NCBI GenBank assembly: GCA_017484135.1
Contig: JAFUTQ010000007.1
Location: forward strand, 1 to 44,848
Source of the DNA: Lachnospiraceae bacterium
GTDB taxonomy: Bacteria > Bacillota > Clostridia > Lachnospirales > Lachnospiraceae
Length of the DNA: 44,848 nucleotides
Direction of reading: 5' to 3'
Shown here: piece after piece, positions 1 through 44,848 of the stretch
How the letters are laid out: each line of letters opens with the position of its first letter
Position numbering within the stretch: position 1 is the stretch's first letter
Program-made: the position numbers and the translations under genes
The notes under the pieces: generated by a model
What the model was told of the DNA's origin: nothing
What the model saw: only the letters and a program-made list of their open reading frames with translations
The model's database searches: none

Positions 1-1155
1 AATCTGAGCCTTATGCTCTGTTCCAAAGCTTTCCAATGTGATTCGAAGCTCAACCGCCGCATTACGGTTAATGGATACAAACTGGTTGTGCTCCAGCTTA
101 ATGACATTCCCCTGCTGCTTTGCAATGATATCAGAAACCTTGGTAAGCTCTCCAGGCTTATCTGGAAGCAGCACGGATACCGTAAAGATCCGGTCGCGGA
201 AAATCAACCCTTGCTGCACCACGGAAGACATGGTAATGACATCCATATTCCCGCCGCTTAAGATGGATACCGCACGTTTATCCCTTGCCCCGAGCTGCTT
301 TAAGGCTGCCACCGTAAGCAGTCCGGAATTCTCTACGATCATCTTGTGGTTTTCCACCATATCCAGAAAGGACACCACCAGCTCGTCATCCTCTACCGTA
401 ATGATGTCATCCAGATTCTTCTGCAGATAGGGAAATATCTTTTCTCCCGGTGTGCGCACTGCGGTTCCGTCCGCAATGGTATTGACTACTGGAAGGGACG
501 TAACCTTTCCGGCTTCCAGAGACGCCTTCATGCAGGCTGCGCCCGCCGGCTCTACGCCGATGACCTGAATCTTTGGATTTAACAGCTTCGCCAGCGTGGA
601 CACTCCGGTGGCAAGCCCGCCTCCGCCAATGGGAACGAGGATATATTCCACCAGCGGCAGCTCTTTGAATATCTCCATCGCAATGGTTCCCTGACCGGTC
701 GCTACCGTCAGGTCATCAAAGGGATGAATAAAGGTATATCCCTCCTTCTCGGAAAGCTCATAGGCATAAGCGCAGGCCTCATCATACAAATCTCCGTACA
801 GCACCACATTTGCCCCGTAGCTTTTGGTACGATTTACCTTGATCAGCGGCGTGGTGGTGGGCATGACAATGGTGGCTTTACAGCCATAGCATTTTGCGGC
901 ATAAGCCACTCCCTGCGCATGATTTCCGGCCGAGGCAGTGATCAGCCCCCGTTTGATCTCCTCCTCTGACAGCGTACTGATCTTATAGTAAGCGCCGCGC
1001 ACCTTATAGGCTCCGGTAAACTGCATATTTTCCGGTTTCAGATAAACCTTGTTCCCCGTCTGTTCACTCAGATAGCTGCTGTAGACAAGCTTTGTCTCCA
1101 GTGTCACTTCTTTTACCTTTTCACTTGCTTCCTCAAATTTGTCCAGCGTCAACAT
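1..1155 (-). CDS. ilvA: Threonine ammonia-lyase (threonine dehydratase), 3' end cut by window edge
   Basis: PLP enzyme that deaminates threonine to 2-oxobutyrate, feeding isoleucine synthesis or threonine catabolism. About 385 codons are visible and the last roughly 20 residues lie outside the window. Lys51 in the FTGAYKVRGA motif is the PLP Schiff-base lysine. The glycine loop PIGGGGL (around residues 175-181) binds the PLP phosphate. From about residue 325 there is one ACT domain (start FTVSVLLPDKPGEL), as in the roughly 400-residue IlvA/TdcB-like enzymes with a single ACT domain, which may bind an amino acid effector. The ATG at 1155 has GGAGG six bases upstream, and this site lies inside the end of ftsY; the two genes overlap by 23 bases, so translation is probably coupled. 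Whether it is biosynthetic or catabolic cannot be decided here. Confidence 0.93.
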   Translation of the reverse strand, partial: MLTLDKFEEASEKVKEVTLETKLVYSSYLSEQTGNKVYLKPENMQFTGAYKVRGAYYKISTLSEEEIKRGLITASAGNHAQGVAYAAKCYGCKATIVMPTTTPLIKVNRTKSYGANVVLYGDLYDEACAYAYELSEKEGYTFIHPFDDLTVATGQGTIAMEIFKELPLVEYILVPIGGGGLATGVSTLAKLLNPKIQVIGVEPAGAACMKASLEAGKVTSLPVVNTIADGTAVRTPGEKIFPYLQKNLDDIITVEDDELVVSFLDMVENHKMIVENSGLLTVAALKQLGARDKRAVSILSGGNMDVITMSSVVQQGLIFRDRIFTVSVLLPDKPGELTKVSDIIAKQQGNVIKLEHNQFVSINRNAAVELRITLESFGTEHKAQI

Positions 1156-2119
1156 TGTTTTCCTCCACATCAAACAGAGCCTTTACAAACTGATCCGCGT
1201 CAAACTTCTGCAAATCGTCAATGCTCTCACCCACACCGATATATTTTACCGGAATTCCCAGCTCCGACTGGATGGCTACGGCAATTCCGCCCTTGGCCGT
1301 GCCGTCCATCTTCGTCAAAATGATCCCCGTAAGCTCTGCAGCCTCTGAAAACTGACGCGCCTGCGCCAGCGCGTTCTGACCGGTTGTGGCATCCAGAACG
1401 ACCAGCGTCTCCCGGTAGACTCCGGGAAATTCCTTTTCCAGAATACGGTTGATCTTTTTTAATTCCTCCATCAGGTTCTTTTTATTGTGGAGTCTGCCGG
1501 CGGTATCGCAAAGCAGCACATCTGCGTTTCTGGCCTTTGCTGCCGCCACCGCATCATATACGACAGAGCCGGGATCCGCTCCCTCCTGTCCTCCGATCAT
1601 CTCCACTCCGGCACGATTCGCCCATTCCTTCAGCTGATTTCCGGCTGCGGCGCGAAAGGTATCTGCGGCCGCAAGAATGACACGTTTTCCCTGCCCCTTC
1701 AGCTTTCCCGCCAGCTTTCCCACCGAAGTGGTCTTTCCGACACCGTTGACACCGATGACCAGCACGACGGATTTCTCCTCCTCAAACCGATAAGCCGTCT
1801 CCCCGACATTCATCTGTTCCCGGATGCTTTCGATCAAAAGCTCCTTGCAGTCCGCGGGCTCCTTGATCTTTTCCTCCTTCACCCGCTGCTTCAGCTTCCC
1901 GATAATCTCCTCTGTGGCATGTACTCCCAGATCCCCCATGACAAGGATTTCTTCAAGCTCCTCATAAAACTCATCGTCAATCTTGGAAAATCCGTGGAAT
2001 ACGGCATCGATGCCGGAAACAATATTATTTCTTGTCTTGGTAAGTCCCGATACCAGTCTCGCAAAAAATCCCTTTTTCCCCGTTTCCTGTGAATCGGTTT
2101 CTAATTGTTTCTCGTCCAT
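1133..2119 (-). CDS. ftsY: Signal recognition particle receptor FtsY
   Basis: SRP receptor GTPase of 328 residues that docks ribosome-nascent chain-SRP complexes at the membrane for co-translational insertion. There is a short basic N-terminal segment and a helical N domain to about residue 110. The NG GTPase domain follows: P-loop GVNGVGKTT (123-131), the DTAGR motif (205-209), and the TKMDGTAKGG specificity motif (269-278). The long acidic A domain of enterobacterial FtsY is absent, as is usual in Firmicutes. The start ATG follows AGGAG with six bases between. It lies 20 bases downstream of smc and overlaps ilvA, at the distal end of the rnc-smc-ftsY operon seen throughout Firmicutes. Confidence 0.97.
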   Translation of the reverse strand: MDEKQLETDSQETGKKGFFARLVSGLTKTRNNIVSGIDAVFHGFSKIDDEFYEELEEILVMGDLGVHATEEIIGKLKQRVKEEKIKEPADCKELLIESIREQMNVGETAYRFEEEKSVVLVIGVNGVGKTTSVGKLAGKLKGQGKRVILAAADTFRAAAGNQLKEWANRAGVEMIGGQEGADPGSVVYDAVAAAKARNADVLLCDTAGRLHNKKNLMEELKKINRILEKEFPGVYRETLVVLDATTGQNALAQARQFSEAAELTGIILTKMDGTAKGGIAVAIQSELGIPVKYIGVGESIDDLQKFDADQFVKALFDVEENNVDAGQI

Positions 2120-2139
2120 AGCTAGCTCCTGTTCTGTTT

Positions 2140-5100
2140 TTATTTCTCTAGGTCATCTTCAATCAGATTGACGCTGACCAGTGTAGAAACTCCCTTCTCC
2201 TGCATGGTGATTCCGTACAGCCGGTCTGCCGCCGCCATGGTTCCGCGGCGGTGCGTGATTACAATAAACTGTGTATTCTTTGTCAGCTTGTGCAGATAAC
2301 TGGCAAAGCGCCCTACGTTTGAATCATCCAGCGCCGCCTCAATCTCGTCCAGCAGACAAAACGGCGACGGCTTCAAATTCTGAATCGCAAAAAGCAGGGC
2401 GATCGCGGTCAGCGATTTTTCGCCACCGGACAGCTGCATCATATTCTGAAGCTTCTTTCCCGGCGGCTGGGCAATGATGCGGATGCCGCACTCCAGAATG
2501 TCCTCATCCTCCACCAGCTCCAGCGTTCCCTTTCCGCCGCCAAACAGATGCTTAAAGGCTTTGTCAAACTCCTTTTGAATCTCTGCAAAGCACTGGGTAA
2601 ACTGTGTGCGCATTCCGTTGTCCAGATCCTCAATGATTTGAAGCAGCGTATTTTCCGCCTCCACCAGATCGTCGTGCTGTCCCTTCAAAAACTCGTACCG
2701 TTCACTGACCTCCTTGTATTCCTCAATGGCATTTACATTGACATCCCCAAGCTTGCGGATCTCATCCTTGATGCCTCCGACCAGCTTGCGAAGCTCGGGC
2801 AGCTCCGTATAGCTCTCGTCCCGGTATTCCATCGCATTGTGCGGGGTCAGCTCGTATTCCTCCCACATGTAATTGGTCTGGAATTCATTTGCCTCCTCAA
2901 GCTTTTCCTTCTGACTGTTCAGGCGGAAAATCTCCTTGTCCAGATCGGCAATCTGCTTTGCAACCTCCTCACGTTTCTCGAAAAATCCCTTGTATGCCGC
3001 AGACATCTTCTCTTTTTTGTCGGTATTTTCCTGAAGCTCTGTTTCCAGACGGGCAAAATTTTCCTCAGAGGCCGCGATGGTTTTCTCGATTTCTTCAATG
3101 TCCTGCTTCCGTTTTTGGGCCTCTTCTCTGGACGTACCGGCCTGCTGAAGCATCTGCTGCGCTTCCTGCTCCGTCTGTTTGATTTCCTCACTGACACGAT
3201 CGATATTTTCCTGCACAAAGTCCGCCTTCTGTGTCAGCGATGCCTCCTCCAGACGAACCTCGGAGGTCTTTTGGTCGGCCTCTGTTTCCTGCTTCTGCAA
3301 TTCCTCCAGCATTTTTCCGGAACTCTCGGACTCGGCGTTGATCTCCTGCTCCCGCGCATCTGCTGCCAAAATCTCTTCCTCAATCTTCTGTTTATCCTGC
3401 TTGATTCCGGACAGCTGTTCCTCCAGATCCCGGCTTTCCCTTTGGAGTCCCTCGAATACCCCGCTGCTTTCCTCCTTTTGCCGCCGTGTCCGTTCCACGT
3501 TCATCTTCGCCGTATTTTGTACAAGATACTGCTCCTGCATCTCACTTCGTATCTTTTCCAGATCACGCTTCAAAAGCTCCTGTGCCGTCTGAATCTCTTC
3601 CTTGCGTTCCCGGCACTTCTCAATGCTTTGCTCAATTTCGGCAACCCTTTTTTTGAGCTCGTCAATTTCGCGCATACGTCCAAGCAGATTACTGCTGTTT
3701 TTGAATGCTCCGCCCGCCATGGAACCACCCGGGCTTAAATACTCTCCCTCCAATGTGACAATATGTAAGGAATATTTACTCTTTTTGGCCAGTGCAACCG
3801 CAGCGTCAATGGTCTCCACCACAAACACCCGTCCCAGCAGATATGCCATCACTCCCTCATATTCACGCTCATGCGAAACCAGCGTATTGGCATATCCGAT
3901 GACCCCTGCTTCCTTCAGGAACACATCCTGCTTGCTCTGATCTCTGCCGGTCACCGCGGTAATTGGCAGAAAGGTCGCCCGTCCAAAACGGTTTTTTTTC
4001 AAAAAGGCAATCATTTCCTTTGCCGTGTCCTCATCCCTGGTGACGATATTTTGAATGTTTCCGCCCAAGGCCGTCTCAATGGCAATCTCATATTTCTTGT
4101 CAACCTTGATCAGATCTGCAACCACTCCGAGAATTCCGGCATGCTTCTCCTTCTGCTCCATGATTTTACGAATACTGTTCCCGTATCCGTCATACCGCTC
4201 TGCAATATTTTTCAGAGACTCCAGCCTTGACACGGCCTTGTGATAATCCGCTGTCGCTTTCTCTGCCTTGCTTCGGTTTTCCGCTGACTTCTGTTTCCAT
4301 TCCGAAGCCTGGTCCATAGCCTCCTGTTCCTGCTTTTTTAATTCGTCAAGTTTACGATCTGCCGCTGTAAGCTCCTCCTGATATTGCAGGAGCACCTGCC
4401 CTAAGTCCGCTTCCTCGCTTTTTCTCTTGAGCAGACGCTGATTTAACTGCGCCCTGCGAATCGTCACCTGCTCCGCCATCGTATCAAATTTCTGCAGCTG
4501 TGCCTTGATGGATGCCTTGTTATTGAGCAGCTCAATGATCTCGTTTTTTCCATCCTCAATCCTCTGGCTGCACTGTGCAATCTGATCCCGGATGCGCTGC
4601 AATGCCGCTTCCGCTTCTTCCTTACGCGCGGACACCTGTGCGATCTGTTCATCCGATTCCTTCTTTTCCTTCTGATATTCTGCCAGAAGCTGTGCTTTCT
4701 CTGCTTTTCCGGAATCAGTCTGCGCCAGGCGCTCCTGCAGGCTCTCCTCCGCACGCTCTGCAGCCTTGATCTGTTCCCGCAGGACGTTGATCTGACCTTC
4801 CAGCTTTCCCTTCATGACCGTTGTCTGGCTCATTTCCTCCCGGTTCCGGTTGATCTTGTCCTCCAGCTCCTCCATGTCATGTTCCATTTTTTCGTATTCC
4901 AGCTTAATATTTTCATAGCTCTCGCTGCTTTCCCTGAGGTTGTCATCGGCAATTTTATATTTGCTCTCCACCTCGGCAAGCTCTCGCTGCATGCGCTCCA
5001 TTTCCAGCAGGAACATGTTGACATCTAATTTCTTCAGTTCTTCCCTCTTTTTGAGAAACAGTCTGGCTTTTTCCGACTGCTTTTCCAGCGGTCCCACCTG

Positions 5101-5700
5101 CCGTTCCAATTCTGCCAGAATATCATTGACCCTGACCAGATTTTCCCGTTCACTCTCTAATTTTTTCTGCGCGGTTACCTTTCTCCGCTTATATTTTACA
5201 ATCCCTGCCGCCTCGTCAAAAAGCTCCCTCCGCTCATCCGGCTTTCCGCTCAGAATTTTCTCAATCTGTCCCTGCCCGATAATCGAATAGCCTTCCTTTC
5301 CGATTCCGGTGTCATAAAACAGTTCACTGACATCCTTCAAGCGGCAAGGGTTTCCGTTGATCAGATATTCACTCTCCCCGGAGCGATAGACCCTGCGGGC
5401 AATCGTAACCTCGGAAAAATCAATGGCCAGCGCATGGTCTGCATTATCCAGTGTGATTGCCACATAGGCATAGCTTAACGGTTTCCGGTTCTCCGTTCCC
5501 GCAAAAATCACATCCTGCATGCTGGCTCCCCGAAGCTGTCTGGCATTCTGCTCTCCCAGCACCCAACGCACCGCATCTGCCACATTGCTTTTTCCGCTTC
5601 CGTTCGGCCCTACAATTCCGGTAATTCCGTTATGAAAGTCAAAAAGAATTTTATTGGCAAATGATTTGAAACCGTGTATTTCAATGCTTTTTAAGTACAT
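2140..5700 (-). CDS. smc: Chromosome segregation protein SMC
   Basis: Full-length bacterial condensin ATPase (1186 residues) that with ScpA and ScpB compacts and segregates the chromosome. The N-terminal Walker A is GPNGSGKS (30-37). Two long heptad-rich coiled coils, very rich in E, K and Q, flank a glycine-containing hinge at roughly residues 500-670. The C-terminal head carries the ABC signature LSGGEKS and Walker [15 protein letters not shown] near residues 1090-1130. Length and order match the family with no break. It starts 32 bases after rnc, giving the classical rnc-smc-ftsY order. Confidence 0.98.
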
Positions 5701-5732
5701 AATCCCTCCACCCTCAGGTCTGCTTTTTGTGA

Positions 5733-6413
5733 TTATTTCTTCAATCGGAGCAACGCCTGATAAGCGGCTTCCTGTTCCGCCGCTTTCTTGGTATGCCCCT
5801 GTCCCTCTCCAATGAGCCGGTCACCGATCCATGCCTGTGACACAAAGAATTTATCGTGCGCCGGCCCTCCTTCTTTGACCAGACGATAGCTCAGTTCCCC
5901 TTCATACCCACTTTGGACAAGCTCCTGCAGGATCGTCTTGCTGTCATAAAAGAGCTGCTTGTTTTCAATGTCCGTCAAAATAAATTTCCGAACAAATTCC
6001 CGTGCGCAGGCAAAGCCTCCATCCAGATAAATCGCTCCGATCAGTGCTTCCAGTGCGTCTGACAGAATTGAGTTCCGGCTGCGTCCGCCGTTTATATCCT
6101 CTCCCTTTCCGAGATAGAGAAAGTCTCCGAGATGGATTTCCTTCGTACACAGCGCGAGCGTCGGTTCACAGACCAGACTGGCACGCAGCTTCGTCAGGTT
6201 TCCCTCCGTGTAATCCGGATACTGTTCAAACAAGAACTCACTGGAAATCACTTCCAGCACCGCGTCTCCGAGAAATTCCAGCCGCTCATTGTCGGACAGT
6301 TTTTTCATACGTTTTTCATTTGCATAGGAACTGTGAGTCAACGCCTGCCGGAGCAGTCCCCGGTTCTGAAACTGATATTCGATGATCTCCTCAACTTCCT
6401 CCAACCTGCTCAT
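5733..6413 (-). CDS. rnc: Ribonuclease III
   Basis: Double-strand-specific endoribonuclease of 226 residues for rRNA processing and mRNA turnover. The catalytic signature NERLEFLGDAVLE (about 42-54) holds the metal-binding Glu and Asp; a second acidic cluster (SDALEALIGAIYLD) precedes the C-terminal double-stranded RNA-binding domain, which ends in KKAAEQEAAYQAL. The ATG at 6413 follows AAGGAGGG with a short spacer. That ribosome binding site is part of a short sequence resembling the terminator-linked repeat heads found elsewhere in the window (see 6421-6442). The gene stands between acpP and smc. Confidence 0.97.
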   Translation of the reverse strand: MSRLEEVEEIIEYQFQNRGLLRQALTHSSYANEKRMKKLSDNERLEFLGDAVLEVISSEFLFEQYPDYTEGNLTKLRASLVCEPTLALCTKEIHLGDFLYLGKGEDINGGRSRNSILSDALEALIGAIYLDGGFACAREFVRKFILTDIENKQLFYDSKTILQELVQSGYEGELSYRLVKEGGPAHDKFFVSQAWIGDRLIGEGQGHTKKAAEQEAAYQALLRLKK

Positions 6414-6420
6414 AGGTCCC

Positions 6421-6442
6421 TCCTTATGCCTCTGCGCATAAT
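6421..6442 (-). repeat. Short repeat head before rnc, carrying its ribosome binding site
   Basis: On the minus strand this reads TTATGCGCAGAGGC followed by ATAAGGAGG. It matches the start of the two-hairpin modules at 16228 and 40705 (TGCGCAGGGG...AAGGAAA), and it too follows a hairpin with a T-rich tail. The AAGGAGG at its end is the ribosome binding site of rnc. Short and possibly coincidental when taken alone; the support is the same position after a terminator at five places. Confidence 0.45.
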
Positions 6443-6485
6443 AACAAGAAAGCTGCCACTCAAACAGTTTCGTTCGTGCAGCAGC
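6440..6485 (-). terminator. Weak intrinsic terminator or attenuator between acpP and rnc
   Basis: On the minus strand GCTGC-TG-CAC pairs with GTG-GCAGC (arms 6476-6485 and 6452-6459) around a 16-base loop, with a two-base bulge, and is followed by TTTCTTGTTATT. The imperfect stem and interrupted T-tract suggest partial termination that would lower rnc expression relative to acpP. Confidence 0.45.
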
Positions 6486-6504
6486 CCCATTCTCCCATCC
6501 CCGC

Positions 6505-6735
6505 CTAATTCAGCGCATTCTTAATCTGCTCAACTGCATCTCCGACCGTCGTAATCTTCTCTGCAGCCTCGTTTGCAATTTCAATATCAAACTCTTCCTC
6601 CAGACCCATAATGATCTGGAATACATCCAGCGAATCTGCCCCCAAATCATCTACAAACGTTGTATCCATCGTGATTTCTTCTTCATCAACGTTTAATACC
6701 TCTGCAATAATTTTTTTCAGTTTTTCAAATTCCAT
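6505..6735 (-). CDS. acpP: Acyl carrier protein
   Basis: Acidic 76-residue carrier of growing acyl chains in type II fatty acid synthesis. The phosphopantetheine attachment serine is Ser35 in the canonical LGADSLD motif. It begins four bases after plsX, so the two are co-transcribed, coupling the carrier with the acyl-ACP:phosphate acyltransferase. The ribosome binding site GAGGG lies seven bases before the ATG. Confidence 0.97.
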
Positions 6736-6739
6736 AGAC

Positions 6740-7768
6740 TTACCCTCTCTGTTCCTCTGTCTTATTTAATATAATATTCTTTTCAATCTTTTCGTTGATT
6801 GCCTGCTCCTTAAAGGTCACGCATTGAATGATTGAATTTTTTACCTCTTTGGCTTTGGCACTTCCGTGGGTCTTTACCACAAGCCCGTTCAAGCCCAGAA
6901 GCGGTGCTCCTCCGTAAGCACTGGCATCAAAGGCCTTCAGCGTCTTTTTTAACGCGGGCAAAGCAAGCGCAGCTCCGATCTTGCTCTTTAGTGTGCTCAT
7001 CATGCCCTGCTTGATCGCTCCCACCAGCGTGCCCGCAAGTCCCTCATAGAGCTTTAGGATGACATTGCCCACAAAGGCCTCGCACACGATGACATCCGCA
7101 TAGCCGCGCGGAATATCTCTGGCTTCAATGCTTCCGATAAAATTGATATCCTCACATTCCTTCAGCAGCGGAAACGTCTCTTTTACCAACGCGTTTCCCT
7201 TTTCTTCCTCCGCTCCGATATTCACAATCGCTACACGGGGCTTCTCAATTCCGATGACATTTTCCATATAAATGGAACCCATCTTGGCAAACTGAACCAG
7301 ATGAGAAGCTCTCGCATCCACATTCGCCCCGCAGTCAATCAGCAGGGAAACTCCGTTCTCCGTGGGAATCAGTGGTGCCAGCGGCGGGCGTTCAATCCCC
7401 TTGATCCGTCCGACGATTGCCTGACCTCCAACCAGAATCGCCCCCGAGCTGCCGGCGGAAACAAACGCGTCTGCCTCCTTCTGTTTTACCATATTCAGCC
7501 CGACCACGATGGAGGAATCTTTCTTGCGTCGGATCGCCGTAACCGGATGCTCCGCCATCTCAATGACCTCCTGCGCATCGCGGATGGTAATCTGTCCCTC
7601 AGGATATGTGTATTTCGCCAGCTCCTCCTCTATGACTTCCTGCTGCCCGACCAAAACAATCTCTATATCACTTCGCTCGCTTATCGCTTCTACTGCACCC
7701 TGCACTATCGCCCCGGGAGCATTGTCCCCTCCCATCGCATCGAGTGCAACACGGACGACATACTGCAT
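6740..7768 (-). CDS. plsX: Phosphate acyltransferase PlsX
   Basis: Converts acyl-ACP and phosphate to acyl-phosphate, the donor for PlsY in the first step of phospholipid synthesis. The N-terminal [19 protein letters not shown] and the internal [12 protein letters not shown] and [10 protein letters not shown] motifs are characteristic, and the length (342-344) is normal. Two in-frame ATGs, at 7774 and 7768, follow AGGAGG. The second is nine bases from it and the first only three, so 7768 is preferred. It is followed directly by acpP. A plausible promoter lies upstream (7812-7840), so plsX-acpP and the genes beyond may be transcribed independently of rpmF. Confidence 0.95.
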
Positions 7769-7811
7769 ACGCATTTACCTCCTGACTCTGTCGATCTCTC
7801 AGTCTATATGC

Positions 7812-7840
7812 AATATACTATATCTTTTCCTATAAATCAA
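7812..7840 (-). promoter_or_regulatory. Probable sigma-A promoter for plsX-acpP-rnc-smc-ftsY-ilvA
   Basis: On the minus strand TTGATT (7835-7840) and TATATT (7812-7817) are separated by 17 bases, with the plsX start about 45 bases downstream. The -10 box matches five of six consensus positions and the -35 box four. Confidence 0.55.
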
Positions 7841-7864
7841 CAAAAACTGCAATGATCATGTTTC

Positions 7865-8524
7865 CTACTGTGAATCGCTGCTTTGGTCGCATGCCTCCTC
7901 TTTCCGGACATCCTCGGGAGACATATAGTTACGAAATATCTTCTCCATGATCAGATTTTTGATTCCGATATAAACTGCCGGAACGAGCAAAGCCGTCACC
8001 GGCCATACATAGACCAGCAGCGCAAGTGCAACCGCAGCCACCATCATCAGCAGTGTCTGGGGAAGGTGTACCACTGCCATCAATGCCGCGTTTTTGATAA
8101 TCTGCCGATTGGTATTTTCAAATCGCGCAATGTTTGGATATACATACATCCAGACGGCCAGCTCTGCCACAAACAGGACAAAAAATATCCCATACATTTT
8201 TCCCCATGCATAGCCCTCCAGCGCATAGCCTCGCAGAATAAAAAAATCAATGCCCATGATCGCGCCGATTCCCAGAAAAATCAGCCAGATTCCCGTCGCC
8301 TGCTTAAAATTTGCAACAAAGGAGGTGCGGTATTCCCTCCACAGATAACCCATTTTCCGTTTCAGCACCTTATTTACCGTATAATACATGGCAGTGCTGG
8401 CCGCCCCTATGGTAAACACCGGGAGGCAGGAAACCACAAAAATCAGACTGAGCAGGAACATATCGATCAGCTTATTTAATTCCGTAAAAAATTTATTATC
8501 AAAATTCCAATGAAAACCACTCAT
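7865..8524 (-). CDS. DUF624 (YesL-like) membrane protein
   Basis: Predicted integral membrane protein of 219 residues. About five hydrophobic helices are visible, starting with FLLSLIFVVSCLPVFTIGA near residue 23, which with the following ASTAMYYTVNKVL is typical of the YesL/DUF624 family. Members are often near carbohydrate-uptake genes, but the function is unknown, and here it sits between rpmF and plsX without such neighbours. An intrinsic terminator and a repeat remnant separate it from rpmF, which suggests later insertion into this conserved cluster. No convincing promoter of its own was seen. Confidence 0.8.
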   Translation of the reverse strand: MSGFHWNFDNKFFTELNKLIDMFLLSLIFVVSCLPVFTIGAASTAMYYTVNKVLKRKMGYLWREYRTSFVANFKQATGIWLIFLGIGAIMGIDFFILRGYALEGYAWGKMYGIFFVLFVAELAVWMYVYPNIARFENTNRQIIKNAALMAVVHLPQTLLMMVAAVALALLVYVWPVTALLVPAVYIGIKNLIMEKIFRNYMSPEDVRKEEACDQSSDSQ

Positions 8525-8539
8525 ACAGTTCCTCAGTTT

Positions 8540-8576
8540 TAACTACACAAAATTTTTCCTTATGCAGCCCTGCGCA
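8540..8576 (-). repeat. Repeat head remnant after the rpmF terminator
   Basis: The minus strand immediately after the T-tract reads TGCGCAGGGCTGCATAAGG then AAAAATTTTG. It matches the first 30 or so bases of the module before the LTA-synthase-like gene (TGCGCAGGGGCGCACAAGG then AAATATTTCGG), but the later hairpins are missing. It forms the leader of the DUF624 gene. Confidence 0.5.
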
Positions 8577-8606
8577 AAAAAGGAGGAGTGTTCTCGCAAA
8601 CACTCC
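8576..8606 (-). terminator. Intrinsic terminator after rpmF
   Basis: The minus-strand stem GGAGTGTT / AACACTCC (arms 8599-8606 and 8585-8592) has a six-base loop. It is followed by TCC and six Ts. It ends the DUF177-rpmF transcript. Confidence 0.85.
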
Positions 8607-8632
8607 CTGTCGTACTTTCCCAAAACAAACCA

Positions 8633-8812
8633 TCAATCCTGCGGAATGATTTCCTTCTTGTTGTAAGAGCCACAGTTCTTGCACACTCTGTGCGGCATCA
8701 TCAAAGCCCCGCATTTGCTGCATTTTACCAGACTCGGAGCGGTCATTTTCCAGTTCGCTCTCCTTTTATCACGTCTTCCCTTAGAAGATTTGTTCTTCGG
8801 ACAAATTGACAT
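8633..8812 (-). CDS. rpmF: 50S ribosomal protein L32
   Basis: Basic 59-residue large-subunit protein. It begins MSICPKNKSSKGRRDKRRAN and has a zinc-ribbon CSKCG...CKNCG, so this is the zinc-binding (C+) form. The open frame extends further upstream, but the ATG at 8812 has a strong AAGGAGG and gives the family's normal length. It starts four bases after the end of the DUF177 gene, the pairing found in most bacteria. Confidence 0.96.
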   Translation of the reverse strand: MSICPKNKSSKGRRDKRRANWKMTAPSLVKCSKCGALMMPHRVCKNCGSYNKKEIIPQD

Positions 8813-8816
8813 TCGG

Positions 8817-9344
8817 TCACACCTCCTTAAATTTGTTAAAAACATCCTGAATAGCTGCCATTCTCGGATCCGGTTCGGATTTTGTACAATCACACGCACG
8901 CAGGTTCAGATTTGTACCACACTTCTTACAGATCCCTCTGCAATCCGCCCTGCACAAAACCTTCATTGGCCAGTTAATCAGGATTTCATTGCAGACAAGC
9001 CTGTCTGCATCCAGATGAAACCCTGTCATGTACCCTTCCCTTTCATCCTCCTCATCTTTCGACCCTTCCGCTTCTTCCAACGGCAGTGTCCGGTCAAAGG
9101 AGAGATGAAATTCTGTCGGAACAAGCTCCAGACAGCGATCACATGGTATTGCAAGCATCACATCTGTCTCGCCGGAAATAAGCAGCCGCTTATTCCCCTC
9201 GTTGACCAAATGTAACTCGAATGGCTTTTTTTCGATGAAAGAATACGTCCCCAATTTCGATTGGAAGGATGTTGTGTCGATTGTTACTTCTTTCGTTACT
9301 GCCTTATTCTCACAGGAACAAACATCGGTCAAATCTACTATCAC
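8817..9344 (-). CDS. DUF177 / YceD family protein
   Basis: YceD-family protein of 175 residues, linked in bacteria and plastids with 23S rRNA metabolism and nearly always encoded next to rpmF. The family N-terminus (VDLTDV...VTIDTTSFQSKLGTYSFIEKKP) and a cysteine-rich C-terminal part (IPCDRCLEL and ADCRGICKKCG...CDC, probably metal-binding) are visible. I place the start at the GTG at 9344, preceded by AAGGAG seven bases away. The longer frame beginning with TTG at 9371 would overlap the -10 box of the promoter at 9371-9399 and is rejected. Confidence 0.9.
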   Translation of the reverse strand: MIVDLTDVCSCENKAVTKEVTIDTTSFQSKLGTYSFIEKKPFELHLVNEGNKRLLISGETDVMLAIPCDRCLELVPTEFHLSFDRTLPLEEAEGSKDEEDEREGYMTGFHLDADRLVCNEILINWPMKVLCRADCRGICKKCGTNLNLRACDCTKSEPDPRMAAIQDVFNKFKEV

Positions 9345-9370
9345 AGCCGTCTCCTTTTCACACTCTGACA

Positions 9371-9399
9371 ATTATACCTATGTAGCGGGCGTTTGTCAA
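9371..9399 (-). promoter_or_regulatory. Consensus sigma-A promoter for DUF177-rpmF
   Basis: A perfect TTGACA (9394-9399) and a perfect TATAAT (9371-9376) lie 17 bases apart on the minus strand. The predicted transcript starts about 20 bases upstream of the GTG start of the DUF177 gene. Confidence 0.92.
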
Positions 9400-9407
9400 C
9401 CACAAAT

Positions 9408-10595
9408 TTACACCAGTGCCACGGTTTCTCTGGCAATCGCAAGCTCCTCATTTGTCGGGATCACGCACACCGCAACCCGGGAATCCTTTGTGGAAATGAT
9501 CTGATCCTCTCCCCGCACCTTGTTGGCCTCCTGATCCAGCGTGATTCCGAGATATCCCAGATATGCCACAATCTTTTCCCGGATAAAGGAGGTGTTTTCT
9601 CCGATTCCCGCGGTAAACGCAATGGCATCCACTCCGTTCATGGCTGCGACATAGCTTCCGATATATTTTGCCACACGATAAGAAAATACCTCGCAGGCAT
9701 CAATGGCTCTCTGATTTCCTTCCTTATAGGCTGCCTCCAGATCCCGAAAATCACTGGAAACGCCGGAGATTCCTTCCACGCCGGATTTTTTGTTCAGCAC
9801 ATTCATCACGCCCTCAATGTCGAGGTTCTCCTTTTTGGCCAGGAACTCCATGATCGCGGGATCGATATCTCCGGAGCGCGTTCCCATGACCAGACCCTCT
9901 AACGGAGTCAGTCCCATCGACGTATCCACACATTCTCCGTTTAACACCGCGCTGACCGAGGCTCCGTTGCCCAGATGCGCCACGATAATTTTGGAATTTC
10001 TTAAATCCAGATTCAAAAACTCCGCTGTTCTCTTTGACACAAAGCTGTGGCTGGTTCCGTGAAACCCGTATCTTCTGACCTTGTATTTTTCATAATATTC
10101 ATACGGAAGCCCGTATAAAAACGCCTTTTTCGGCATGGTCTGATGAAAAGCCGTGTCAAACACTCCCACCATAGGCACCCCGGGCATCAGCTCCTGACAG
10201 GCATGAATTCCGATCAGATTTGCCGGATTATGGAGCGGCGCAAGATCATTACACTCCTGAATCTGTGCCAGCACCTCCGGTTTTAACACGACAGACTTTG
10301 CAAATTTTTCGCCGCCATGTACCACCCGGTGTCCCACCGCATCAATCTCCGACAAGCTCTTTACCGCGCCCGTTTTCTCATTGGCAAGGGCAGCCAGTAC
10401 CATCTGGATGGCCTCCTTGTGTGTCGGCATCGCGGACTCAATGATCTCCTTTTCTCCGCCGGCAGGCTGATAAACCAGTCTTCCGTCGATTCCGATCCGT
10501 TCACATAAGCCCTTTGCCAAAACCTCCTCCGTATCAGAATTGATCAATTGATACTTTAACGAGGAGCTGCCGCAGTTAATTACTAAAACATTCAT
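9408..10595 (-). CDS. ackA: Acetate kinase
   Basis: Cytosolic ATP:acetate phosphotransferase of 395 residues that makes ATP from acetyl phosphate in fermentation. The N-terminal [10 protein letters not shown] phosphate loop, the [12 protein letters not shown] substrate segment, [11 protein letters not shown] and the [15 protein letters not shown] motif are all present. The ATG at 10595 is used, behind GGAGAGGG; nine extra upstream codons are open but not family-like. pta is not adjacent, so the gene is monocistronic under its own promoter at 10635-10663. Confidence 0.97.
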
Positions 10596-10634
10596 TTTTC
10601 CCTCTCCTTTTTTCATTTTCACACATATAAAAAC

Positions 10635-10663
10635 AGTATACCCCCTTTTTGTCCGGGTTTCAA
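10635..10663 (-). promoter_or_regulatory. Sigma-A promoter for ackA
   Basis: TTGAAA (10658-10663) and TATACT (10635-10640) on the minus strand are 17 bases apart, about 40 bases before the ackA start. Confidence 0.85.
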
Positions 10664-10681
10664 GTACGGGTTAAATCGATA

Positions 10682-11236
10682 TCAATGACCGGATGAACTC
10701 TCAATCGCCTGGGTAACAAACCCCAGAAAAAGCCCGCTCAGCTTTTCCACCCCCGTATCAATATCATCCTCCATATTGTTCCAAAAAAATCTCAGTACAA
10801 AACCCACGAAAGCATACCTGCAGAAGTCAGAAATGTCCCGAAGCCTTTCCTCCGGAATATTTTTTCCTTCCGCTTTCCTGCAGACATACTGAAAAAAGAC
10901 ATCATTCGTCAGAGAAAATACATAGCGCTCCATATGATCCCGGGACAGGGAATTGAAAATGTGATAAACGATTTTCGCGTTGTCCTTACAGCGATGCAGC
11001 AGCGCTTTGGTATTTTCCTCCCAGCCGCCTTCCCATTCCTCCCAAACATAATTGCCCAGTTCTTCGTTCAGCCAGATATCCAGAAGCTCATAAATATCCT
11101 TATAATGATAATAGAATGTGTTATGGCTGATATGACAGGCTTTTGTGAGCGCGGTAACGGTGATCTTGTCAAACGGCACATCCTCCAGCATTTCCGTAAA
11201 GGTCTGTCTAATCGCATTCTGCGTAAAATTGGACAT
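10682..11236 (-). CDS. TetR/AcrR family transcriptional regulator
   Basis: Regulator of 184 residues. The N-terminal helix-turn-helix (about 24-46) has the TetR pattern ITVTALTKACHISHNTFYYHYKD. The C-terminal helical ligand domain resembles the type with late aromatic residues around FVGFVLRFFWNN, but no ligand can be inferred. The ATG follows AAGGAG with six bases between. It lies downstream of the radical SAM gene in the same orientation, separated by a terminator-like hairpin. An imperfect inverted repeat (11253-11266 and 11335-11347) in its leader could be a binding site. Confidence 0.88.
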   Translation of the reverse strand: MSNFTQNAIRQTFTEMLEDVPFDKITVTALTKACHISHNTFYYHYKDIYELLDIWLNEELGNYVWEEWEGGWEENTKALLHRCKDNAKIVYHIFNSLSRDHMERYVFSLTNDVFFQYVCRKAEGKNIPEERLRDISDFCRYAFVGFVLRFFWNNMEDDIDTGVEKLSGLFLGFVTQAIESSSGH

Positions 11237-11252
11237 AATTTTCTCCTTCCGG

Positions 11253-11347
11253 AACTTTCCCTGTCAGCTGCCGCCCTCGTGTCTCTGCTTCTCCTAAAAC
11301 AGGTTGTCCGGAGCACGGAATGATGTCGGTTTTATGACAGGAAAGTT
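11253..11347. repeat. Inverted repeat pair in the TetR gene leader
   Basis: AACTTTCCCTGTCA at 11253-11266 is the reverse complement of TGACAGGAAAGTT at 11335-11347 except for one extra C. The arms are 68 bases apart and lie 17 and 99 bases upstream of the start. It could form a hairpin in the leader RNA or two half-sites for a regulator. No function can be assigned. Confidence 0.4.
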
Positions 11348-11420
11348 TTATCTTCTTGAAACTATAACACTTTATGTCCCTAAATTCCACATAATTTTCT
11401 GTCGTGATACTTTTGCGGCT

Positions 11421-11457
11421 AAAAAAAGACGGTGTGAGATGCACATCGTCTTTTTTA
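11421..11457 (-). terminator. Intrinsic terminator after the radical SAM gene
   Basis: The minus-strand stem GACGATGTG / CACACCGTC has one mismatch and a five-base loop, with A-tract upstream and seven Ts downstream. The A/T symmetry would allow it to act in both directions. It starts seven bases after the radical SAM stop codon. Confidence 0.8.
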
Positions 11458-11463
11458 GAATAT

Positions 11464-12912
11464 TCAGTTTATGTCCGCATGTTCAAAGGCCGCCAGCTCC
11501 GGATGCTCCCGTTTCTCGGGTGTATAATTTTCATACGCTGTCTTTTTATGGGGATGGGTGTCCCAATATTCCTGAGCGACCGCAGCCCATTCATCGGCAT
11601 ACGCATCACATTTCCCACACAGCTGCTCCACCGATTCCGGAAACTCCAGATTCGTCTGATGTGCACCGGTTTTCTCCACCATCTTTCGCAGAAGCTTTGG
11701 ATTCTCCAGCATCGGACAAGGCCGCAGATGATTGCGGTTAAACGGCTGTCCCTCATGGTACTGCATAAACAATGGGCTTTGTAAAATTTCCAGAATGGAT
11801 TTGTCGTGAATATTCGTGTCCGAAAAGTGAATAAACACACAGGGTTCTGCGTCACCGACCGAGTTAATGTGAAAGTAGTTCCTTCCGCCTGCAATGCATC
11901 CGCCCACGAACTCGCCGTCGTTCTGAAAATCCATCGGATAAAAGGGAATATCACAATCCGCAGAGCGGACATAACGGATACGCTCAATCATTTTCCTGCG
12001 CTGTTCCACGGTAGGCATAAGCTCCGGCACCGCATTCTGACCCACCGGCATATAATGAAAGTAGAACCCGAAATGTGCGCCCTTTCCGGCAATGAAACGC
12101 AGAAACTCATCACTGGTAACCGCCTCGATATTATCCCGGGTGTAGCAGATCGAGGTGCCGTATACGATGCCGTATAATTTCAGAAGATCCATCGCCTTCA
12201 TAACGGCATCATAATGTCCCTTTCCCCGTCTTGCATCGTTCGTCTCCGGTGTGCCCTCAATGGATACCATAAAGGTCAGATTGCCCAATTCCACTACCTG
12301 CCTGCAAAGCTCCTCATCAATCAGGGTAGAATTGGTATACGCCGCAAAAAAGCAATCGCTGTGCTTCTTACAGAGACTCAGAATATCGTTTTTCCGTACC
12401 ATGGGCTCCCCGCCCGTTAGCATATAAAAATATACGCCCAGCTCCTTTCCCTGAGTGACAATCCGATCCATATCTTCATAGCTGAGACTCTGCTTATGAC
12501 CGTAGGTTCCGGACCAGCAGCCGACGCAGTGCATATTACATGCCATCGTGGGATCAAAGAGGATGAGCCAGGGAATGTTGCAGCCGTATTTTTCCCGATT
12601 CTTCCGGATCATGCGGGTGCCGCGAAAGGTCGCTTCATAGCCCAGATTCATAAGCATACGCTTGGAAAACTTCGGATCGCTCTCATCCAGCATAAGGTTG
12701 AACAGCTTCATGTAGCGGTTGTCCGGGTTCTGAATGCCTGCCTTAAGCTTCTCTATTTGCTCCGGAGAAAATTCTGTAAAAAACCTTGTGCTCCGATCTA
12801 CCGCCTGAAGCAGAATCTTCGCACGTTCCTCACTGTTTGCCAGATTATCATAAAAGCGGTTGATAAGAGCCCTTGCCGCTCTCTGCTCTACTGCGTGTCC
12901 GATTGATGTCAT
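11464..12912 (-). CDS. Radical SAM protein with SPASM-like C-terminus
   Basis: Protein of 482 residues. The radical SAM cluster motif is C125-x3-C129-x2-C132 (ACNMHCVGCW), followed by the GGEPMVR motif that contacts the SAM amino group. A C-terminal region with further cysteines (GGCIAGGRNYFHINSVGDAEPCVFIHF, CPML, LCGKC) resembles the auxiliary cluster domains of SPASM/twitch proteins. An N-terminal helical extension of about 110 residues precedes the core. The substrate is unknown; heme-, peptide- and lipid-modifying relatives all share this outline. The ATG follows AAGGAG. A perfect 9-bp palindrome upstream (12976-13001) is a candidate operator, possibly for the TetR protein encoded downstream. 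Confidence 0.85.
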   Translation of the reverse strand: MTSIGHAVEQRAARALINRFYDNLANSEERAKILLQAVDRSTRFFTEFSPEQIEKLKAGIQNPDNRYMKLFNLMLDESDPKFSKRMLMNLGYEATFRGTRMIRKNREKYGCNIPWLILFDPTMACNMHCVGCWSGTYGHKQSLSYEDMDRIVTQGKELGVYFYMLTGGEPMVRKNDILSLCKKHSDCFFAAYTNSTLIDEELCRQVVELGNLTFMVSIEGTPETNDARRGKGHYDAVMKAMDLLKLYGIVYGTSICYTRDNIEAVTSDEFLRFIAGKGAHFGFYFHYMPVGQNAVPELMPTVEQRRKMIERIRYVRSADCDIPFYPMDFQNDGEFVGGCIAGGRNYFHINSVGDAEPCVFIHFSDTNIHDKSILEILQSPLFMQYHEGQPFNRNHLRPCPMLENPKLLRKMVEKTGAHQTNLEFPESVEQLCGKCDAYADEWAAVAQEYWDTHPHKKTAYENYTPEKREHPELAAFEHADIN

Positions 12913-12975
12913 GCTATCCTTCTCCTTTGTCCCATGATGTTTGTTTCATTTTATCAAGGAGATAGAAAAAAAGCG

Positions 12976-13001
12976 TTGGGCAAAGTAACCGTTTTGCCCA
13001 A
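12976..13001. promoter_or_regulatory. Palindrome upstream of the radical SAM gene (candidate operator)
   Basis: TTGGGCAAA (12976-12984) and its exact reverse complement TTTGCCCAA (12993-13001) are separated by eight bases. It lies 64 bases upstream of the radical SAM start and 43 bases before the -35 box of tmcAL on the other strand. No T-tract follows, so a DNA-binding site is likelier than a terminator. Confidence 0.5.
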
Positions 13002-13043
13002 TTTTAAGACAAAGAACTCAATTTAACCAGTCTGCATGACCTT

Positions 13044-13072
13044 TTGACCCCGACGCCCCATCATGCTATAAT
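13044..13072 (+). promoter_or_regulatory. Sigma-A promoter for tmcAL
   Basis: TTGACC (13044-13049) and TATAAT (13067-13072) are 17 bases apart, with an extended -10 TGC directly before TATAAT. The gene starts 36 bases downstream, behind GGGAGG. Confidence 0.88.
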
Positions 13073-13108
13073 GACAGCAAAATCCAAACACGCCCCCGGG
13101 AGGTATTT

Positions 13109-14338
13109 ATGAAAGCAGTCGGCATCATCGCAGAATACAATCCGTTTCACAATGGACACGCATATCAGATCAGACAGGCAAAGGAAATGAGCGGTGCCGA
13201 CTACTGCATCATCGTCATGAGCGGTGATTTCGTGCAGCGGGGCGCTCCTGCCATCGTTGACAAATACGAGCGCGCACAGATGGCGCTCTCAGACGGTGCC
13301 GATCTTGTGATCGAGCTTCCTGCGCTTTGGGCAACCGCCTCAGCCGAAGCCTTTGCCCATGCGGGCGTCGCTGCACTCGAAAAAACAGGCTGCGTGGACA
13401 CGCTCTGTTTCGGCGTCGAATGTCTGGATCTGCAGCTTTTGGACGAAACCGTCTCCATTCTGATCGATGAGCCGGAGTCATACCGGACCGCGCTCTCCGG
13501 ACAGCTTCGGGAAGGGGACAATTTCCCCGTGGCAAGGGCAAAGGCCGTTACCGCATATACCGGCAAAGAAACGGCGGATTCCCTGCTGCGCACCCCCAAC
13601 AACATTCTCGCGGTGGAATATCGGAAAGCTCTGCGCATGCGAAACTCCAACCTAAACCCGCTTCCGATTCTGCGCAGCCAGGACAATTACCACGAGACTG
13701 CGCTGACCGGAAGCTGCCCGTCTGCCACAGCCATTCGTAAAATTCTGGAGAATCCGAAAAACGTTGACGAACTGAAGCATGCTGTGCCGCCCTATTCCTA
13801 TCAGAGACTCCTGCAGCTTTTTGAGTCACAACAGCTGCTTCGTCCCAATGACTTTTCCGGGCTTTTGGCATATGTGATTTTAAAAAACGATCCGGCCGCT
13901 CTGTCCTCCTATGGGGACTGCGGTACACAGCTGGCACACCGGATCAAAAACTGCTTTGCGCAGTATCAGGATTATGAACAGTTCTGCGCGATATGCAAAA
14001 GCCGGGATGTAACCTACACGCGTCTTGCCCGGGTATTTACCCACATGCTGCTGGACATCACGCAGTCAGACTATGAACACGGGAAAAAAATCGACTATAT
14101 TCCATATCTGCGGATTCTCGGATTCCGACGGGAAGCCGCCGCTCTTATGAAGGAATTAAAAAAGAAGGCATCCGTTCCGCTTATTACGAAGCTTTCGAAT
14201 GCCTCCTCTGATCTGTCAGAAGATGCAGGATCCCTGCTAAATCAGGACATTTTTGCCGCAGAGCTGTATGAGCGCACCCTGTCGATGAAAACCCATCAGA
14301 AATACCGCAGCGAATACACCCGGCGCATTATCCGATAA
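13109..14338 (+). CDS. tmcAL: tRNA(Met) cytidine acetate ligase
   Basis: Protein of 409 residues that uses acetate and ATP to form N4-acetylcytidine at the wobble position of elongator tRNA-Met. The N-terminal nucleotidyltransferase fold is clear: GIIAEYNPFHNGHAYQI with the HNGH adenylylation motif, and the family segment VMSGDFVQRGAPAIVDKYER. The C-terminal part resembles other YlbM/TmcAL proteins in length and pattern. It is one of two plus-strand genes in the window and converges on dapB with an 11-base overlap and no terminator between. Confidence 0.93.
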   Translation: MKAVGIIAEYNPFHNGHAYQIRQAKEMSGADYCIIVMSGDFVQRGAPAIVDKYERAQMALSDGADLVIELPALWATASAEAFAHAGVAALEKTGCVDTLCFGVECLDLQLLDETVSILIDEPESYRTALSGQLREGDNFPVARAKAVTAYTGKETADSLLRTPNNILAVEYRKALRMRNSNLNPLPILRSQDNYHETALTGSCPSATAIRKILENPKNVDELKHAVPPYSYQRLLQLFESQQLLRPNDFSGLLAYVILKNDPAALSSYGDCGTQLAHRIKNCFAQYQDYEQFCAICKSRDVTYTRLARVFTHMLLDITQSDYEHGKKIDYIPYLRILGFRREAAALMKELKKKASVPLITKLSNASSDLSEDAGSLLNQDIFAAELYERTLSMKTHQKYRSEYTRRIIR

Positions 14339-15083
14339 CATCATGCATATCATACATGCCCGCCGGTTTTCCGGACAAAAATTTTGCCGCCTCCACGGCG
14401 CCCTTGCCGAAAATCGCCTTGGAATACGCGGTGTGCTTAAATTCAATCACTTCATCCTTTCCGGCAAAAATCACCTCATGCTCTCCCACAATGGTTCCTC
14501 CCCGGAGCGCCTGGATGCCGATTTCGTTCTTTTCTCTCTTCTTTCGCTCGCTGCTCCGGTCATATTTGTATTCATAGGCATCCTGCATCGTCTCATTCAT
14601 CACGTCGGCCAGCGCCAATGCTGTCCCACTGGGCGCATCGATTTTCTGGTTATGATGTTTTTCAATGATTTCAATGTCAAATCCGGCCGGAGCAAGTACC
14701 TGCACTGCCTCCTGCAGCAGCTTCATCAGCGTATTGATCCCCAATGACATGTTGGCGGATTTCAATACCGCTGTGGACTTGCCTGCCTCCTGCACTCTTG
14801 CCAGCTGTTCCTCAGACAAACCTGTGGTACAAAGCACCACCGGAACATGCTCCCTTTCACAGTAATCCAGCAGATCATCGACTGCCTTTGCCGTGGAAAA
14901 ATCAATGATCACATCCGCCTGTACCGTACATTCTCCGATGGAACGAAAAACCGGATAGTCATTCCGCTGCTCCTGATTCAAATCCACTCCGGCAACAATT
15001 TCAACCTCTGTATCTTCCGCTGCAATCTCCGTAATTACCTGTCCCATCTTGCCATTGCAGCCATGCATAATTATCCTTGTCAT
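14328..15083 (-). CDS. dapB: 4-hydroxy-tetrahydrodipicolinate reductase
   Basis: NAD(P)H-dependent reductase of 251 residues in the diaminopimelate/lysine pathway, acting on the DapA product. The N-terminal nucleotide-binding motif is HGCNGKMGQ (7-15). The substrate motif EKHHNQKIDAPSGTA includes the catalytic His143/His144 pair and Lys147. It follows dapA by 12 bases, so both are governed by the lysine riboswitch upstream of dapA. Its 3' end overlaps the end of tmcAL on the other strand by 11 bases. Confidence 0.97.
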   Translation of the reverse strand: MTRIIMHGCNGKMGQVITEIAAEDTEVEIVAGVDLNQEQRNDYPVFRSIGECTVQADVIIDFSTAKAVDDLLDYCEREHVPVVLCTTGLSEEQLARVQEAGKSTAVLKSANMSLGINTLMKLLQEAVQVLAPAGFDIEIIEKHHNQKIDAPSGTALALADVMNETMQDAYEYKYDRSSERKKREKNEIGIQALRGGTIVGEHEVIFAGKDEVIEFKHTAYSKAIFGKGAVEAAKFLSGKPAGMYDMHDVIG

Positions 15084-15095
15084 TTTTGCACACTC

Positions 15096-15980
15096 CTACA
15101 GTAATCCATAAGCTTTCATTTCATCTGCCAGTTTTTCTCTGTTCTTCTCCTCCATCTCACCCAGCGGAGCCCGCAGCGAACCGACCTTTTTGCCCATCAG
15201 GTTCAGCGCGGCCTTGACCGGAATCGGATTTACCTCGGAGAAGAGGGCATCAATCAACGGAAGCGCCTCCCGCTGAAGCTTCTGTGCCGTGGCGAGATCT
15301 CCGTCCAGAAAGCTCTGACACAGCTGATGCACCTTCGTCGGCGCAACGTTCGCCCAAACGGAAATCACACCCTTTGCTCCGATGGACATAAGCGGCAGCA
15401 CAAGCGCGTCCTCTCCTGAGTACAAATCCAATTTTCCGTCTGTCAGATACATCGTCTTGGAGGCCTGCGCCAGATTTCCGGTTGCCTCCTTGAGTCCTAC
15501 GATATTTTCCTTTGTCCGAAACAGCTCTGCCACTGTCTCCGGCAAAATATTACATCCCGTTCTTCCGGGTACATTATAGAGAATGATCGGAAGCTTTGTG
15601 GCATCGGCAATCTGAGAATAATGTGCCACCAAGCCCTTCTGTGTCGCTTTGTTATAGTAAGGCGTCACGATCAGCGCTCCGTCTGCGCCGGCCTCCTCCG
15701 CCTCTTTTGTCAGGCGAACCGCGGTCGCGGTACAATTGGATCCGGTTCCTGCCACCACCGGGATGCGGTGTCCGGTAAATTCTACCGCCGCCTCGATCAC
15801 CTTGTGGTGCTCCTCCATGGAAAGCGTAGAGCTCTCGCCAGTGGTTCCTGCAATAATAATGCAGTCCGTGCCCTGATCGATCTGCTCATTGATCAGTTCC
15901 TCGAGTTTGTCATAGTTGACCTCTGAATTTTCCTTAAATGGTGTGATAATCGCCACACCGGAGCCTGTAAAAATCGCCAT
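15096..15980 (-). CDS. dapA: 4-hydroxy-tetrahydrodipicolinate synthase
   Basis: Class I aldolase of 294 residues that condenses pyruvate with aspartate semialdehyde. The GTTGES loop (45-50), Tyr135 in YNVPGRT with Arg140, and the Schiff-base lysine Lys164 in VGLKEATGN are all in place. The ribosome binding site GGAGGG is six bases before the ATG. It is the first gene of dapA-dapB. Its unusually long leader holds a lysine riboswitch with terminator and then a tandem array of structured repeats before the start codon. Confidence 0.97.
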   Translation of the reverse strand: MAIFTGSGVAIITPFKENSEVNYDKLEELINEQIDQGTDCIIIAGTTGESSTLSMEEHHKVIEAAVEFTGHRIPVVAGTGSNCTATAVRLTKEAEEAGADGALIVTPYYNKATQKGLVAHYSQIADATKLPIILYNVPGRTGCNILPETVAELFRTKENIVGLKEATGNLAQASKTMYLTDGKLDLYSGEDALVLPLMSIGAKGVISVWANVAPTKVHQLCQSFLDGDLATAQKLQREALPLIDALFSEVNPIPVKAALNLMGKKVGSLRAPLGEMEEKNREKLADEMKAYGLL

Positions 15981-16010
15981 AAATTTCCCTCCATCAAAAT
16001 AATCATCAAG

Positions 16011-16228
16011 CAGGCGACAGCCGAAACATTTCCATATGCGCCCCTGTTTCTGTCAATCGAGCTGGAGAGATTAATCTCTCCAGCTCGCCGCGCGGGGTGC
16101 GCGTCGCCGCAGGCGACATCTACCTCTGCGCACCCCTGACCAATCGATTCGGGGAGGATTCCTCCCCGAATCGCCGCGCGGGGCGCATTCGGCGACAGCC
16201 GAAACATTTCTATATGCGCCCCTGCGCA
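16011..16228 (-). repeat. Tandem array of two-hairpin modules in the dapA leader
   Basis: Read on the minus strand, two full modules and one truncated module follow one another directly after the riboswitch terminator. Each full module has a head CAGGGG(C/T)GCG/C, a stem of 8-9 bp closed by GCGCCCC- or GCGCACCCC-type arms around a small inner hairpin (TTCGGC-GACA-GCCGAA, or GTCGCC-GCA-GGCGAC), the linker GCGCGGC, then a perfect palindrome, and the linker GATTG. The palindromes differ in sequence but remain perfectly paired: 16146-16172 (GATTCGGGGAGGA arms) and 16059-16086 (GAGCTGGAGAGATT arms). The third module (16011-16046) stops within its inner hairpin. No reading frame or transposase is associated. 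Sequence changes that keep pairing point to selection on structure, or to spread of a hairpin-dependent element. Confidence 0.85.
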
Positions 16229-16229
16229 T

Positions 16230-16264
16230 AAAAAAGAAAAAACTGACCCAGGATGGAGTCAGTT
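16230..16264 (-). terminator. Riboswitch-controlled terminator before dapA
   Basis: The minus-strand stem AACTGAC / GTCAGTT has a ten-base loop and is followed by TTTTCTTTTTT. The octamer CTCCATCC in the 5' arm and loop (16251-16258) is exactly complementary to GGATGGAG at the 3' edge of the riboswitch aptamer (16308-16315). Pairing of the two would be the antiterminator. Confidence 0.85.
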
Positions 16265-16300
16265 CAATTCTAATCTGCCTGCGACACACGCATGTCACAC

Positions 16301-16461
16301 GATAGCTCTCCATCCACTCAGATGACAGTCATGAACCTGTTCGGCACATGCCCAAGAAAGAAACTGCAGTATTCCTCTCTTTCGGCGCTCGTTCCTTTCC
16401 CAGACCTTCCTCTGTTCCTGCAACATCCGGCATGGTACTCTTAACCCGCGCAACCTCTATC
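16301..16461 (-). promoter_or_regulatory. Lysine riboswitch (L box)
   Basis: The minus strand carries the L-box hallmarks. It opens with GATAGAGGTTGC and the AAGAGTA turn, has a central GGGAAAGGAACG...GCCGAAAG, then GACTGTCATC, and closes with GGATGGAGAGCTATC. The outer P1 helix is GATAG/CTATC, as in the lysC leader of Bacillus. With lysine bound, P1 and its flanks stay paired and the terminator at 16230-16264 forms; without lysine, GGATGGAG can pair with the terminator strand and allow read-through into dapA-dapB. Assigned from memory of the consensus, not by a covariance search. Confidence 0.88.
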
Positions 16462-16484
16462 CCTGCTTTTCACTTTTCATTCTA

Positions 16485-16513
16485 TTTATAACACTGTCGA
16501 TTTTATCTGTCAA
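16485..16513 (-). promoter_or_regulatory. Sigma-A promoter of the dapA-dapB leader
   Basis: TTGACA (16508-16513) and TATAAA (16485-16490) are 17 bases apart on the minus strand, with TGT in front of the -10 box. It starts just after the cobA stop codon and lies 24 bases before the riboswitch aptamer. Confidence 0.88.
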
Positions 16514-16522
16514 CCATCGTCA

Positions 16523-17008
16523 TCATTTTTCCGACGAAATATTATAAATACGGTCTGCCATTGCCCGGATCGACTCGTTGAGACATCGTCCGGTCATAAT
16601 AATCTCCGTATCCTCTGTTTTACAGTCCAGCACATTTTTTAATTCTTCTGCAGAAATAATGCCGGTATCGATCACGCCCAGAATCTCATCCAGAATCAGC
16701 AGATTACACTCTCCCGTAACCAGCACCTTCTTGGCAAAATTCAGACCGTTTTTCATATTCAGCTTTTCCTCTTCCTGCTCCTCCTGTGTCAGTTCCTCAT
16801 AAAATCCTTCGGACTTTTCGAAGCAGAAAAAACGTATTTCCGGTTCCAGCCTCTGCATGAACTGGATATGATCGCCCGTCTTTCCCTTCAAAAATTGAAT
16901 AATGATCACATTTTTATTTTCACTTGCAGCAATCAGCGCGTTTCCCAATGCCGCATCCGTTTTTCCGCATCCTGCGCCGTAATAAATCTGAACAGAACCT
17001 GTTTCCAT
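16523..17008 (-). CDS. Corrinoid adenosyltransferase (CobA/CobO/BtuR family)
   Basis: ATP:cob(I)alamin adenosyltransferase-like protein of 161 residues, forming the Co-C bond of adenosylcobalamin. The P-loop-like motif is GAGCGKT (11-17), where most relatives have GNGKGKT, and it is followed by Asp instead of Thr. The LLILDEI motif and the C-terminal ITGR-like MTGRCLNESIRAMAD segment also fit the family. The ATG at 17008 with AAGGAG five bases before is chosen over an upstream frame start at 17062. No other cobalamin genes are nearby. It lies 99 bases downstream of a chemoreceptor gene. Confidence 0.87.
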   Translation of the reverse strand: METGSVQIYYGAGCGKTDAALGNALIAASENKNVIIIQFLKGKTGDHIQFMQRLEPEIRFFCFEKSEGFYEELTQEEQEEEKLNMKNGLNFAKKVLVTGECNLLILDEILGVIDTGIISAEELKNVLDCKTEDTEIIMTGRCLNESIRAMADRIYNISSEK

Positions 17009-17107
17009 ATGGTCTCCTTCCAATATCACATGTTTTTTCCAGATTTTTACAAGATAACACATTTTGCGAAAAAAAGCAAACCGAACGTCCCCCCCTTTGC
17101 ACTTTCC

Positions 17108-19117
17108 CTACACGGCAAAGCTGTCTACCTTGCTCTTGAGCGAAGAAATGCTCTGCATGACCTCGTCCGCCTGTTTCGATACGCTTGCCCCCGCGCCGGA
17201 TATCTCCTGCAGATTCTCGTTGACGGAGTCCACTGCCTGATTCAGCGCATCCTGCGAATCCCCGATCTGCCGCAGGGTGCTCGCGATATTCTGGACCGAA
17301 GCGGATAATTCCTCCGTCGCCGCGCCGATCTGTTCGCTGACCTCGGCATAATACCCCGCATCGCTGCTATAATTCCCCGCAAGCTGCTCCAGCCCCTCAT
17401 AATCTCTCAACACTGTGGTATCAATAAACTTCAAAATCTCCGCGCTCTCCCTGGAAAGCTGCTCCATGCTCTGCAATACCCTGCCTGTAATGTCATTCAC
17501 TTTATCGATCTCTTCGGTGGTATTGTGGCTCAGCTGACCGATCTCTGTAGCCACTACCGCAAAGCCCTTTCCGGCTTCTCCGGCCCTTGCCGCCTCGATC
17601 GACGCATTCAGCGCTAACAGATTGGTCTGTCCGGCAATCGACTGAATCGCGGCCGAAACGCCCACGATCTCCTCGATCACCTTGGTGCCCTCGATAGCAG
17701 CTTCCAGCTTCTGTCTGCTTTCCTTCGCCACTCGCACCGCATGATTTTTATTCTCAAGCAGCACCGGTGTCATCTCTTCCACTTTTTCCTGCGTGTCCCG
17801 CGCCTTCTCCGCCATGCTCTGCGCGTCTTTCGCCAGCCCCTCCACAGCCATGGAGACCTCCGCACAGGTGTCTCCGATCATTCCGATACTCTGCGTCTGG
17901 GTATCCACATGTGCGCCCGTCTCCTGCATGGAAGCGCTGATCGTAGTAATGTTATCGCTCATCTGCCCGATCTTTTCATTCGCATTTGTCATCTTTTCCT
18001 CGATATAAACCGATTCCTCCTGCGTCCGCCGGATCGTATCGATAAACTGCTTTTTCAAAACGTCGATCAGGAAGCGAATTTCCTCTACCTCCCGCATCTG
18101 CGTGCCATTCTCCCGCTCCGCTACCATCTTTTCTTTGATGAAGTGCTTTAATTCCTCCATCGGCGCAAGCAGCTTTTTGAACAGGAAATTCATCACCGCC
18201 GCCACGACTGCGACGCAGATCACCATATAGAACACACAAATAAAGATCAGAAATTTGACAGACTGCATCACGACCTTCCCCGGCATCGCCACGCCAAACA
18301 CCCAGCCGCATGCATCCACCGTCGCTGCAGCAAAATACATGTTCGTTCCGTTGTAATCCTTTGCCTGCAGCACTTGTGTCTCCGGTACGTCAAGCAACCC
18401 TGTCAGCGCGGGCATTGCTGCGCTGACCGCCACTGCCTGATCCTCTCCCGGCAAAAAATCGACATTTGGGTGCCCGACATAATTGCCTGAGGCATCCACC
18501 AGAAATCCGTATTCGCCGTTTTCCTGCTTTGCGTCCTCGACAACCGCATTGATCGTATCGAGCGTGTAATCCGCACCGATCACGGCAAACAGCTCACCGT
18601 TCAGATAGATCGGGGTGGCGACCGTGACGCACATCCCCCCGACCAAAACATCCATATAGGGATCGGTCACGATCGTTTCTCCTTTCTCCTGCGCCGCCTG
18701 ATACCATCCCCGCGCAGTCGGATCATACCCCTCCGGAATCGTAGCATCTGCGTTGGACTGAAAAAATTCCTTCTCCGCCGTTCCGATGTACAGGTTCAAG
18801 AGATTCTCCCGTTCTCCGGAAAAGGAATTGACAATCTTCTGCAGCTGCTGTGCAGAGGGCTTCGTCCCCCCATCCTGCCCCGTGGGCTCCAGACTCAAAA
18901 CACTCTTTCGGACATCCTCCGTCATGGTTTTTTCCGCCAAAAACCAGGAACTGATCTGCTCCGCATAATGACTGGCAGATGTCTGTATATTTTCCTCCGC
19001 AGAGCTCATGGCGCTTTTCCCGGAAATAAAAACTACCGCCCCGCCCAGCAGGAGCATCGCGATTTCAATCACGATGCTAACCGCTACTATTAAGGTTCCT
19101 TTGATCGTCTTTGTCAT
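17108..19117 (-). CDS. Methyl-accepting chemotaxis protein with dCache sensor domain
   Basis: Transmembrane chemoreceptor of 669 residues. An N-terminal membrane helix (about 12-33) is followed by an extracellular dCache_1 domain with RGWYQAA, TDPYMD and IGADYTLD, a pattern like the amino-acid-binding dCache type. A second helix (around 295-320) follows, then a poorly conserved HAMP-like linker, and the cytoplasmic signalling domain with the hairpin tip [20 protein letters not shown]. It begins 14 bases after the SARP-like response regulator gene, so the three genes kinase-regulator-receptor form one unit; this placement is unusual and suggests control by the regulator. Confidence 0.93.
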
Positions 19118-19131
19118 AATAATGCCTCCTA

Positions 19132-19944
19132 CTAACGATTGTTAAGCCGTTCCACGTATGCTTCTGTCAAACTTGCCCATGAATATGCGCTCATGTACTC
19201 CCCCCTGTATGTGTTGATCGTATCCACGTCTCCGTCCAAAAAACGGTAGAGATCACAGTCCATTTTTTCCGGCAAAACCCTCATCGCACCATTCTTCAGT
19301 TCGAAGATGTCCCCGATCCCATACTCCTCCAGCGTGGCCCGGAGGGAGCGGATGATCACATCCAGCTGTTTCTGCATCTTACGGTCGTATTCCGCATCCT
19401 CATAGAGAACCGCAAATGCAGCTGCTCTTGTGATGCTGCCCCCCTGCCGATCCACCAGATAGGCAAGCAGTTCCTTCGACCTTGAGCGGGAAAATGAGAC
19501 AATCCTCCCATCCACCAGGACATCAAATTCCCCGAAGGTCTGCACGACGACATGCCCGCCCCCGGATACAGATGTATTCTTTCCCTGATTGCCGGAAAGC
19601 GCATACTCCACCTCGGCGGCAAGGCGCTCCCTGCTCACCGGTTTCATCAGATACCCGGACGCATGGAGTTTGAAGGCATCCACAGCATACTCCGCATAGC
19701 CGGTCAGAAAGATGACGGCCATGTCGGGGCGCAGTTCCTTGACTCTCGCCGCAAGCGTCAGACCGTCCATGTCCGGCATGTTGATGTCCAAAAGTGCGAT
19801 GTCCGCCTTATGAATTTTCAGCCACCCGAGGGCTTCCTCTGCACTTTGAAAGCCTTGCACTACAGGCTTCTGCGGCAGCTCTTCGCAAAGAGAAACGGTC
19901 AGCCCCAGAACCAGTTCCTCATCATCTACGCATATGATATTCAC
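19132..19944 (-). CDS. Response regulator with SARP-like winged-helix output domain
   Basis: Regulator of 270 residues. The receiver domain has the acidic pair Asp7/Asp8, phosphoacceptor Asp53 ([11 protein letters not shown]), Thr81 and Lys101 (MKP). The C-terminal half (from [15 protein letters not shown]) has the winged-helix pattern of SARP/OmpR-type DNA-binding domains with [13 protein letters not shown], followed by a partial BTAD-like helical segment ending [22 protein letters not shown]. The GTG start at 19944 lies nine bases after GAGGAG; an ATG closer to that site is out of frame. It has a promoter of its own with an 11-bp-spaced direct repeat (20000-20033), suggesting self-regulation. 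Confidence 0.88.
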
Positions 19945-19999
19945 GTCATCTTTCTCCTCATTCAAATACCGATTTTCATGTTCCATACAGTATTGTTTG

Positions 20000-20033
20000 A
20001 TTATAGAATGCCCCGTCCAACAAATGTCCAACA
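20000..20033 (-). promoter_or_regulatory. SARP-type promoter: 11-bp direct repeats before a TATAAT box
   Basis: On the minus strand TGTTGGAC occurs twice (20026-20033 and 20015-20022) with an 11-bp period. Nine bases after the second copy comes a perfect TATAAT (20000-20005). There is no good -35 hexamer at 17 bases. Direct repeats one helical turn apart, ending 8-9 bases before the -10 box, are the classical binding arrangement of SARP regulators, and the gene downstream encodes a SARP-like regulator. Confidence 0.65.
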
Positions 20034-20094
20034 AAAAAATTATTTTTTTCTTCTTTTCGACATTCGTCGTCTTACAGCAGCTGACAGTAAGATA

Positions 20095-21380
20095 TCACGG
20101 CCGCTTGTCTCCTTTTCCGCCATTCTGATCCGCTCCCCCATATGGAATGCGGATCGTGACGGTGGTTCCTTCCCCGATGCGACTCTCAACCAAAAGCGTG
20201 CCGCTGCACATTCCCTCGATCCTTTCCCGCACATTCCGGATTCCAATATGCGTTCCATCCGTTTCGGAATCGTCCTCCGGATCAAATCCCTTTCCGTTGT
20301 CCCGAATGATGATTTCGTGATATCCCGGTTGCTTTTGGGTGGTAACCGAGACCAACCCGTTGTTTCGAACGCGCACGCCGTGACGGATCGCATTCTCCAC
20401 CAGCGGCTGGATGGAGAGCGCGGGCAGGGAAAAAGCTTCATCTTCCATTTTATACTCCACCCGGATCTTCGGGAATCGGATCATCTCAATGTCCGCGTAA
20501 ACCTTCGTGTGTTCCAGTTCCTTCGTAATAGGTATCAGGTTCGGCTGTTCCAAAGAATCAATGTTCTGCCGCAGATACGCCCCGAACTTCTCTGTGATGC
20601 TGAATGCTTTCTCCGGGTCGATGCGGCACAGCGCCTGAATCGTGGACAGCGTGTTATACAGAAAGTGCGGCTGTATCTGTGTCATCATGATCTGGATGCG
20701 CTGCTCTGCCATGAGCGCATTCTCATGCTCCCGCACAAACTGCAGGTGCAGCCAGATATAATAGAATACGTTGCTGCTGACCACGGTGATCGTCAGGAAG
20801 GTAACCGGGTAGTCCTGGTAATATACCATCGTATCCAGGATTACCGCCCCTATGATCAGCAGCGCGTTAAAGATTGGGAGCCAGACTTCCGCCCCTTTCA
20901 CTCTGTTATATTCCTGTATGGTCAGATGAACAAGCTGCACAAGCAGGATGGCGCTTACAATGTGACAGGTGTAGCCAAGCGGCCCCGATGGAAATGGTCA
21001 TCTGCGTCGATGCTGAAACAGATCCCGGAAAAGAGTGCTGTCAGATGAACGATGGTATTGATCCCGATCAGCGCCCATGCCGTCGTATGCTTCTTTTTTT
21101 CACTGACGATATAAAAGAACAACAGGAGAATCAGCGGACGCACACAATAGCCATAGATGCCGACCAACGTCCTCTCGTAGGGATAAGTCCTGAATGCGTC
21201 CAAAACAAAGCCTATGATATTCTGGGCGACCAGACTGAAATCCACCGCAATGATGATCAACATAACCTTTCGGTGCTTCCTGCGAATATAGGGATCGATC
21301 CTGACGGCGAATATTAACCCTATAAGCTGCAGAATCAGGGGCAATGCCATGATTACACCCATCCGTATTTGCTGTTCCAT
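20095..21380 (-). pseudogene. LytS-like sensor histidine kinase, split by a one-base frameshift
   Basis: Two adjoining frames together encode a kinase of about 428 residues. The first (from ATG 21380, stop at 20955) gives four hydrophobic helices. The second gives three more, then the His_kinase box with phosphoacceptor His in MTQIQPHFLYNTLSTIQ, and the HATPase motifs QPLVENAIRHG, DNGKGFD and IGIRNVRERI. Near 20983-20994 the minus strand reads TTTCCATCGGGG. Adding one C there joins the frames and restores FPSGPLGYTCHIVSAILL, a continuous membrane segment. So this is either a true lesion or a sequencing error. The sensor would have seven membrane helices and partner the SARP-like regulator 150 bases downstream. 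If the lesion is real, the catalytic half would lack a proper start and sensor. Confidence 0.85.
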
Positions 21381-21414
21381 ATTCTTTCACACTCCTGTCA
21401 TGTAAAATGCTCTA

Positions 21415-21455
21415 TAAAAGAACGCCGCAACCCCTTGCGATTATTGGGATTGCGG
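21415..21455 (-). terminator. Intrinsic terminator after typA
   Basis: The minus-strand stem CCGCAATCCC / GGGGTTGCGG (arms 21446-21455 and 21425-21434) has ten pairs including one G-U and an 11-base loop. It is followed by CGTTCTTTTATAG. It separates typA from the kinase gene downstream. Confidence 0.75.
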
Positions 21456-21502
21456 CCGTTTATTGGCAAAGCATTAAATGTAACAAAATAGCTAATGTGC
21501 CC

Positions 21503-23338
21503 TTATCCGTTCTTACGGAAATTCGCGCGTTTTCTTAGCGTGGGATCCAAAATGCGCTTGCGGATTCTAAGGGATTCCGGCGTTACCTCAAGCAGTTCAT
21601 CCACATCGATGAAATCCAGCGCCTGCTCTAGCGATAGGATCCGGGGAGGAACCAGTGTCAATGCCTCGTCTGCAGAGGAGGAACGGGTGTTGGTCAGATG
21701 CTTTTTCTTACATACATTCAGTTCAATATCCTCTGCTTTCGCAGAAGATCCGATCACCATGCCGGAATAAACCTTCACGCCCGGTCCGATAAACAGTGTA
21801 CCGCGTTCCTGCGCCGAGAACAAACCGTAGGTGACGGACTCTCCACTCTCGAATGCGATGAGCGAGCCCTGCTTGCGGTAGGCAATGTCTCCCTTGTATG
21901 GCGCGTAGCCGTCAAAAATCGTGTTGATGATACCGTTTCCTTTGGTGTCGGTCAAAAATTCGCCTCTGTAACCGATCAGTCCCCGGGACGGAATATAAAA
22001 CTCCAGACGGGTGTATCCGCCGCTGATCGGCTTCATGTTGCGAAGCTCCCCTTTGCGTTGACTTAATTTATCAATGACGGTTCCGGTAAAATCATCCGGA
22101 ACATCGATATAGGCAATTTCCATGGGCTCTGTCTTTTTGCCGCTTTCATCGGTATGGTAAAGTACCTCAGCCTTACTTACGGCAAATTCATACCCTTCCC
22201 GTCTCATGTTTTCGATCAGTACGGACAGATGAAGCTCTCCGCGGCCGGACACCTTGTAGCTGTCTCCGTTTTCTGTTTCCTCTACACGCAGACTGACATC
22301 GGTGTTTAATTCCCGGAACAGTCGGTCTCTGATATGACGTGAGGTAACGAATTTTCCCTCCTGTCCTGCCAGCGGACTGTCGTTTACCATGAAGTTCATG
22401 GAGAGGGTGGGCTCGGATATCTTCTGGAACGGAATTGCTTCCGGAGCTTCCGGTGCACAGATGGTATCCCCGATGTGAATGTCTGAAATTCCGGAGATGG
22501 CAACGATCGAGCCGATTCGTGCCTCCGTTACATCCACCTTATTTAATCCGTCAAATTCATAGAGCTTGCTGATCTTTACCTTTCGTGCCTGATCGGGTTC
22601 ATGGTGATTTACCACAACCGCTTCCTGATTGACCCTTAAGCAGCCGTTGTCGACCTTGCCGATGCCGATGCGTCCGACATATTCATTGTAATCAATGGTG
22701 CTGATCAGTACCTGTGTGTTTGCATCCGGATCTCCCTCCGGTGCCGGAATATAGTCGATAATGGTCTCAAAAAGTGCGGTCATGTCCTTCTTTTCGTCAT
22801 TCATATCGCGGACTGCATAGCCGTCCCTTGCAGAAGCAAAGATAAACGGACAGTCCAGCTGTTCATCCGATGCATCCAAGTCCATAAACAGTTCCAACAC
22901 TTCATCGATCACTTCATCCGGACGCGCTTCCGGGCGGTCCATTTTATTCACGCATACAATGACGGGAAGATCTAACTCCAGCGCCTTCATTAACACGAAC
23001 TTCGTCTGAGGCATGGCACCTTCAAAGGCATCGACAACCAAAACCACGCCGTTGACCATTTTCAGCACACGTTCCACTTCGCCGCCAAAATCGGCATGCC
23101 CCGGTGTGTCGATGATGTTGATTTTTGTGTCTTTATAGTAAACGGCAGTATTCTTAGACAGAATGGTAATGCCGCGTTCGCGCTCGATGTCGTTGGAGTC
23201 CATGACACGTTCTAAAACCTCCTGATTGGCGCGGAAGACACCGCTTTGCTTGAGCAGCTCATCCACCAGAGTGGTTTTCCCGTGGTCGACATGGGCGATG
23301 ATTGCAATGTTACGGATATCATTTCTTGTTGTTTTCAT
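21503..23338 (-). CDS. typA: Ribosome-associated GTPase TypA/BipA
   Basis: Translation-factor GTPase of 611 residues that acts on the 50S subunit during assembly and under stress. The G1 motif [10 protein letters not shown] (15-24), the switch region [29 protein letters not shown] and [10 protein letters not shown] are all intact. EF-G-like domains II, III and V follow, then the TypA-specific C-terminal domain. Normal length. It is divergent from ssb across a 395-base gap that contains a cloverleaf-like repeat. A short ribosome binding site AAGGAG precedes the ATG. Confidence 0.97.
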
Positions 23339-23376
23339 GATTTGGCTCCTTTTTGATTACTGAAATAATAGGGTCC

Positions 23377-23510
23377 GGGTCAAACGGTCGTGTCGGCGGA
23401 GCCGACATGACCCCCCTTGCAGGAGAAGGTGCAGGGACAAGCGAGCTTTTCCCTGCGCCTTTTCCTGCAAGGGAGGTGCACATCGCAAAGCGATGCGCAC
23501 CGTTTGACCC
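23377..23510. repeat. Cloverleaf-like structured repeat, copy 1 (between typA and ssb)
   Basis: A 12-bp perfect outer stem (GGGTCAAACGGT at 23377-23388 with ACCGTTTGACCC at 23499-23510) encloses three hairpins. Hairpin a is 23386-23412 (12 bp, GGA loop; its first three bases are shared with the outer stem). Hairpin b is 23414-23473 (24 bp with two G-U pairs). Hairpin c is 23475-23501 (12 bp with one A-C mismatch, AAA loop). Copy 2 at 24385-24516 has the same layout, partly different sequence, and its own preserved pairing. No reading frame is evident. It fills much of the typA-ssb divergent region. Confidence 0.88.
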
Positions 23511-23592
23511 TCCTGGCAATGTCTCTTTTTTTCAAATTGTGAAGATTATGCGTGCAACATCCTAATTTTTTCTTAAATTTCTCGGTATACAA

Positions 23593-23622
23593 TTGACCAA
23601 CTTTGACATTTTAGCATATTAT
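23593..23622 (+). promoter_or_regulatory. Possible promoter for ssb
   Basis: TTGACC (23593-23598) and TATTAT (23617-23622) are 18 bases apart, about 110 bases before the ssb start. A second TTGACA at 23604 lacks a well-placed -10 box. The rest of 23511-23733 shows no gene. Confidence 0.45.
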
Positions 23623-23733
23623 GATTTTAGTGTCAAAAAGCAAATGCTGTTATCGACATGTTTTGCGAAGATTCCCCTTAAGGCAGATGATATGGTAAGG
23701 AAGTTCAAAACACACAGAAAGGGAGAAAAATTC

Positions 23734-24366
23734 ATGGCAGATAAAATTTTTGAAAACAATCAGGTATCCATTGAGGGTGAAATCGTCACAGAGTTTCGTT
23801 ACAGTCACGAGGTGTACGGGGAAGGCTTTTATATGGTGGATGTATCGGTAAATCGTCTGAGCAATTTTGCGGACTATATACCGGTAATGGTTTCGGAGCG
23901 ATTGATCGACACCACGCAGAATTACATAGGAAAGAAAATTCATGTAAACGGACAGTTTCGCTCCTATAACCGACATGAGGAGATTAAAAACAGACTGGTG
24001 CTGTCGGTTTTTGCCAGAGAACTGGAATTTGTAGATGACGAAGAGCCGACAGAGGATGTAAAGAGCAATGAGATTTTTATGGACGGATATATTTGTAAGA
24101 CTCCGATTTACCGAAAAACCCCGCTGGGCAGGGAGATCGCAGATCTGCTGGTCGCCGTAAACCGGTCATATGGAAAATCAGATTATATCCCCTGCATCTG
24201 CTGGGGAAGAAATGCCAGATTCTGCTCGGGCTTTGAGGTCGGAACACATGTACAGATCATCGGCCGTATCCAAAGCCGGGAATATGTAAAAAAAATCAGC
24301 GAGGACGAAGTAGAAAAACGCATCGCCTACGAAGTATCCGTCAGCAAAATCGAAAATATGGAATAA
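23734..24366 (+). CDS. Single-stranded DNA-binding protein with two OB folds
   Basis: Protein of 210 residues with two SSB-like OB segments in tandem. The first runs from NNQVSIEGEIVTEFRYSHE to about residue 100. The second runs from SNEIFMDGYICKTPIYRKTPLGREI to the end, with the SSB-like pattern ADLLVAVNRSYGKSDYIPCICWGRNA. The acidic flexible tail of canonical SSB is missing. It is therefore probably an accessory SSB paralogue of Clostridia rather than the main replication SSB. The ATG at 23734 follows GGGAG with eight bases between; the open frame upstream lacks family character. It is bracketed by two copies of a cloverleaf-like repeat. Confidence 0.85.
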   Translation: MADKIFENNQVSIEGEIVTEFRYSHEVYGEGFYMVDVSVNRLSNFADYIPVMVSERLIDTTQNYIGKKIHVNGQFRSYNRHEEIKNRLVLSVFARELEFVDDEEPTEDVKSNEIFMDGYICKTPIYRKTPLGREIADLLVAVNRSYGKSDYIPCICWGRNARFCSGFEVGTHVQIIGRIQSREYVKKISEDEVEKRIAYEVSVSKIENME

Positions 24367-24384
24367 AAAGACAAATCAATGTCA

Positions 24385-24516
24385 GGGACAAACGTCCATG
24401 TCGGCGCAGTCGGCATGGATACTTTGCAGGAGAAACCGCTTCGGAAAGCTCGCTTTTCGAAGCGGTTTCTTCTGCAAAGGAGTTCCCATCGTGAAACGAT
24501 GGGAACCTTTTGTCCC
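24385..24516. repeat. Cloverleaf-like structured repeat, copy 2 (between ssb and purH)
   Basis: The outer stem is GGGACAAA (24385-24392) with TTTGTCCC (24509-24516). Hairpin a is 24395-24419 (11 bp, two G-U pairs, GCA loop). Hairpin b is 24422-24479 (28 bp with two G-U pairs and a two-base loop). Hairpin c is 24482-24506 (11 bp, perfect, GAA loop). Landmarks shared with copy 1 include TGTCGGC, TTGCAGGAGAA, CTGCAA, GGAG and the CATCG...CGATG hairpin. It fills the convergent space after ssb and could also terminate transcription from both sides, although no long T-tract is present. Confidence 0.88.
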
Positions 24517-24533
24517 GTCCCCCGTTCCCCATC

Positions 24534-25712
24534 TCAATGGTGGAACAACCGGATCCCGGTAAAGCTCATAACCATCCCGTATTTATTGCAAGTCTCAATC
24601 ACATGATCATCCCGAATCGAACCGCCCGGCTGTGCCACATACTGCACCCCGCTTCTGTGTGCACGCTCAATATTGTCTCCAAACGGGAAAAACGCATCGG
24701 AACCGATGGAGACACCAGTATTCTGATCCAACCATGCACGCTTTTCCTCTTTGGTAAACACTTCCGGTTTCGTCTGAAAAATCTTTTCCCACTCTCCGTC
24801 TGCCAGTACATCCATATAATCTTCGCCGATATATAAATCAATGGCATTGTCCCTGTCCACACGTTTGATGCTGTCTAAGAACGGAAGCTTTAACACCTTC
24901 GGGCACTGACGCAGCCACCAGTTGTCTGCTTTCTGTCCGGCAAGGCGGGTACAGTGAATCCGTGACTGCTGTCCCGCACCGATTCCGATTGCCTGTCCGC
25001 CCTTCACATAACATACGGAATTGGACTGCGTATACTTTAATGTAATCATGGCAATGGCCAGATCAATTTTGGCCGCATCGGGCAGATTCTTATTCTCTGT
25101 CACAATATGATCAAAAAATTTGTCATCAATGACAAGCTCATTTCTTCCCTGCTCAAAGGTAATCCCGAACACCTCTTTGCGCTCGATCGGATCGGGCACA
25201 TAACCCGGATCAATCTGAATCACATTGTAATTTCCGTTTTTCTTTGCTTTCAAAATCTCTAATGCATCCTCGTCATAGCCTGGTGCAATCACACCGTCAG
25301 AGACCTCTCGTTTGATGAGCAGCGCCGTCGCCTTGTCGCATACATCAGACAGCGCAATAAAATCGCCAAAGGAAGACATCCGGTCTGCGCCTCTTGCTCT
25401 CGCATAGGCATTGGCAAGGGGAGTAAATTCCATATCCATGTCGTCCACCCAGTAGATCCTGCGCTCCACATCCGAAAGCGGAAGTCCCACTGCTGCCCCC
25501 GCCGGGGACACATGCTTGAAGGACGTAGCGGCGGCAAGTCCGGTTGCCTTCTTTAATTCACTGACCAGCTGCCAACCGTTGAATGCATCCAGGAAATTGA
25601 TATATCCCGGCTTTCCGTTCAGGACTGTGATGGGAAGCTCCCCGTTTTCCATATAGATTCTGGAAGGCTTCTGATTGGGATTGCAGCCGTACTTTAACTC
25701 TAATTCTTTCAT
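24534..25712 (-). CDS. Stand-alone AICAR formyltransferase (PurH C-terminal domain)
   Basis: Protein of 392 residues that formylates AICAR with 10-formyltetrahydrofolate, the penultimate step of IMP synthesis. It corresponds only to the transformylase half of bifunctional PurH. The catalytic Lys66-His67 pair is in TSFKHVSPAGAAVG, and the family segments RGADRMSSFGDFIAL, IAPGYDEDALEIL and GAGQQSRIHCTRLAG are present. The methylglyoxal-synthase-like cyclohydrolase domain of PurH is absent; the adjacent upstream gene supplies a PurO-type cyclohydrolase. The ATG at 25712 has GAGGAG five bases upstream, 28 bases after purO. Confidence 0.93.
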   Translation of the reverse strand: MKELELKYGCNPNQKPSRIYMENGELPITVLNGKPGYINFLDAFNGWQLVSELKKATGLAAATSFKHVSPAGAAVGLPLSDVERRIYWVDDMDMEFTPLANAYARARGADRMSSFGDFIALSDVCDKATALLIKREVSDGVIAPGYDEDALEILKAKKNGNYNVIQIDPGYVPDPIERKEVFGITFEQGRNELVIDDKFFDHIVTENKNLPDAAKIDLAIAMITLKYTQSNSVCYVKGGQAIGIGAGQQSRIHCTRLAGQKADNWWLRQCPKVLKLPFLDSIKRVDRDNAIDLYIGEDYMDVLADGEWEKIFQTKPEVFTKEEKRAWLDQNTGVSIGSDAFFPFGDNIERAHRSGVQYVAQPGGSIRDDHVIETCNKYGMVMSFTGIRLFHH

Positions 25713-25740
25713 TTTAGCTCCTCTTTCTATCAATCTTTTT

Positions 25741-26454
25741 TTATTTATTTTTATTGACAATCCTTGTCTCATAGTTTCCCGTCTCAATCTCTATGAAGCG
25801 GGTAAACAGGGACACCTTGTTATCCGAATCCAGACTGTCCCACAGCTGGGAAGTAAATGCATCAATATCGTCCGAAATATCCACCAGCACTGGTTCTCCT
25901 TCAAAGCTTGGCAGTGGATTGCCGTCCCCCATATAAGTGTGAATAAACCGACCCTCTCCGGCAATCGGATTGTCATAGGAAAATGTGTATCGGCTGCAGG
26001 AGACCGGATTTCCGTTATTGCTTTTGAGAATGGACATTGCATAATGATAGGTTCCATTTTCAAGCTCTAAAAGCCCGGAGATACGCGGCGTATAATTGGG
26101 CGCGTCCGGTTCGAACTCTCTGGTGCGCAAGGCCTCCTCAAAGGTTTTTCCCTGTTGCATCAGCTCATAGATGGTGTCGGTCTGATCTCCATTGGTCACA
26201 ATCGTCAGATTTCCCAGCACACGAACCGGTGCGTAAATAATCAGACTCGGATCCTCAAGCTTCGAGGGATCAAAGGCCTGCGTGCGAATCCCCGCGCCAT
26301 CCTCCACAAAAATCCGGTTTCGGCTGTTCTCACTTCTCCCCATAATGAAATATGCGGTCACGGCATATTTTCCGTTGGCAGATTTTCCGATCACGATTCC
26401 CCGTCCCGGGTAAGTGGTACTGCCTGCTTCCTGTGCCAATGAAACTTTTTTCAT
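25741..26454 (-). CDS. IMP cyclohydrolase, PurO-type
   Basis: Protein of 237 residues resembling the archaeal PurO family, which closes the ring of FAICAR to IMP. Family-like features are the start EAGSTTYPGRGIVIGKSANGKY with the segment YFIMGRSENSRNR, and later EPDAPNYTPRISG and SCSRYTF. It precedes a stand-alone AICAR formyltransferase, so the two genes replace bifunctional PurH. A promoter with a palindrome over its -35 box lies upstream. The fold assignment is from recall of the family pattern. Confidence 0.88.
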   Translation of the reverse strand: MKKVSLAQEAGSTTYPGRGIVIGKSANGKYAVTAYFIMGRSENSRNRIFVEDGAGIRTQAFDPSKLEDPSLIIYAPVRVLGNLTIVTNGDQTDTIYELMQQGKTFEEALRTREFEPDAPNYTPRISGLLELENGTYHYAMSILKSNNGNPVSCSRYTFSYDNPIAGEGRFIHTYMGDGNPLPSFEGEPVLVDISDDIDAFTSQLWDSLDSDNKVSLFTRFIEIETGNYETRIVNKNK

Positions 26455-26490
26455 GTATCTGTTCCTCCTGTATTTTTCTCATTTGCGCCC

Positions 26491-26519
26491 ATTGTAGCAT
26501 ATCTTACAGCGTTTCACAA
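26491..26519 (-). promoter_or_regulatory. Promoter for purO-purH
   Basis: TTGTGA (26514-26519) and TACAAT (26491-26496) on the minus strand are 17 bases apart, with TGC before the -10 box. A palindrome, CGTTTC-ACAA-GAAACG at 26510-26525, covers the -35 box and could be a repressor site. Confidence 0.75.
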
Positions 26520-26578
26520 GAAACGGTTTTTGGCCATCGGACGCTGGCAGCTGTGTATTGGAAAAGTGTAAATTGTAA

Positions 26579-27805
26579 TCACTCCACAAGTAATAACTCA
26601 CTCAGCTGCTGCGCCCGGTTTGCCCAGGTATCCGCTGTAATGGCGGATTCAAAGGCAAGCTGTGTCAGATATTCCATCTCCACCGGAAGTGCCAGCCGCT
26701 CCTTTACCAGCTCCGGGAGCCCGTCGAGCTCCTCCAGCTCGTAAAACAACAGCTCCCGGCCGTTTCGGAACCGTTCCTTCAGGTAAATGCTGGAATCCGT
26801 CAATGCCACAGCCCCGTGCAGCATCGCCGTAAAAATACGGTCATGGGCGCCGTCCTTGAACCATGGCATGGTATTTAGCGCGATTTTTGCATGCCGCAGG
26901 ACATCCACACAGCCCTCGGAATCCAGCTGCTTTCTGCTTGGAATCAGATTCTCCGGATGCCTGACCGGCAGCTTCTCCCAATCCTTGCCAAACGCGTATA
27001 CCTTTATCCCGTTGTCAACCAGCAGCTGCACCGTCCGCTCCCGAAAATAGGTGCGATTGTACATGTCCAGAAACAGCATCCCATAATAAGCTGTCTTTAA
27101 TTCCTGATCGGTGGCATCGGGCACCTCACGCAAAACAAACCGTTCATACACCGGATCCAGCGGCTGATCCGGATGCATGCGCAGATAATTCAAAATCTCA
27201 TGGTAAAAATCTATGTACTCCTTTGTCTGACTGGTAAAATGTTCTTCAATCGTGGGCAATTTTACATAATTTGCGATAAATGCCACCTCATAGGGTCGCT
27301 CCCTATAGGGAATCCAGTCTTTTGTCAACGCTCGCGCGTCCGCCTCTCCCCGGAGCCGGACGGCATATTCCTCTGTAGTCAGATTCCCCGCCAGGGGAAG
27401 AAATTCACAGGGAATATCGGGATAAAACCGTTTCATATACCTGATATGCTGGCGGTCAACACAAAACATGTGAAGCTTTTTCACGCCGCACTCCAGCTGT
27501 TTTTGATAATACAGCGGGTGATCCACCACAATACAGTATACGGGCAGCCCAAAGCTCTCCCATATGGAAATCCCATGATTTTCCTGCAAAAACGATTCTC
27601 CGCTGAGACCGATAAAATTAAAGGTAACCACCGCGGTTTCACCTGCTTTGATAAATCGTTTCACATGCTTTAAGGAAGCCCCTTCTTTGCTGATGTCATA
27701 AAAAAAGGTTCGAAAGCCCTGCTGCTCCAGCGCGCTTGCCAGTGCGTGGGAAAAATAAGTCAAGGTCTCTACACCCTTTTCAAAAAAAATCAATTTTGTG
27801 ATCAC
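26579..27805 (-). CDS. CgeB-like / glycosyltransferase-family protein
   Basis: Protein of 408 residues. The C-terminal third (HAKIALNTMPWFKDGAHDRIFTAMLHGAVALTDSSIYLKERF) resembles the CgeB and glycosyltransferase family 1 nucleotide-binding region with an acceptor-loop GA-V-L-D pattern. The N-terminal part has an alternating beta/alpha outline without a firm match. The acceptor is unknown; relatives modify spore coat, surface glycans or flagellin. It starts with GTG at 27805 behind GAGGTGG and nine bases after the UPF0210 gene, so it ends the long thioesterase-polA operon. Confidence 0.7.
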   Translation of the reverse strand: MITKLIFFEKGVETLTYFSHALASALEQQGFRTFFYDISKEGASLKHVKRFIKAGETAVVTFNFIGLSGESFLQENHGISIWESFGLPVYCIVVDHPLYYQKQLECGVKKLHMFCVDRQHIRYMKRFYPDIPCEFLPLAGNLTTEEYAVRLRGEADARALTKDWIPYRERPYEVAFIANYVKLPTIEEHFTSQTKEYIDFYHEILNYLRMHPDQPLDPVYERFVLREVPDATDQELKTAYYGMLFLDMYNRTYFRERTVQLLVDNGIKVYAFGKDWEKLPVRHPENLIPSRKQLDSEGCVDVLRHAKIALNTMPWFKDGAHDRIFTAMLHGAVALTDSSIYLKERFRNGRELLFYELEELDGLPELVKERLALPVEMEYLTQLAFESAITADTWANRAQQLSELLLVE

Positions 27806-27814
27806 ATTCCACCT

Positions 27815-29179
27815 CTAGTTTTTGAAGCTGTGAATCGGTGCCGGAATTCTTCCCTCGCGATTGATAAAATCTGCGCAGGAAAATTGATTGACGGGCATGA
27901 CCGGCGCATACCCAAACAGTCCGCCAAACTCTACGATATCCCCTACGCTGTTCCCGATCGCAGGAATCAGTCGCGCCGCAGTGGTCTTTTGATTGACCAT
28001 GCCCAGAGCCATCTCGTCTGCAATGATACCGGAAATCGTGGTGGCAGGCGTATCTCCCGGAATCGCGATCATATCCAGTCCCACCGAACAGACACAGGTC
28101 ATGGCCTCTAATTTTTCCAGCGTAATCGCCCCTGCCTGTACTGCATCAATCATTCCCTGATCCTCACTGACCGGAATAAAGGCACCGCTCAATCCACCCA
28201 CATAGGAGGATGCCATCACGCCCCCCTTCTTTACCTGATCATTCAGCAGGGCAAGCGCTGCCGTGGTTCCCGGAGCGCCCGCATACTCCAATCCGATCTC
28301 ACGCAAAATATCCGCAACACTGTCCCCCACGGCCGGTGTAGGCGCAAGGGAAAGATCGACAATGCCAAACGGAATATCCAGAAGCTTCGAAGCACGCTGT
28401 GCCACAAGCTGTCCGACCCTTGTTACCTTGAATGCGGTTTTCTTGATCGTCTCGCTGAGCACCTCAAAGTTCTGACCGCGCACCTTCTCCAATGCGTTCT
28501 TGACCACACCGGGGCCGCTGACACCCACATTGATGACCGCATCTGCCTCGGTTACCCCGTGAAAGGCTCCCGCCATAAACGGATTGTCGTCCGGCGCATT
28601 GCAAAACACCACCAGTTTCATACAGTCTGCGGAATTCCGATCCTTGGACTGCTCGGCAATCTCCAGCAGGATTTCCCCCATCAGCCTGACACCGTCCATA
28701 TTGATCCCTGTTTTCGTGGAAGCAAGATTGACCGAGCTGCATACCCGTTCGGTACGGCACAGTGCCATCGGAATGGACCGGATCAGCAGCTCGTCTGCCC
28801 GGGTCATTCCCTTGGACACCAGCGCTGAATAGCCGCCAATCAGATTCACCCCGACCTTTTGCGCCGCGGCATCCATGGTATCCGCAATCGTGGCAAAATC
28901 TTCCGGCTTTTTGCATGCCGCAGCTCCCACCAGGGCAATCGGTGTGACAGAGATCCGCTTATTTACAATCGGAATCCCGATTTCTTTTTCAATCTGCTCT
29001 CCTGCCGACACCAGATCCTTTGCCACCGTAGTGATTTTATTGTAAATATTTTGATTTAATTTCTCCAGATCAGAGTCGATGCAGTCCAACAGACTGATTC
29101 CAATCGTAATGGTTCGAACATCCAGATTTTCCTGTTCCACCATTTTATTCGTTTCGTTTACTTCAAATATGTTGATCAT
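27815..29179 (-). CDS. UPF0210 (PFL/DUF711) family protein
   Basis: Protein of 454 residues of the DUF711 family, conserved in Firmicutes and archaea, with a fold related to pyruvate formate-lyase but without a demonstrated function. Family stretches include [53 protein letters not shown] and the C-terminal [23 protein letters not shown]. It is 15 bases downstream of the ACT gene; the two are paired in many genomes, so the ACT protein may regulate it. The ATG follows GGAG. Confidence 0.93.
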
Positions 29180-29194
29180 ATGCGTCTCCTACCC

Positions 29195-29479
29195 TTATAT
29201 CCGGTGCATCATATCAAAAATTTCTTCCTTTTGACACCGGATGGATACCCCGATGTCATTTCCCAGCTTTTCCAACTCCTCTGCACACTCCGAGAAATGA
29301 ATTTTTGCAGTGCTTAAGTCTGCAATCATCATCATATTAAAAAAGCCGTCAATAATTGTCTGGGAAATGTCCAGCACATTGATCTGCTGCTCTGCAAGAT
29401 AGGTACAAACCCGTGCGATAATTCCAACGGTATCCTTGCCCACCACTGTGATAACTGCTTTTTTCTTTGTCTGTTCCAT
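29195..29479 (-). CDS. ACT domain protein (UPF0237)
   Basis: A 94-residue single ACT domain, AVITVVGKDTVGIIARVCTY then AEQQINVLDISQTIIDGFFNMMMI, a small ligand-binding fold usually sensing amino acids. The frame stays open upstream to 29623, but only the ATG at 29479, behind AAGGAG, fits the family. It lies between the YycJ-like hydrolase gene and the UPF0210 gene and belongs functionally with the latter. Confidence 0.93.
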   Translation of the reverse strand: MEQTKKKAVITVVGKDTVGIIARVCTYLAEQQINVLDISQTIIDGFFNMMMIADLSTAKIHFSECAEELEKLGNDIGVSIRCQKEEIFDMMHRI

Positions 29480-29498
29480 AATAATCTCCTTAAATAAA

Positions 29499-30296
29499 CT
29501 AAGCCTCCACCAGCTCTGATCTGCGGTCACGGCGCGCCACATATATCGGAAAATCATTCCCGTGATACGGATTTTCTCCGGCTTCCACTTCCTGACGCAC
29601 GGTTTCATAGGCAAGCTCTGCAAGGTTGTTTTCCTTACTCAGATGTCCCAGAATGACCGTCTTAAAATGATCGTGCAGAAGTTTTCCCAAAAGCCGCCCG
29701 CTGCTTTCATTGGACAGGTGCCCACGCTCACCCAGAATCCGCTGTTTGAGCGGATACGGATACGGTCCCACCTGCAACATCCGAATGTCATGATTCGCCT
29801 CCAGCAATAATACATCCAGATCCTGTAATTTTTCCACCAGTGCTTCATCATAGGTTCCCAGATCTGTGATCACCGCCATCCTGCGCGTTCCGTTCGTGAC
29901 CTTATATGCCACCGGATCTGCCGCATCGTGGGAAATGGGAATCGGCTCGATCTGCATGTCTCCTATGGTAAAATTCACTCCGGGCGAAATCGGATGAAAC
30001 AGCTCCGGCTCCACCTTTCCGACACTTCGAGTGTTCAAAATCGCATCGATGGTCTTTTGGGTCGCATACATGGGAATTCCGTATTTTCTCGCCACCACTC
30101 CCAGACCGGCAATGTGGTCAAAGTGTTCATGCGTAATCAACAATCCCTGCATTTCCGATGTTTTGAGTCCAAGCTCGTTGAGTCCTGTCTCAATGCGCTT
30201 CCCGCTGATTCCCGCATCAATCATAATATGACTGTGTTCCGTTCCAACGTAGATGCAGTTTCCGCTGCTTCCACTGGCAATACTGCATAGCTGCAT
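29499..30296 (-). CDS. MBL-fold metallo-hydrolase, YycJ/WalJ-like
   Basis: Metallo-beta-lactamase fold protein of 265 residues. The metal ligands are in THEHFDH (His56, His58, Asp60, His61). Further family segments are ISHDAADPVAY, ITDLGTYDE, LEANHD and GHLSNESSG. It begins SIASGSSGNCIYVG, typical of YycJ, which in Bacilli accompanies the WalRK system and is proposed to be an exonuclease. Here it is not near walRK. It starts one base after the FtsA-like gene, with a weak ribosome binding site, so its translation is probably coupled. Confidence 0.92.
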   Translation of the reverse strand: MQLCSIASGSSGNCIYVGTEHSHIMIDAGISGKRIETGLNELGLKTSEMQGLLITHEHFDHIAGLGVVARKYGIPMYATQKTIDAILNTRSVGKVEPELFHPISPGVNFTIGDMQIEPIPISHDAADPVAYKVTNGTRRMAVITDLGTYDEALVEKLQDLDVLLLEANHDIRMLQVGPYPYPLKQRILGERGHLSNESSGRLLGKLLHDHFKTVILGHLSKENNLAELAYETVRQEVEAGENPYHGNDFPIYVARRDRRSELVEA

Positions 30297-30297
30297 A

Positions 30298-32508
30298 TCA
30301 TTCGTTCTCTTTCCAATAAATTTCTATCTCATCGCCGTCTTTGAGCACCTTCGTATACTGGGCATCCTCGCCGTTTATGGTGGTAACTACCGCCCTTCCG
30401 TTGGACTGGGACAGGTCAAAGTCAAAAAAATTAAAAATATCTACAAAAATATATTCCTCTTTCCCGCTCAGCTCCAGTACATCCCCGTTCACGGTAATGT
30501 GGATATCCTGTATTTCCCGGTTTTCCGACAATTCCTCCGGCTCCGCGATCTCCTGCATTTCTTTTGACTGCTCCGGTTCCTGATCCTCCGGCACTTCTCT
30601 TAACGGCTCCGGTTCCTGTTCCTCCGTCACAGCTTCGATTTGCTGTACCTCAATGGGCTCCTGCTCCGGCAATGCAACCTCCTGCATGTCCCCGTCCGTT
30701 TTCGATTCTGAAAGCACCTCCTCTGCGGATTCGTAGGTATATGCATACGATACCTCAGAAACCTCCCATTCCAGCTCAAAGTTCTCATAAACGAGAGACT
30801 CCGGATCCGCCGGTTTGCCGTTTAATATAATTTCCTTTTCGTCATCAATCTGCACATCCATAAATTCAGCCAGCTGTCTGACCGTGTAATAATTTCTCAA
30901 TTCAATTCGATCCTGATCACAGATCCGGTAGGAGCCCGGCTGAAGTACACCATTTACCTCCACAAACTTCGGACAGATAATCGTTTTCCCATTTACCATG
31001 AAGCTGATGGTGGACGAGGTGTACTCCTCCAGCTGCTCAATGGTATATTCCGCATCCTTCCCGGCGGTAGACGGCTCAATCACAATATCTGAATTGGGCT
31101 GCAGCGGAGAATTGATGCTGACAACCTTTCCGTCTACCCGGACAACTGCAGACTCTCCGGCCTCTCCTCTCACCAGACGCTGTTTTCCGTTGACTGTAAA
31201 CTCAATCGACTTTCCTCTTTTCGGGAATAAATCTTCATTCGGAAAGCCTGCCTGCATCGCCGTGTCCACAATCGTGAGATGCGAATTGTCATACAGCTTG
31301 ATACGTTCTCCGTTGAAATGCACCATGACAAAATTATTTTTTTGATCATAATAATTCAGACAGATGCCAACAGGTGTGACGATCAGCGGATCCTTTACGA
31401 TCTCCTCCTGGGCAAAGCGCACGGACTGCAGTACCTGCTCGCCCCGAAGCGCCACACGCTCCTTCGGAAGATCCAGCTTTTCCGCAAGCATCTCCGTAAA
31501 GCCATGAATTTTTCCGCCGCCTCCCACGACAAAGGTTGCGCTGACAGTTTTGGAGCCGTTGAGTTCCTTGATCTTATTGGCAACCTCTGTGGTCATCCGA
31601 TCCACTGCCGGCTCAGTCAGTTCCCAAATCTCCTTGGATTTAATGGTATGGGAAATGAACATAATGTCCTTAAATTCAACCTCTTCGTCAACCCCCGACA
31701 TCTGTTTCATTTCCTCTGCGGTATTAAAGTCCACCAGGTATTTCTGAACAATCAGTTCTGTCAGCTCATCTCCTGCGTACGGAATCATTCCGTAGGCAAT
31801 GATACTTCCATCTCTGGTAACCGAAATATCCGATGTGCCCGCTCCGACGTCTACCAGTGCAATATTCAGCATACGATAGGCTTCGGGAATCGCCACATTG
31901 ATCGCTGCAATCGGCTCCAAGGTCAGATTTGCCACTTCCATCCCTGCCTGCGCTACCGCCGCGTAAAGTCCGTCCACGACATCCTCCGGCAAAAAGGTAA
32001 CCACGATATCCTCAGCGATGCGCTCCGCCTTGTGTCCCTCAATATTCGAAAAGACTTCGTCATTGATATAATATTTAATGACCGAATAGCCCACGCAATA
32101 AAACTTGTACTTCGTGTCATTTTTTTCTTTCAGTATCTGCTGGGCATGGTCTACCCCCAGCAGATCCAACGTATGCACATGCTCACCGGTTACCACTGTC
32201 TCCTCGGGAAATTCATGATCCACGGTCGTTGTGACAGTTTTCAACACACGTCCTGCGGCTGCGATACAGACCTCCTTCAGCTCCATATCCAGATATTCCT
32301 CCAGATGCTCCTTTACCTCCCGGATTACCCGGGCCACACGTCCGATATCATGGATCTGCCCGTCCAGCATCGCGCGTGTCTCGTGCTCCTGGGAATACTG
32401 TGCCGCAACATAAAATTCCTTTCCGTCACGATACCCCACGGTTCCAACAACATTTCGTGTCCCGATATCCAAGCCGAACACATAGTCTTTTGCAGTATTA
32501 TCTGTCAT
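30298..32508 (-). CDS. FtsA-like actin-fold protein with long C-terminal extension
   Basis: Protein of 736 residues, much longer than FtsA (about 420). The N-terminal part has FtsA/PilM features: FGLDIGTRNVVGTVG, a SHS2-like insert, VDVGAGTSDISVTRDG and VVGGGGKIHGFTEMLAEKL. After about residue 380 come domains with short beta-rich repeats (FTVNGKQRL, SFMVNGKTIICPKF, EVNGVLQPGSY), a very acidic linker rich in E, Q and P, and a final small beta domain. Neither a membrane anchor nor the FtsA C-terminal amphipathic helix is evident. The ATG at 32508 behind GGAG is preferred; a GTG at 32523 lies within the binding site. It is in an operon with polA and coaE, so division is only one possible role. 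Confidence 0.82.
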   Translation of the reverse strand: MTDNTAKDYVFGLDIGTRNVVGTVGYRDGKEFYVAAQYSQEHETRAMLDGQIHDIGRVARVIREVKEHLEEYLDMELKEVCIAAAGRVLKTVTTTVDHEFPEETVVTGEHVHTLDLLGVDHAQQILKEKNDTKYKFYCVGYSVIKYYINDEVFSNIEGHKAERIAEDIVVTFLPEDVVDGLYAAVAQAGMEVANLTLEPIAAINVAIPEAYRMLNIALVDVGAGTSDISVTRDGSIIAYGMIPYAGDELTELIVQKYLVDFNTAEEMKQMSGVDEEVEFKDIMFISHTIKSKEIWELTEPAVDRMTTEVANKIKELNGSKTVSATFVVGGGGKIHGFTEMLAEKLDLPKERVALRGEQVLQSVRFAQEEIVKDPLIVTPVGICLNYYDQKNNFVMVHFNGERIKLYDNSHLTIVDTAMQAGFPNEDLFPKRGKSIEFTVNGKQRLVRGEAGESAVVRVDGKVVSINSPLQPNSDIVIEPSTAGKDAEYTIEQLEEYTSSTISFMVNGKTIICPKFVEVNGVLQPGSYRICDQDRIELRNYYTVRQLAEFMDVQIDDEKEIILNGKPADPESLVYENFELEWEVSEVSYAYTYESAEEVLSESKTDGDMQEVALPEQEPIEVQQIEAVTEEQEPEPLREVPEDQEPEQSKEMQEIAEPEELSENREIQDIHITVNGDVLELSGKEEYIFVDIFNFFDFDLSQSNGRAVVTTINGEDAQYTKVLKDGDEIEIYWKENE

Positions 32509-32519
32509 AAAAAATCTCC

Positions 32520-33113
32520 TCACCCATCTATGATATGAATTACCTGTAATACAGTATCTTCCGCCGTTCCGTTATTGTCAATTATCCGGACACAATGCCT
32601 GCGGTACTCCTCCTCTGCAAGCTGACTCGCAAAGATTGCCGCTATTTTTTCCTCGCTGTACCCTCTGGAGGACATCAAACGCTGCCTGCGTTTCTCCTCC
32701 GAAGTATAAATATACCATATTTCATCACAAATTTCATCATAATGTTCTTCAATCAGCAGCGCCGCCTCCAAAAAAAGGTAGCGGAGCTCATTCTGCTGCT
32801 TTGCCGTCCGATATTCCGTCAGAATATATTCCCGCACGGCCGGATGAACAATTTCATTCATCTGCAGTCTCTTTTTCTCGTCCGAAAAAATCACTTCCGC
32901 CATGCGCTGCCTGTCCATGGTACCGTCCGGCACAAACACGGCATCGGCCGCAAACAACTCCCGCAGCCTTGCATTGCAGGAAGTTCCGGGTTCACACAAC
33001 TGCCGCGCAATGTCGTCCGCCTGCATTACCCTTGTGTCGCTGCGCCGGTTCAGATATGCTAAAATCTCTGATTTCCCGGCACCTACGCCTCCGGTTATTC
33101 CGATAAACTTCAT
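32520..33113 (-). CDS. coaE: Dephospho-CoA kinase
   Basis: Last enzyme of coenzyme A synthesis, 197 residues. The P-loop is GGVGAGKS (8-15), followed by the family segments QADDIARQL, IVHPAVREYI and FLEAALLIE. The ATG at 33113 is one base past the polA stop codon, and the frame is open further upstream only within polA. Adjacent polA-coaE is common in Firmicutes. Confidence 0.95.
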   Translation of the reverse strand: MKFIGITGGVGAGKSEILAYLNRRSDTRVMQADDIARQLCEPGTSCNARLRELFAADAVFVPDGTMDRQRMAEVIFSDEKKRLQMNEIVHPAVREYILTEYRTAKQQNELRYLFLEAALLIEEHYDEICDEIWYIYTSEEKRRQRLMSSRGYSEEKIAAIFASQLAEEEYRRHCVRIIDNNGTAEDTVLQVIHIIDG

Positions 33114-33114
33114 A

Positions 33115-35757
33115 TTATTTTGCCTCATACCAGTTTGTTCCGGTGTGCATGTCGATCTCAAGCGTCACGGAAAGCTCTGCCGCATGCTTCATCTCTTCCT
33201 CAAGGATTGCACACACGCGCTCCACTTCCTCCTCGGCAGCCTCCACCAGCAATTCATCATGCACCTGAAGAATCAGCCGGGATTTCAGACCTTCCTCCTG
33301 CATCCGGTCATGCACCCGAATCATTGCGATTTTTATGATATCTGCCGCAGTTCCCTGAATCGGTGCATTCATTGCCACCCGTTCTCCAAAGGAACGCTGC
33401 ATAAAATTTCCGGAGGTCAGTTCCGGCAGCGGTCTTCTTCTGCCGTACAGCGTTACTGCGTAGCCGAGCCGTTTTCCCTCCTCCACCTGCCGTTCCAAAA
33501 ACGCCTGAATACCCGGATAGGTTTCGAAATAATTTTTAATGTAGGCATCTGCCTCTTTCTTTGTAATACTTAAATCCTGACTTAACCCGAAAGAGCTGAT
33601 CCCGTACACAATGCCGAAATTCACTGCCTTGGCATTTCTCCGCATCAGCGGCGTAACCTCCTCCAACGGCACATGAAAGACCTTGGATGCGGTAATCGCA
33701 TGGATATCCTGCGCCTGACGGTAGGCATCGATCAGATTGCGATCCCCGGACATATGCGCCAGAAGGCGCAGTTCAATCTGGGAATAATCCGCATCGACAA
33801 ACCGATATCCCTCCTTCGGGAAAAATACCTTGCGGATCAGTCTGCCCTGCTCCATGCGAATGGGAATATTCTGCAGATTCGGCTCTGCACTGCTCAATCT
33901 TCCCGTAGCCGTGATCGTCTGCTGGAAGGAGGTTCGGATTCTTCCGTCCGCCTCAATATATGCCGCAAGTCCGTCTGCATAGGTGGATTTCAGCTTTGCC
34001 AGCTGGCGATACTCCAAAATCTTGGACACAATCGGATAGTCCGGCGCAAGCTTCTCCAGCACCTCCGCCGCCGTAGAATAACCGGTCTTCGTCTTTTTTC
34101 CGTTGGGCATTCCCAGCTTATCAAACAAAATCACGCCAAGCTGCTTGGGCGAGTTGATATTAAACGCCTCGCCTGCCTCCCGATAAATTTCCTGCTCCAG
34201 CTCCGCAATGGAGCCCGTCAGATTTTCTCCATATTCCTTCAGCGCCTCTGCGTCAATTCCGATTCCCTCAAGCTCCATGTCATACAAGGTATAAACTAAC
34301 GGCATTTCAATGTCCTGATACAGAGAAAGCATGTCCTGCTCACGAAGCATATTTGTTAAAACATTTTTTAATTTCCGATTGATGTATGCCTGATAACAGC
34401 ACAGATTCTTCATCGCATCCTGCGCCTGCTCCAGCGCGACAGTCAGCGTCTGTTTTCCCAGCAGATCCTCCTGCGACGGTACCATCAGCCCCAGATAGTC
34501 CTTCGCAAGATCCTCATAAGGGTAATCATTCTTCAACGGATTCAATAAATATGCCGCAAGCTTTACATCCCCAATCTGCCCCCGTGCTGTCCGGGGAAGG
34601 AACGCAAGCTGGGGCTTCAGATCATAAACCGCCAGTTCCACGCCCCGCTCCGGCAAAGCAGCGATCTGTGCCGTCAGATATGCTTCCGTAAGCTTTTCCT
34701 GTACCGGAAGCAGTGCGTTTTCGTTCTCACTGACGGATACTGCCACTCCAAGGAGTCTTCGCTCCTCCACAATCATCTGCACGCCCAGCACGCGCTCTGC
34801 GGCAGCCCGTTGAAACAATGCATCGGCAGCAGCCTGCTCGGTGATCATCTGAAAGGTGTCCTCCACCTCATTTTTCGTCCCATTCGCCCCCGGCTCAAAG
34901 CGGCGCAAAAGCTGCTTAAACTCCAGTCGTTTGCACATCAGATAAGCTTCCGGCGTGTACATATCCCCTAGTTTTGCTTCCGAAAGCTCATAGGGAATGT
35001 CCGCGTCAATCCGGATCGTGGCCAGCTCCTTGCTCATCTGCGCCATATCATAATGCTCGCGCAGCATCTCTCTTGCCCGGTTCGGCTTGATTTCCTCCAG
35101 ATGTGCATAGGCATTTTCAATGCTCCCATAGGAAACGATGATGTTTGTCGCAGTCTTTTCGCCGATTCCCGGCACACCGGGAATGTTGTCTGCGGTATCT
35201 CCCATCAATGCCTTTACATCGATAAACTGCAGGGGAGTAACCTGATAGCGTTCGATGACCTCTTTGGCATTGTAATCCTCGATCTCGGTGCCTGTCCGTT
35301 TTGTCTTGGGAATGCGAACCTTGATCCGATCGGTGGCAAGCTGAAGCAAATCCCGGTCTCCCGACACGATCACCACATCCCGCCCCTGCGCCTCGATTTT
35401 TTTTGCAAGCGTTCCTATGACATCATCCGCCTCAAGACCTTCCTGCTCCACAATCTTAATTCCCATAGCGCAAAGCATTTCCTTGATGAGCGGAACCTGC
35501 TGACGCAATTCCTCCGCCATGGGCTTTCTTGTGCCCTTATAGGCCTCATAGAGCTTATGGCGGAAGGTGGGCGCATGCACGTCAAACGCAACCATCAGAT
35601 ACTGCGGCTGCTCTTCATCCAGTATTTTAAACAGAATATTTAAAAAACCATATACGGCATTGGTGTGAAGTCCCTCTCCATTGGTCAGATCGGGAATCCC
35701 ATAAAACGCGCGGTTTAGTATGCTATGTCCGTCAATCAGAACTATTTTTTCGTTCAT
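33115..35757 (-). CDS. polA: DNA polymerase I
   Basis: Repair and Okazaki-processing polymerase of 880 residues. The N-terminal 5'-3' exonuclease (about 1-290) has LIDGHSILNRAFYG, GLEADDVIGTLAKK, VSGDRDLLQLA and GDTADNIPGVPGIGEKTA. The middle 3'-5' exonuclease-like domain (about 310-470) lacks the catalytic DxE and other acidic motifs, so proofreading is probably absent, as in Bacillus-type enzymes. The polymerase domain has motif A DADYSQIELR, motif B RRNAKAVNFGIVYG and motif C QVHDELL (VHDE at 832-835). The ATG follows AAAGGA. It is 12 bases after the thioesterase gene. Confidence 0.97.
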   Translation of the reverse strand: MNEKIVLIDGHSILNRAFYGIPDLTNGEGLHTNAVYGFLNILFKILDEEQPQYLMVAFDVHAPTFRHKLYEAYKGTRKPMAEELRQQVPLIKEMLCAMGIKIVEQEGLEADDVIGTLAKKIEAQGRDVVIVSGDRDLLQLATDRIKVRIPKTKRTGTEIEDYNAKEVIERYQVTPLQFIDVKALMGDTADNIPGVPGIGEKTATNIIVSYGSIENAYAHLEEIKPNRAREMLREHYDMAQMSKELATIRIDADIPYELSEAKLGDMYTPEAYLMCKRLEFKQLLRRFEPGANGTKNEVEDTFQMITEQAAADALFQRAAAERVLGVQMIVEERRLLGVAVSVSENENALLPVQEKLTEAYLTAQIAALPERGVELAVYDLKPQLAFLPRTARGQIGDVKLAAYLLNPLKNDYPYEDLAKDYLGLMVPSQEDLLGKQTLTVALEQAQDAMKNLCCYQAYINRKLKNVLTNMLREQDMLSLYQDIEMPLVYTLYDMELEGIGIDAEALKEYGENLTGSIAELEQEIYREAGEAFNINSPKQLGVILFDKLGMPNGKKTKTGYSTAAEVLEKLAPDYPIVSKILEYRQLAKLKSTYADGLAAYIEADGRIRTSFQQTITATGRLSSAEPNLQNIPIRMEQGRLIRKVFFPKEGYRFVDADYSQIELRLLAHMSGDRNLIDAYRQAQDIHAITASKVFHVPLEEVTPLMRRNAKAVNFGIVYGISSFGLSQDLSITKKEADAYIKNYFETYPGIQAFLERQVEEGKRLGYAVTLYGRRRPLPELTSGNFMQRSFGERVAMNAPIQGTAADIIKIAMIRVHDRMQEEGLKSRLILQVHDELLVEAAEEEVERVCAILEEEMKHAAELSVTLEIDMHTGTNWYEAK

Positions 35758-35769
35758 TACTGTCCTTTC

Positions 35770-36237
35770 TTATGGCTGTTCATCCATCATCTGGAAAAAT
35801 TTCGTATCCAGCTCCGGATAACACCGCTTTAAGGACAGGGGTTTTCCGCTCCGGTTCAGAAAGCAGTGCTCACTGGATGCCACAGTCCGCAGCTCTCCCG
35901 TCTCCTTATCCGTCATGCGATAGGCCACCGCCATCTTGATTCCGTTATACTGGGTAATTTTTGTCTCGATCACTACGGTATCACTGAAACGTACCATGGA
36001 CTTGTACTGACATTGCAGCGCAAGAACAGGACTGAGAATTTCCATTTCTTCCATCTGTTTATAATTAAACCCGATCTGCTCCATATAATCCATTCTGGCT
36101 TCCTCCATCCAACGGATATAATTGGAATGGTGTACAATACCCATCTGATCTGTCTCATAGTATTTTACATGATGCTCGTAGGGCTTCAATCGGATGTCCC
36201 GCGGTCCGTTATAAAAATCAACTCTTGTATCCTGCAT
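35770..36237 (-). CDS. Acyl-CoA thioesterase, YbgC/FadM hotdog family
   Basis: Hotdog-fold protein of 155 residues. The signature YYETDQMGIVHHSNYIRWMEEAR contains the catalytic Asp30 and the conserved His36 and Tyr40 of 4-hydroxybenzoyl-CoA-thioesterase-like enzymes. The substrate cannot be told from sequence. It is the first gene after the promoter at 36261-36289 and heads a run of closely spaced genes reaching to 26579. The ribosome binding site GGAGGGGG is strong. Confidence 0.92.
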   Translation of the reverse strand: MQDTRVDFYNGPRDIRLKPYEHHVKYYETDQMGIVHHSNYIRWMEEARMDYMEQIGFNYKQMEEMEILSPVLALQCQYKSMVRFSDTVVIETKITQYNGIKMAVAYRMTDKETGELRTVASSEHCFLNRSGKPLSLKRCYPELDTKFFQMMDEQP

Positions 36238-36260
36238 GATAATCCCCCTCCTCGAGTATG

Positions 36261-36289
36261 ATTATACCCAAAACTTTCCCGGAGTTCAA
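36261..36289 (-). promoter_or_regulatory. Sigma-A promoter of the thioesterase-polA operon
   Basis: TTGAAC (36284-36289) and a perfect TATAAT (36261-36266) are 17 bases apart on the minus strand. The first start codon is 24 bases downstream of the -10 box. Confidence 0.88.
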
Positions 36290-36309
36290 CCTGTAATCAA
36301 GTTCACGGC

Positions 36310-38823
36310 TCAATATGTCGTACTCTCGGTCACTTCATCGTCTTGTAAATAAACAGCTGTCACATCATCGCATTGCCTTTCATGTCTAAATGATCTGCGG
36401 AAACAAAAAAGTAATCCGGCAATCAATGATATAAGCGAGATCATCAGTCCGGGAATAAAATACGGCGTCCGATACTGCAGAAGGATCTGATGCTCTCCCT
36501 CATCCAGCGGGATACAAAGAAATGCATCACAGAAACTGTCCGGTGTCACCTCTGCTCCGTCTACCGATACCTTCCAGCCTACGTCATCGGGGATCGCCAG
36601 AAACAGGCTGCCCTGCTCCGTCACCTTGATCCGTCCCTCCACCCGGGTATCGGTATAACGCTCCAGTTCCATCGTCTGCCGCTCCAGTGTCCGGTAGGCA
36701 TCCAAAAATGCCTGCTCCTGCAACCGATAGCCCTGCACCTGAAGGCTTTTTTTCTCCGTAGATGTCAGCACAATCTTCTCCCCCGCATGACAGTAGCCAA
36801 AATCCAGCAGATACACATGTCCGCACTTGCTGAAATTTCGGGTACGCTCTCCCACCGTCATTGTGATGCGATTCACATCCTTGTCCGTGTAAAAGCCGTA
36901 ATAATATCCGTCTTCCTGTACTTCAATACAGTTTTCCTCCGGTGTGATCGTCGTATTCACCGGAACCAGCAGGGGTTCTTCCGCTCCCAACATAAATGCC
37001 AGCCGGTTCTGCGCGTCGATACTGCTTCCCTCTGTAAAATCCCATGTTTGCATCACCTCATCACGCAACATGACCCCCAGCGGCAGCGTATACAGATTTT
37101 CATACAAATATATGCCATCTTTGCTGTCTGTCAGTCTCCGGTACGGACTTTCCTCACAATCACTGTCCGTCATGAGATACCGCACATCAAGGAGCGCGGA
37201 GGTCAGCATGGTGGCACCGTTATAGCAGTAATAGTTTTTTCCGCCCTCCATACCAAGCTCCCGGTATGCCGTCGCCACATCCACATTGATCAACGAAGAA
37301 AAGATGGATGCAGAAGGATAATGATTTAATGCAGACTCATTTTTTGTCAGCCGGGAAAAGGTATCGATCCGGTAAAAGCCGTCCTCTCGTTCGCCTGCTT
37401 CCCCTGCCAATGTCTGATAGGCGCTTTGATGCTCCGTATAAATCGTACGGTCGGTGGTTTCCAGGCTGGTCAGCCCCATATTCACATAAGCCTCCACACA
37501 GATCAGAATCGTCAGCATTCCCACAAGAATTTTCTTCATTCCCCGGCTCTGTCCCTGCCACATCAGAAAAAATATCGCATATCCGGCCAGCACAATTCCA
37601 CTGTCACGTATTTCCTCAGGTGTTACCAGCTCTTTGTCTGCAAACAGATCACACACCAGAAGAATTCCCTCTGCCAAAAGCCATGCCAGAAAAATTTTGC
37701 GGCGGTCAATTCCCTGCCGCAAATGCACGGCCTCATATCCTGTGACCAGAAGCAGGAAGGCATACAAAAACGTCTGACGTGCCGGCAGCCCGTCCGGGAA
37801 ATGCAGACCATGCCAAATAAAATCCAACTGGTTCTCGGCAAAGCTAAGTAAAAAGAAAACCACCAGCAATCCCAGACAAAGTCTTCGTTTCCGCGGAATC
37901 TCCCGATTCATCAGAAACAGAAAAAATAAAAACAAAGCTGCCACTCCGCAATACAAGCTCGGCCAGTGATCGGTCGTTGCGATAACCTGCACTCCCATAC
38001 ACATCCGTGCCAGCTCATCCGCCAATCCGAAATACCACACTGCGGCATCCGGAAACCGGATCCCGCCGGAGCCGCTGCCTGCCAAAGCCGCAATCTCCGG
38101 AAGAATCAGCACCGCGCCGCAGCCGCCCGCCAACAGCGAGCTGACAAAAAAACGGCCAAATGCCCGAATGCGCCCGGAATGTATTTCTCCCAACAGAATC
38201 AGAAAATAGAGAAGTAAAAAAATGCACACCATGATTGCAATGTAATAATTGGAAAAAACAGTCAGCGCCAGCGTGGAAAAATAAAGCAGACACCGCCCCT
38301 CCTTTACCAGCCGCTCCAATCCGAGAATCACGAACGGCGTCAGCCACAGGGCATCCAGCCACATGATATTACAGTAATACGCACAAACAAAGCCGCTCAG
38401 AGAATAAAACACCGAAAACCATACCGGCAAAATCCCCTCATCCTCATAGTGTTTTCTCAGATAATAGGCAAAGGACCATCCGGCTGCGCTGATTTTCAAC
38501 AGAATCAGGATGCTCATAAACTCGATCACATGATTGCGGGGACAAAAAACAAGGAGCCAGTTCACGGGGCTGGCAAAATAATACGCCATCGTCGAAACCA
38601 GATCCGTTCCCAGCCCCATTTTCCATGTGTAGGCAAGCGAACCGCCCTCTTTCATCTGATTCATAAATTCCGTATAAAAGGGCGCATACTGATGATACAA
38701 ATCAATATGCAGGATACATTGATCTCCGAAGGGGTATACCTTACGGACGATACAAATCCCCGACATAATAAAAAACGGAATAAAAAAAGCAAACCAAAGC
38801 TGCAGCTTCCTTCCCCTGATCAT
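36310..38823 (-). CDS. YfhO family membrane protein
   Basis: Large polytopic protein of 837 residues. About a dozen hydrophobic helices fill residues 10-430, with the family's periplasmic loop DLYHQYAPFYTEFMNQMKEG and YTWKMGLGTDL near the start. A mostly soluble C-terminal half of about 370 residues follows, with one final membrane helix (YFIPGLMISLISLIAGLLF). YfhO-type proteins in Bacillus and Listeria are linked with glycosylation of lipoteichoic or wall teichoic acid. Its start overlaps the end of the LTA-synthase-like gene by four bases (ATGA), which supports a cell-envelope polymer role for the pair. Confidence 0.92.
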   Translation of the reverse strand: MIRGRKLQLWFAFFIPFFIMSGICIVRKVYPFGDQCILHIDLYHQYAPFYTEFMNQMKEGGSLAYTWKMGLGTDLVSTMAYYFASPVNWLLVFCPRNHVIEFMSILILLKISAAGWSFAYYLRKHYEDEGILPVWFSVFYSLSGFVCAYYCNIMWLDALWLTPFVILGLERLVKEGRCLLYFSTLALTVFSNYYIAIMVCIFLLLYFLILLGEIHSGRIRAFGRFFVSSLLAGGCGAVLILPEIAALAGSGSGGIRFPDAAVWYFGLADELARMCMGVQVIATTDHWPSLYCGVAALFLFFLFLMNREIPRKRRLCLGLLVVFFLLSFAENQLDFIWHGLHFPDGLPARQTFLYAFLLLVTGYEAVHLRQGIDRRKIFLAWLLAEGILLVCDLFADKELVTPEEIRDSGIVLAGYAIFFLMWQGQSRGMKKILVGMLTILICVEAYVNMGLTSLETTDRTIYTEHQSAYQTLAGEAGEREDGFYRIDTFSRLTKNESALNHYPSASIFSSLINVDVATAYRELGMEGGKNYYCYNGATMLTSALLDVRYLMTDSDCEESPYRRLTDSKDGIYLYENLYTLPLGVMLRDEVMQTWDFTEGSSIDAQNRLAFMLGAEEPLLVPVNTTITPEENCIEVQEDGYYYGFYTDKDVNRITMTVGERTRNFSKCGHVYLLDFGYCHAGEKIVLTSTEKKSLQVQGYRLQEQAFLDAYRTLERQTMELERYTDTRVEGRIKVTEQGSLFLAIPDDVGWKVSVDGAEVTPDSFCDAFLCIPLDEGEHQILLQYRTPYFIPGLMISLISLIAGLLFCFRRSFRHERQCDDVTAVYLQDDEVTESTTY

Positions 38824-40541
38824 TTTTGTCCCCGCTCCTTTTCAAATAAAAAATAATATTGCAGGATCTGATATTCCTGAATGTCTTTGGATGCTTCCTC
38901 TCCTGTATGCTGTGCGGAAATGACCGGATATTTTTCTGACAACCACAGCAGAAACTGCTGGTAATCCGATGTCGGAATCCCGCCGTAATTGCAGATCTGT
39001 GCCGCCAGGTAATTCGCGCTGGTAGAGACATTCGTTTTTTCCGGGATGTCATAATTTGCCCAGATCACATAAGGCACTTCGTAGCGAAGCCCGGTCTGCT
39101 CCGGGTCTTGCCCGATCCCTGCCACCACCGAATCTGCCGGCTGATGATCCCCGAAAAATACAAGCAGCACCGGCTCCTCCTGCTCCCTGAAATAATCCAC
39201 CAAGTCCTCGAACGCGGCATCCGAAGCTTCCAGCAGGGTCAGGTATTCTTCCAGTGCCCGATTGTTTGCACCTTCAACCGATATATTTCCGTTCAAAGCC
39301 TCGTACCCATCTGTATAGGGACTGTGATTCTGCATGGTTACGCAAAAATAAAATCCGGGTTTATTTTTTTCTTTTTTCTCATATAATTCCATCAGCTTGC
39401 GAACACAGCTTGCGTCATCCACATAGCCTCTGACACCGGTCGCCCCCTGAAAATCCTCCTGAGACAGAAAATTTGAAAATCCCAGTAGCGGATATACCTT
39501 GTCCCGGTTCCAACCGGATGCCCGATACGGATGCAGCGCACAGGTCTCATACCCCAGTCCCTCGAACTGCGACGCAAGGGAAGGAACCTCCCTTCTGATA
39601 TACTGCTGATAGGGAATACTTCCGGCCGGAAGAAATGCCATGGTATTTCCTGTCAAGAACTCAAATTCCGTATTCGCCGTATTGCCTCCCTTGACGGACA
39701 CGGAAAGATATCCCGACACCGTATTCTCAGATCCCTGCATGAGCCCATGCACAAACGGCATGTAATCCCGGTCTGTCTGTAGCTCTCCCAGAACTGCCGG
39801 GTCAGAAAAGGCCTCATCCATCATCACAATCACCGTCGGTCTCTGTGTCAATTCCTGCGTATCCATCTGCGCCGCATCACTTAAAATTTGCTCTGCAAGC
39901 TCCACCGAATAGCCCTCCGGTCTGTGGATGGCCAGATACTGCATGTCCATCAGATACGTGACACAAAAACCGTTTCTCTCATACATCGCAGTCGGGGTAA
40001 ACAAAAAGGGATACAGCTTCAGCCGGGACGCCAGTTCCTCATTTTGCACAGCCGCAGTAATCCCGCAAATAACAAAAATCGCTGTCAGACCTGTAACAAC
40101 CCGTTTTTTCCATTCAGTTCTTTCCATGCGCCATTTTAACCATCCGGCTCCCGCAAACATCGTAAGCAACAGCAAGGTGCATACAATCTGCTGCATATTC
40201 GGCACATAACGAAATCTTCCCGCCACGCTCCATGCCGTCTGTATCGACCAGAGATCCCACGGGACCAGCGGCGATCCCCGAAACAACAGCACATAGGAAT
40301 TGAGCAACGACACCAAAAGCGCAGTGCCTGTCAAAATCCGCAATGCCACAACCGCACTGCCGCAAAATGCAAGAAGAAACATCGTTGCAGCCTCCAGCAG
40401 CAGTATATTCAACAGCTGTGCAAGCCAGTCGGTGCGCACAAACGGATTGTAAGTCATAAAAGCAGTCACGTAAAACAACAGTACCGGATAACATACAACG
40501 ATCATTTTAACTGTCCGCTTCTTTTTTCCTTCGCCTTTCAT
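38820..40541 (-). CDS. LTA synthase-like membrane sulfatase-fold protein
   Basis: Phosphoglycerol-transferase-like protein of 573 residues. About five membrane helices (about 12-30, 42-60, 64-88, 119-134, 149-165) are followed by an extracytoplasmic sulfatase-fold domain. The nucleophile is probably Thr288 in KGGNTANTEFEFLTG. Metal-binding candidates are MDEAF (Glu243) and FFGDHQPAD. It may polymerise glycerol phosphate or transfer phosphoglycerol onto a glycan. The ATG at 40541 uses GGGAG eight bases upstream; that site comes from a broken palindrome arm of the adjacent repeat. A TTG one codon earlier is less likely. No own promoter was recognised. Confidence 0.9.
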   Translation of the reverse strand: MKGEGKKKRTVKMIVVCYPVLLFYVTAFMTYNPFVRTDWLAQLLNILLLEAATMFLLAFCGSAVVALRILTGTALLVSLLNSYVLLFRGSPLVPWDLWSIQTAWSVAGRFRYVPNMQQIVCTLLLLTMFAGAGWLKWRMERTEWKKRVVTGLTAIFVICGITAAVQNEELASRLKLYPFLFTPTAMYERNGFCVTYLMDMQYLAIHRPEGYSVELAEQILSDAAQMDTQELTQRPTVIVMMDEAFSDPAVLGELQTDRDYMPFVHGLMQGSENTVSGYLSVSVKGGNTANTEFEFLTGNTMAFLPAGSIPYQQYIRREVPSLASQFEGLGYETCALHPYRASGWNRDKVYPLLGFSNFLSQEDFQGATGVRGYVDDASCVRKLMELYEKKEKNKPGFYFCVTMQNHSPYTDGYEALNGNISVEGANNRALEEYLTLLEASDAAFEDLVDYFREQEEPVLLVFFGDHQPADSVVAGIGQDPEQTGLRYEVPYVIWANYDIPEKTNVSTSANYLAAQICNYGGIPTSDYQQFLLWLSEKYPVISAQHTGEEASKDIQEYQILQYYFLFEKERGQK

Positions 40542-40544
40542 CAA

Positions 40545-40705
40545 TCACACTCCCAACTCGCCGCACGGGATGCGTCTGATGCCACAAGCAACAGCTGCCT
40601 TTGCACAACCCTGCTCTAATCGAGTTGGGGAGACTCTTCTCCCCAACTCGCCGCGCGGGGCGCATTCGGCGACAGCCGAAATATTTCCTTGTGCGCCCCT
40701 GCGCA
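40545..40705 (-). repeat. Two-hairpin repeat module plus broken second module before the LTA-synthase-like gene
   Basis: Directly after the efp terminator the minus strand carries a full module (40622-40705): head TGCGCAGGGGCGCA, inner hairpin TTCGGC/GCCGAA, closing arm TGCGCCCC, linker GCGCGGC and palindrome GAGTTGGGGAGA-N4-TCTCCCCAACTC. Linker GATTAGAG follows, and then a diverged module (40545-40613) with CAGGG...GCATCCC, GTGCGGC and only the first arm GAGTTGGGAG of its palindrome. The broken arm serves as ribosome binding site for the next gene. It is homologous to the array in the dapA leader. Confidence 0.83.
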
Positions 40706-40742
40706 TAAAAAGCTGCCGCAACTTCTCTTATGCGGCAGCTTT
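40705..40742 (-). terminator. Intrinsic terminator after efp
   Basis: A perfect 12-bp stem, AAAGCTGCCGCA / TGCGGCAGCTTT (outer arms 40731-40742 and 40709-40720), has a ten-base loop and runs into TTTTTAT on the minus strand. It lies 27 bases after the efp stop codon. The repeat module begins at its T-tract. Confidence 0.9.
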
Positions 40743-40768
40743 GAATCACGTTCTTACCATAAAAAGCT

Positions 40769-41326
40769 TTATACTCTGGACAGATACTCTCCGGTTCTGG
40801 TATCAATCTTGATTACGTCTCCCTGCTCGACAAACAGCGGAACATATACCGTAGCTCCGGTCTCTACGACTGCGGGCTTCGTTGCTCCGGTTGCCGTATC
40901 GCCCTTAAAGCCCGGCTCTGTCTCCGTAATCTCCAATTCAACAAACAGCGGAGCCTCTACGGCAAATACATTGCCGTTATGAGAGCACACCTTACACATC
41001 TCATTTTCTTTTACAAACTTCAGCGTATCGCCAATGGTTGCCGCATCCAACGCAATCTGCTCATAATTTTCAACGTCCATGAAATAATACAAATCTCCGT
41101 CGTTATACAGATACTGCATATCCTTCCGGTCAATCCGGGCCTGGGGGCACTTCTCCGTAGGACGGAAGGTTTTCTCTACAACGCCGCCATTTTTGATATT
41201 TTTTAACTTTGTCCGAACAAACGCAGCACCCTTGCCCGGTTTTACATGCTGAAATTCAATGATCTGATAAATATTACCCTCGAGCTCAATGGTAACTCCG
41301 TTTCTGAAATCTCCTGCTGAAATCAT
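40769..41326 (-). CDS. efp: Translation elongation factor P
   Basis: Protein of 185 residues that rescues ribosomes stalled at consecutive prolines. The N-terminal KOW-like domain holds Lys32 in [10 protein letters not shown], the residue modified in many bacteria. Two OB domains follow, ending [10 protein letters not shown]. The ribosome binding site AGGAGG lies nine bases before the ATG. It is monocistronic, with its own promoter and a strong terminator. Confidence 0.97.
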
Positions 41327-41363
41327 TCGATAATTCCTCCTAAAATTTGTGTTTTGGGAAAAA

Positions 41364-41384
41364 TTTACACTTTGATTGTGTAAA
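41364..41384. repeat. Short inverted repeat in the efp leader
   Basis: TTTACAC (41364-41370) and GTGTAAA (41378-41384) are exact complements seven bases apart. They lie just downstream of the predicted efp transcription start, where a repressor site or small leader hairpin would act. Confidence 0.35.
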
Positions 41385-41395
41385 CCGCTTGTTCC

Positions 41396-41424
41396 ATTCT
41401 ATAATATATAATATGAATTTTCAA
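41396..41424 (-). promoter_or_regulatory. Sigma-A promoter for efp
   Basis: TTGAAA (41419-41424) and TAGAAT (41396-41401) are 17 bases apart on the minus strand, in a very A/T-rich stretch. Confidence 0.75.
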
Positions 41425-41440
41425 GCCCTTTTTTGTTTTT

Positions 41441-41545
41441 AACGTCATCGCTTTGCACAAAAAATCGCTTCGGAAAGCCTGCTTTCCGAAACGATTTCTT
41501 GTGCAAAAGGGTCTATGCCGACTCTGTCGGCATGACCGCTTGCCC
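41441..41545 (-). repeat. Cloverleaf-like structured repeat, copy 3 (degenerate)
   Basis: On the minus strand, hairpin a (41511-41536, arms GTCGGCAT/ATGCCGAC plus flanks) is followed by hairpin b (41452-41507, outer arms TTTGCACAA/TTGTGCAAA, containing TTTCGGAAAGC as in copy 2). The tail AAAGCGATG resembles the end of hairpin c in copy 1. The second half of the outer stem and most of hairpin c are missing. It lies 19 bases after the chemoreceptor stop codon and before the efp promoter. Confidence 0.75.
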
Positions 41546-41563
41546 TTCTCCCATATTATACCT

Positions 41564-43567
41564 TCAGACCTTAAAGCCGGATACCGTCTCTCCGAGCTGC
41601 ACAGAAAGCTCCTTTAACTCCTTGCCGGAATTTTCGACATTGCCGCCCTCATCGCTGACATTTTGCGCGATATCATGCAGCATCTCGCAGTCACTTAAAA
41701 TACTGCCTGTATTTTGTGCCTGCTCATCGCTGCGCTTTGCCATATCCTGCGCCACCTCAGAAATCTGCGAAAGCGACCCTGTCACGATATGAATGGCATC
41801 CCGGATGCCGTCCACACTGTCATTGATTCGCTCAAAGGTACTATTGGTCCCATTCATGGCTTCGCTGCCGTCTTTAATCTTCGCATTGCTTTCTGCCGCG
41901 GCATGGCTGACATCATTCATCAGCGCTTCGATGATATTTGTAGTTTGTACAATGTTGACTGCAGATTGTGCCGTCTGGTCGGCAAGGTTACGGATTTCAT
42001 CTGCAACCACTGCAAAGCCTCTGCCTGCCTCTCCTGCTCTGGAAGCCTCAATGGACGCATTCAGAGACAACATATTGGTCTGGGATGCAACGGAATTAAT
42101 ATCATCCACCATGTTTTTGATCCCCTCAAGTCCCTGCCGCATATTTTCCACAGCGTTCTGCAATTTATCTGAAATATCTGAAATTTCAGTCATGGTCTGC
42201 GACATATTTCCGATCATTGCACGTCCCTCCTGCACCTGATCGACCGTCGTCTCCAGCGAGGCATTCATCGTGGAAACCGCGGTATTGGCATCGGAGAGCC
42301 CTCCGCTGAGACGGTTGGCATTGTCCGCAAGCTCCTTTACGGACGCAGACATTTCATGCAGCGTCTCCTGCAGCTTCTGCACGGAATCACTTTGGTTCTG
42401 CGCCAGCGAATTCAGCCTTGTCGCTGCCGTATCATTTTGATCCGCTTTGTGATCCACCGCCTCAATTGCCGTCTCAATCCGAAGAATGATATCTCTCAGG
42501 TCATCCTCAAAACGGTTAATCTTATCCGACATGATACCAAATTCATCGCCGGAGCGGATATCCGTATGTTTTGTCAGATCCAGATCATGCATGTTGTCAA
42601 TCATGCCCGTGATCTTACTGATGGGGCTTAACTGCACACGCAACAGAATATAAATGATCACGCACAGCAAAACGGAGCTCAGAACGGATACTACGGCAAT
42701 GATCGTTCTGAGGGAAGACAACGAGGAAAGAACATCCTGTTTTTCCACAACACTGATTAAAACGAAGTTCGTATTAGGGACTTCCTTTGCCATCACATAA
42801 ATGTCATTTTCAAGCGAAACCACTCCGTAGGATTCCGAGGAAATCAATGTCTGCGCACGTTTGCTGATACTGTCGTTAAGTTCTGACAAATAAGCGCCGT
42901 TCTGCGATGCATCCATACGGTTGCCAAACACCATTCCCGATACAGTGTCGACTCCATAGATATAACCGTCCGTAAAAATCGTTTTGTTGAGTAAGATCTC
43001 TTTGATTTCTCCCAGATCAATATCGGCACAGACCACACCGATCACATCGCCCGATCCGCCGTTATCCCGGATATTACTGAACGCGGATACGATGTAATCA
43101 TCGGTATTGGCATCCAGATAGATTTCGCCGAAGGTAACTTCATCTCTGGTAAGCCCGTCCACATACCATGGGCGCTCCTTCATGACCCAGTCCGGATCGT
43201 CCGGCTGCCACATTTTATCGATGTACGTGCCGATTTCAAGTCCACCGTAAATTCCGGCAGGGATAATGTCCAGATACGCATCCGCCACGCTGTACAGATA
43301 GTCCTGAATCTCCTCCGGCGTATCGCAGGAACGCTCCACCGATGTTTTGACATGTTCCATCAATCCCTGTACCCGCATCATGCTTGCGGAAATCTGATAG
43401 GATGCCCCCGATGACACCTCCTGCAGCCTGGATTCCGCGTTTTTTTGCATGATACGACTGGTTTGTGAAATCGTAACAAACAGCGAAAGCAGATTAAACA
43501 GTAAAATAACCGGAAGCATGATGACTACCATTTTCTGATACAGGCTCAGACCTCTTTTTTCTTTCAT
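41564..43567 (-). CDS. Methyl-accepting chemotaxis protein with dCache sensor domain
   Basis: Second chemoreceptor, 667 residues. A membrane helix (about 11-33, [19 protein letters not shown]) precedes an extracellular dCache domain with [23 protein letters not shown] and [10 protein letters not shown] second helix ([22 protein letters not shown]) leads into a HAMP domain and a signalling domain with the tip [24 protein letters not shown]. The ATG at 43567 is preferred; an upstream in-frame extension overlaps rpiB. The ligand is unknown. It follows rpiB by 43 bases. Confidence 0.94.
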
Positions 43568-43610
43568 TGGCACTTTCCTTTCTCTTTCATTTTTATCGTA
43601 CAGCCCCTGC

Positions 43611-44054
43611 TCACAGCTGATTTTCAATCTCATGGATCATGGCGATCCGCGCATCGTGTCTTCCGCCCTGATACGTTGCATCCAGATAGGCTTTTACAAT
43701 GTCCTTCGCCAGCTCGGTGCCAACAATTCTGGCACCGAACGCAATGATATTGGCATTGTTGTGTTCCTTTACCAAACGCGCGGTTGTCACATCCGAGCAC
43801 ACCGCCGCCCGCACCCCTTTTACCTTATTGGCTGCAATGGATATTCCTACTCCGGTGCCGCAGATCAGCACCCCGCAGTCCACCTCTCCGGAAGCGACGG
43901 CCCGTCCTACTTTTTCCCCGTATTCGGGATAGTTGCAGCTTTCCGTCGCATCCGTACCATAATTGACCACCTCATGTCCCAGCTCCTCCAGATAACTTTG
44001 AATGATCTGTTTTAATTCCACCGCCGCGTGATCATTTCCGATTCCGATTTTCAT
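43611..44054 (-). CDS. rpiB: Ribose 5-phosphate isomerase B
   Basis: Aldose-ketose isomerase of the pentose phosphate pathway, 147 residues. It begins [15 protein letters not shown] and contains the catalytic Cys65 in [15 protein letters not shown] and the segment [16 protein letters not shown], which distinguish RpiB/LacAB proteins. It overlaps the end of the yqeG gene by four bases (ATGA), so the two are translationally coupled. GAGG precedes the start. Confidence 0.95.
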
Positions 44055-44581
44055 TTTCCGGTTTCCTCCTGTTTTTTCGCTTTTCGCTTAAGCTTTCTGT
44101 GATAAAAAAATAATACGATTTTTTCCAGATATCGTTTCAAAACAATCTGTATTTCTTCCTTCGGGTGAATGGGTTTTACCAGGATCGTGCGTATTCCTGC
44201 ACGATTGGCTCCATAGACATCCGTAAAAATCTGATCTCCCACAAACAATGTATTCGAAGTATCTGTCCCCATCTGTTCCATAGCTTTGACATAGTTTTGA
44301 ACAGACGGCTTCCCAGCCTTATAAATATAAGAAACCTGAACCTTGTCATTGAACATCTTTACCCGGGGCTCCTTGTTGTTGGACAAAAGCATACAGGAAT
44401 ATCCCAGAGCCTTCAGATGTCCAAACAGCTTCTGCGCCCGTTCATCCGCCGGTGCTCCGTGCGGCACCAGTGTATTGTCAATATCAAAAATAATGCCCCG
44501 GTATCCCTCCCGGTATAATCGGTCAAAATCGATCCCATATGTGGAATCCAGATACTCGCCGGGATAAAATCGCTCCAGCAT
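44051..44581 (-). CDS. YqeG family HAD phosphatase
   Basis: HAD-superfamily IIIA phosphatase of 176 residues. The nucleophile motif is IIFDIDNTLVPHG (Asp33, Asp35), followed by LLSNNKEPRV, KAGKPS and FVGDQIFTDVYGANRAGI; a basic tail ends the protein. Relatives include mitochondrial phosphatidylglycerophosphatase, but the bacterial substrate is not settled. Starts at ATG 44590 and ATG 44581 are possible. The ribosome binding site AGGGAAGG ends directly at 44591, so 44581 (nine bases away) fits better. That site lies in repeat-derived sequence after a terminator, leaving no room for a promoter. Confidence 0.9.
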   Translation of the reverse strand: MLERFYPGEYLDSTYGIDFDRLYREGYRGIIFDIDNTLVPHGAPADERAQKLFGHLKALGYSCMLLSNNKEPRVKMFNDKVQVSYIYKAGKPSVQNYVKAMEQMGTDTSNTLFVGDQIFTDVYGANRAGIRTILVKPIHPKEEIQIVLKRYLEKIVLFFYHRKLKRKAKKQEETGK

Positions 44582-44590
44582 ACTATTCAT

Positions 44591-44616
44591 CCTTCCCTGC
44601 ACACCCCTGCGCACGA
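44591..44616 (-). repeat. Repeat head remnant before yqeG
   Basis: Immediately after the terminator T-tract the minus strand reads TGCGCAGGGGTGTGCAGGG followed by AAGG. It matches the module heads at 16228 and 40705; the inner hairpin and palindrome are lost. Its AGGGAAGG end is the ribosome binding site of yqeG. Confidence 0.55.
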
Positions 44617-44649
44617 AAAACTGCCGTTCCACATATGATAGAACGGCAG
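44616..44649 (-). terminator. Intrinsic terminator after the partial gene at the window end
   Basis: The minus-strand stem CTGCCGTTC / GAACGGCAG (arms 44641-44649 and 44621-44629) has an 11-base loop and is followed by five Ts. It lies 22 bases after the stop codon of the partial gene. Confidence 0.88.
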
Positions 44650-44671
44650 CACATTGCTTTCCAAAATAAAA

Positions 44672-44848
44672 TTAAAGGCTAAAATCCTCCATCGGGCGAA
44701 CATTCGATCCACTGCTCTCGCCGACTGCCCGGACACTTCCCTGCGCATCTCCCACGAAATAAAGATACTGCTGAAGCTCCTGATCCTGTTTCATATCTGA
44801 CAAAGCCTTCTCAACTGCTGAATTTGCATAGCTTTCAGCCGACCGGGT
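44672..44848 (-). CDS. C-terminal end of an unrecognised protein (5' part outside window)
   Basis: The last 58 codons of a minus-strand gene, with stop TAA at 44672-44674. The visible part reads ...SYANSAVEKALSDMKQDQEL, then QQYLYFVGDAQGSVRAVGES and ends VRPMEDFSL. The YLYFVGD segment vaguely recalls the end of some envelope enzymes such as MltG, but the fragment is too short to name. The strong terminator 22 bases downstream and uninterrupted codons support a real gene. Confidence 0.65.
   Translation of the reverse strand, partial: TRSAESYANSAVEKALSDMKQDQELQQYLYFVGDAQGSVRAVGESSGSNVRPMEDFSL

What the first reader, a model, noticed from the sequence alone, without database searches (positions are those of the whole stretch)
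23377..24516. Cloverleaf-like structured repeats bracket the ssb gene
Seen directly: two elements of about 130 nt, one on each side of ssb, share a layout of an outer stem (12 and 8 bp) enclosing three hairpins (a: 12/11 bp; b: 24/28 bp; c: 12/11 bp). Their primary sequences differ a good deal in hairpins b and c, yet both arms changed together, and the remaining differences are mostly G-U wobbles. Landmarks such as TGTCGGC and TTGCAGGAGAA show common origin. Inference: selection for a folded RNA or single-stranded DNA shape, or a mobile hairpin element spread by a helper transposase. The position around a single-stranded-DNA-binding protein gene could be chance or could mean the protein binds them. 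I do not recognise this as a known RNA family or mobile element.
Basis: partly seen in the sequence, partly recalled or inferred. Interest (0 to 1): 0.8.

Follow-up and report, generated by a model that had tools for sequence, protein, structure and literature searches.

The report
Cloverleaf-shaped mini-transposon flanking ssb
The two folded elements beside the ssb gene are copies of a small jumping DNA element found at 85 or more places in this bacterium's genome; its three-hairpin cloverleaf shape is kept on both DNA strands alike, and its position around ssb looks like chance.

Summary
In detail: both elements fold as an outer stem around three hairpins (z about -12.6). They are not specific to ssb. 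A covariance model built from them finds 85 places in the same 2.55-Mb assembly. Covariation is very strong: 47 of 53 pairs change on both sides. The G-U argument fails: over 81 copies G.T and A.C mismatches are equal (82 v 78) and the + strand folds better in 40. So it is not a one-strand RNA.

Best read as a MITE. Of 17 own copies with both ends GATTTGAGGGGCAAAAGG-like, 6 carry 6-8 bp target duplications (null 0.5); so do 13 of 23 elements with related ends in other genomes (null 1.0) and two complete IS1182-like insertion sequences. The bipA-ssb gap lacks the element in the 5 of 7 congeners aligned. The cloverleaf occurs in five other genomes.

Unusual: 35 of 80 copies have extra copy-specific stem, perhaps older ends nested around newer ones; and the same core sits inside two kinds of ends. 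No matching transposase was found in this 83%-complete assembly. New variant of a known kind.

The parts
23377..23510 (+). Cloverleaf element copy 1 (outer stem 23377-23388 with 23499-23510), between the bipA start (minus strand) and the ssb start
   Evidence: 160.4 bits; a training sequence of the model
23386..23412 (+). Copy 1, hairpin a
   Evidence: minimum-energy fold
23414..23473 (+). Copy 1, long hairpin b
   Evidence: inverted repeat I2
23475..23501 (+). Copy 1, hairpin c
24385..24516 (+). Cloverleaf element copy 2 (outer stem 24385-24392 with 24509-24516), between the ssb stop and the end of the purH-like gene (minus strand)
   Evidence: 146.1 bits; a training sequence of the model
24394..24420 (+). 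Copy 2, hairpin a
24422..24479 (+). Copy 2, long hairpin b
   Evidence: inverted repeat I3
24482..24506 (+). Copy 2, hairpin c
41422..41542 (-). Third, truncated copy (hairpins a and b kept, hairpin c lost)
   Evidence: (E 3.3e-11, model 9-134), sequence
23734..24366 (+). ssb-like gene (210 aa) between the two copies; read as a bystander
   Evidence: Pfam SSB at residues 112-207

Best explanation
[quoted passage not shown] An IS1182-like DDE transposase supplied in trans most likely moves them, duplicating 6-8 bp of AT-rich target (mostly AT-N3/4-AT). Shown: copy number, insertion relative to congeners, ends, target duplications in part of the copies, and insertion sequences with the same class of ends and duplications in other genomes of the family. 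Inferred: that such a transposase moves this family, and by which reaction; no matching transposase was found in this assembly. The core stays palindromic with both arms changing together and symmetrically for the two strands, so what is kept is a DNA fold (cruciform or four-way junction), a fold of whichever strand is transcribed, or the result of arm-to-arm correction. Long copy-specific outer stems are inferred to be nested remains of older, related ends.
For: 85 distinct places in the own assembly from a two-sequence model (150 of 280 candidates scored). With it 1 of 7 congeners and 0 of 23 further genomes matched. The bipA-ssb gap lacks the element in 5 of 7 congeners aligned; three other copies have contiguous empty sites in G004. 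Duplications of 6 bp or more at fixed ends: 6 of 17 own copies that could be paired (null mean 0.51, max 3 of 200 shuffles), 13 of 23 other-genome elements (null 1.03, max 5). L238 and L239 are 1.85-kb insertion sequences with ends GATGTTGGGG(T)CAAA and duplications ATATAAT and ATCAATAT; their transposases hit DUF772 and DDE_Tnp_1_6 in Pfam, and IS1182 is the best NCBIfam model. L225, L226 and L188 have ATGATT(TA/AG)AGCGTCAAAAGG upstream of related transposase genes, 3 mismatches in 20 to the type-A end. G258 holds the same cloverleaf with IS-like ends ATGATGTTGGGGTCAAAAG. Covariation: 95.6% of cells paired v 79.6% shuffled, score 0.429 v 0.133, 0 of 500 shuffles. Strand symmetry: 82 G.T v 78 A.C in 81 own copies, 22 v 25 in 27 copies of five other genomes.
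Against: No matching transposase in the own assembly by protein (which had no positive control) or by DUF772; the four DUF772 places in congeners show no convincing ends of this kind. The assembly is 83% complete, so absence is weak. 11 of the 17 paired own copies show no duplication of 6 bp or more, and the other 68 of 85 copies were not paired by the end pattern. Only 31 of 79 copies cluster on type-A ends. The type-A end differs from the ends of the complete insertion sequences at 5-6 of 18 positions. Among IS-length pairs 2 of 4 have duplications against a null of 0.54, max 2, too few to test, and one of the four spans two MITEs; a third real insertion sequence, L237, has none. All four transposases score below NCBIfam's IS1182 cut-off (60.7-126.4 v 270 bits). 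L225, L226 and L188 show only the left end. In G194 the same core sits within other ends, so its mover there may differ.
Confidence: 0.8

Rival explanations
1. A structured RNA (sRNA or cis-regulatory RNA) acting from a fixed strand, selected for its cloverleaf.
For: Very stable folds and strong covariation; palindromes lie a median 15.5 nt from called stop codons.
Against: G.T equals A.C mismatches, 82 v 78, and the + strand is more stable in 40 of 81; similar in 27 copies of other genomes. Orientation to tandem neighbours is 25 v 25. No Rfam family at gathering scores except a lysine riboswitch elsewhere; permissive hits at the elements are mostly microRNA models far below threshold. Target duplications.
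Confidence: 0.05
2. A REP-like hairpin element moved as single-stranded DNA by a Y1/HUH (IS200/IS605 or RAYT) transposase.
For: Intergenic imperfect palindromes in high copy number.
Against: No Y1_Tnp match in the own assembly (5 of 14 control genomes rang); target-site duplications and matched terminal inverted repeats, which HUH transposition does not make (established knowledge, recalled).
Confidence: 0.04
3. The core is a structure-addressed unit that inserts into the loops of palindromes; long outer stems are captured target stems, akin to the stem-loop-replacing transposition proposed for IS1272.
For: 35 of 80 copies have 8 nt or more of extra outer stem, mostly not shared between copies. 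Some show nested ends, e.g. GATTTGAGGGGC twice in C91 and ATTTGAGGGGC outside an unrelated inner arm in C105:87874. IS1272, listed in the IS1182 family, took stem-loops as targets in three new insertions (PMC5678879, abstract and passages). L237, an IS1182-like element, is flanked by a 12-bp inverted repeat.
Against: Palindromes with arms of 22 nt or more but without the core are nearly absent: one clear case (L041) in 357 kb of partly overlapping own sequence, 0 in 126 kb of congener sequence (most of the 28 it listed as non-core are core copies missed by the motif filter, by my reading). Type-A copies show target duplications, whereas the new IS1272 insertions had none. The three orthologous empty sites show no palindrome. 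In the paper older IS1272 copies also had non-palindromic targets.
Confidence: 0.25
4. Outer stems and hairpins are kept perfect, and extended, by replication template switching (quasi-palindrome correction) after insertion, without selection on shape.
For: Arms match within copies although copies differ. Hairpin b tips occur in mutually inverted forms (e.g. L018 and L033), and hairpin a as GCCGAC/GTCGGC, GTCGGC/GCCGAC and GCCGGC/GCCGGC. Strand symmetry.
Against: The three-hairpin layout is shared by six genomes with very different sequences, which correction alone does not explain.
Confidence: 0.3

Closest known systems
MITEs of bacteria (e.g. QMITE2 of Coxiella, Chunjie of Geobacter; review PMC10969869, passages seen)
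   Same: Short, non-coding, intergenic, high copy, terminal inverted repeats, direct repeats (7-9 bp for QMITE2), strongly folded; truncated, REP-like derivatives.
   Different: Here the core is a covarying three-hairpin cloverleaf shared by several genera while the ends vary; 35 of 80 copies have extra copy-specific stem.
IS1182-family insertion sequences, including IS1272
   Same: Related transposases (DUF772, DDE_Tnp_1_6) in the family carry the same class of ends, and two of three complete elements the same kind of 7-8 bp duplication; affinity for palindromes is reported for IS1272 (PMC5678879, passages).
   Different: The element is non-coding; new IS1272 insertions replaced stem-loops without target duplication; the transposases here fall below NCBIfam's IS1182 cut-off.
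REP/REPIN elements with RAYT (Y1) transposases
   Same: Intergenic palindromes in many copies (recalled).
   Different: Target duplications; about 145 bp with three hairpins; no Y1 gene found.
BOX, RUP and SPRITE repeats of pneumococcus
   Same: Small folded repeats that cluster and insert into one another (review PMC10969869, passage).
   Different: No sequence comparison was made here.

Membership tests
MITE | Terminal inverted repeats | tested here: met
   17 own copies and 23 other-genome elements pair both ends; 31 of 79 own copies cluster on type-A ends
MITE | Target-site duplication | tested here: met
   6 of 17 own v null 0.51; 13 of 23 others v null 1.03; not seen in the rest
MITE | Dispersed, high copy, absent from orthologous sites | tested here: met
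   85 places; empty sites for copy 1 and three other copies; the site of copy 2 could not be compared because its two neighbours are not adjacent in the congeners
MITE | Ends match an autonomous element | tested here: inconclusive
   Same end class in IS1182-like elements of other genomes, 3 of 20 (L225, L188) to 6 of 18 (L239) mismatches; none found in the own assembly
MITE | Mobilised in trans by that transposase | not testable with these tools
   Needs an experiment
IS1182-family derivative | Transposase of the partner passes the IS1182 model | tested here: not met
   NF033551 is the best NCBIfam model for all four proteins but at 60.7-126.4 bits v cut-off 270; hence 'IS1182-like', not a member
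IS1182-family derivative | Partner transposase in the same genome | tested here: not met
   assembly 83% complete
REP/RAYT (Y1) | Y1 transposase in the genome | tested here: not met
Rfam structured RNA | Match above a gathering score | tested here: not met
Strand-specific structured RNA | G-U tolerated more than A-C on the functional strand | tested here: not met
   82 v 78; 22 v 25

The most novel reading that the evidence does not exclude
The three-hairpin cloverleaf is a portable DNA four-way-junction module, conserved across genera and carried by mini-transposons with at least two unrelated kinds of ends (IS1182-like ends in G000 and G258; TTGAGTTTCC-type ends in G194). Its shape, not its sequence, is the address: new copies insert at the apex of older palindromes, so that elements stack like Russian dolls and build copy-specific stems of up to about 75 bp.
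Probability: 0.22. Interest if true: 0.75.

Novelty: new variant of a known kind. Interest (0 to 1): 0.5.

Why it matters
It turns a puzzling pair of folded repeats into a defined mobile family with ends, target duplications and a candidate class of partner, and it warns that strong base-pair covariation can come from DNA palindromes rather than from a one-strand RNA: comparing G-T with A-C mismatches separates the two. If stem capture or nesting is real, the family is a natural record of structure-directed insertion that could test how IS1182-like transposases choose targets. The conserved core inside two kinds of ends raises the question what a cloverleaf does for a transposon.

Tried and rejected
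Link to ssb: rejected; copies are genome-wide and 85 random places give 2.8 neighbour pairs within 1,008 nt (two observed). Rfam: no family at the elements. Y1/RAYT helper: no match. TTGCAGGAGAA as a landmark: of its 10 places in the assembly only the two window ones are elements among those I folded; the script read the forward strand only, so three minus-strand places were not folded. Plasmids and phages: no match to copy 2. Viral contigs: no match to two exact patterns. Genome contigs: one pattern, one truncated copy in a Lachnospiraceae MAG from roe deer rumen (the tool says records very near the own genome may be left out). Insertion into pre-existing long palindromes: not supported. Two ends 1.5 kb apart in L234: the gene between them is MraW-like, and pairs the first end with another about 180 bp away, so two MITEs beside a bystander gene. 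Congener DUF772 genes: other ends. End pattern in other genomes: 56 of 397 genomes matched, own genome included; the reversed control pattern rang in about ten; of 30 loci folded about a third look like chance matches, not elements. Model R2: 14 of 397 genomes (own included) at E 1e-3 or better; eight of them are weak (3.7e-5 to 7.8e-4) and three of those that I folded, L254, L255 and L257, were other hairpins, so I count six.

Papers. Six searches surfaced no description of this family: 'cloverleaf, intergenic, repeat, Lachnospiraceae' 0 papers; 'miniature inverted-repeat, Lachnospiraceae' 3; 'IS1182, MITE' 12; a MITE/Clostridia search 26 papers with at least 5 of 6 terms, 20 listed; two IS1182 stem-loop searches 581 and 56 papers, 20 listed each. 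These were seen as listings and abstract starts only, except PMC5678879 (abstract and passages) and PMC10969869 (passages). The library is open-access papers only. No IS or MITE sequence catalogue was at hand.

Limits. 85 is a lower bound: only 150 of 280 candidates were scored. From its 136 rows I merged the two strands of one place, dropped one overlapping row (C1:69013) and dropped nine rows with E above 0.01. In one search only 8 candidates per genome were scored. Alignment A3 holds 77 of the 85 copies (eight fragmentary or rearranged ones left out), and its structure was derived from the same alignment, which favours it in the controls. In the cross-genome alignment A4 the predicted consensus does not draw hairpin a. 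The mismatch count used the 81 copies of 132 nt or more. Gene neighbours come from my own crude codon-score caller; it put one copy (C28:30109) inside an ORF. Palindromes that run to contig ends may be assembly fold-back; L029, L031, L038, L084 and L091 were left out but not. The 17 + 23 pairs are those whose two ends match a pattern with up to 4 substitutions. The own sequence overlaps itself and is a sample around elements. Direct repeats in G194 and nested ends were read by eye.

Full report
What is there. The window holds two complete cloverleaf elements at 23377-23510 and 24385-24516, on either side of an ssb-like gene, and a truncated one at 41422-41542 on the minus strand. The folds are far beyond chance: -109.3 and -91.7 kcal/mol, z about -12.6, 0 of 200 shuffles as good.

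How many. A covariance model from just these two copies (R1) gives 136 matches on both strands in the own assembly (2,545,834 bases, 116 contigs, 83% complete). After merging strands these are 85 distinct places with E at or below 5.1e-7 (nine rows above E 0.01 and one overlapping row dropped). Only 150 of 280 candidates were scored. With the same model 1 of 7 congeners (G005, 6 matches) and 0 of 23 further genomes (11 of the family, 12 of the order) matched.

Insertion. The bipA-ssb gap has no such element in the five congeners that I aligned, of seven. The site of copy 2 cannot be compared: in the congeners the purH-like gene is not next to ssb. For three other copies (L015, L043, L036) the joined flanks match one contiguous stretch of G004, so the empty sites are visible; none holds the element or a long palindrome (12 loci whole and part of a thirteenth were asked, three answered across the junction). 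These three stretches match at 71-77% identity, so the exact insertion base cannot be read.

Where. With a crude gene caller, palindromes lie a median 15.5 nt from stop codons and 80 nt from start codons. Neighbours are in tandem for 50, convergent for 17, divergent for 10 and undetermined for 8 of 85 copies. Orientation to tandem neighbours is 25 same, 25 opposite.

DNA or RNA. In an alignment of 77 copies, 47 of 53 pairs change on both sides, 95.6% of cells pair (79.6% shuffled; 37-45% when slid), and the covariation score is 0.429 against 0.133 (0 of 500 shuffles; the structure comes from the same alignment). A one-strand RNA should tolerate G-U but not A-C. Over 81 copies there are 82 G.T and 78 A.C mismatches, and the + strand is more stable in 40 of 81. 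In 27 copies from five other genomes the numbers are 22 and 25, and 11 of 27. So the fold is kept on both strands alike: as DNA, as RNA in either orientation, or through arm-to-arm correction. Mutually inverted hairpin tips in different copies fit events at the DNA level.

Ends and target duplications. Thirty-one of 79 copies cluster on ends of the form ATGATTTGAGGGGCAAAAGG. Taking GAT...ATC as the ends, 17 own copies could be paired and 6 of them have 6-8 bp direct repeats (ATGACAT, ATTATAT, ATAAAAT, ATATAAT, ATATGTAT, ATAAAT) against 0.51 expected from shuffled flanks; 11 have none. The end pattern with up to two mismatches occurs in 56 of 397 genomes of the family, own included (the reversed pattern rang in about ten). 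The loci read there include multi-hairpin units of about 200 bp with related ends, and also chance matches; 13 of 23 paired units in other genomes have duplications of 6 bp or more against 1.03 expected.

Partner. In L225, L226 and L188 such an end lies upstream of a transposase gene, with 3 mismatches in 20 to the type-A end; only left ends are seen there. A search with the L225 protein matched 8 of 200 family genomes. Among its loci, L238 and L239 are complete 1.85-kb insertion sequences with ends GATGTTGGGG(T)CAAA and duplications ATATAAT and ATCAATAT; L237 (2.0 kb) has similar ends but no duplication. IS-length pairs are too few to test (2 of 4, null 0.54). The L238 and L239 proteins hit DUF772 and DDE_Tnp_1_6 in Pfam; IS1182 is the best NCBIfam model for all four proteins scanned, below its cut-off. 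The own assembly shows no such gene, and the four DUF772 places in congeners show no convincing ends of this kind.

Spread of the core. A model of 77 copies (R2) finds strong matches in six of 397 family genomes: G000, G005, G194, G258, G325 and G376, five genera (eight further weak genomes not counted; 8 candidates per genome scored). The layout is the same although sequences differ widely; 38 of 44 predicted pairs change on both sides in a cross-genome alignment of 22 copies, in which hairpin a is not drawn by the consensus. In G258 the ends are the IS-like ATGATGTTGGGGTCAAAAG. In G194 the core lies inside other outer ends in all eight copies that I read (TTGAGTTTCC in seven, TTGAGGTTTCC in one), with what look by eye like 8-11 bp direct repeats in several. 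So the core travels with more than one kind of end.

Copy-specific stems. In 35 of 80 copies the outer stem goes on for 8 nt or more beyond the usual end, up to 60 nt, with sequence mostly not shared between copies. Palindromes with arms of 22 nt or more but without the core are nearly absent. The left arms are G-rich and the right arms C-rich (G above C in 32 copies, below in 1). This mirror skew goes on outside the detectable stem, fades over about 60 nt and is gone by 100 nt, as expected if the outside is made of older, decaying inverted ends of the GGGG...CCCC type. Several copies show nested ends directly (C91, C105:87874, C68:44462). I therefore favour nesting of related elements at the same spots, helped by arm correction; insertion guided by palindromic structure, as proposed for IS1272 (PMC5678879, abstract and passages), is possible but not shown.

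Verdict. The family is a MITE family by its ends, duplications and distribution, associated with IS1182-like insertion sequences, with an unusual covarying cloverleaf core and unusual stems. The position around ssb looks like chance. New variant of a known kind; interest 0.5.

Noticed in passing
L114 about 1540-1625, L089, L092; also L130, L137, L041, L042, L066, L073, L079, L201: A second dispersed repeat of about 85 nt (AGGAGGAAGCCCAATGAGC...GGCGCGTGCCG), with a ribosome-binding-site-like start and a short reading frame (by eye), occurs alone, in tandem (L079; L130 in part), and inserted at the apex of hairpin c in three cloverleaf copies; one relative lies in another genome (L201).
   Followed up: partly
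L250, L262, L268, L272-L276 (genome G194): The same cloverleaf core lies inside different outer inverted repeats (TTGAGTTTCC type) with apparent 8-11 bp direct repeats in several copies, suggesting a different mover.
   Followed up: partly
L134 about 1811, L138 about 2501, L107 about 1501, L103, L111, L112: Short palindromes and one-ended remnants with the family's ends, which look like deletion derivatives that have lost hairpins.
   Followed up: partly
L078 1501-1640 (G000:C61:2832-2971): A strongly diverged copy with quite different hairpin sequences lies directly beside a fragment of an ordinary copy.
   Followed up: no
L029, L031, L038, L084, L091: Elements lie at or near contig ends; some contigs end in fold-back sequence, so the repeats may break or mislead this assembly.
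   Followed up: partly
L237 806-2857 (genome G136): An IS1182-like insertion sequence without a clear target duplication is flanked by a 12-bp inverted repeat, GCTTTATATTAT / ATAATATAAAGC, as if placed in a palindrome.
   Followed up: no
window 23734-24366: The 210-aa ssb-like protein matches the Pfam SSB domain only in its second half (112-207); the first half may be a second, divergent OB fold (guess).
   Followed up: no
window 16295-16467, minus strand: Lysine riboswitch (108 bits) upstream of a dihydrodipicolinate synthase gene at 15096-15980.
   Followed up: no
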